Assembly: GCA_028276405.1 (NCBI GenBank)
Contig: JAPYWJ010000011.1
Coordinates: 1-36,065, forward strand
Direction: 5' to 3'
Length of the DNA: 36,065 bases
Source of the DNA: Hydrogenobacter sp.
Lineage (GTDB): Bacteria > Aquificota > Aquificia > Aquificales > Aquificaceae
Part shown: positions 1 to 36,065 of the stretch, piece by piece
Layout of the letters: each line of letters starts with the position of its first letter
Position numbering within the stretch: the stretch's first letter is position 1
The notes under the pieces: generated by a model
Databases searched by the model: none
Seen by the model: the letters and a program-made list of their open reading frames with translations, nothing else
Told to the model about the DNA's origin: nothing
Translations under genes and position numbers: made by a program

Positions 1-21
1 CTGGACCATTTTCCCCTTCAT
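1..21 (-). CDS. atpD: ATP synthase F1 subunit beta, 5' end only
   Basis: Only seven codons are visible (MKGKMVQ), running off the left edge. This matches the usual beta-subunit opening of the type 'GKIVQVIGPVVDV', and the gene directly follows atpG, as in most atp operons. A strong Shine-Dalgarno (AGGAGGAG) lies between the atpG stop and this ATG. The call rests mainly on position and this short start, so it is an inference. Confidence 0.7.
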
Positions 22-32
22 GGTTCTCCTCC

Positions 33-902
33 TTACTTCATAGCTTCTACTGCGTTGACTATGTCAATAAGTTCGGAAGTTATAGCTTCCTGCCTTGCTT
101 TGTTGAAAATGAGCGTCCAATTCCTTATAAGCTCGTCTGCGTTTCTTGTTGCATTATCCATAGCTACCATCCTTGCAAAGTGTTCAGCGGCATTAGATTC
201 TACCATAGCTCTGTATATCTGGTAGTTCAAATAAAGGTCCACAAGTTTACTAATAAACTCCTCCCTTTCCACTTCAAACTCATAAATCCCGTAATCTTCC
301 CCTTTGCCCTCTGGCTTTTCAAAGGGTAAAAAAGTGCGCACTACGGGTTTGTAGTTCACCCTGGTAATCATCTCGTTGTTTATAAGGTAAACCGCATCAG
401 TTTCTTTGTTTGCGTATCTTTCTCTGAGCATCTGCCCTACTTCTTTGACTACAGAGAAGTTTATCTCTTTTCTAAACACCTCTTCGTAACCCTTTATTAT
501 GGGATAGTCTCTTTTAGAAAAGTACTGATAGCCTTTCCTTCCGATAAGCACAAGATGGACACTCACACCAGAAGAGCTCTTTTCATTCATAAGTTCTTCA
601 GTTTTCTTTATAAGGTTTGAGTTGAAAGCTCCGGCAAGACCTCTATCTGCGCTAATAAGAACTATGTCTGCTTTTCTTTCCTGCCTTCTTTCAAGAAGAG
701 GATGCGTTTGGGGGTCTATGTGAGCAGATAGATCTCTTATGACATCGTATAATCTTTCTGAGTAAGGTCTTGAAGCGTAAAGAAGTTCTTGTGCCTTTCT
801 GAGCTTTGCTGCAGACACAACCTTCATAGCATTAGTGATCCTTCTCGTGTTCTTTATACCCTGTATCTTTCTTCTTATGTCTCTTGGTGATAACTTGGGC
901 AT
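33..902 (-). CDS. atpG: ATP synthase F1 subunit gamma
   Basis: This is the central rotor shaft of the F1 sector, coupling proton flow through Fo to catalysis in the alpha/beta hexamer at the inner face of the membrane. The 289-aa product has the normal family length. It starts with the typical gamma N-terminal helix (IRRKIQGIKNTRRITNAMK) and ends with the paired C-terminal helix (conserved 'NATRNADELI' and 'RQEAITSELIDIVNAVEA'). It is followed after a few bases by atpD. A TATAAT hexamer (910-915) ends 7 nt before the ATG and no Shine-Dalgarno is seen, so the gene appears to head a leaderless transcript. It is divergent from lysS across 40 bp. No alpha-subunit gene precedes it here, unlike the common atpAGDC order. 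Confidence 0.97.
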   Translation of the reverse strand: MPKLSPRDIRRKIQGIKNTRRITNAMKVVSAAKLRKAQELLYASRPYSERLYDVIRDLSAHIDPQTHPLLERRQERKADIVLISADRGLAGAFNSNLIKKTEELMNEKSSSGVSVHLVLIGRKGYQYFSKRDYPIIKGYEEVFRKEINFSVVKEVGQMLRERYANKETDAVYLINNEMITRVNYKPVVRTFLPFEKPEGKGEDYGIYEFEVEREEFISKLVDLYLNYQIYRAMVESNAAEHFARMVAMDNATRNADELIRNWTLIFNKARQEAITSELIDIVNAVEAMK

Positions 903-942
903 GTGAAAGATTATAGCACAACTTTTGGTATAATGCTAAAGA
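903..942. promoter_or_regulatory. Divergent atpG/lysS promoters, both predicted leaderless
   Basis: The 40-bp gap holds TATAAT on the plus strand at 929-934, 8 nt before the lysS ATG. It also holds TATAAT on the minus strand at 910-915, 7 nt before the atpG ATG. Initiation at the usual distance from a -10 element would fall at or within a few bases of each start codon. The -35 region of each promoter must overlap the other promoter. Confidence 0.75.
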
Positions 943-2637
943 ATGGAACAAGAAAGGCTCAAAAAACTTGAAAAAATAAAAGAACCTTACCCACACAAGT
1001 TTGAAGTCAGCCACTTTATAGGTGCAATAAGAGAAATGTTTGAAAAGGACCCCACGGGAGAAGAGGTAAGCGTAAGGGGAGTTGTCAAGAGAGTATCCAA
1101 GATAGACAATGGTTTTTTAGTAAGACTCAGTGATGAAGAAGGAGTGGAGATACTTGCCATAACACAACACAGCCTAAAACAGGGTGAGGTTTATAATCTC
1201 AAAGGAAAACTCATAAGGCACGAAGGAAAACTCACTCTGCAATCTGCTGAACCTTCGGAAAGTCATACCACCACGATAAAAGGCATAAAGAGCGTTTATG
1301 ACTTTGATCCCAATTTCTATCAGGTCTCTGTTGCAGGAAGGCTTGTCTCCCTCAGAAGTATGGGCAAAGCTATATTTGGGCATCTTCAGGATGCAACGGG
1401 CAGGATACAGATATACATAAAAAAGGACATAGTAGGAGATGATAAATTTCAAGCTTTTGATACTCTTTTTGATGTAGGGGACATAATAGGAGTAGAAGGC
1501 AAGCTGTTTAGAACGAGTACGGGAGAGCTAACTGTTGAAGTTAATGACTTTAAGATGCTAGCAAAGAGCCTCAGACCCCTTCCGGAAAAGTGGCACGGAC
1601 TTAGAGATGTAGAATTGAGATACAGGCAGAGGTATCTGGACCTTATATCCAACGAAAAGGCACGCAAGATTACCTTGCTCAGAAGCAGACTTCTCTCAGA
1701 AATAAGGAGGTTTCTTGACGAAAGGGGATTTTTAGAAGTGGAAACACCCATCTTACAACCCATAGCTTCTGGTGCTAATGCCAAACCCTTCATCACTTAC
1801 CACAATTACCTTGAGCAGAACCTTTATCTGAGGATAGCACCCGAGCTTTACCTAAAGAGGCTAATAGTGGGCGGGTTCAATAGGGTGTACGAACTTGGTA
1901 AAAACTTTAGAAATGAAGGTGTGGACACAACACACAATCCAGAATTTACCATGTTAGAATTTTACTGCGCTTATTGGGACTACAGAGACCTCATCAAGTT
2001 CACGGAAGAGCTTTTCTCTCACCTTCTTACAAAGCTTTTAGGAACTTTCCAAATAAGTTATCAGGGTGTTACTCTTGACTTCACCCCACCTTACAGAGTG
2101 GTTAAATACTTTGACCTCCTTAAGGAGAAAACGGGAAAGGAGAAAGACTTTTTCCTCAGGGACATTGATGGACTTAGAAAGCTTGCTGTAGAAATAGGCG
2201 TGCCAAAAGCGGAAACATTGACTCACGCAAAACTCCTTGACAAGGTGTTTGACCTTCTTGTAGAAGATGAGCTTACAGGTCCTGTTTTTGTTATAGACTT
2301 TCCTAAAATACTTTCTCCTTTGGCAAAGACTCATAGAGAAGATGCAGACCTTGTAGAAAGGTTTGAGCTTTTCGTAGCAGGCAAGGAGATAGCTAACGCT
2401 TACACGGAGCTCAACGATCCAATAGAGCAGAGAAATAGGTTCTTAGAACAGTTAAAAGAGAAAGAGATGGGGGATGAAGAAGCCATGCAGATGGATGAAG
2501 ACTTTATCACCGCCTTGGAACACGGCATGCCTCCTACCGCAGGAGAAGGTGTAGGCATAGACAGATTGGTTATGCTATTAGCAGATGTGGACTCTATAAG
2601 GGAAGTTATCCTTTTCCCTGCCCTAAGACAGCGATAA
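943..2637 (+). CDS. lysS: Lysyl-tRNA synthetase, class II, with an extra N-terminal OB-like segment
   Basis: This enzyme charges tRNA-Lys with lysine. The class II catalytic core is clear: motif 2 around 'FRNEGVDTTHNPEFTMLE' and motif 3 'GEGVGIDRLVML' near the C-terminus, with the typical end 'REVILFP.LR'. The canonical anticodon-binding OB fold begins around residue 128 ('SLRSMGKAIFGHLQD..GRIQIY'). Before it, residues about 40-115 look like a second OB-type beta domain ('VSVRGVVKRVSKIDNGFLVRLSDE'). This makes the protein 564 aa against roughly 500 for typical bacterial LysS. Transcription probably starts at or next to the ATG (TATAAT at 929-934). The 3' end overlaps convergent ridA by 32 bp. 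Confidence 0.96.
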   Translation: MEQERLKKLEKIKEPYPHKFEVSHFIGAIREMFEKDPTGEEVSVRGVVKRVSKIDNGFLVRLSDEEGVEILAITQHSLKQGEVYNLKGKLIRHEGKLTLQSAEPSESHTTTIKGIKSVYDFDPNFYQVSVAGRLVSLRSMGKAIFGHLQDATGRIQIYIKKDIVGDDKFQAFDTLFDVGDIIGVEGKLFRTSTGELTVEVNDFKMLAKSLRPLPEKWHGLRDVELRYRQRYLDLISNEKARKITLLRSRLLSEIRRFLDERGFLEVETPILQPIASGANAKPFITYHNYLEQNLYLRIAPELYLKRLIVGGFNRVYELGKNFRNEGVDTTHNPEFTMLEFYCAYWDYRDLIKFTEELFSHLLTKLLGTFQISYQGVTLDFTPPYRVVKYFDLLKEKTGKEKDFFLRDIDGLRKLAVEIGVPKAETLTHAKLLDKVFDLLVEDELTGPVFVIDFPKILSPLAKTHREDADLVERFELFVAGKEIANAYTELNDPIEQRNRFLEQLKEKEMGDEEAMQMDEDFITALEHGMPPTAGEGVGIDRLVMLLADVDSIREVILFPALRQR

Positions 2638-2998
2638 TGTCCATCTCCACATACGCACCCATGGGAAGGCTGTTTACACCTACCGTGGTCCTTGCCGGTT
2701 TAACCTCAACATCTTTGAAAAACTCCTCATACAAAGCGTTCAGGAGTGAAAAAAGGGAGAGGTCTGTTATGTAAATGCTCACCTTTGCGATACTATGCCT
2801 GTCTGTACCTGCAGCTTTTAATACAGCGTCTATGTTGGCAAAAACCTGCCTTACCTGTTCTTCAAAAGTACTTTTAAGCTTGCCCGTTTTTGGGTCTATG
2901 CCTATCTGTCCCGATACAAACAGTAAATTACCGTGTATTACAGCCTGTGAGTAAGGACCTGCGGGTTGTGGTGCTTCCTGTGTGTGTATCTTTTTCAT
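2606..2998 (-). CDS. ridA: RidA family enamine/imine deaminase
   Basis: RidA proteins hydrolyse reactive 2-aminoacrylate and related enamines/imines produced by PLP enzymes, in the cytosol. The 130-aa length and the family signatures are present: 'PQPAGPYSQAV', 'LFVSGQIGIDP.TG' and the C-terminal 'PARTTVGVNSLPMGAYVEMDIIA', which includes the conserved Arg of the active-site cleft. The ATG overlaps the yebC stop as ATGA, so the two genes are translationally coupled. The stop lies 32 bp inside the 3' end of lysS on the other strand. Confidence 0.95.
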   Translation of the reverse strand: MKKIHTQEAPQPAGPYSQAVIHGNLLFVSGQIGIDPKTGKLKSTFEEQVRQVFANIDAVLKAAGTDRHSIAKVSIYITDLSLFSLLNALYEEFFKDVEVKPARTTVGVNSLPMGAYVEMDIIAVLGQGKG

Positions 2999-3744
2999 GC
3001 AGACTCTTTTAGAACTTCCTCTGGTATGTCAAAGTTAGATATAACCATTTGCACATCATCAAGGTCATCTAAGGCATCGAGCAATTTTATGAGCCTTTTG
3101 GCTGTTTCTGGGTCTGTTATCTGAACGGTGCTTAAGGGTTTGTAGTTTATGCTTGCGTTTTCTACATGTATGCCCCATTTGGACAAACTATCTTTGACTG
3201 TGTATAACATCTCAGGCTTTGTGTAAACTATGTAATAAGTGTCTCCCGTCTGAATGTCTTCGGCTCCTGCTTCTATAGCTTTTTCGTAAAGCTCATCCTC
3301 AGAGACACTTTCTTTGGGAATTTCCATGTACCCTACCCTTTCAAACATGTAGGATACACATCCTGAGGAACCTAAGTTCCCTCCGTATTTAGAAAAGGTG
3401 TGTCTTATCTCTGCAGTAGTCCTATTTCTGTTGTCAGTAGCAGCAAGCACCATTATGGCTACTCCTCCCGGACCGTATCCCTCGTAAAGGACCTCTTCGT
3501 AAGTTTCACCTCCGAGTTCTCCCGCACCCTTTTTTATAGCTCTATCTATTGTTTCCATAGGCATATTAACTTTCCTTGCGTTTTCTATAGCTGTTCTGAG
3601 CCTTGGATTAGATTCTGGGTTTGAACCTGCTTCTCTAACCGCAACAGTTATCTCTCTAATTAGTTTGCTAAAAAGCCTACCCCTTTGTGCATCAACCTTA
3701 GCCTTCTTATGCTTTATTTGAGCCCAATGACTGTGCCCTGCCAT
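2995..3744 (-). CDS. yebC: YebC/PmpR family protein
   Basis: This family covers DNA-binding regulators and a translation factor (TACO1-like) that relieves ribosome stalling; which role applies here cannot be told from sequence. The 249-aa product begins with the invariant 'MAGHSHWAQIKHKKAKVDAQRG' type start and carries the family core 'PRLRTAIENARKVNMP' and 'YEGYGPGGVAIMV'. An upstream in-frame ATG at 3774 would add ten untypical residues. I chose 3744 because homologues start there and because TATAAT at 3754-3759 lies 9 nt before it, which would make the mRNA leaderless and exclude the upstream codon. It leads the yebC-ridA operon. Confidence 0.95.
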   Translation of the reverse strand: MAGHSHWAQIKHKKAKVDAQRGRLFSKLIREITVAVREAGSNPESNPRLRTAIENARKVNMPMETIDRAIKKGAGELGGETYEEVLYEGYGPGGVAIMVLAATDNRNRTTAEIRHTFSKYGGNLGSSGCVSYMFERVGYMEIPKESVSEDELYEKAIEAGAEDIQTGDTYYIVYTKPEMLYTVKDSLSKWGIHVENASINYKPLSTVQITDPETAKRLIKLLDALDDLDDVQMVISNFDIPEEVLKESA

Positions 3745-3753
3745 AGTGTTTAT

Positions 3754-3759
3754 ATTATA
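3754..3759 (-). promoter_or_regulatory. yebC -10 element
   Basis: A TATAAT hexamer read on the minus strand lies 9 nt upstream of the chosen yebC ATG. No Shine-Dalgarno is visible in that gap. It supports the shorter start of yebC. Confidence 0.6.
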
Positions 3760-3805
3760 TCCCATTGTACACATAAGGTGAGAAATTCAGAAAAGCTCCT
3801 TGTAA

Positions 3806-3835
3806 ATTGCCTATAGCTTTTTATGAGAGGTAATT
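3806..3835. repeat. 30-bp direct repeat, left copy, bounding the R-M cassette
   Basis: This 30-bp sequence recurs without mismatch at 6102-6131 in the same orientation. It begins ATTGCCTATAGC and ends GAGAGGTAATT. The left copy encodes the last four residues and stop of the putative endonuclease on the minus strand. The two copies enclose the whole methyltransferase-endonuclease cassette. The bases next to the two copies differ (A versus T before, C versus T after), so the repeat is exactly 30 bp. It looks like a long target duplication or attachment-site duplication. Confidence 0.9.
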
Positions 3836-4960
3836 CTTACCCAATGCAGTTTTAAGCATATTATATGTTTTTTCTATGTCTTCTACATTTTGATATATCT
3901 TATTGATGGGTTTTAGATTTTTGCTCCATTGTGGATAATAATAAATTATATCCTGAATTATATCCTCTAAAAGATTGATTGAGAATAAAGCATATCTGGT
4001 TTCTTCAAGAGGACTGACAGTATATTCAGATGTGTAAGAGCCATCATTTTTATAAAATGATTTTATCAGTTTAGTTAATTCTTCAATTTTTGGTATCAGT
4101 TGTTTTGCTTCGTTCTTTTGTAATTCAATTTTAGAATATAAGAAATCTATACAATAGAGAATTTTGTAAATTTTTTCAAGAGATAGTTCATTGTTGATAT
4201 ACGTTAATATGTATATAAGCCACAGATTAGCATTTTCGGGAACCTTATTAATATTATCTAAAATAAAGCAAACTTTAAAAAAGCTATCCAAATCTTTTGG
4301 AATGATTTTAACTATTTCCTCTTTATCAATAACAGATTGAAGAAGCTTTGAAAGACTCTCCTTATTAATTTCAATAAGCTGATGTTGAAAATCTAAGATA
4401 TATTTTTTCATATCTACTTTTGCCAAAATATCTTTTAATCTATCGTCAGGTTTTATTATATTTTCAATATGCTCCTTTGGAACCCTGTATGCCATACTTC
4501 GCCAAGCAGGAACCATGTCAAGTTTACCATTATTAACTACCCATTCAGGGTCAAATATAGCATACATCAGTTTCGGTTTATGAACAAACAAAAAAAGCTT
4601 GTTCTTTATAGGCAGGCCATTCTTAATTACTTTAGATTTTTTAAAATCGCAAAATTTTAAGTCTTCTCTTTCTGTGTATTGAAGTTCAATTTCTAATTTT
4701 TCTTTACCTCCATCTATTTCTGCAGTAAAATCGGCATCCCCTGTGACTCCACCTTTTCTTAAAAACCACAGAAATTTGTCTCCTCCTGATTTATAGACTT
4801 TAACTTCCTTTCTAGGATAAAGTTCTTTGAGTTTATTTTCAAGCCATTCTAAAACTTCTAATTCAACAATCGCTTTTCGCTTCATATCTTTCCTATACTC
4901 TAAGTATGTTCGTGATCTTATATCGCTTGATTGGGCATAAGTTGTTTTCGGATCCCTCAT
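3821..4960 (-). CDS. Putative type II restriction endonuclease partner of the adjacent methyltransferase
   Basis: I do not recognise the family of this 379-aa protein. Its start overlaps the methyltransferase stop as ATGA, the arrangement expected of a restriction partner. The N-terminal third contains a possible PD-(D/E)xK-type core: the D75/D77 region 'GVTGDADFTAEI', followed after a short turn by a beta strand 'EKLEIELQY' (E90, E92, Q94). The canonical ExK lysine is not evident. The remaining two thirds are predicted mostly helical with low similarity to anything I know. The coding sequence is visibly AT-richer than flanking genes, and its last five codons, including the stop, lie inside the 30-bp repeat, both signs of acquisition. 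Function is inferred from context. Confidence 0.6.
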   Translation of the reverse strand: MRDPKTTYAQSSDIRSRTYLEYRKDMKRKAIVELEVLEWLENKLKELYPRKEVKVYKSGGDKFLWFLRKGGVTGDADFTAEIDGGKEKLEIELQYTEREDLKFCDFKKSKVIKNGLPIKNKLFLFVHKPKLMYAIFDPEWVVNNGKLDMVPAWRSMAYRVPKEHIENIIKPDDRLKDILAKVDMKKYILDFQHQLIEINKESLSKLLQSVIDKEEIVKIIPKDLDSFFKVCFILDNINKVPENANLWLIYILTYINNELSLEKIYKILYCIDFLYSKIELQKNEAKQLIPKIEELTKLIKSFYKNDGSYTSEYTVSPLEETRYALFSINLLEDIIQDIIYYYPQWSKNLKPINKIYQNVEDIEKTYNMLKTALGKNYLS

Positions 4961-6012
4961 GATTGAGAATACTTCGCCTGATGCGTTTTTAATTTTTTAA
5001 CTGCGATAAAAGCAATCTCTGGGTTTATTTCATAACCTATTGCATTCCTTTGTAAGTCTGCTGCCGCCAGAAGCGTAGTTCCAGAGCCTACGAATGGATC
5101 AAGAACAGTTTCCCCAATATAACTGAATGCTTTAATTAATCTATAAGGAAGCTCATACGGAAAAGGTGCTACATGATCCCTCTTATCTCCACTACCCTGT
5201 GGTTTCATCACCCAAACATCGCTGTTTTTAATAGACAACCAAAATTCTTTATCCAGTTTAGAATTCTCCTTCTGTTCCGTGGTTAGATGTGCATATTTCC
5301 TAAACCCTTTTTTTGCAGGTTTTTCGAACTCCAGAATATACTCGTGCATGTTGTTTATCAATATTCCACCTGGGTAAGGGTAAGTCCCGAAATGTGCTTT
5401 TACCCCATTAGTTTTATGCCATATTATATCTCTTTTAAATATAAAGCCTATTTTTTCAAATATATCTATCGTTCTGCCAACTAAATTAAGGCTTTTAAAA
5501 CTACCATCTTCTAATCTTATAGGCAGGTTCATTATATTTATAAATGCCTTACGACCAGGTTGCAAAACTCTATAGATCTCTTTCCACACTTCGCTTATTT
5601 TTTCAAACCATTCATCTATGTTGTGAATGTTTCCAAGATCACCTTCTATTGGTTCGGCTGAATACATCTTAGCATTGAAGTATGGCGGAGAAGTTATTAC
5701 TAGATGTATGCTTTCATCCGTAAGTTCGTCCATTTTCATTGAGCTTTTAACAATCACTTTTTGAATTGTTCCATTGACTTCAACGGTGTTTATTGCGTCG
5801 ATATTAATTTGCTTATTCTTATGTGAAACTGGGAACTTATCTTTTATCTCTTTCAACTTTTTTAGATCAAACCTCCTTTGACCACTTGGAGCAACCTGGA
5901 CTGGAATGATACCCTTTTTTGTTAGTTTATGAAGTGTTTTAACATCTATCCCTAAATATTTTGCGGCCTCAACGGCAGACAAGTAGGTTCTTTCTTCGTA
6001 ATACTTAGCCAT
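4957..6012 (-). CDS. Site-specific DNA methyltransferase (beta class, SPPY type) with N-terminal MerR-like HTH
   Basis: The 351-aa protein has the amino-MTase catalytic motif IV 'TSPPYFNAKMY' at residues 107-117. It is followed by the AdoMet-binding motif I 'DPFVGSGTTLL' at 305-315, an order that defines the beta class. SPPY favours N4-cytosine modification, but N6-adenine cannot be excluded. Residues about 8-60 form a MerR/excisionase-like winged helix ('LSAVEAAKYLGIDVKTLHKL', then 'SGQRRFD'), unusual for this class and possibly autoregulatory. TATAAT at 6021-6026 lies 8 nt before the ATG. The gene heads the cassette and is translationally coupled to the putative endonuclease. AT-rich composition and the flanking 30-bp repeats suggest transfer. 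Confidence 0.9.
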   Translation of the reverse strand: MAKYYEERTYLSAVEAAKYLGIDVKTLHKLTKKGIIPVQVAPSGQRRFDLKKLKEIKDKFPVSHKNKQINIDAINTVEVNGTIQKVIVKSSMKMDELTDESIHLVITSPPYFNAKMYSAEPIEGDLGNIHNIDEWFEKISEVWKEIYRVLQPGRKAFINIMNLPIRLEDGSFKSLNLVGRTIDIFEKIGFIFKRDIIWHKTNGVKAHFGTYPYPGGILINNMHEYILEFEKPAKKGFRKYAHLTTEQKENSKLDKEFWLSIKNSDVWVMKPQGSGDKRDHVAPFPYELPYRLIKAFSYIGETVLDPFVGSGTTLLAAADLQRNAIGYEINPEIAFIAVKKLKTHQAKYSQS

Positions 6013-6020
6013 AATATTGT

Positions 6021-6026
6021 ATTATA
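6021..6026 (-). promoter_or_regulatory. -10 element of the methyltransferase gene
   Basis: TATAAT on the minus strand ends 8 nt before the methyltransferase ATG, with no Shine-Dalgarno between. The transcript of the cassette is predicted to be leaderless. Confidence 0.6.
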
Positions 6027-6101
6027 CCTCAGGTGGGGAACTCAAAAAACCCAAGAATCTCTTGATAAAAAGCCTTGCTTGTCTACCTTTATGCTTATGC
6101 T

Positions 6102-6131
6102 ATTGCCTATAGCTTTTTATGAGAGGTAATT
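6102..6131. repeat. 30-bp direct repeat, right copy, bounding the R-M cassette
   Basis: This perfect copy of 3806-3835 ends exactly one base before the metK -10 hexamer (6132-6137). Collapsing the two repeats to one would join yebC and metK as a divergent pair about 105 bp apart. The duplication would therefore have kept the sequence upstream of the metK -10 unchanged when the cassette entered. Confidence 0.9.
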
Positions 6132-6137
6132 TATAAT
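6132..6137 (+). promoter_or_regulatory. metK -10 element
   Basis: TATAAT lies 8 nt before the metK ATG without a Shine-Dalgarno. It directly abuts the right copy of the 30-bp repeat, so any -35 element lies inside the repeat. Confidence 0.65.
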
Positions 6138-6145
6138 GTTTACAC

Positions 6146-7282
6146 ATGGGAAGACACATAAAGATGGCTGAATCACCAACAGAAGGGCACCCGGACAAGC
6201 TTGCGGACCTAATTGCGGACGCTCTCCTTGACGAATTTCTCAAAAAAGACCCATACAGCAGAGTGTCTTTAGAGATCCTTCTTATCTCTGGTATGACCTT
6301 TGTATCGGGGCATGTATCCACGGAAAGCTATGTGGACATTCCGGGTGTTGTGAGAAGCACTATAAAAGAAGTTGGATATAACAAACCTGAGTACGGCTTT
6401 GATGCAGATACATCTGCGGTGATAACTTCCATAGAAGAACAAAGTCCCGAGATAGTACTTGGTATATCCTCAGAAGGGGCAGGGGATACAGCTACGGTTA
6501 TAGGATACGCTTGTACAGAAACACCCAATTACATGCCTCTTCCCATAAGCTTGGCTCATGCTCTCTCTAAAAAGATATCTGATATGAGAAAGGCAGGAAA
6601 AGCACCCTTTCTCAGACCAGACGGTAAAGTTTTGCTCACCGTCGTGTATGAAGATGATAAGCCTCTGTTTTTAAAGAACCTTGTGGTGTTTGTCCAACAT
6701 GACCCAGATGTATCCTTAGAAAACCTCAGAGAATTTGTGCACGAAGAAGCCATTAAAAAAGTAGTACCACAGACATTGCTACAGGAAAACACGAAGATCA
6801 TGATCAATCCTTCAGGAAGGTTTGTGCTGGGAGGTCCTGCTGCTGATGCCGGTCAGACGGGTAGAAAGATAGTGTCTGATGCCTACGGAGATGTGGCGTA
6901 TTCTGGGGGAAGTGCTTTTTCAGGAAAGGATCCTACAAAAACAGACAGGTCCGCTTCTTACCTTGCAAGAATGATGGCAAAGCATGTAGTTGCCTGTGGT
7001 TTTGCAAAAAGGTGTATGATCCAGATGGCTTACGCTTTTGGAGTAAGTGAGGTCTTAGCTTTTGACTTAGAAACTTTTGGCACAGAAAAGGTAGACAAGG
7101 AAAAGATCAAGTCCGCACTGCTTGATGTGTTTCCAACAGGACCTAAAAGGATCATAGACTTCCTTGATCTGCGAAGACCCATATACAAAAAGACCGCTTG
7201 CTACGGACACTTTGGTAAAGAAGACCTATCCTGGGAGAAGCTTACAAAGGTAGAAGACCTCAAATCAAGGTTATCTTTATAA
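6146..7282 (+). CDS. metK: S-adenosylmethionine synthase
   Basis: MetK makes S-adenosylmethionine from methionine and ATP in the cytosol. The 378-aa length is normal. Signatures seen are the N-terminal 'ESPTEGHPDKLADLIADALLD', the hexapeptide-like 'GAGDTATVIGYA' (bacterial GAGDQG site, here slightly divergent) and the phosphate-binding loop 'GGPAADAGQTGRKI' followed by 'GGSAFSGKDPTKTDRSASY'. It is the first gene of an apparent operon with a DsrE-like protein, rpoZ and a lytic transglycosylase. AdoMet would also be the donor for the neighbouring methyltransferase, but this adjacency results from insertion rather than from an operon. Confidence 0.96.
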   Translation: MGRHIKMAESPTEGHPDKLADLIADALLDEFLKKDPYSRVSLEILLISGMTFVSGHVSTESYVDIPGVVRSTIKEVGYNKPEYGFDADTSAVITSIEEQSPEIVLGISSEGAGDTATVIGYACTETPNYMPLPISLAHALSKKISDMRKAGKAPFLRPDGKVLLTVVYEDDKPLFLKNLVVFVQHDPDVSLENLREFVHEEAIKKVVPQTLLQENTKIMINPSGRFVLGGPAADAGQTGRKIVSDAYGDVAYSGGSAFSGKDPTKTDRSASYLARMMAKHVVACGFAKRCMIQMAYAFGVSEVLAFDLETFGTEKVDKEKIKSALLDVFPTGPKRIIDFLDLRRPIYKKTACYGHFGKEDLSWEKLTKVEDLKSRLSL

Positions 7283-7284
7283 TA

Positions 7285-7794
7285 ATGATGGTGTGGCATT
7301 TCCTGTTTTTTCTGCTTATGGTGGGATGCTCTTTGGCTACCGAAGGTGGTAAGTTCATACAAACTCAGTATTCAAAGCCTTTTAAAGCGGTTGTAGAGTT
7401 TTACTTTGATCACCCCCAGAAGGTAGGACCTGCCCTAGGTTGGGTTTCTAACCTTGTGTATGTACTTACTAATCCACCCTACAATTATTCTCAGGAAGAT
7501 ATAGACATTGTAGTTATATCTCACGGTAGGGAGCTTCCTGTATTTGCCAAAGAAAACAGGAAAGATTACGAGAGCATAGTAGAAAGAATGGAAAGCCTCA
7601 GTATGTATGGAGTAAGGTTCATGGTTTGTTCTATGGCAGCTAAACAGTTTTACGGGTATTCGGAAAAGGACTTCTATCCCTTTGTAAGCTTAGTACCTTC
7701 TGCTCTTACTGAAATAGTTCATTGGCAACACATGGGTTATGGACTTTTAATACCGCAGGTTATAGAAATTAAACAAGGAGGTGTTTCACCATGA
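7285..7794 (+). CDS. DsrE/DsrF-like family protein with N-terminal signal sequence
   Basis: The 169-aa protein begins with a hydrophobic stretch ('WHFLFFLLMVGC'), either a signal peptide or a lipoprotein signal (Cys preceded by MVG, an imperfect lipobox). The rest resembles single-domain DsrE-like proteins: 'DIDIVVISHGRELPVFAK' and a later 'VRFMVCSMAAKQF' with one conserved-position Cys. Family members in sulfur metabolism bind or carry sulfur on such a Cys, but exported versions have no firm function. It starts 2 bp after metK (start chosen at the first ATG; a second ATG follows immediately), and its stop overlaps rpoZ as ATGA. The specific role is unknown. Confidence 0.75.
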   Translation: MMVWHFLFFLLMVGCSLATEGGKFIQTQYSKPFKAVVEFYFDHPQKVGPALGWVSNLVYVLTNPPYNYSQEDIDIVVISHGRELPVFAKENRKDYESIVERMESLSMYGVRFMVCSMAAKQFYGYSEKDFYPFVSLVPSALTEIVHWQHMGYGLLIPQVIEIKQGGVSP

Positions 7795-8000
7795 GTAGAA
7801 GACCTAACACAGAAAAAGCTTTAAAGCTTGTGTCTTCCAGATATGAGCTTGTGCATGCAGTAGCAAAACGGGCTCTCCAGCTTATGCAGGAAGGAGAAGA
7901 TATATTCATCAGGGACAAAATTAAAGGGGAGCTTGTAAAAAAGACCTTTCAAGCTATAGAAGATATAGCAAACGGCAGGGTTAGAGTAATAAAGGAATGA
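7791..8000 (+). CDS. rpoZ: RNA polymerase subunit omega
   Basis: This small subunit helps beta' fold and stabilises the core RNA polymerase. The 69-aa product carries the omega signature: 'RYELVHAVAKRALQL' followed by 'KKTFQAIEDIANGRV'. A clear Shine-Dalgarno (AAGGAGGTG) precedes the ATG, which overlaps the upstream stop by four bases. The downstream lytic transglycosylase gene likewise overlaps its stop as ATGA, so translation of the trio is coupled. Confidence 0.93.
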   Translation: MSRRPNTEKALKLVSSRYELVHAVAKRALQLMQEGEDIFIRDKIKGELVKKTFQAIEDIANGRVRVIKE

Positions 8001-9664
8001 TCCTTCTTGTCTTGCTTTTCTATTTTTTACCTACTCTTTCTTTTTCACAGACTACACTTCCAGAGGAGTACAGACTACTTTCTGAATACATAAAAACCGG
8101 GGATGAAAACATAGGTAGATATCTTTTAGAGAAATATCCAAATGCGGTCTTTTCGGAAGACCTAAAACTGATGCTTTCCGAAAGTGCTTACAATAGAGGA
8201 AATCTTGATGATGCAAAGGATTACCTTAAAAGCATAAACGCAGATAGGTTAAAGCCTGACCTTCTTGATAGGTATGCTCAACTTTGGAAGGAGCTTAGCC
8301 TTGATAAAAAAAGTGCATTACTTTCTTATCCTGTTCTTTTTAGGGATTTTATAGGCAGTGTAGAGCTTACCGACAGTCAGGCCTTGCAAGTAGCGGACAA
8401 GCTTATAAAAAAACGGTATTATAAAGATGTCATAAATGTCCTATCTGGGGTAAAAGACTCAAGAGCGTGTTATTATCTGGGTGTGTCTTACGCACATGTT
8501 GGTAATGAAAGTATGGCAGAGGAGGTTCTTAGTTCTTGTCAAGATGAAAGAAGCTACAAGGAGCTTGCGCTTATATACCTTAGACAAAACAGAGAGGATA
8601 GCCTCAAAGAGATACTTCTGAAGGTAAAGGAAACCTATATTAGAGATAACATACTTCTAATAGCTGGTAGGCACTACTTACAACGAGGAGATTATGAGAA
8701 AGCTAAGGAATTTCTCTCCCTGATGACGGATAGTTATGACCGTTTTTTTAACTTAGGTCTTCTTAGCTTTATGCAGGGGGAATATGAAAACTCTCTGCAC
8801 TACTTTATAAGGGCGTACTATTTTGCAAGGGATACAGCGGAAGCATCTAAGGCATGTTTTTGGGCTTACAGGTCATACGCAGTGAGAGGAAAGGAAGACT
8901 TGGGTCTTAAATATTTAGTGATGGCAAGTAAGGGTGAAGGTTTTTATTCTGCTATAGCTAAGATCATGTCTGGGGAACCATTAATAAGCAAAGGTGTCAG
9001 GCGCGTCTTTTCAGAAGTAGATACTCCTGTACAAGCTGACATTATAAAGGCAATAAGGTCAGCGGGATTTTATTACTACTCTAGACTTGAAGCTTTCAAA
9101 AGACTAAAGGATCTTTCCCCATCAGACATAATAGCCATATCCCAATTTGACCCTTTCCTCAGTATAAAGCTGGCTATAAGGAAGTATGGGAGCACTTCGG
9201 ATGTCTACAAATATGTGGCCTTTCCACTTCCTTACAAACAGTATGTTTACAGAGCATCAGAAAGCTACGGAATAGCACCTGAGCTCATATGGGCTGTGAT
9301 GAGGCAGGAGAGCCTTTTTGATCCTTCTGCGGTATCTGTTTCTGGAGCCAAAGGGCTTATGCAGATCATAGACACTACAGCCAAATGGCTTTACAAACGG
9401 GTAGGTATTGAACCTAAAAACATATTTGATCCAGAAACAAACATACTGCTTGGTACCGCTTACCTTAGACATCTTTATGATATGTGGGATGGCAACCTTG
9501 TAAAGGTTCTTGCCAGCTATAATGCAGGACCAAACAGAGTAAAATCTTGGACAGATTATAAAGATCCTTACCTTTTTATAGAAAACATACCTTTCAAAGA
9601 GACAAGGGATTATGTGATGAGGGTTATTTACTACTACTATATTTATCAAGAGCTTTTAAAGTAA
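7997..9664 (+). CDS. slt: Soluble lytic murein transglycosylase family protein
   Basis: This enzyme cleaves peptidoglycan between MurNAc and GlcNAc, forming 1,6-anhydro ends, in the periplasm. The 555-aa protein has an N-terminal signal peptide ('ILLVLLFYFLPTLSFS'), then a long TPR-like all-helical solenoid (about residues 25-400). A C-terminal SLT domain follows, with the catalytic Glu in 'MRQESLFDPSAVS' (around residue 438), 'GAKGLMQI', 'NILLGTAYLRHL' and 'VLASYNAGPNRV'. All family motifs are intact. It closes the metK operon and its 3' end overlaps hemL by 9 bp. Confidence 0.93.
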   Translation: MILLVLLFYFLPTLSFSQTTLPEEYRLLSEYIKTGDENIGRYLLEKYPNAVFSEDLKLMLSESAYNRGNLDDAKDYLKSINADRLKPDLLDRYAQLWKELSLDKKSALLSYPVLFRDFIGSVELTDSQALQVADKLIKKRYYKDVINVLSGVKDSRACYYLGVSYAHVGNESMAEEVLSSCQDERSYKELALIYLRQNREDSLKEILLKVKETYIRDNILLIAGRHYLQRGDYEKAKEFLSLMTDSYDRFFNLGLLSFMQGEYENSLHYFIRAYYFARDTAEASKACFWAYRSYAVRGKEDLGLKYLVMASKGEGFYSAIAKIMSGEPLISKGVRRVFSEVDTPVQADIIKAIRSAGFYYYSRLEAFKRLKDLSPSDIIAISQFDPFLSIKLAIRKYGSTSDVYKYVAFPLPYKQYVYRASESYGIAPELIWAVMRQESLFDPSAVSVSGAKGLMQIIDTTAKWLYKRVGIEPKNIFDPETNILLGTAYLRHLYDMWDGNLVKVLASYNAGPNRVKSWTDYKDPYLFIENIPFKETRDYVMRVIYYYYIYQELLK

Positions 9665-10939
9665 GCTAAGGGCTTTTTTTATCCTTTCCAACGCGCCATC
9701 TATGTCTTCTTGGGTGTGAGCCATACTCAAGAACCAAGCTTCAAACTGAGAAGGTGGAATAAGAACTCCCTCAGAAAGTAAAGCCTGGAAAAATCTTGCA
9801 AACATCTGGGTATCTGAACTTTTAGCACTCTGAAAATCTTTCACTTCTTTGTCTGTAAAAAATACTGTAAACATGGAACCTATTAGATTTATTCTATGGG
9901 GTATACCCTTTTCCCTTAGAAGCTCCGAGATGCCATTGGCAAGCCTTTTTGTAATTTCTTCAAGATACGCGTAAGGTTTTTCTCTGATAAGCACCTCAAG
10001 GGTCTTTATACCAGCTACCATGGAAAGGGGGTTTCCCGAGAGGGTACCAGCTTGATAGACAGGACCTTCTGGAGATACTTTACTCATTATGTCCTCCTTA
10101 CCACCGTAAGCACCTAAGGGCATACCTCCCCCTAACACCTTACCCAGACAGGTTATATCAGGTTTTATACCAAAAAGCTCCTGAGCACCCCCTAGGGATA
10201 ACCTAAAACCTGTTATAACTTCATCAAAAATAAGTAAAGAAGCATATTTTTTAGTTTGTTCCCTAATAGCTTTCATAAACTCTTGGTAAGGAAGCACTAC
10301 ACCCATATTCCCAGCTACAGGTTCTAAGATAACACAGGCTATATCTTCTCCGTACTTTTCAAAAGTTTCTATAACTGCATGAGTGTCGTTGTAGGGAAGT
10401 ACAAGGGTGAGCTCAGCCATCTCTTCCGGCACACCTGCTGTACCGGGAATGCCAAAAGTGGCAACTCCTGAGCCACCGCTTACCAAAAGACTGTCATAAT
10501 GTCCGTGATAGCATCCTTCAAACTTCACCACATACTTTCTACCCGTATAACCTCTTGCAAGTCTTATGGCGGACATAACCGCTTCTGTACCAGACGAAAC
10601 AAACCTAACTTTATCTATAGACTGCACCAAGTTAGCAACCATAGTAGCCAAGGATATTTCGTGAGGGTTTGTAAGCCCGTAAGATAGACCTTTCTGTGCC
10701 TGCTCACATACTGCCTGAACTACCTCTGGGTGAGCATGTCCCAGTATGATGGGACCCCAAGAGCAGAGGAAATCTATGTACTCTTTGCCTTCTACATCCC
10801 ATATTTTGCAACCTTTCGCTCTTTCTACTATGATGGGATCTCCACCAACAGACTTGAAAGCTCTTACTGGAGAGCTCACACCTCCCGGCATAACCCTTTT
10901 TGCTATACTAAAGAGCTCTGCATTCTTACCCATCTGCAT
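9656..10939 (-). CDS. hemL: Glutamate-1-semialdehyde 2,1-aminomutase
   Basis: HemL converts glutamate-1-semialdehyde to 5-aminolevulinate, the first committed tetrapyrrole intermediate in the C5 pathway. The 427-aa class III aminotransferase has the PLP lysine at K267 in 'CLGKVLGGGMPLGAYGG' and the preceding 'IFDEVITGFRLSLGGAQ'. The N-terminal 'PGGVSSPVRAFKSVGG' is diagnostic of HemL over other class III enzymes. The ATG overlaps the upstream DUF190 stop (TAATG); an alternative ATG lies two codons later. It is the last gene of a DUF190-crcB-DUF190-hemL operon, with no obvious functional link to fluoride export. Confidence 0.96.
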   Translation of the reverse strand: MQMGKNAELFSIAKRVMPGGVSSPVRAFKSVGGDPIIVERAKGCKIWDVEGKEYIDFLCSWGPIILGHAHPEVVQAVCEQAQKGLSYGLTNPHEISLATMVANLVQSIDKVRFVSSGTEAVMSAIRLARGYTGRKYVVKFEGCYHGHYDSLLVSGGSGVATFGIPGTAGVPEEMAELTLVLPYNDTHAVIETFEKYGEDIACVILEPVAGNMGVVLPYQEFMKAIREQTKKYASLLIFDEVITGFRLSLGGAQELFGIKPDITCLGKVLGGGMPLGAYGGKEDIMSKVSPEGPVYQAGTLSGNPLSMVAGIKTLEVLIREKPYAYLEEITKRLANGISELLREKGIPHRINLIGSMFTVFFTDKEVKDFQSAKSSDTQMFARFFQALLSEGVLIPPSQFEAWFLSMAHTQEDIDGALERIKKALSLL

Positions 10940-11262
10940 TAAGCATACCTCAAAATCTTCACTTTTTCTAGAGTTATAAGTCCACCTTTCAATATATTGG
11001 CTATTTCGGGAAGAACATCGTTGAGTTTTTCTTCGCAGTCTATTATCTCAACCACTATGGGGAGGTCAGAAGACAGTTTTAATGGGCTTGCCTTATGTAT
11101 AACGGAAGACTTTCCATAACCCAGTATACCTCTGAACACAGTAACACCAGCAATTTTCTTACTCTTGCAAAGCTCCACTATGTATTTGTAAAGGGGTTTA
11201 CCTTCGTACTTATCATCCTCTCCAAAAAACATACGAACTAAAAGAGCATACTCACACTTCAT
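10939..11262 (-). CDS. DUF190 (PII-like) protein, copy 1
   Basis: The 107-aa protein belongs to DUF190, a PII-like ferredoxin fold family repeatedly found beside or fused to CrcB. Family features seen are 'ALLVRMFFGEDDKYEGKPLYKYI', 'GVTVFRGILGYG', 'SSDLPIVVEIID' and 'GGLITLEKVKIL'. It is clearly paralogous to the copy at 11624-11929, and both flank crcB. The start overlaps the crcB stop by four bases. The biochemical role is not established; regulation or gating of the fluoride channel is a guess from context. Confidence 0.88.
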   Translation of the reverse strand: MKCEYALLVRMFFGEDDKYEGKPLYKYIVELCKSKKIAGVTVFRGILGYGKSSVIHKASPLKLSSDLPIVVEIIDCEEKLNDVLPEIANILKGGLITLEKVKILRYA

Positions 11263-11633
11263 AACACCCTACCTAAATTATAGCCCAAAAGGGTCATAAA
11301 TATACCTCCGCCGACGCTACCCAAAATGTAAAGTACAAACTTTAGGAGTTCACCGTTCACAAGTAAGTAATAGCTTTCGTAGGAGAAGGTAGAAAAGGTA
11401 GAAAAGCCGCCCAGAAAGCCCGTTATGAGAAAAGCCCTCATACCTGGGGAAACATTCATTTTCTCAACCAAGTACGAAAAGAAAAGACCTATAAAGAAAC
11501 AAGCCAGAAAGTTCACTACAAGGGTTCCAACGGGAAAATTCAAGCCAGCTTTCGCCTGCAGCAGTTTAGAAAGCTCATACCTCAGAACAGACCCCAAGGC
11601 TCCACCTATAGCTATAGTAAGTATCAATACCAT
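11259..11633 (-). CDS. crcB: Fluoride-specific ion channel CrcB/Fluc
   Basis: This passive fluoride channel protects cytosolic enzymes and acts as an antiparallel dimer in the inner membrane. The 124-aa protein has four predicted membrane helices and the signatures 'GGALGSVLRYELS', 'PVGTLVVNFLACFFIGLF' and 'TGFLGGFSTFSTFSYE', the last including the pore Phe/Thr track. A single gene is present, so it would form a dual-topology homodimer. It starts 10 bp inside the upstream DUF190 gene. No fluoride riboswitch precedes the operon; its promoter lies 6 nt from the first start codon. Confidence 0.94.
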   Translation of the reverse strand: MVLILTIAIGGALGSVLRYELSKLLQAKAGLNFPVGTLVVNFLACFFIGLFFSYLVEKMNVSPGMRAFLITGFLGGFSTFSTFSYESYYLLVNGELLKFVLYILGSVGGGIFMTLLGYNLGRVL

Positions 11634-11929
11634 ATTTCAGCCTTCTCCATGGTTATGAGTCCGCTTTTTAGATACTTGCTTACCTCTTCCAGCACACTTT
11701 GAACCTTCTCTTCTTCATCTACAAACTCCACAACAACAGGAAGGTCGTATGAGAGTATCTCTATTCCCTCATAATGGTACTCGCCCGTAGTACCGTATCC
11801 AAGTATGGCTTTTAGCACTGTAGCACCCCTTATACCTTTGCTTTTAAGCACACTCAATATTACAGAGTAAAGAGGCTTCCCACCTAGCTCATCTCCTTCT
11901 CGGAGAAATATGCGGACAAGAACAGCCAT
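11624..11929 (-). CDS. DUF190 (PII-like) protein, copy 2
   Basis: The roughly 101-aa product starts at 'MAVLVRIFLREGDELGGKPLYS' and shares the family core 'GATVLKAILGYG', 'SYDLPVVVEFVDEEEKV' and 'SGLITMEKAEIWY' with its paralogue downstream of crcB. A longer reading frame exists upstream to 12058, but it runs into recG coding sequence. I chose 11929 because homology begins there and a TATAAT (11936-11941) ends 6 nt before it. It is the first gene of the operon and divergent from recG. Confidence 0.88.
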   Translation of the reverse strand: MAVLVRIFLREGDELGGKPLYSVILSVLKSKGIRGATVLKAILGYGTTGEYHYEGIEILSYDLPVVVEFVDEEEKVQSVLEEVSKYLKSGLITMEKAEIWY

Positions 11930-11935
11930 CCGAGT

Positions 11936-11941
11936 ATTATA
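11936..11941 (-). promoter_or_regulatory. -10 element of the DUF190-crcB-DUF190-hemL operon
   Basis: TATAAT on the minus strand lies 6 nt upstream of the first DUF190 ATG. This predicts a leaderless mRNA and leaves no space for a riboswitch. Confidence 0.6.
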
Positions 11942-11961
11942 ACATGGTTGATAGCTTATAT

Positions 11962-11967
11962 TATACT
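11962..11967 (+). promoter_or_regulatory. Possible recG -10 element
   Basis: TATACT lies 23 nt before the recG ATG within the 61-bp divergent gap. No -35 of good quality or Shine-Dalgarno is seen, so this is a weak call. Confidence 0.35.
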
Positions 11968-11990
11968 TATACACCCCTTTTACAAAAGCG

Positions 11991-14348
11991 ATGGAAAAGG
12001 TAGAAAAAGCAAAGAGGTTTATACAAGACCTTGAAGAAAGAGGGTATATAAAACTCAAGAGAAGTCTTGGTGTGGGTATTTATCTGTTTAACCTGTTAAA
12101 AGAAGACCTTGAACCGAGCTACTTGAACCTTCTTAGGGAATTTGATAAGTTTCCCGTACAAAAGCGTATAGGTATACTCAAGCTTATAAAAAACAGGCTC
12201 AATTTTCCCGCTAATAAACATGTTGTGGATTTTTCAGAGTTTGAAAAACTTCCCATGGAAAAGTTCTTTATACCTTTGGAAAAGCTCAAAGTTCTTGATG
12301 AGAAAGAAAAAAAACTTCTAAAAGCTTTGGGTATAAGTGATCTTTACTCTGCTCTTTGGTTTCTTCCCGTTAGGTACGAGGACAGAAGACTAACCACTAC
12401 AATAAAGACCACTAAACCCGGTCAGCGCGTAGCTCTAAAGCTAAAGGTGGTAGAAATTGGTTATGATCCTTCGGAAAAGTACCCTGCCTTTGTCAAGTGT
12501 GAGGATGAGACGGGCGTTCTTTATCTTCGTTTTCGCTACAAAGATAAGAGGGCTCTTTATGCTTTTAGGAAAGGAAGTTATATAGTAGTATACGGAAAGC
12601 TCAAAGAGTTCCAAGGTGAAAAGTACATGGTGCATCCTGAGGTATCTTTTGATGAAAGGGATTTTGGACGCATACTACCTTTTTACTACATAAGAACAAA
12701 AGGAGAGGTGAAGGCTTTTTCTTCAAAGACTAAACACAAAAAGGTAAGGCAGGCCATAGGAAAGCTTTTGGACTTCACTAAATACATGCCTGAGTATCTA
12801 CCCGAAGAGCTTCTTAAAAAATACGCATTTCCTAAGATAGGTGAGAGTCTTTACATGGCTCATAATCCCTCTTGTGCTGATGAGATATCCCTTAACAGTT
12901 TCATGACACCTTTTCAAAAAAGGCTAGTGTATGAAGAACTCTTCCTTTTCCAGATGGCTCTTCAGGTGAAAAAACGGCAAGTCAAAAGTCTTTCTGCTGT
13001 GATGCTTTCTTTTGCTGAGAGAAGCCTGCAGGAGTTTATAAATACGCTGCCTTTTGAACTTACTTCTGCTCAAAAAGTGGTAATCCATGAGATTTTACAC
13101 GATCTCAAGACAGGCAAACCTATGAATAGACTCCTTCAAGGCGATGTGGGTAGCGGTAAGACGGTAGTTGCTATGGCTATTTCTTACGCATTCACTAAGG
13201 AAGGCTATCAGTGTGCCATTATAGTTCCTACGGAAATACTGGCACAGCAACACTACGAGAGCTTTAGAAGGTTTCTTGAACCTTTAGGTGTAAAAGTAGG
13301 CATTCTTACAAGCTCTGTTAAAGGTTCTTTAAGAAGAAGCATATACAAACATGTCTCTACGGGAAACTTACATGTCCTTGTAGGGACCCACGCATTGCTT
13401 GAAGAGAAGTTGGAGTTTAAAAACTTGGCTTTTGTTGTGATAGATGAACAGCATAGGTTTGGTGTTTTGCAAAGAGGTAAGATGCTAAACAAAGGTAAAG
13501 ATACCCTTCCTCACTGCCTTGTGATGAGCGCAACACCCATACCGAGAACTTTGGCTCTTTCTCTTTACGGAGACTTGGACATATCAGTAATAGATCAGAT
13601 GCCCATAGGAAGAAAGCCAGTCATCACAAGACTTCTCTTTGAATCAGAGATGGAAAAGTGTTTGAATACCATAAGGGATGAGCTAAGTAAGGGTGGGAAG
13701 GTTTATGTAATATACCCTCTCATAGAAGGCTCAGAGAGGACTGAGTTAAAGTCTGCAACAGAAAACTACACACACTGGCAAAAGCTTTTCCCTGACAAAA
13801 AAATACTTTTGTTGCACGGAAGACTAAAAGATCAAGAAAAACAAGAGGTGATGAAAAGGTTCAAAGATGAAGGAGATATCTTAGTATCTACTACGGTGGT
13901 AGAAGTAGGGGTAGATGTTCCATCTGCTACTGTGATGATAATAGAATCTGCTCACATGTTTGGACTTTCTCAGATACATCAGCTTAGAGGTAGGGTGGGA
14001 AGGTCAGAAAGACAGAGCTATTGCTTTTTAATAGTGCCGGATCACCTTAAAAACACCAATGCGGATGCCATAAAGAGACTCAAAATACTGGTAAATACTA
14101 ATGACGGTTTTAAGATAGCGGAAGAAGACTTAAAGCTCAGGGGTCCTGGGGAGCTTTTAGGAGCCTCTCAGTCAGGATACTTTGGCTTTAACGTGGCAAA
14201 TTTGGCTAGAGTAGAAGACAGACAACTGCTACAGCTAGCTAAGGAGGATGCGGTAAAGTTTGTGGATAAACTGGGCTCCTTTGAAAATTTAAAAAAACTG
14301 CTAATGTATAAGTACAAAGATAGGATGAACCTTAGTTACATAGCCTGA
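11991..14348 (+). CDS. recG: ATP-dependent DNA helicase RecG
   Basis: RecG remodels stalled replication forks and branched recombination intermediates. The 785-aa protein has the expected order: an N-terminal helical region, the wedge OB domain (about residues 130-230), then the superfamily 2 helicase core with Walker A 'GDVGSGKTVVA' (about residue 383), DEAH-type box 'DEQHRFGV' (about 485), motif III 'SATPIPRTLALSLYGDLD', and motif VI 'QLRGRVGRS'. The C-terminal TRG-type region 'DLKLRGPGELLGASQSG' is present. The N-terminal extension of about 80 residues makes it longer than the E. coli protein. The 3' end overlaps a convergent gene by 13 bp. Confidence 0.96.
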   Translation: MEKVEKAKRFIQDLEERGYIKLKRSLGVGIYLFNLLKEDLEPSYLNLLREFDKFPVQKRIGILKLIKNRLNFPANKHVVDFSEFEKLPMEKFFIPLEKLKVLDEKEKKLLKALGISDLYSALWFLPVRYEDRRLTTTIKTTKPGQRVALKLKVVEIGYDPSEKYPAFVKCEDETGVLYLRFRYKDKRALYAFRKGSYIVVYGKLKEFQGEKYMVHPEVSFDERDFGRILPFYYIRTKGEVKAFSSKTKHKKVRQAIGKLLDFTKYMPEYLPEELLKKYAFPKIGESLYMAHNPSCADEISLNSFMTPFQKRLVYEELFLFQMALQVKKRQVKSLSAVMLSFAERSLQEFINTLPFELTSAQKVVIHEILHDLKTGKPMNRLLQGDVGSGKTVVAMAISYAFTKEGYQCAIIVPTEILAQQHYESFRRFLEPLGVKVGILTSSVKGSLRRSIYKHVSTGNLHVLVGTHALLEEKLEFKNLAFVVIDEQHRFGVLQRGKMLNKGKDTLPHCLVMSATPIPRTLALSLYGDLDISVIDQMPIGRKPVITRLLFESEMEKCLNTIRDELSKGGKVYVIYPLIEGSERTELKSATENYTHWQKLFPDKKILLLHGRLKDQEKQEVMKRFKDEGDILVSTTVVEVGVDVPSATVMIIESAHMFGLSQIHQLRGRVGRSERQSYCFLIVPDHLKNTNADAIKRLKILVNTNDGFKIAEEDLKLRGPGELLGASQSGYFGFNVANLARVEDRQLLQLAKEDAVKFVDKLGSFENLKKLLMYKYKDRMNLSYIA

Positions 14349-15145
14349 AGGGGTGGCAAACACGAAAGGAATCTGATTCCAAAGTAAGCTGTGCCTACTT
14401 TAAATCTGTAAGTGTATATCTTTGCACTGTATGTGCCATCCGCATTTATGGGTTCGTTTATATAGTTCTGGTCGTACACTCCTTCAAGTTTATCATTTTT
14501 GAAAAATAGCACCAATACATTCTTTGTAGCTACCTTTATAACATACCTACCCTTAGTTTGCGTAGTCTGTCCGGGAAAGTAATAACCCCTTTCAGAGTAA
14601 ACATAAGCCTTCAAGGAAACTCTCTCTGAGATGGGAATAGCGTTAGGCAGGTCTTGAGCTCTAAGGTCTTTGCACTCCACACCTTGAAGTAGGTTCCTCC
14701 TGTTTCCTAATATGAAAGAGTAAGATGGAACATCAAGGGACATAAAAGATGCTATCACAGGTATGTCCGAAAGAAAGGGCTTGCACGCTTTACCACTATA
14801 AAGGGAGTATAGGTCTTCTGGCTTTTCAAAAACTAAACTCTTAGGAAAAAACTCAAAGAGCATATAAAGCACCTTTGAAAGGGTAGGAATGTCTCTGTAG
14901 CTTATGCCTGATACTTCTAAAGGGATGAGTTTTTCTGACGGGCATGAATTATAAGATAAGGCAAGTTCTATACCTTTCTCTTGCATGGTTTGGAAGAGCT
15001 TTGTGGGATTTCCCAAGGATGAGTTATACATGGTTTTTACACCAGCAACAAACACGCAGTTTCTGTTTATGGGTGTAGGACTGGGACTGGGTATGGAGTA
15101 ATTAATGCGAAGGAAAAACTTAAAGGGTAAGGTATGGTATAACAA
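14336..15145 (-). CDS. Hypothetical protein, possibly a degenerate PHP-domain protein
   Basis: The 269-aa product is not clearly assignable. Residues about 30-70 resemble the opening of PHP-domain metallohydrolases, but where the family has HxH the protein reads 'AGVKTMYNS', and where it has TDHN it reads 'LSYNS', so the metal ligands would be lost. The C-terminal 'YTYRFKVGTAYFGIRFLS' resembles the tail of some PHP-like proteins. The only in-frame start near here is TTG at 15145. Upstream in-frame codons would add a hydrophobic stretch ('LVLSFYLWGFLLY'), so an N-terminal membrane anchor and a noncanonical start are possible. It follows an ArnT-like glycosyltransferase by 31 bp and overlaps recG at its 3' end. 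Confidence 0.6.
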   Translation of the reverse strand: MLYHTLPFKFFLRINYSIPSPSPTPINRNCVFVAGVKTMYNSSLGNPTKLFQTMQEKGIELALSYNSCPSEKLIPLEVSGISYRDIPTLSKVLYMLFEFFPKSLVFEKPEDLYSLYSGKACKPFLSDIPVIASFMSLDVPSYSFILGNRRNLLQGVECKDLRAQDLPNAIPISERVSLKAYVYSERGYYFPGQTTQTKGRYVIKVATKNVLVLFFKNDKLEGVYDQNYINEPINADGTYSAKIYTYRFKVGTAYFGIRFLSCLPPLQAM

Positions 15146-15176
15146 AAATCCCCACAGATAGAAGCTCAGAACTAAT

Positions 15177-16607
15177 CTAATAACCCATGGGTAAGCTCTC
15201 CTCCAAACCTCTGTAGTCTTTAAGTTTGTAAATGTAAAAAGTGCTTACCTGTTTACCCCTCCAAAAGACTCTGTAAACTTCCTCCCTTATTATACCACCA
15301 AAGGCTGAAAGCACTCTCTCTTCTGCCGGTCCTACGCTTACAAATATGGCTGACTTGCCTATGTAATTTTCCATTCCCTCTTTCCAAAGGTCATACTGGT
15401 TCATCCTCCTTCCTAAGTTCACACAGTAAGTTCTGGGATTCCCTTTCACATAAAAAGCAAGCTCTGCAGCAACTTGATACTGGGGGGAGAAGATCATCTC
15501 TGAACCTGTATAAAGCTGGCTCACTCTTTTGCCAAGGTCTTTCCATCCTACCAAAAACTTGGTAGGGTCCCTTTCGGGTGGCAAAAGTGGAGTAAGCCTA
15601 AAAAAGTCAAAAAGAGGTGTAAAGTGGAGGAAAATAAAGAGAACAAAAGACAAAAGGTAAGAAGGTATAAGAAGAGAACTGCGAGACAGAAAGTAAGAGA
15701 TAAGGATAAAACCAGAAAAGTAAGAAAATCCTGCCCAGTTTGCTTCTACCCTCTTATGGAAGGAAAGGGTTAGAAAAAAAAGGAACACGGGTAAGGAATA
15801 AAAGGCAAAAAAGACAAGCTTTTTGTCCTTGAGGCTTTTAAACCATGCATAGACAAGCACTAAGAAGGGTAAGAAAGATAGTAAAAGTGCCTGACCCATC
15901 AGGAACTCAATGCCAGAAGATGGTTCTATAAAACCCTGGCTCTTGGATGCAAGGGTAGACACATGTTTGAAAGAAACAAATCCGTGTTGATAGTTCCACA
16001 CCAACACGGGAAGAGAAAGGACAGTGGCTGGCAACAAGCTAATATAAGGTGACGGACTTTTAAGCATGTCCCTTTTAAAAATAGCCATGTAGACCAAAGT
16101 TATAGGTAATAAAAAAACCGTAGGATACTTGCTCAAAAAGGCAAGTCCAGAAAAGACGCCTACCAATATCCATAGCTTTTTTTCGTTCTTCTCAAAAGCT
16201 TGGTGTATGAGCATTACGCAAATGGACCAAAAAAATACAAAGGGCGCATCTGTGGTCATGAGAAGAGAGTTTATAGAATAACCTACAGTGATCTGAGGGA
16301 GCGTGGCACACACAAGAGCAACTTTTGACCCAAAGAGCCTTTTTACAAATATGTAGGTAAGTATAGAAAGCACAAAGGAAAGGATTATGGGAGTGATTCT
16401 GACGGCAAGTTCCGTGTTGCCAAAAAGTCTGCTTGTCAAAAAGTTCAAATAAGCTACCATGGGTGGTTTGGAGTAATAGCTAAGGTCAAGATGTCTTGAC
16501 CAATCCCAATACTGAGCTTCTTCTGGTGAGAGGTCAAGGGGATAATAAAGTATGTAGAGTAGTCTAAAAACGAAAAGTAGAAAGTTAAAGAGAAGAACTA
16601 AGATCAT
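15177..16607 (-). CDS. ArnT-like membrane glycosyltransferase (PMT_2/GT39-GT83 family)
   Basis: These inner-membrane enzymes move sugars from polyprenyl-phosphate donors to lipid A, lipids or proteins on the outer face of the membrane. The 476-aa protein has about ten hydrophobic helices. It carries the family's first-loop acidic motif 'LSPEEAQYWDWSRHLDLSYY' (conserved acidic residue before a Y-W), followed by 'SKPPMVAYL' and 'TTDAPFVFFWS'. A soluble C-terminal part begins near residue 350. The start overlaps plsY by four bases. The acceptor and sugar cannot be predicted; a role in envelope glycolipid modification is plausible. Confidence 0.85.
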   Translation of the reverse strand: MILVLLFNFLLFVFRLLYILYYPLDLSPEEAQYWDWSRHLDLSYYSKPPMVAYLNFLTSRLFGNTELAVRITPIILSFVLSILTYIFVKRLFGSKVALVCATLPQITVGYSINSLLMTTDAPFVFFWSICVMLIHQAFEKNEKKLWILVGVFSGLAFLSKYPTVFLLPITLVYMAIFKRDMLKSPSPYISLLPATVLSLPVLVWNYQHGFVSFKHVSTLASKSQGFIEPSSGIEFLMGQALLLSFLPFLVLVYAWFKSLKDKKLVFFAFYSLPVFLFFLTLSFHKRVEANWAGFSYFSGFILISYFLSRSSLLIPSYLLSFVLFIFLHFTPLFDFFRLTPLLPPERDPTKFLVGWKDLGKRVSQLYTGSEMIFSPQYQVAAELAFYVKGNPRTYCVNLGRRMNQYDLWKEGMENYIGKSAIFVSVGPAEERVLSAFGGIIREEVYRVFWRGKQVSTFYIYKLKDYRGLEESLPMGY

Positions 16608-17191
16608 TGTTTGATAAAGGTGTGTTCGGTACCTTCCAACAGTCTGGATATATTATCCTTGTGTCTGTAAAAGATGATAGACGCTATCACCAATGACATG
16701 AGGGCTATCTTGAAGGGAAAGCCAAGTAAGATCAACAAAAGAACGGCACACACAGAAGACACCAAAGAAGCTAAAGACACATAGCCTTTGAGCTTGAAAA
16801 CTAAAAGCCAAATAATTAGTGAGAAGAAGGCAACCTTAAAAGATACTCCAAGAAGCACTCCAAAAGCTGTCGCTACAGCCTTTCCACCTTTGAAGTTATG
16901 AAACACGGGAAAAACGTGACCCAACACAGCGGCAATACCCACCATAAAGAGCGTCCAACTCTCAAGACCAAAATAAAACCTTGCTAAAATTACAGGAAAC
17001 AAACCCTTTAGCATATCAAGGAAGAAGACAAGTAATGCGTATTTTTTGCCTAAAGCCCTGCCTACATTAGTAGCTCCTACATTACCACTGCCTACAGACC
17101 TAATGTCTATGCCCTTGGCTTTTGCTATGTGCTCACCAAAAAGCACGGAACCCAAGAGGTAAGCAAGAACAACAAGAAGTAAGCTATCCAT
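16604..17191 (-). CDS. plsY: Glycerol-3-phosphate acyltransferase PlsY
   Basis: PlsY transfers the acyl group of acyl-phosphate to glycerol-3-phosphate, starting phospholipid synthesis at the inner membrane. The 195-aa protein has five or more membrane segments and the three family motifs: 'GSGNVGATNVGR', 'HVFPVFHNFKGGKAVAT' and the later 'YRHKDNISRLLEGTE'. Its ATG is only 16 bp from the guaA ATG on the other strand. A minus-strand TAAAAT (17200-17205) lies 8 nt before it. It is co-transcribed with the ArnT-like gene (4-bp overlap). Confidence 0.95.
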   Translation of the reverse strand: MDSLLLVVLAYLLGSVLFGEHIAKAKGIDIRSVGSGNVGATNVGRALGKKYALLVFFLDMLKGLFPVILARFYFGLESWTLFMVGIAAVLGHVFPVFHNFKGGKAVATAFGVLLGVSFKVAFFSLIIWLLVFKLKGYVSLASLVSSVCAVLLLILLGFPFKIALMSLVIASIIFYRHKDNISRLLEGTEHTFIKQ

Positions 17192-17207
17192 AAGCTATAA
17201 TTTTATC
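17192..17207. promoter_or_regulatory. 16-bp divergent plsY/guaA promoter core
   Basis: TATAAT for guaA (17196-17201, plus) and TAAAAT for plsY (17200-17205, minus) overlap each other. They end 6 and 8 nt from their start codons. Each -35 region would lie inside the other gene's coding sequence, and two polymerases could not occupy both promoters together. Confidence 0.65.
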
Positions 17208-18731
17208 ATGCAAAGGCGTCCTGCAGTGATCCTTAACTTTGGCTCTCAGTATGTGCAACTAATAGCCAGAAGGGTGAGAGAAGCAGGCATTTACAGTGAG
17301 ATCCTTCCCTTCAATACAAAAGCAGAGGAAATCCTAAAAAAAGACCCTTACTGCATAATACTTTCCGGTGGACCTGCGTCTGTTTATGAACCTTTTGCTC
17401 CTCTGCCTGATGAAAATATATACCGTCTTGGCATCCCCCTTTTAGGCATATGCTACGGTCTTCAAGCTGTGGTGTATCAACTAGGTGGAGTTGTAGAAAG
17501 GGCGGCAAAACAAGAGTACGGAAGGGCTAAGCTTACAGTAATAAAAGATGATCCCATCTTTTACGGACTTCCAAAAGAGTTTCATGTATGGATGAGCCAT
17601 GCGGATAAAGTAGTGTCCCTTCCCGAAGGCTTTGAGGTGCTTGCATCCTCTGAGAACTCTCCAAACGCTGTGATAAAAAAGGGAAAGCTCTACGGCATTC
17701 AGTTTCACCCAGAGGTGGCTCACACTACATACGGTAGAGAGATATTTTACAACTTCCTTTATAGGGTTTGTAATGCTCAGAAAAACTGGGAAGTGGTAGA
17801 CCTTTTGGAAGAAAAACTGCAGGAAATAAAAGACACTGTAAAAGAAGGTAAAGTTATATGCGCTCTATCCGGCGGTGTGGATTCTACGGTTGCTGCCATG
17901 CTTACTTACAAAGCCATAGGAAACAGGCTTGAGTGTGTGTTTGTTGATCACGGGCTTTTGAGAAAGGGAGAAGCTCAGGAGGTAGAAGGCTACTTTAGGG
18001 GTCTATCCCTTCCTTTCAGAAAGGTAGATGCCAGTGAGCTTTTCCTGAGTAGGCTAAAGGGTGTAGAGGACCCTGAGGAAAAACGAAAGATAGTAGGTCA
18101 CACTTTCATTGAGGTGTTTGAAAAAGAGGCAAGAGATTCAGGTGCAGAATACTTACTTCAGGGAACTCTCTATCCAGATGTGGTGGAAAGTGCAGGTATA
18201 CCCGGTGCCAAGGTCATAAAGACCCATCACAATGTGGGAGGACTTCCGGAAAAGCTTGGTCTTAAACTCCTTGAACCCCTTAAAGAGCTTTTCAAGGATG
18301 AGGTAAGGCAGATAGGGAAAAAGCTAGGCATACCCGACGAACTACTACAGAGGCATCCCTTTCCCGGTCCTGGACTTTCCATAAGGATATTGGGAGAAGT
18401 AAAAGAAGAGGACTTAGAGATACTAAGAGAAGCAGACTACATATTCATAGAAGAGCTAAAAAGGTGGGGACTTTATAACAAGGTATGGCAAGCTTTTGCA
18501 GTGCTCTTACCCATAAAGAGCGTGGGAGTAATGGGAGATGTCAGAACTTACGAAAGAGTTGTAGCTCTAAGAGCGGTTGACAGTAGTGATGGTATGACCG
18601 CAGACTGGTCAAGACTTCCCTACGATTTTCTTGACCATGTGATGAGAAGGATAATAAACGAAGTAAAAGGTATAAACAGGGTGGTTTACGATGTATCCTC
18701 AAAGCCACCCGCCACCATTGAGTGGGAGTAA
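17208..18731 (+). CDS. guaA: GMP synthase (glutamine-hydrolysing)
   Basis: GuaA aminates XMP to GMP with ATP and glutamine. The 507-aa protein has an N-terminal class I amidotransferase domain, with the nucleophile in 'LLGICYGLQA' (about residue 82) and the catalytic His/Glu in 'GIQFHPEVAHT'. The ATP-pyrophosphatase domain has P-loop 'ALSGGVDSTVAA' (about 222), and the dimerisation domain ends with the canonical 'SKPPATIEWE'. A TATAAT ends 6 nt before the ATG and no Shine-Dalgarno is seen. The next gene begins 2 nt after its stop. Confidence 0.97.
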   Translation: MQRRPAVILNFGSQYVQLIARRVREAGIYSEILPFNTKAEEILKKDPYCIILSGGPASVYEPFAPLPDENIYRLGIPLLGICYGLQAVVYQLGGVVERAAKQEYGRAKLTVIKDDPIFYGLPKEFHVWMSHADKVVSLPEGFEVLASSENSPNAVIKKGKLYGIQFHPEVAHTTYGREIFYNFLYRVCNAQKNWEVVDLLEEKLQEIKDTVKEGKVICALSGGVDSTVAAMLTYKAIGNRLECVFVDHGLLRKGEAQEVEGYFRGLSLPFRKVDASELFLSRLKGVEDPEEKRKIVGHTFIEVFEKEARDSGAEYLLQGTLYPDVVESAGIPGAKVIKTHHNVGGLPEKLGLKLLEPLKELFKDEVRQIGKKLGIPDELLQRHPFPGPGLSIRILGEVKEEDLEILREADYIFIEELKRWGLYNKVWQAFAVLLPIKSVGVMGDVRTYERVVALRAVDSSDGMTADWSRLPYDFLDHVMRRIINEVKGINRVVYDVSSKPPATIEWE

Positions 18732-18733
18732 AC

Positions 18734-19623
18734 ATGCAAAACCTTTTTAGCTTACTTATAGTTCTGTTTTTTTCCATTGCAGGCATCTTTATGAGTGATA
18801 CCTTTAGGCACCTTAAAGAAATGATCGTGCCTCTGCTGGTGTTAGTTATGCTCAGTATGGGAATAACTCTCAGCATTGAGGATTTCAAAAGGATATTGCA
18901 AAAACCAGTAGTAGTTATGTACGGTGCCTTAATGCATTACGGTGTGATGCCCCTTTTAGCTGTAATTCTGAGCTCAGTTTTTGGTATAAGCAAAGATCTT
19001 TATGTGGGTATGGTGCTTGTGGGTTCTGTTCCGAGCGGTACAGCTTCAAACCTAATAACTTACTTAGCCAAAGGAGACCTTCTTTACTCTGTTAGCATAA
19101 CCGCATTCTCAACGCTTTTAGCTCCACTTTTTACACCTCTGTGGACTTACCTGCTGGCAGGAAAGTATGTACATGTTTCCTTTTGGGATATGGTGTGGGA
19201 TGTTCTAAAGATAGTCATACTGCCTGTTGTGTTGGGTATTGGCATCAGAGGAATATTTCCACGCATAAGGACTGTTGAGGACTTTTTACCTTATATGTCT
19301 GTATCCGTCGTAGGCTTTATTATTGCGGTGGTACTTTCTCTGAATGTGGAAAACCTAAAAAGGATAGACTTTATGCTCGTGTTTGCGGTTTTTCTACACA
19401 ATGTCCTTGGTTTTCTTTTAGGCTTTTTCTTTGGCAAACTTTTTGGTCTTGATAACAAGCTTTCCAAAACCCTTTCCATAGAAGTAGGCATTCAAAACTC
19501 AGGCTTGGCGGTAGCGCTTGCCATCAAGTACTTTTCTCCTTTGGCTTCTTTACCTCCTGCCCTTTTTAGCTTCCTGCAAAATGTGAACGGTATAATTGTA
19601 TCTTCAATCTACAAACGTATACA

Positions 19624-19627
<4 letters not shown>
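18734..19627 (+). CDS. Bile acid:sodium symporter (BASS/SBF) family transporter
   Basis: The product of about 297 aa has nine or ten hydrophobic helices. It carries the family signatures 'MLSMGITLSIEDF', 'GSVPSGTASNLITYLAKGD' and 'SIEVGIQNSGLAVALA', which form the crossover sodium-binding region. BASS members move organic anions such as pantothenate, pyruvate or 2-keto acids with Na+; the substrate here cannot be assigned. A GTG at 18722 would extend the frame into guaA. I prefer ATG 18734 because 'GGGAG' lies at a proper distance upstream. It follows guaA directly and its end overlaps the convergent ccp gene by 4 bp. Confidence 0.88.
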
Positions 19628-21702
<2,075 letters not shown>

Positions 21703-21706
21703 ATTA

Positions 21707-21779
21707 CGGGGTGTAGCTCAGGTGGCAGAGCGCTGGCTTTGGGAGCCAGAAGTCGCAGGTTCAAGTCCTGCCACCCCGA
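21707..21779 (+). tRNA. tRNA-Pro (TGG)
   Basis: A full cloverleaf is readable: acceptor CGGGGTG pairs with CACCCCG, the anticodon stem is CTGGC/GCCAG, the loop TTTGGGA carries anticodon TGG, and the T arm is GCAGG-TTCAAGT-CCTGC. CCA is not encoded after the discriminator A. It lies 4 nt after gapA with no promoter of its own in that gap, so it is probably cut from the gapA transcript. Its last 19 bases overlap the antisense 3' end of thiL. Confidence 0.97.
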
Positions 21780-22705
21780 TTTGGATCTTTAAAGTGATCA
21801 AACCCCCTAGGATGCAATGTTTCTCCATCTATATAAACGCCAGACCCTTCCTCAACGACACCTATACACTTCATATCCATAAAGGGGTTATACCTATCTT
21901 CTGGATGTGTAAAGAGCAGTTGGTAGTCTTCTCCACCCGTAAGGGCATACTCTAAGGGATCTTTGCCGTGCTTTTTACAAAAGAGCCTGAGCTCTTCAGA
22001 TACAGGTATATCCTCGCTTTTTATTGATATTTTCACACCGCTCATATTTGAAAGATGCCAAACATCAGAAGATAGTCCATCGCTGATGTCTATACAGGCG
22101 TTGGCATACTTGCGTATATGCTTTATATAGTCTATTCTTGCGGTGGGTCTTATATGCCTTTCTATAAGTTTTAATTCAAAGTCTTCGTACTTTTTTTTCT
22201 CAAGAAGGAGAAGTTCAAGTCCAGCTTTGGCATCTCCTAAGGTGCCACTTACATACAGTTTATCGCCAGGCTTTGCTCCAGCTCTGGATACAAACCTATC
22301 TGTTTTCCCCAACATGAATACATCTACAGCTATTTTCTCCGACTTTGTGATGTTCCCACCAACTACCTGACATCCGTAAAAACTGCACGCTTCTTTTATA
22401 CCCCTATACAAACCCTCCACATAGGCAACCTCTATGTCTGGCAAAGCCAAAGATACCAAAGCATAAAGAGCAATTCCTCCGCTGGCAACCACATCGCTCA
22501 CATTCACACTTATAACCTTCCAGCCTACTACCTGTGGTGCGTAGGATCTTTTAAAGTGTCTGTCTTCTACCATACAGTCCGTTGTTAGAAGCAGAGTCTC
22601 GCCGTTTATTTCTACGGGTGCAGTGTCATCTCCTATGATGGGTGAAGATAGAATACCTTTCAGCACCTGTATAAGTCCGAACTCTCCTATCTGTGATATC
22701 TTCAT
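21761..22705 (-). CDS. thiL: Thiamine-monophosphate kinase
   Basis: ThiL phosphorylates thiamine monophosphate to the cofactor thiamine diphosphate using ATP. The 314-aa protein has the family landmarks: 'GEFGLIQVL', 'IGDDTAPV', 'LLTTDCMVEDRHF', 'VNVSDVVASGG', 'CIDISDGLSSD' and 'ALTGGEDYQLLFT'. The ATG overlaps the upstream NIL-domain gene as ATGA. The last residues (NRGGRT) and stop are encoded by the complement of the tRNA-Pro 3' half, an unusual tail. thiE lies elsewhere in the window and is not in this operon. Confidence 0.95.
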   Translation of the reverse strand: MKISQIGEFGLIQVLKGILSSPIIGDDTAPVEINGETLLLTTDCMVEDRHFKRSYAPQVVGWKVISVNVSDVVASGGIALYALVSLALPDIEVAYVEGLYRGIKEACSFYGCQVVGGNITKSEKIAVDVFMLGKTDRFVSRAGAKPGDKLYVSGTLGDAKAGLELLLLEKKKYEDFELKLIERHIRPTARIDYIKHIRKYANACIDISDGLSSDVWHLSNMSGVKISIKSEDIPVSEELRLFCKKHGKDPLEYALTGGEDYQLLFTHPEDRYNPFMDMKCIGVVEEGSGVYIDGETLHPRGFDHFKDPNRGGRT

Positions 22706-22944
22706 TCTGTGAAGATCTGACCCTCTATAGGTTCCACGAGAATACCTTGCTCTTGTATGAACTTGATAGCCCTCTCTATCTCTTCTGCCTCCCCATCTAA
22801 CTCAATGGTTAACAGACCCGTATCCTTAGTGACTTTTGCAGTTCTTATGTTGACCACCAGATCAAAGTTTTTACACACCATGCACAGTACCGGCTGTTTG
22901 ACTTTCTCCTCTGGATATATGAGCTGTAATCTTACCAGGTTCAT
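22702..22944 (-). CDS. NIL-domain (ferredoxin-fold) small protein
   Basis: The 80-aa product begins 'MNLVRLQLIYPEEKVKQPVL' and continues 'VNIRTAKVTKDTGLLTIELDGE..EIERAIKFIQEQGILVEPIE'. This matches the NIL domain otherwise found at the C-terminus of methionine ABC transporter ATPases and beside ferredoxin domains. Stand-alone NIL proteins have no assigned function. A longer frame to 22989 contains the promoter. I chose 22944 because TATAAT (22952-22957) lies 7 nt upstream. It overlaps thiL by four bases. Confidence 0.75.
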   Translation of the reverse strand: MNLVRLQLIYPEEKVKQPVLCMVCKNFDLVVNIRTAKVTKDTGLLTIELDGEAEEIERAIKFIQEQGILVEPIEGQIFTE

Positions 22945-22951
22945 AACACAT

Positions 22952-22957
22952 ATTATA
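22952..22957 (-). promoter_or_regulatory. -10 element of the NIL-thiL operon
   Basis: TATAAT on the minus strand lies 7 nt before the NIL-protein ATG, with no Shine-Dalgarno. It is back to back with the tRNA-Cys promoter. Confidence 0.6.
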
Positions 22958-22968
22958 ATCCTTGTTGG

Positions 22969-22974
22969 TATAAT
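22969..22974 (+). promoter_or_regulatory. -10 element of tRNA-Cys-rpsT
   Basis: TATAAT lies 10 nt before the first base of tRNA-Cys. The expected transcript starts within a few bases of the mature tRNA 5' end, so little or no 5' leader would need removal. Confidence 0.6.
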
Positions 22975-22984
22975 AAAAGATATA

Positions 22985-23056
22985 GGCAACGTGGCCGAGA
23001 GGCTAGGCGAGGGACTGCAAATCCCTTCTACGGCGGTTCGAATCCGCCCGTTGCCT
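22985..23056 (+). tRNA. tRNA-Cys (GCA)
   Basis: Acceptor GGCAACG pairs with CGTTGCC; the anticodon stem-loop AGGGA-CTGCAAA-TCCCT carries GCA; the T arm is CGGCG-GTTCGAA-type. The discriminator is T, as expected for tRNA-Cys, and CCA is not encoded. It shares a transcript with rpsT, whose ATG lies 27 nt downstream. Confidence 0.96.
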
Positions 23057-23083
23057 CAAAAAACTACCTTTAGGAGGTAAACA

Positions 23084-23365
23084 ATGCCCAACACGAAACA
23101 GGCAGAAAAGCGTATGAGAAGAGATGCAAAGAGAAGGCTAAGAAACAGGTATCACATATCAAGGATGAGAACTTACATAAAGAAGTTCAGAAAAATGGTC
23201 CAGGGAGGAAAGCTGGAAGAAGCAAAGCAGTTCCTTCCTGAGGTGATAAGCGTTATATACCACACTGCGTCAAAAGGCGTCATCCACAAAAACGAAGCGT
23301 CAAGAAGAGCATCAAGACTGAACCTTTTGCTCAACAAAGCTCTTGAGTCTGCTAATAAGAGTTAA
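23084..23365 (+). CDS. rpsT: 30S ribosomal protein S20
   Basis: S20 is a primary 16S rRNA-binding protein of the small subunit. The 93-aa, strongly basic, all-helical product shows the family pattern 'NTKQAEKRMRRDAKRRLRN' at the start and 'KGVIHKNEASRRASRLN' near the end. A perfect Shine-Dalgarno (AGGAGG) lies in the 27-nt gap after tRNA-Cys. The last 54 bases of the gene overlap the 3' end of murJ on the other strand, so both C-termini are constrained by one DNA segment. Confidence 0.96.
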   Translation: MPNTKQAEKRMRRDAKRRLRNRYHISRMRTYIKKFRKMVQGGKLEEAKQFLPEVISVIYHTASKGVIHKNEASRRASRLNLLLNKALESANKS

Positions 23366-24811
23366 GGATAGAGCATCTCTTAGAAAGAGAAGGCTTAAAA
23401 AGTACACTACCATCGCAGTAGGAATGATCAGCAATATCCAGATGGGTTCTGTTAACCACATTTTTAAAAGCCATACGACAAAGAGCATAAAAATGGAGGC
23501 AAAAAAGGGTTTGTAGAGCATCATAAACAGATCCTTTATGGCGATCACACCTCCCTCTATTTTTAAGAAAAGGTAAGAAAAGCTTATGAGGGCAGAGGTT
23601 GAAGTTCCCAGAGCAAGACCAAAAACCCCCCACTTTAAGAAAAAGGCATAAAAGCTTCCAAATAAAGCTTCTGACAGAACAGATAGCACTGAAGCTTTTA
23701 CTGGTGTTTTAGTGTCCCCTTTTGCAAAGAACACACTGCTTAGAACCTTTTGTAAGGAGAAAAAAGTAAGACCAACAGCATATGCCCCCAATACCCAAGA
23801 AGCGGTAAGCACATCGTGCTCAGAAAACCTACCCCTGCCGTAGAGTAAGGCTATTATACTGTCTGAAAGAGCTATAAGACCAAAGGTAGCAGGAAGGGAT
23901 ATAAGGATTACAAACTTAGCGGCTAAATGTATGCTAAATTTTGTATCCTCACCCTTAGAAAGTGCAGAAAGCAAAGAGTTTGCCATGCCTACAGATACAG
24001 CACCCAGAGGTAATTGAAAGATCCTGTTGGCATAATAAAGGTAAGATATGGACCCAAGAGGCAGAAAAGATGCAAGGAAGGTATCTATAAAAAAAGACAG
24101 TTGAGCGACACCAAAACCTATCAAAGAAGGTATAAGCCTTTTCACGAGCAATTTTACATCTTTATCCAACTCAAAGGAAAAACCCGGCATAAGCCCTGAC
24201 CTCCACACAGAAGGTAAGTTAAAAAGAGCCTGAGCCATTCCTCCAAGAATTACACCCCATATGAGAGAGTAGAAACCAAATGAATGCGAAGATAGAGCAA
24301 CAACCAAGGAAAACACCAAGTTAAAAATTCCCTGAGCGAAGGCCGGCACAAAAAAAATGCCCCTTGTGTTCAGTACTGCCATAAAAAAAGAGCTAAGTCC
24401 TGCAAAAAACAGGTATGTAAAGAGCCAGCGAGCCATAAAAACTGTCAACTCAAAGTGAGGTTTATCTTTGATGCCAGGTGCTATGACCGTCATTAGAGCC
24501 TCAGCAAATACTATGCCCAGAAGGGTGATAAGAAGGTTTACCAAGGTATAGTAAGTAAAAGCCGAACTGAGAAACTGCTTCTCTCTTCCACCCTTTATGT
24601 CCATTGCGTATATGGGTACAAAAGCAGCATTAAAGCCTCCTTCCCCCAAAAGTCTCCTAAAAGTGTTAGGTAGTCTAAAAGCAATAAAGAAGGCATCTGT
24701 TATCTGGGATACACCAAAGTAATATGCTATAAGTGCATCCCTTACATACCCAAAGATTCTGCTTAGCAAGGTAGCAAAGGAAAAGCTTATAGAGTGTTTT
24801 ATCAGTCCCAT
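23312..24811 (-). CDS. murJ: Lipid II flippase MurJ
   Basis: MurJ moves the peptidoglycan precursor lipid II across the inner membrane. The 499-aa protein has about 14 hydrophobic helices. It shows the MVF-family signatures 'LLSRIFGYVRDALIAYYFG', 'TDAFFIAFRLPNTFRRLLGE', 'GGFNAAFVPIY' and 'GRGRFSEHD'. The ATG lies only 5 nt after the encoded CCA of tRNA-Leu on the same strand, so tRNA 3' processing would leave an almost leaderless mRNA. The C-terminal 17 codons and stop overlap rpsT. Confidence 0.96.
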   Translation of the reverse strand: MGLIKHSISFSFATLLSRIFGYVRDALIAYYFGVSQITDAFFIAFRLPNTFRRLLGEGGFNAAFVPIYAMDIKGGREKQFLSSAFTYYTLVNLLITLLGIVFAEALMTVIAPGIKDKPHFELTVFMARWLFTYLFFAGLSSFFMAVLNTRGIFFVPAFAQGIFNLVFSLVVALSSHSFGFYSLIWGVILGGMAQALFNLPSVWRSGLMPGFSFELDKDVKLLVKRLIPSLIGFGVAQLSFFIDTFLASFLPLGSISYLYYANRIFQLPLGAVSVGMANSLLSALSKGEDTKFSIHLAAKFVILISLPATFGLIALSDSIIALLYGRGRFSEHDVLTASWVLGAYAVGLTFFSLQKVLSSVFFAKGDTKTPVKASVLSVLSEALFGSFYAFFLKWGVFGLALGTSTSALISFSYLFLKIEGGVIAIKDLFMMLYKPFFASIFMLFVVWLLKMWLTEPIWILLIIPTAMVVYFLSLLFLRDALSLTLISRLKSFVEQKVQS

Positions 24812-24816
24812 TCTTT

Positions 24817-24903
24817 TGGTGCCGGAGGCGGGAGTCGAACCCGCACGCCCTCACGGGCACTGCCCCCTCAAGACAGCGCGTCTGCCAGTTCCGCCACTCC
24901 GGC
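24817..24903 (-). tRNA. tRNA-Leu (GAG)
   Basis: A class II tRNA: acceptor GCCGGAG/CTCCGGC, anticodon stem CTGTC/GGCAG, loop TTGAGGG with anticodon GAG, a long variable arm (TGCCCGTGAGGGCG), T arm GCGGG-TTCGACT-CCCGC. The discriminator A and CCA are encoded (24820-24817). murJ starts 5 nt later. A minus-strand TATAAT at 24913-24918 lies 9 nt before the mature 5' end. Confidence 0.97.
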
Positions 24904-24912
24904 TGAGTTTAT

Positions 24913-24918
24913 ATTATA
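24913..24918 (-). promoter_or_regulatory. -10 element of tRNA-Leu-murJ
   Basis: TATAAT on the minus strand lies 9 nt before the tRNA 5' end. No good -35 is visible at 16-18 nt spacing. It is the only promoter-like element seen for murJ. Confidence 0.55.
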
Positions 24919-24946
24919 TACGATAAAAACCATGTGAGGCTGTTCT

Positions 24947-24965
24947 AAAAATCCCATCTCGGGAT
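24947..24965 (-). terminator. Candidate intrinsic terminator of the ncRNA
   Basis: On the minus strand, ATCCC, a GAGAT loop and GGGAT are followed by a T run. The stem is only five pairs, so it is a modest terminator, but it falls exactly at the end of the structured region and before the tRNA-Leu promoter. Confidence 0.6.
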
Positions 24966-25181
24966 CGTCCCCCCAGCGGATAAGGGAACTAACCCTTTCC
25001 TCACCCTGTCCCACGCTCCCTTGCGGGAGGGGAAGAGTCTTTTCCTCCCAAGAACAGGCAAAAGGAGGGCTACCTTCAGAACCTGCTGGGCAGTGGCAAG
25101 GATTATAAAATCCTTCCCGTCTTCAGGGTTCCTTCCATTGGTCCCACAACGGGCACCCAGCAAGCTCTAAAAGCTTTTCAT
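24947..25181 (-). ncRNA. Candidate structured non-coding RNA of about 235 nt, family not identified
   Basis: This is the only stretch above 300 bp without a recognisable protein gene, and it is clearly richer in G and C than its flanks. On the minus strand a promoter TTGAAA (25211-25216), 16 nt, TATAAT (25189-25194) starts it and a T-tailed hairpin ends it. Stems read by eye include an 11-bp helix AGCTTGCTGGG with CCCAGCAGGTT (with G-U pairs), inside it CCCGTT with GACGGG and a perfect 7-bp hairpin AAGGATT-TTAT-AATCCTT, then CCTGTTC with GGGACAGG, a GNRA hairpin CTCCC-GCAA-GGGAG, and AAGGG-TTAGTT-CCCTT. The segment CAGGTTCTGAAGGTAGC resembles the SRP RNA helix 8 core, but its flanks do not pair as they should. 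RNase P RNA, tmRNA and 6S RNA do not fit either. A 72-codon frame here lacks a sensible start context. Confidence 0.72.
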
Positions 25182-25188
25182 AAGGAAA

Positions 25189-25216
25189 ATTATACCACTT
25201 TACAGAAACTTTTCAA
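25189..25216 (-). promoter_or_regulatory. Promoter of the candidate ncRNA (-35 TTGAAA, 16 nt, -10 TATAAT)
   Basis: This is among the few promoters in the window with a near-consensus -35 as well as a perfect -10. That fits an abundant stable RNA. The start would be near 25181. It is divergent from thiE, whose possible -10 (TAAAAT, 25222-25227) lies just upstream. Confidence 0.7.
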
Positions 25217-25247
25217 TAGGCTAAAATTTTGAAACACCCTCAAAACC

Positions 25248-25805
25248 ATGTTGCCAAGAATGTATGCTATAGTAGATACTCATAAGTACGGAGAGGACCT
25301 TTTTGGAAGTTTGCGCAAAGTTCTGGAAAGGGGTGTGCGCATGATACAGCTAAGGGAAAAGTCTGCAAGCGGAAGGGAATACTACCAGAAGGCTATAATG
25401 GTAAGAGAAATAACAAGAGAGTATTCCGCTTTGCTTCTCATCAACGACCGTGTTGACATAGCTCTTGCAGTATCTGCTGATGGTGTGCATTTACCTCAGA
25501 AGGGTATGCCACCTTCTGCGGTACGCAAATTAAAAAAAGATCTTATCATAGGCTTTTCCGCTCACGACCTTGAGTCTGCTATTTTTGCAGAAAAAGAAGG
25601 TGCTGATTTTATAACCCTCAGTCCCATTTTTAAAACTTCTTCTCACCCGCAGGAAGAACCTATAGGTCTTGGTACTCTAAAAGAAGTATCCCAAAAGGTT
25701 TCCATACCTGTTTATGCTCTTGGAGGTATAACATGGGAAAAAATAAAGCTATGCTACAAAAACGGAGCTTACGGTATAGCCGGTATAAGCCTGTTCTTGG
25801 AGTAA
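25248..25805 (+). CDS. thiE: Thiamine-phosphate synthase
   Basis: ThiE couples the HMP-diphosphate and thiazole-phosphate units to thiamine phosphate. The 185-aa TIM-barrel protein, slightly short for the family, has 'IQLREKSASGREYYQ', 'LLINDRVDIALAVSADGVHLPQ', 'IGFSAHDLE', 'ADFITLSPIFKT.SH' and 'VYALGGIT'. It opens the long plus-strand run; no TPP riboswitch precedes it. The mscS-like gene follows 1 nt after the stop. Confidence 0.94.
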   Translation: MLPRMYAIVDTHKYGEDLFGSLRKVLERGVRMIQLREKSASGREYYQKAIMVREITREYSALLLINDRVDIALAVSADGVHLPQKGMPPSAVRKLKKDLIIGFSAHDLESAIFAEKEGADFITLSPIFKTSSHPQEEPIGLGTLKEVSQKVSIPVYALGGITWEKIKLCYKNGAYGIAGISLFLE

Positions 25806-25806
25806 G

Positions 25807-26766
25807 ATGAAAGGAATTTACATTCCCACTTTAATATTCTCCTTGTCCCTATTGCTCCTGCTTGGTATTAGGTGTTTACTTCTCTATTTAGCTAAAAGGT
25901 CTGCCTTTAAGAGCTTGCACCGAATACTTAGAGTACCCTCTATTCTTTGGGTGTTGGCTGTAGCTCTTTACACAACCCTTTACTTTTCTGATATGCAAAG
26001 AAAGTATGTTTTTCTGACGGAAAAGGTCATACAAGGGGCACTCATACTTTCGTTGACTTTTGTCCTTGCAGACATAGTTGTAGAGGTCATCAGGTTCTAC
26101 ATAAACAGGGCTTATCTGTCTTTGCCACCCATGGGTCTTATTTTTGCTCTTGTCAGAAGCATCATAATCACGCTGGGATTTATAACTCTCTTGAGCTCTT
26201 TGGGTATTCCAGTGGTGCATTTTATAACCACCCTGGGTGTTGGCGCTTTGGCTGTATCCTTGGCGCTTCAAGGGACACTTTCTAACTTCTTCTCTGGATT
26301 AAACATACTACTCTCAAAGCAAATCAAGATAGGTGATTTTGTAAGATTAGAGAGCGGTGAAGAAGGTTTTGTTCAGGATATTACATGGATGAACACGGTG
26401 ATAAGAAGATTGGACAATAACACGCTTGTGATACCTAATTCAAGGCTTGTTAATTCCATACTGCTCAACTATAAGTCCCTGTTAATTACAGTTTCTATAA
26501 CTGTGAGTTACAACTCTGACCTTGAAAAAGTAGAAAAAGAAACCCTAAAGGTAGCCAAGGAAGTACAAAGAAGTGTTAAAGGTGCAGACCAGAATTTTGA
26601 GCCCTCCGTAAGGTATCAAAGCTTTGGAGATTTAGGCGTAACTTTCAATGTGATACTGAAAGTGCTAGATCCTATCTACCAGTCAGTCCTTAAGCATGAG
26701 CTTATAAAGAGAATAAAGCAGGCATTCTACGAACAAGGAATAGAGTTTATTAAAAGTGGCATTTAG
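25807..26766 (+). CDS. MscS-family mechanosensitive ion channel
   Basis: These channels open under membrane tension to release solutes during hypoosmotic shock. The 319-aa protein has about four to five N-terminal membrane helices. The pore helix is Gly/Ala-rich ('TLGVGALAVSLALQGTLSNFFSGL'-type region, residues about 137-160). The MscS beta domain follows, with 'IGDFVRLESGEEGFVQDITW' and 'VIPNSRLVNSILLNY'. It starts 1 nt after thiE, and tRNA-Asn lies 29 bp after its stop. Confidence 0.92.
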   Translation: MKGIYIPTLIFSLSLLLLLGIRCLLLYLAKRSAFKSLHRILRVPSILWVLAVALYTTLYFSDMQRKYVFLTEKVIQGALILSLTFVLADIVVEVIRFYINRAYLSLPPMGLIFALVRSIIITLGFITLLSSLGIPVVHFITTLGVGALAVSLALQGTLSNFFSGLNILLSKQIKIGDFVRLESGEEGFVQDITWMNTVIRRLDNNTLVIPNSRLVNSILLNYKSLLITVSITVSYNSDLEKVEKETLKVAKEVQRSVKGADQNFEPSVRYQSFGDLGVTFNVILKVLDPIYQSVLKHELIKRIKQAFYEQGIEFIKSGI

Positions 26767-26779
26767 AAGGAAAAGTGTT

Positions 26780-26785
26780 TATAAT
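26780..26785 (+). promoter_or_regulatory. -10 element of tRNA-Asn-minCDE
   Basis: TATAAT lies 10 nt before the mature tRNA-Asn 5' end, the same spacing as for tRNA-Cys. The min genes downstream are probably expressed from it as well as by readthrough. Confidence 0.55.
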
Positions 26786-26795
26786 TTTCTAAGTA

Positions 26796-26871
26796 TCCGG
26801 GGTAGCTCAACCGGCAGAGCGGGTGGCTGTTAACCACCTGGTTGGGGGTTCGAGTCCCTCCCCCGGAGCCA
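26796..26871 (+). tRNA. tRNA-Asn (GTT)
   Basis: Acceptor TCCGGGG pairs with CCCCGGA; anticodon stem GGTGG/CCACC encloses loop CTGTTAA with anticodon GTT; the T arm is GGGGG-TTCGAGT-CCCTC, with one mismatch or slip. Discriminator G and CCA are encoded. The minC ATG follows after only 11 nt. Confidence 0.96.
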
Positions 26872-26882
26872 AAAGGTAAGGA

Positions 26883-27461
26883 ATGATAGAGATAAAGGGA
26901 GTAACGCTACCTGTAGTGGTCGTAAAAGTGAAGGAAAAAGTAAGCCCTCATGAAGTGATCTCCTACATAAGTGAAAGGCTGTCCTCTAAACTTTTCAGTG
27001 GTAGCTATTTCCTCATAGACGGTGAGGGAATTTTGAGCGAGGAGGAACTCTCTCAAATAGAAGCTTTCTTAAGCTCTAAGAACATAAAAAGTGTAAAAAA
27101 ACTCATCTTAGATAATGCTCAGCGTGAAGAAAGCAGGCTCCTGCTAGTTCAAAAACACCTCAGGTCGGGACAGAAGGTGGAACATAACGGTGATGTACTC
27201 ATTTTAGGGAATGTGAATAAAGATGCGCAAGTTATAGCAAGCGGAAACATAATAGTAATAGGCAAGCTGCGAGGCATAGCAGTAGCTGGTGCACTGGGGG
27301 ATGAAAGTGCGGTAGTTGTTGCTCTTCAGATGGAACCTCAACAGATCAGGATAGGCAGAAAACTTGCTATATCCAGCGATGAGGATAGAAACTCTCCTGG
27401 ATATCCAGAGGTTGCAAAAATTGAAAATGGTACAATAGTTTTAGAAAGGGTGAAAGCATGA
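26883..27461 (+). CDS. minC: Septum site-determining protein MinC
   Basis: MinC, delivered by MinD, blocks FtsZ assembly away from mid-cell. The 192-aa protein is short for the family but has both parts: a variable N-terminal domain (about residues 1-90) and a C-terminal beta-helix with the signature 'VEHNGDVLILGNVNKDAQVIASGNIIVIGKLRG' pattern. The ATG is 11 nt after the tRNA-Asn CCA. The stop overlaps minD by four bases. Confidence 0.94.
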   Translation: MIEIKGVTLPVVVVKVKEKVSPHEVISYISERLSSKLFSGSYFLIDGEGILSEEELSQIEAFLSSKNIKSVKKLILDNAQREESRLLLVQKHLRSGQKVEHNGDVLILGNVNKDAQVIASGNIIVIGKLRGIAVAGALGDESAVVVALQMEPQQIRIGRKLAISSDEDRNSPGYPEVAKIENGTIVLERVKA

Positions 27462-28246
27462 CAAAGGTTATGGTGATCACATCTGGGAAAGGCGGTGTAG
27501 GAAAAACTACCATAACTGCGAACCTTGGCATAGCGCTTGCCAAACTGGGTAAAAAAGTGCTGACAGTGGATGCGGACATAGGTCTTAGAAACCTTGATAT
27601 GATCCTGGGTCTTGAAAACAGGATAGTTTATGATGTTTTGGATGTATTGGAAGGTAGGGTAGATTTTTCTAAAGCTTTAGTAAAGGACAAAAGAGGTCTT
27701 TCTCTGTGGCTTCTTCCTGCAAACCAGACAAAAAATAAAGATGCGGTGGACAAAGATAAGTGGGTCAAGCTGATGGAAAGTATAAAAGAGACTAATGAGT
27801 TTGATTATCTGCTTATAGATTCTCCTGCAGGCATAGAGCGAGGTTTCCAAATAGCGGCACTTCCTGCAGACACTGCCATAGTAGTGGTGAACCCTGAGGT
27901 ATCTTCTGTAAGAGATGCAGACAGAGTAATAGGACTGCTTGAAAACATGGGTAAAAAAGATTACTTTTTGGTTGTAAACCGTATAAGGTGGGAAGCGGTC
28001 AAAAAGGGTGAGATGCTCTCTGTTGAGGATCTTGTGGACATGCTCAAGGTGCCCCTTTTAGGCGTAGTGCCAGAAGAGCAAAAGCTTGTAGATTTTACCA
28101 ACAAGGGTGATCCCATAGTTCTTGAAGAGAGCTACGATGTTTCAAAAGCTATAATGGACATGGCAAGAAGGATAACTGGAGAAAGTGTACCCATAAAATA
28201 TTACGGAGATAAAAAGAGCCTTTTAGAAAAGCTGTTCGGGAGGTAA
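27458..28246 (+). CDS. minD: Septum site-determining protein MinD
   Basis: MinD is the membrane-bound ATPase of the Min oscillator. The 262-aa product has the deviant Walker A 'SGKGGVGKTT' at residues 9-18, 'VDADIGLRNLDMILGLENR', 'DYLLIDSPAGIERGF' and a C-terminal amphipathic membrane-targeting helix ('SLLEKLFGR'). It is translationally coupled to minC, and minE follows 3 nt after the stop. Confidence 0.97.
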   Translation: MTKVMVITSGKGGVGKTTITANLGIALAKLGKKVLTVDADIGLRNLDMILGLENRIVYDVLDVLEGRVDFSKALVKDKRGLSLWLLPANQTKNKDAVDKDKWVKLMESIKETNEFDYLLIDSPAGIERGFQIAALPADTAIVVVNPEVSSVRDADRVIGLLENMGKKDYFLVVNRIRWEAVKKGEMLSVEDLVDMLKVPLLGVVPEEQKLVDFTNKGDPIVLEESYDVSKAIMDMARRITGESVPIKYYGDKKSLLEKLFGR

Positions 28247-28249
28247 AAG

Positions 28250-28489
28250 TTGTTTGAGTTTTCATTTAAGAGAAATAAAAGCAGAGATGATGCGGTAAGA
28301 AGGCTCACGCTGGTGCTTGCTTACGAGAGGAAGGGATTGCCACCAAATTTTGTAGAAAAGCTCAGGGATGATCTTGTTTTGGTTTTTTCCAAGTATCCTC
28401 AGTTTGAGATAAAGCGCATAGAAGTTGACATAAGAAGAGAAAAAGAAGGTTTTGATGAGCTTTGGATCAGCATACCCTTTAAGACATGA
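28250..28489 (+). CDS. minE: Cell division topological specificity factor MinE
   Basis: MinE stimulates MinD ATPase and confines MinCD to the poles. The 79-aa protein has the N-terminal amphipathic segment, then '[13 protein letters not shown]' (the MinD-contact helix) and the C-terminal topological domain ('[19 protein letters not shown]'). The start is TTG at 28250, supported by GGGAGG a few bases upstream inside the minD end. The stop overlaps hslV as ATGA. Confidence 0.93.
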
Positions 28490-29007
28490 CTACTATACTT
28501 GCAGTTAGAAGAAACAGCATAACAGTTATGGGAGGTGATGGACAGGTAACGCTTGGACAATCTATAATAAAGCACGGAGCTAAAAAGATAAGAAAGCTAC
28601 ACAACAGCAAGGTTATTGTTGGGTTTGCTGGTTCTGCTGCGGATGGGCTTGCACTTATGGAGAGGTTAGAGGCAAAGCTTGAAGAGTTCAGAGGTAATCT
28701 ACTAAGAGCCAGCGTGGAACTTGCCAAGGAATGGAGGATGGACAAGTACCTAAGAAGGCTTGAAGCTCTACTTTTAGTGGCAGACAAGGAAAACATGCTT
28801 TTACTTTCTGGAAACGGTGATGTTATAGAACCAGATGAGCCCATAGTTGCCATAGGCTCAGGCGGAGATTACGCAAGGTCAGCAGCAATAGCCCTTTACA
28901 GAAATACAGACATGTCTGCGGAAGACATAGTAAGAGAGGCTCTCAAAATAGCCAGCGAGATATGTATATATACCAACTCAAACTTCGTCATAGAAAAATT
29001 AGAGTGA
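28486..29007 (+). CDS. hslV: ATP-dependent protease HslUV, peptidase subunit HslV
   Basis: HslV is the threonine peptidase that degrades unfolded proteins fed by the HslU ATPase. The 173-aa protein begins 'MTTILAVRR'; after removal of Met, Thr becomes the nucleophile. Signatures 'GDGQVTLGQ', '[13 protein letters not shown]', '[12 protein letters not shown]' and 'AIGSGG.YA' are all present. hslU is not adjacent, so it must lie elsewhere in the genome. It overlaps minE by four bases. Confidence 0.96.
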
Positions 29008-29718
29008 ATGATAGAGAAAGAAGAACTAAAGCTTTTACTTAACCTTCAAGAGCTTGAAATAAACATAAAAAAACTTGAGAAACTTACACAGAAGTTAACG
29101 CAAGAAGATGTAGAACTTAGAAAGCAGTTAGCACAAGTGGAGCAAGAAGAAGCTATGTTGTTGCTTGAGTTAAAAAAGTTAGATGATGAGATAAGGCAAA
29201 CCAGCCAAGAACTATCCATCTGTATGGAAGGTATAAAAAGAGCAGAAGAAAGACTAAATAAGGTAAAGAAAGCCCAAGAGTATAAAGCCCTTCTGAGAGA
29301 AAAGGCAAGGTACGAAGACTGTGTCATAAAGCTCAAAGATCAGCTGAAACTTCTTCAGACAGAAAAAAAACAGAAGGAACAAACTTATACAAAGCAAAAG
29401 AAAAACTTGGAGGTAAAATACAGAGACCTAAAGGAAAAACTTGAGGATATTTCTTTAGAGTCAGAACTCACCAAGAGAAATTTGGAACAACTGAAACAGG
29501 AAAGGTTCAAACTTATTAATCGCATACCCAAGCATGCATTAAAAGAGTACGAGAACTTAAAAAGTAGCCTGGAACTCCCTGTTATAGTTCCTGTAGTAAG
29601 CTTTGGCGCGTGTGGAGGGTGTGGAATGAAACTACCTTCAAGCCTTTACTCAAAAGTGATGCTGGGAGAGCTTGTCATATGTCCTAACTGCACAAGAATT
29701 ATATACTATGAAGCTTAA
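29008..29718 (+). CDS. Coiled-coil protein with C-terminal C4 zinc ribbon (CT398-like family)
   Basis: The 236-aa protein has a long antiparallel coiled coil (about residues 5-170). A short zinc ribbon with four cysteines in two CxxC pairs follows: 'CGGCG' near residue 205 and 'ICPNC' near residue 228. Related proteins have been linked to nucleic-acid or secretion functions in other bacteria, but the role is unsettled. The ATG directly follows the hslV stop, and rodA starts 11 bp before this gene's stop. Position between a protease and a cell-shape gene gives no firm hint. Confidence 0.85.
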   Translation: MIEKEELKLLLNLQELEINIKKLEKLTQKLTQEDVELRKQLAQVEQEEAMLLLELKKLDDEIRQTSQELSICMEGIKRAEERLNKVKKAQEYKALLREKARYEDCVIKLKDQLKLLQTEKKQKEQTYTKQKKNLEVKYRDLKEKLEDISLESELTKRNLEQLKQERFKLINRIPKHALKEYENLKSSLELPVIVPVVSFGACGGCGMKLPSSLYSKVMLGELVICPNCTRIIYYEA

Positions 29719-30802
29719 ATACATAGACCTTACTCTACTCCTTTCCCTGATACTAATACAGCTTATAGGCTTGCTGGGTGTTTTTAGTGCCACTTACAAG
29801 GGAAGTATCTCTTCTCTCTTTGTCAAACAGATGCTTTATATACTTTTTGGCTGGTTTATCATATTAGCGCTGGGAAGGATAAACTTCCGAATACTTTATG
29901 ACATGGCTACAGTCGTATACATGCTTAACCTTTTTTTGCTCGTGCTTGTAGCTCTTTTTGGGAAGACTGTTTATGGTGCAAAAAGGTGGTTAGATTTGGG
30001 ACCTTTGAGCATACAACCTTCAGAGTTCATGAAGTTTTCCCTTCTTCTCTTTTCCACTTACATATTGGGACACATGAAAAAAAGCGTTAGCAAAGAGTCT
30101 GCCATCCTGCTACTTGCCTTTATTATGCCTACCCTTTTGACCCTAAAACAGCCAGATCTGGGTACAGCGGTATCCTACTTTGTGATCCTGTTGTCTTTAC
30201 TTTTCTTCAAAGGTACCCGTATTAGGTTCTTTGTAGCATTAAGTCTTTCCCTTTTAGTACTTTCTCCACTCCTTTGGCACTTTCTCAAAGACTACCAGAA
30301 AGAGAGGATCATGGCGGTCCTTGACCCATACTCAGACTACGCGGGTAGCGGATACCAGCTCATACAGTCCATGATAGCCATAGGCTCGGGCGGAATAACG
30401 GGTAAAGGCTTTCTAAAAGGTACGCAGTCACATCTTTTGTTCCTTCCTGAAAAACACACAGACTTTATATTTTCTGTAATAGCAGAAGAGTGGGGTTTTT
30501 TGCTTAGTTTTTTGCTCATCTCCTTATACTTTCTTTTTATATACAGGCTTGCTCTTTACGGTATGCGTTTGCATGATGGCACCCAGAGGCTCTTTTTGGG
30601 CGGAGCTGTGTCGCTTATACTCTTTCAAGCCTTTGTGAATTTAATGATGACCATGGGATTGGCACCAGTCGTAGGAATACCCTTACCCTTTGTGAGTTTT
30701 GGAGGAAGTAGCGTACTAACTTTTAGCTTGATCATAGGTGCGTGCTTTTCCATCTTAAGAGAGTATATGCAAAAAGATATTCGCTTTGAGGAGCAACTAT
30801 GA
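29708..30802 (+). CDS. rodA: Peptidoglycan glycosyltransferase RodA (SEDS family)
   Basis: RodA polymerises glycan strands for cell elongation, working with a class B penicillin-binding protein. The 364-aa protein has about ten membrane helices and the SEDS motifs 'GAKRWLDLGPLSIQPSEFMK', 'KQPDLGTAV', 'GSGGITGKGFLKGTQS', 'PEKHTDFIFSVIAEE' and 'PLPFVSFGGSS'. The catalytic Asp lies in the HTDF segment. RodA is preferred over FtsW on the 'IQPSEFMK' and 'GTQS.L.FLPEKHTDF' style. An upstream ATG at 29672 lies deep in the previous gene; I chose 29708. Confidence 0.92.
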   Translation: MKLKYIDLTLLLSLILIQLIGLLGVFSATYKGSISSLFVKQMLYILFGWFIILALGRINFRILYDMATVVYMLNLFLLVLVALFGKTVYGAKRWLDLGPLSIQPSEFMKFSLLLFSTYILGHMKKSVSKESAILLLAFIMPTLLTLKQPDLGTAVSYFVILLSLLFFKGTRIRFFVALSLSLLVLSPLLWHFLKDYQKERIMAVLDPYSDYAGSGYQLIQSMIAIGSGGITGKGFLKGTQSHLLFLPEKHTDFIFSVIAEEWGFLLSFLLISLYFLFIYRLALYGMRLHDGTQRLFLGGAVSLILFQAFVNLMMTMGLAPVVGIPLPFVSFGGSSVLTFSLIIGACFSILREYMQKDIRFEEQL

Positions 30803-31899
30803 TAGAAGGTCTTTACATACACATACCCTTCTGCTCATACAAATGCCCTTACTGTGATTTTATGTCCTTTACAAGCCCCTTTATATCCCATCAGGAATAC
30901 TTACAACTTCTTCTTAAAGAACTTAAGCTTTACAAAGAAGAGAGTTTTTCCCTGAAAACCCTTTATCTTGGCGGTGGGACACCGTCGCTTATAGACACCT
31001 CTTTATACAAAACCTTTTTAAAAGACCTTTCCCTTTTAGTGGATACCACCAGACTTGAAGAGTTTACTATAGAGTGTAATCCAGAAACATACAGAGAGGA
31101 AGAGTTCAAACAGATAGCGGATCTGGGAATAAATCGCGTAAGTGTAGGTGTCCAAAGCTTTACAGAAAGGGGGCTAAAAGCGCTTGGTAGAAAACATACT
31201 GTTAAGGATTCCATAGATTGCATTAACTCTGCTTTCAAAGCAGGTATAGAAAACATAAGCGTGGATATTATATACGCGTACCCAAACCAAACTTTAAAGG
31301 ATCTAAAGGAAGAGCTTAAGGTTTTGATGGACCTTCCCATCAAGCACTTATCTTGCTATCTGCTTACACCTTACGAAGACACACTTTTTGGCAAACTTTT
31401 TAGTGAAGAAAAGCTCAAACTTCCAAACAGCGACCTAATAGCGGATATGTATCTCTTTTGGGTAAATGAGTTAAAAAGTCTGGGTTTTGAGCATTACGAG
31501 ATATCTAACTTTGCATTGCCTGGATACGAGTGTAAGCATAACATTTCTTATTGGCTTGGAAGAGAGTTTTTGGGCTTAGGAGTATCCGCGTGGAGTTATG
31601 TAAAAAATGTAAGGCTTGGAAACACTAAAAACATAAGTAAATACTCTCAAGCTGTCAAAAGAGGGGAAAAACCTGTAGAGTGTATAGAATTACTTGAAGG
31701 ATATGACCTTATCAAAGATATGTTTTTTACGAGGCTTAGAACCAAGTGGGGTATACCAAAGGAGTATGCACATCTTATACCGGAAGAGCTTCTTGAGTTT
31801 TTTGAAAGTGCTGAAGATAGGATAAGATTAAAAGAAAGGGGTATGCTGTTGATAAACGAGATCCTCTTAAGGATAAACTACCATGCATTACCACATTAG
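30799..31899 (+). CDS. hemW: HemW-like radical SAM protein (heme chaperone)
   Basis: The 366-aa protein carries the radical SAM cluster motif CxxxCxxC at C12, C16, C19 ('PFCSYKCPYCDF') and family features 'TLYLGGGTPSLI', 'FTIECNPET', 'NRVSVGVQSF', 'DIIYAYPNQT' and 'LSCYLLTPYEDT'. It lacks the extra N-terminal Cys region of true HemN. HemW proteins bind heme and are thought to deliver it to respiratory enzymes. Its ATG overlaps the rodA stop (ATGA), and the next gene starts 17 bp before its end. Confidence 0.92.
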   Translation: MIEGLYIHIPFCSYKCPYCDFMSFTSPFISHQEYLQLLLKELKLYKEESFSLKTLYLGGGTPSLIDTSLYKTFLKDLSLLVDTTRLEEFTIECNPETYREEEFKQIADLGINRVSVGVQSFTERGLKALGRKHTVKDSIDCINSAFKAGIENISVDIIYAYPNQTLKDLKEELKVLMDLPIKHLSCYLLTPYEDTLFGKLFSEEKLKLPNSDLIADMYLFWVNELKSLGFEHYEISNFALPGYECKHNISYWLGREFLGLGVSAWSYVKNVRLGNTKNISKYSQAVKRGEKPVECIELLEGYDLIKDMFFTRLRTKWGIPKEYAHLIPEELLEFFESAEDRIRLKERGMLLINEILLRINYHALPH

Positions 31900-32425
31900 A
31901 AAACTTATACAAGTGGGGAGACTCCTTTTTGAAGAAGGTCTTGTGGATGCAAGGGCGGGTAATCTTTCTGTAAGAATAGGTCAGAAAATGCTCATAACCA
32001 GAAGGGGATCTCACCTGGGAACTCTAAAGGAGCATGACTTTATACTTTTGGATATTACCAAAACCAGCATCCTTGACAGTAGAGCATCTTCTGAACTTTT
32101 GGTGCATAGAGAGGTATATATAAAAACCCAAAACCTTGCGCTTGTGCACGCGCACCCTACTGCTGTAATTAAGCTGTCCTTTAGAACAAAAAAGATAGTG
32201 CCAAAAGATGGTGAAGGAAAAACCTTACTGAAAAGCGTAAAGGTGATCCCCAATTTGCCCTCCGGAAGCCAGAAGTTAGCTGAGGCAATTTCTGATATAT
32301 TATCCCAAGACAAATTAGTGGTTGTGCGTTCTCACGGCGTTTTTTCTGCGGACACAGACCCCTTTTATGCTTACGGTCATATATCCGTACTTGAGCATTC
32401 GTGTAAAATACTCCTTGATGACTGA
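31883..32425 (+). CDS. Class II aldolase/adducin family protein
   Basis: The 180-aa protein has the family's N-terminal 'GLVDARAGNLSVRIG' and zinc-site 'LVHAHPTAVIKLS' (His-x-His), and a later 'VVRSHGVFSAD'. These suit fuculose-phosphate aldolases, methylthioribulose-phosphate dehydratases (MtnB) and relatives. The short length and missing extra motifs prevent a choice. It overlaps hemW by 17 bp and the next gene by 8 bp. Confidence 0.82.
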   Translation: MHYHIRKLIQVGRLLFEEGLVDARAGNLSVRIGQKMLITRRGSHLGTLKEHDFILLDITKTSILDSRASSELLVHREVYIKTQNLALVHAHPTAVIKLSFRTKKIVPKDGEGKTLLKSVKVIPNLPSGSQKLAEAISDILSQDKLVVVRSHGVFSADTDPFYAYGHISVLEHSCKILLDD

Positions 32426-32867
32426 AAAGGTTTATAAAGGTTGCAAGATACCCCTTGACCTTTACTACGATATAGAGAATCAGGTTTGGTATAAGTTGGA
32501 ACCAGACGGTACAGTCAGGGTGGGTGCAACAGACATAGGTCAGACCAGAGCAGGTAAAATGGTAAATGTAAGGATAAAAGCGGTAGGAAAGTATGTTCAG
32601 AAAGGTAAACCCATTGCCAGTCTTGAAAGTGGTAAATGGACAGGACCAGTTCCTGCCATAATAGAAGGAGAGATAGTAGAAAGGAACGATCTTCTTTTTG
32701 ATACGCCGGAGCTCATCAACGAAGACCCTTACGGTAGGGGGTGGATAGCCCGCCTAAAACCTGCTCACTTAGAAAAAGATCTTAGAGACCTTTTGACTGG
32801 TGAAGAGGCTTTTAACAAACTAAAGGAGTACATGGACAGAGAAGGTGTAGAGTGTAAAGGCTCATGA
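32418..32867 (+). CDS. Lipoyl-carrier protein of the GcvH/LbpA type
   Basis: The 149-aa protein has the GcvH-like barrel-sandwich fold ('WYKLEPDGTVRVGATDIGQTRAGKMVNV'-type region). The probable lipoyl-lysine is K73 in 'SLESGKWTGPVPAIIEGEI'. Canonical GcvH has ESVKA at this site; 'ESGKW.GP.PA' is, from memory, the pattern of LbpA, the lipoate-binding protein of the sulfur-oxidising heterodisulfide-reductase-like pathway. Neither glycine-cleavage nor sHdr genes are next to it. ATG 32418 overlaps the previous stop. A longer frame starts at 32322 in the aldolase gene and was rejected. Confidence 0.85.
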   Translation: MTEKVYKGCKIPLDLYYDIENQVWYKLEPDGTVRVGATDIGQTRAGKMVNVRIKAVGKYVQKGKPIASLESGKWTGPVPAIIEGEIVERNDLLFDTPELINEDPYGRGWIARLKPAHLEKDLRDLLTGEEAFNKLKEYMDREGVECKGS

Positions 32868-33638
32868 CAGGCCATTCCTTGTAAGAAGCTCTTCTATATA
32901 TTTATGCAAACTGTCCAAAGGAACTGTATCTATCTTTTCGCCCTTTAAAAACACATCCACCGCTAACTTTACCTCTCCGTTTACCTTCATTTTAGTACCT
33001 ACAAAACCTATGTCTCCCGCACCGTGCTGTCCGCAACCCTTGGCGCAACCAGACCAGTGCATTCTTATGGGTTCCTCTCTTGGTAATCTCTCCGAGAGGT
33101 AGTTGGCAAGCTTTATGGCGTCAGGTTTGTTTTCTATGACCCCAAAGGCACACGTCCTGCTTCCCTGACAAGCCATAAGCCCTTCAAAATAAGGGCTGTT
33201 TGAGATCCCATATCTTTCAAACAATTCATCATCAAGAAGCCCGTTAAGGTTCTCCTCCGGCACATTAAAGGTTTTGGTATGTAGAAAGCCTGACCTCACC
33301 GCTTCCATACCTTTTGGCAAGTTCTGCCACTCTTTCAAGGTCAGTCCCAGTAAAAATGCCCGCTGGAACCACAAGGCTCACCGCATACAGTCCGTTCTTT
33401 TGCTTTATTATTCCGCATCTCTCACCAACCTTCTGGACAAGCTCCTCTCCCCTTCTCCATAAGTTTTTCATGAGCCTCTGCTCAAGTTCCTTTCTAAAAC
33501 CGTCAACGCCCAACTCTTTTATCAAAAAATACAGGCGGTTTTTATTCCTATCTTCCCTGTTTCCCATATCCGAATACAGTTCAAAAATCCCTTTGGCTAT
33601 GTCTAAGGCTTCGTGCGGTCTTACAAAGATGTCCAAGA
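32862..33638 (-). pseudogene. nirA: Ferredoxin-type nitrite reductase, 5'-truncated and frameshifted
   Basis: The remaining part covers roughly the C-terminal half of a siroheme nitrite reductase. From the junction it reads 'VLDIFVRPHEALDIAKGIF', then 'GIFTGTDLERVAELAKRYGSGEVRLSTYQNL' in pieces, then meets an in-frame TAA (33265-33267). The other frame immediately continues 'NVPEENLNGLLDDELFERYG'. Downstream the siroheme/[4Fe-4S] ligands survive as CQGSRTC and CAKGC. The first roughly 250 residues are absent. Both the missing 5' half and the frameshift indicate a dead gene, unless either is an assembly or sequencing error. Its 3' end overlaps the LbpA-like gene by 6 bp. Confidence 0.88.
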
Positions 33639-33640
33639 CG
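33636..33640. other. Head-to-head nirA/nasA junction
   Basis: NirA homology on the minus strand and NasA homology on the plus strand meet here with no intergenic DNA. Both genes lack their 5' parts. The junction could be a deletion between divergent genes, an inversion, or an assembly join. Confidence 0.75.
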
Positions 33641-35161
33641 CATCCTGTTGTTTTTAAAAGATTACTAAAGAGAAAGCATGAGTCTAAGTTAGTTGTCATT
33701 GACCCTATAAAAACAGATACAGCAAAAGAGGCGGATCTTCATATACAGTTGAGAGCTGGTACTGATACCGCGCTTTTCAATGCGGTGCTTTTCCTTTTGC
33801 ACGAGAAAGGATGGGTAAACTGGGATTTTGTAAAAAATTATGTAGATGGTTTTGAAGTGGCTTTTGAAGAATGCAAGAAATACCCACCAAAAGTAGTGTC
33901 TAAAATATGCCAAATAGAAGAAAAGCATATATATGAGCTTGCAGAGCTTTACGCTTTTAGCAGAAAGCTTATATCTCTTTGGTGCCAAGGATTAAATCAA
34001 TCTTCTCAAGGGATAAATAAAAATATAGCCCTTATTAACCTTCACCTTGCTACTGGGAGGTTAAACGAAAGGGGTTGTCCCTTTTCCCTTACCGGACAGC
34101 CCAACGCCATGGGTGGCAGGGAAATGGGTTATATGTCCAACGGTCTTCCCGGTTATAGAGATGTTAGAAATCAAGAGGATAGAGAATTTATGGAGAGGTT
34201 CTGGGGTGTTAGTAGGGGTAGCATAAAAGCTACACCTGGACCTACCATAACAGAGGCCATAGATCTTATTCTTGCAGAAAAAATAAAGCTCCTTTGGGTG
34301 GTTTGCACTAACCCCGCTATAACTCTACCAAATTTAGACAAGGTATGGAAAGCCCTTGAGAAGGTTTTTCTCGTCGTGCAAGATGCCTACTGGAACGATA
34401 CTTGTAGCTTTGCCAATTTGATATTACCAGCAGCTCAAATGGGTGAAAAAAAAGGAATTATGACAGCCTCCGACAGAACCATAACCTTTAACAACAGCTT
34501 TGCAAAGCCCCCTGGAGGAGCAAAAGCGGATTGGCTTATCTTTACAGAACTTGCAAACCACTTAGGCTATGGAAAACACTTCTCCTACAAGAGTGAAGAG
34601 GAGATATTTGATGAACTCAAACAGTGCACAAAAGGGAGATTATGCGATATTTCTTCCTTTACCTACAGAGATCTTCCAAAAAGATGGGGCAAAAGATGGC
34701 TTTATGAAGAACTAGAATTTCCTACACAGAGCGGTAAAGCGAGAATGTTTGCTACACCTTACGATTATCAAGAAGCGGACCTTATCCTAATCACTGGTAG
34801 AACAAAGAACCAGTGGCATACCATGACAAGAACTGGTAAAAGCGAAGAACTTCTAAAAGGTGAGGAAGAACCTTTCCTCTTCATAAATAAAGAAGACGCT
34901 CATGAGTTTGGCTTAGTTGAAGGGGATATGGTTGAAATCTTCTCAAAGGATACCAGCTTAAGAATGAAGGTAAAATTTGGGGAAGTAAAAAGAAAGCACC
35001 TTTTTGCAGCTTTTGGTTATGGATTCTCACATCAAGCGGTAATAAACACCTTGACTAATGACCTTACAGATCCTATATCAAAACAGCCAGAACTTAAGTT
35101 TACAAATGTAAAACTTAAGACAGTTAATAGGAGGAAGGAGGATAAGCCTACATGGTGTTGA
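33638..35161 (+). pseudogene. nasA: Assimilatory nitrate reductase catalytic subunit, 5'-truncated
   Basis: About 508 residues of a molybdopterin oxidoreductase remain. Homology begins at 'THPVVFKRLLKRKHESKLVV', which continues 'DPIKTDTAKEADLHIQLRAGTD', then 'RLNERGCPFSLTGQPNAMGGREMGY' in part, 'PAAQMGEKKGIMTASDRTI', and a C-terminal dinucleotide-binding domain ('LILITGRTKNQWHTMTRTGK'). The N-terminal [4Fe-4S] cysteines and about 190 residues are missing. Upstream codons in this frame (33314-33637) are the antisense of nirA, not NasA. An ATG at 33629 exists, but the product would lack the cluster. The stop overlaps hemD by 10 bp. Confidence 0.88.
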
Positions 35162-35946
35162 AAAATAAAAGAATAGCTGTATGCGCAACAAGAAGAGCGG
35201 AATCTGTTATAGAAAGAGTAGTCAGATTAGGTGGTAAAGCTTATTTGGAAGATGCGGTAAAGATGGTATATCTACCTGAGGACCTTATACTGAACAACAT
35301 AAAAAGAGCTATAGAAGAAGAGCCCGAGATTTTTTACTTTACAACGGGTGATGGTGTAGAAGTCATAATGGAAAAGATTAAAGAAGGTGGTATTTACGAG
35401 CTTTTTATGAATCTTATGAGTAAAGGTAAGGTTTTTGCAAGAGGGTATAAGGTCAGGGGAAAGTTAATAAGTTATGGGTTTAAAAACTTTCAAAGTGTGG
35501 AGGGCACAAAAGGTTTTATAAATGTTCTTAAAAGTGTAGAAATAGCAGGTAGAAAAGTTTTTGTCCAGATGTACGGTCAAGATATGCCTGAGCTTGAAAG
35601 CTTTTTGGAAAAGGCAAATGCAAGAATGCTAAAAGTTTGGATTTACAAATATGAAACAGATACCGAAAAGTTAGATGCTTTTATAGATAAGCTTTTGGAG
35701 GGTTTTTATCATGCGGTGCTTTTTACATCAGCATATCAAGTAGAGTACATCTTTGAAAGAGCAAAGGAAAGGAAAGTGGCTAAGGAGCTAAGAAAAGCTC
35801 TAAATAGGAAGGTCATAGCTTGCGCTGTAGGGAAAACAACCGCAGAAAAACTGTTTCACAGAGGGGTTTTAAGGGTATTTTATCCAGAAAAGGAAAGACT
35901 CAGTTTTGCATTAGACGAGCTCGAAAGAGCCTTTGAAAATGGGTAA
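35152..35946 (+). CDS. hemD: Uroporphyrinogen-III synthase
   Basis: HemD closes and inverts hydroxymethylbilane to uroporphyrinogen III, the branch point for heme, siroheme and cobalamin. The 264-aa protein is weakly conserved, as is usual. It shows the two-domain HemD pattern: '[21 protein letters not shown]', '[17 protein letters not shown]', '[12 protein letters not shown]', '[14 protein letters not shown]' and '[19 protein letters not shown]'. A strong Shine-Dalgarno (GGAGG) lies at the end of nasA. It overlaps nasA by 10 bp and cobA by 8 bp. Confidence 0.88.
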
Positions 35947-36065
35947 AGTGTACATAGTAGGTGCAGGACCTGGAGATGTGGAACTTTTGACCCTAAAGGC
36001 TTACAAACTCATAAAATCTGCAGATGTTATCCTTTATGACAGGCTCATAAACCAAGAGATACTGT
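35939..36065 (+). CDS. cobA: Uroporphyrinogen-III C-methyltransferase, 5' end only
   Basis: The visible 42 residues start '[20 protein letters not shown]' and continue '[18 protein letters not shown]'. This is the canonical SUMT opening with the glycine-rich AdoMet-binding GxGPGD loop. SUMT methylates uroporphyrinogen III to precorrin-2, the precursor of siroheme, the cofactor NirA would need. The gene runs off the right edge and overlaps hemD by 8 bp. Confidence 0.93.

What the first reader, a model, noticed from the sequence alone, without database searches (positions are those of the whole stretch)
3806..6131. R-M cassette inserted between yebC and metK with a perfect 30-bp direct repeat
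The sequence shows an exact 30-bp repeat at 3806-3835 and 6102-6131 enclosing only a methyltransferase and a putative endonuclease, both AT-richer than neighbours. No integrase or transposase is present. Insertion with long target duplication has been described for restriction-modification gene complexes (Kobayashi laboratory). The right repeat ends one base before the metK -10, so the host promoter region was kept, and the left copy supplies the last codons of the endonuclease. Collapsing the repeats gives a plausible ancestral divergent yebC-metK pair about 105 bp apart.
Basis: partly seen in the sequence, partly recalled or inferred. Interest (0 to 1): 0.8.

Follow-up and report, generated by a model that had tools for sequence, protein, structure and literature searches.

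The report
Restriction-modification cassette bracketed by 30-bp duplication
A heat-loving Aquificaceae bacterium has acquired a two-gene DNA-modifying and putative DNA-cutting cassette, and a perfect 30-base copy of sequence on each side fits an insertion that duplicated the spot where it landed, a way of moving already described for such gene pairs.

Summary
A perfect 30-bp direct repeat (3806-3835, 6102-6131) brackets only a methyltransferase gene and a putative endonuclease gene. It has two copies in the genome, and the 48% surveyed holds nothing like it outside CRISPR arrays and intragenic repeats. The genes are foreign: the endonuclease is absent from the other 135 genomes of the phylum searched, is AT-rich, and belongs to a conserved M-R pair found in 24 loci across many bacterial phyla and Archaeoglobus. 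Where endonuclease homologues end, the window protein carries a six-residue tail whose last four codons and stop come from the left repeat, so the repeat looks like target sequence. Best reading: insertion with target duplication into a 107-bp divergent yebC-metK spacer, as reported for other R-M systems. Two limits apply. No relative shows the empty site, because yebC and metK are not neighbours in any congener. And other members of this R-M family do not show such duplications; one sits between iscS and iscU with none. So the duplication belongs to this insertion, not to the family. The endonuclease family matches no Pfam, NCBIfam, PADLOC or PDB entry.

The parts
3806..3835 (.). left copy of the perfect 30-bp direct repeat (host target, also last four codons plus stop of R)
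6102..6131 (.). right copy of the 30-bp direct repeat, directly before the metK TATAAT
3821..4960 (-). putative restriction endonuclease, 379 aa; invariant D77, E92-x-Q94; C-terminal GKNYLS beyond the family's usual end
4957..6012 (-). beta-class DNA methyltransferase (TSPPY, DPFVGSGT) with N-terminal HTH_17/MerR-like domain, 351 aa
6013..6101 (-). 89-bp leader of the M gene between its start and the right repeat; holds a -10-like TATAAT (GGTATAATAC on the - strand) and the inverted repeat CAAGA-GAT-TCTTG (operator function not tested)
   Evidence: read from sequence
6132..6137 (+). metK -10 element TATAAT; TATAAT at this place is kept in all four congeners while the sequence upstream is not
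3743..3805 (-). yebC promoter region (TATAAT at about 3752-3757); the stretch joining the left repeat, GGCAATTT, is shared with congener G001
2995..3742 (-). yebC (from the MAGHSHWAQ start)
6146..7282 (+). metK, S-adenosylmethionine synthetase

Best explanation
A horizontally acquired two-gene Type II-like R-M cassette (about 2.27 kb, 3836-6101) was inserted into a short divergent yebC-metK spacer, and 30 bp of that spacer were duplicated. The duplication leaves each host gene with its own copy of the shared sequence, so metK keeps its promoter up to about -42 and yebC keeps all of its promoter. Shown: the repeat, its uniqueness, the foreignness of the genes, the conserved M-R pair, the absence of a recombinase gene, and the R gene running out into the repeat. 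Inferred: that the spacer was single-copy before, and the route. The route I think most likely is repair of a broken chromosome, in which the broken end copied incoming cassette DNA and then returned to the chromosome 30 bp upstream of where it left, which needs no transposase. In the cell the pair most likely works as an ordinary R-M system: M protects sites by base methylation (TSPPY suggests N4-cytosine) and R cuts unmodified DNA.
For: Perfect repeat, two copies in the genome. R absent from 135 other genomes of the phylum. All 24 homologous loci from many phyla and Archaeoglobus carry M directly before R, and M and R identities correlate (r = 0.83). Apart from two near-identical Shapirobacteria-type loci, immediate flanks are unrelated. 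Homology stops at the ORF ends; the window R protein is six residues longer than its nearest relative, and NYLS* of that tail lies in the repeat; its last four residues have pLDDT below 50. Low G+C. The repeat's yebC-side end continues into GGCAATTT, shared with the yebC promoter region of congener G001 (alignment score 51, shuffles at most 46), and its metK-side end runs into the kept TATAAT, so both ends look native. An independent member of the same family sits between iscS and iscU, which are adjacent in at least 9 of 12 readable relatives, so the cassette does insert into housekeeping loci without a recombinase gene. R-M insertion with long, variable target duplication is described (PMC3874152, PMC3031569, PMC1643837).
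Against: No empty site: yebC and metK are not adjacent in any congener, and the 30-mer is absent from 40 relatives. Among 20 relatives of the cassette with readable flanks, only one (L096) has a long direct repeat near the ends, and that one appears to belong to a dispersed intergenic family, so long duplication is not a habit of this family. 30 bp is short for the described mode. The route is inferred only.
Confidence: 0.68

Rival explanations
1. Site-specific integration: the 30 bp is an attachment core (attL/attR) made by a tyrosine or Xer recombinase acting in trans or since lost.
For: A repeat of 30 bp is the usual size of att or dif cores (own knowledge); no recombinase would be needed inside the cassette if one acts in trans.
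Against: No inverted arms beyond chance (p = 0.51); no third copy (for example a chromosomal dif) in the genome and none in 40 relatives; a dif-like pattern search does not hit the repeat; no tRNA nearby; other cassettes of the family share no flanking sequence.
Confidence: 0.12
2. Single crossover (homologous or illegitimate) of a circular molecule that already carried the 30 bp, for example a circle excised earlier from the same site in a sister cell.
For: Gives the same final structure; a circle with one copy is what recombination between the repeats would release.
Against: No plasmid, phage or viral contig with R or with the 30-mer core was found; it still needs an earlier duplication or a chance 30-bp match.
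Confidence: 0.1
3. Assembly error: the copies are real but the joins are not, or the contig shows a circle-plus-empty-site mixture as an insertion.
For: 30 bp equals the overlap of a k = 31 graph; the same contig shows another odd junction near 33.6 kb; yebC-metK adjacency is unique to this genome among the congeners.
Against: Most assemblers pass a 30-bp repeat with normal reads; each copy has a continuous, sensible context (R stop codon, metK promoter); the R reading frame runs intact across the left junction.
Confidence: 0.06
4. The repeat is a functional element (operator or promoter part) kept or copied for regulation of yebC, metK or the cassette.
For: The right copy lies at about -13 to -42 of metK; the left copy lies upstream of yebC.
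Against: Not kept in any congener upstream of either gene; no palindrome; full 30-bp identity includes R codons.
Confidence: 0.04

Closest known systems
Insertion with long target duplication of R-M genes (Nobusato et al. 2000; Furuta et al. 2010; as cited in PMC3031569, PMC3874152, PMC1643837)
   Same: R-M gene pair bracketed by a direct repeat of target sequence, no transposase, inserted between host genes, in a lineage with scrambled gene order
   Different: 30 bp instead of the order of 100 bp; empty allele not seen; thermophilic Aquificaceae instead of Helicobacter pylori
Beta-class TSPPY DNA methyltransferases (nearest solved structure 2zie, named there 'Putative modification methylase')
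   Same: N6_N4_Mtase family, motif order TSPPY then DPFxGSGT
   Different: Carries an N-terminal HTH_17/MerR-like domain
PD-(D/E)XK restriction endonucleases
   Same: Model has a helix, then strands, with invariant D77 and E92-x-Q94 on neighbouring strands
   Different: No family, PDB-sequence or fold match; Q in place of K; assignment is inference
att- or dif-bracketed integrative modules
   Same: Short direct repeats around a module without its own recombinase
   Different: No arms, no third site, no shared site in relatives

Membership tests
Type II R-M system | DNA methyltransferase with catalytic motifs | tested here: met
   PF01555 E = 7.1e-46, PADLOC MTase_II 2.3e-62, TSPPY and DPFVGSGT
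Type II R-M system | cognate endonuclease recognised by family or fold | tested here: inconclusive
   no Pfam, NCBIfam, PADLOC, PDB-sequence or fold match; partnership with M in 24 of 24 loci
Type II R-M system | sequence-specific cutting blocked by methylation | not testable with these tools
   needs enzyme assay or methylome
Insertion with long target duplication (R-M) | R-M genes bracketed by long direct repeat, no recombinase gene | tested here: met
Insertion with long target duplication (R-M) | empty allele with one copy of the target in a relative | tested here: inconclusive
   no congener has yebC and metK adjacent and no relative searched holds the 30-mer
Insertion with long target duplication (R-M) | duplication length long and variable, of the order of 100 bp (as given in PMC3874152) | tested here: inconclusive
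   30 bp here: longer than transposon target duplications, shorter than 100 bp; the literature calls the lengths variable (PMC3031569), and the primary papers could not be read
Recombinase att/dif module | inverted recombinase-binding arms in the repeat | tested here: not met
   p = 0.51
Recombinase att/dif module | further copies of the site in the genome or relatives | tested here: not met
PD-(D/E)XK nuclease | conserved D...E-x-K/Q on core strands with flanking helices | tested here: inconclusive
   D77, E92, Q94 invariant in 18 sequences; AF2 model pLDDT 85.5 places them on or beside strands, but no fold match at E <= 0.001

The most novel reading that the evidence does not exclude
The two-gene cassette is itself a transposase-free mobile element: its own endonuclease, perhaps guided by the excisionase-like HTH of the methyltransferase, makes the staggered break or drives the repair that inserts it and duplicates the target.
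Probability: 0.06. Interest if true: 0.8.

Novelty: new member of a known kind. Interest (0 to 1): 0.4.

Why it matters
It extends R-M insertion with target duplication to a thermophilic Aquificaceae lineage and offers a clean, probably young case, since the repeat is still perfect. It also brings out an R-M family without a described endonuclease relative that moved as a bare M-R pair across bacteria and into an archaeon, and that can sit between tightly linked housekeeping genes such as iscS and iscU. The duplication gives a simple reason why insertion next to the presumably essential metK was tolerated: the upstream part of the metK promoter was copied.

Tried and rejected
Dispersed repeat: rejected, two copies only. 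dif/Xer site: dif-like pattern search gave many weak hits, none at the repeat. Palindromic core: not above chance. tRNA or RNA target: none near. Family-wide habit of long duplication: rejected, 1 of 20 others and that one in an apparently dispersed repeat. Short repeats at L105 (24 bp, three copies) and L113 (17 bp) were set aside as dispersed or too short. Phage or plasmid carriage: no hits for R; viral hits for M are about 40% identical general methyltransferases. Fold search of R: no significant match. The iscU start was not found automatically in many of the loci; the count of 9 of 12 was made by eye on those printed. Furuta et al. 2010 is not held in the library, so the range of duplication lengths rests on reviews.

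Full report
Observation. The window is contig C9 of a 1.36-Mb genome; its four congeners include a 1,743,135-bp single contig, the length I recall for Hydrogenobacter thermophilus TK-6 (own knowledge), so the genus is probably Hydrogenobacter. ATTGCCTATAGCTTTTTATGAGAGGTAATT stands at 3806-3835 and 6102-6131 without a mismatch. It is the only repeat of 22 bp or more in the window, has no other copy in the genome at up to 3 mismatches, and is not expected by chance. A census of 649 kb of the genome for direct repeats of 20 bp or more within 12 kb found CRISPR arrays, intragenic tandem repeats, a few short repeats (at most 24 bp), and this one.

What lies between. Two genes on the minus strand overlap by 4 bp. 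The first is a beta-class DNA methyltransferase (PF01555, E = 7.1e-46; TSPPY then DPFVGSGT; nearest solved structure 2zie) with an N-terminal HTH_17/MerR-like domain. By the usual rule for motif IV (established knowledge), TSPPY points to N4-cytosine. The second is a 379-aa protein with no Pfam, NCBIfam, PADLOC or PDB relative above cut-off. An AlphaFold2 model on 18 homologues is confident (pLDDT 85.5) and shows an alpha/beta N-terminal part with invariant D77 and E92-x-Q94 on or beside core strands and an all-helical C-terminal part. No solved fold matches it. Calling it a PD-(D/E)XK-like nuclease is inference; calling it the partner of M is well supported.

Foreign origin. R is absent from all 135 other genomes of the phylum searched, four congeners included. 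In a collection of 84,980 species genomes it has 24 detected relatives, in hosts as far apart as Caldimicrobium, Zixibacteria, Elusimicrobia, Nitrospirae, Aminicenantes, Bdellovibrionales, Patescibacteria and Archaeoglobus (labels of metagenome-assembled genomes for most), and every one has M directly upstream. M and R identities rise and fall together (r = 0.83). The nearest is the Caldimicrobium locus (76% M, 68% R). Neighbours are unrelated except for two near-identical loci (L106, L111); by eye none of the immediate neighbours is an integrase, and L112 has a transposase-like ORF upstream. The cassette is the most AT-rich 2.3 kb of the window.

Where the cassette ends. In the relatives, recognisable homology stops at the M start and at about R residue 373. 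In the window R runs on for GKNYLS, of which NYLS and the stop are encoded by the left repeat. The last four residues are disordered in the model. This is what is expected if the R gene lost its own end on insertion and took its stop from target DNA. A few relatives have tails of similar length (L095, L097, L098, L102, L104), so the end of R varies at each insertion. No terminal inverted repeat pairs the two cassette ends.

The host side. Collapsing the repeats gives a 107-bp divergent spacer. On the yebC side the repeat runs on into GGCAATTT, which the congener G001 shares upstream of its yebC; on the metK side it runs into the TATAAT that congeners keep. Both ends therefore look native. But gene order in this genus is scrambled: upstream of metK stand trmFO-, prfB- and serS-like genes (named by eye) in different congeners, and yebC lies elsewhere; the 30-mer is absent from 40 relatives. 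The empty site was therefore not seen. If the cassette had come in together with the rearrangement that made yebC and metK neighbours, a perfect direct repeat at its borders would be unexplained, so the adjacency most likely came first.

Does the family always do this? No. Of 20 relatives with readable flanks only L096 has a long direct repeat nearby (81 bp with mismatches, 191 bp and 274 bp from the genes), and related copies in the same intergenic region suggest a dispersed repeat. L104 is informative: the pair sits between iscS and iscU, which are adjacent in at least 9 of 12 readable relatives, with no long repeat. The cassette thus enters housekeeping loci more than once, with and without visible duplication. 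Older duplications may have decayed.

Mechanism. The structure fits insertion with target duplication, reported for R-M systems with long and variable duplications (PMC3031569), of the order of 100 bp (PMC3874152), first in H. pylori (PMC1643837). A broken end that copies incoming DNA and rejoins the chromosome upstream of its starting point gives such a duplication of any length without a transposase; this route is inferred. The duplication also explains survival: metK keeps its own sequence up to about -42 and yebC keeps all of its spacer. Recombination between the repeats would restore the spacer exactly.

Rivals. An attachment core is disfavoured by lack of arms, of other copies and of shared sites. 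A circle carrying the 30 bp cannot be excluded without relatives.

Verdict. Observation confirmed; interpretation plausible and best, not proven. It is a new case of a known kind, in a new host group, with an R-M family of unrecognised endonuclease type as the more useful by-product.

Noticed in passing
window 32862-35161, junction near 33630: A nitrate-reductase-like gene (+) lacks its N-terminal part (510 aa against a 688-aa frame in G004) and abuts head-to-head a broken nitrite/sulfite reductase gene (-) split over two frames. Deletion with decay, or a misjoin 2.4 kb from the contig end.
   Followed up: partly
L104:4895-7161: The same R-M pair lies between iscS and iscU of a Thermodesulfovibrionales genome, genes that are adjacent in relatives: an independent insertion with a nearly exact empty site.
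   Followed up: partly
L102:4960-7140: Same pair between an rpe-like gene and a transketolase-like gene in an Azambacteria genome, perhaps splitting a linked pair.
   Followed up: no
L106 and L111, downstream of R: Two Shapirobacteria-type loci share a downstream gene (92% identical) and an Xre-like upstream remnant, perhaps a longer version of the cassette.
   Followed up: no
L096:4660-4740 and 7285-7471: Intergenic repeat family (GGGGAATTTG-rich) around the cassette in an Elusimicrobia genome.
   Followed up: partly
L154:794 and 7548; L137:3058 and 3933 (own genome): Short repeats sharing TTTTTAGAACA / TGTTCTAAAAA, several copies, perhaps ends of an insertion element.
   Followed up: no
window 6057-6069 (approximate): Inverted repeat CAAGA-(3)-TCTTG in the M leader, a candidate operator for the methyltransferase's own HTH domain.
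   Followed up: no
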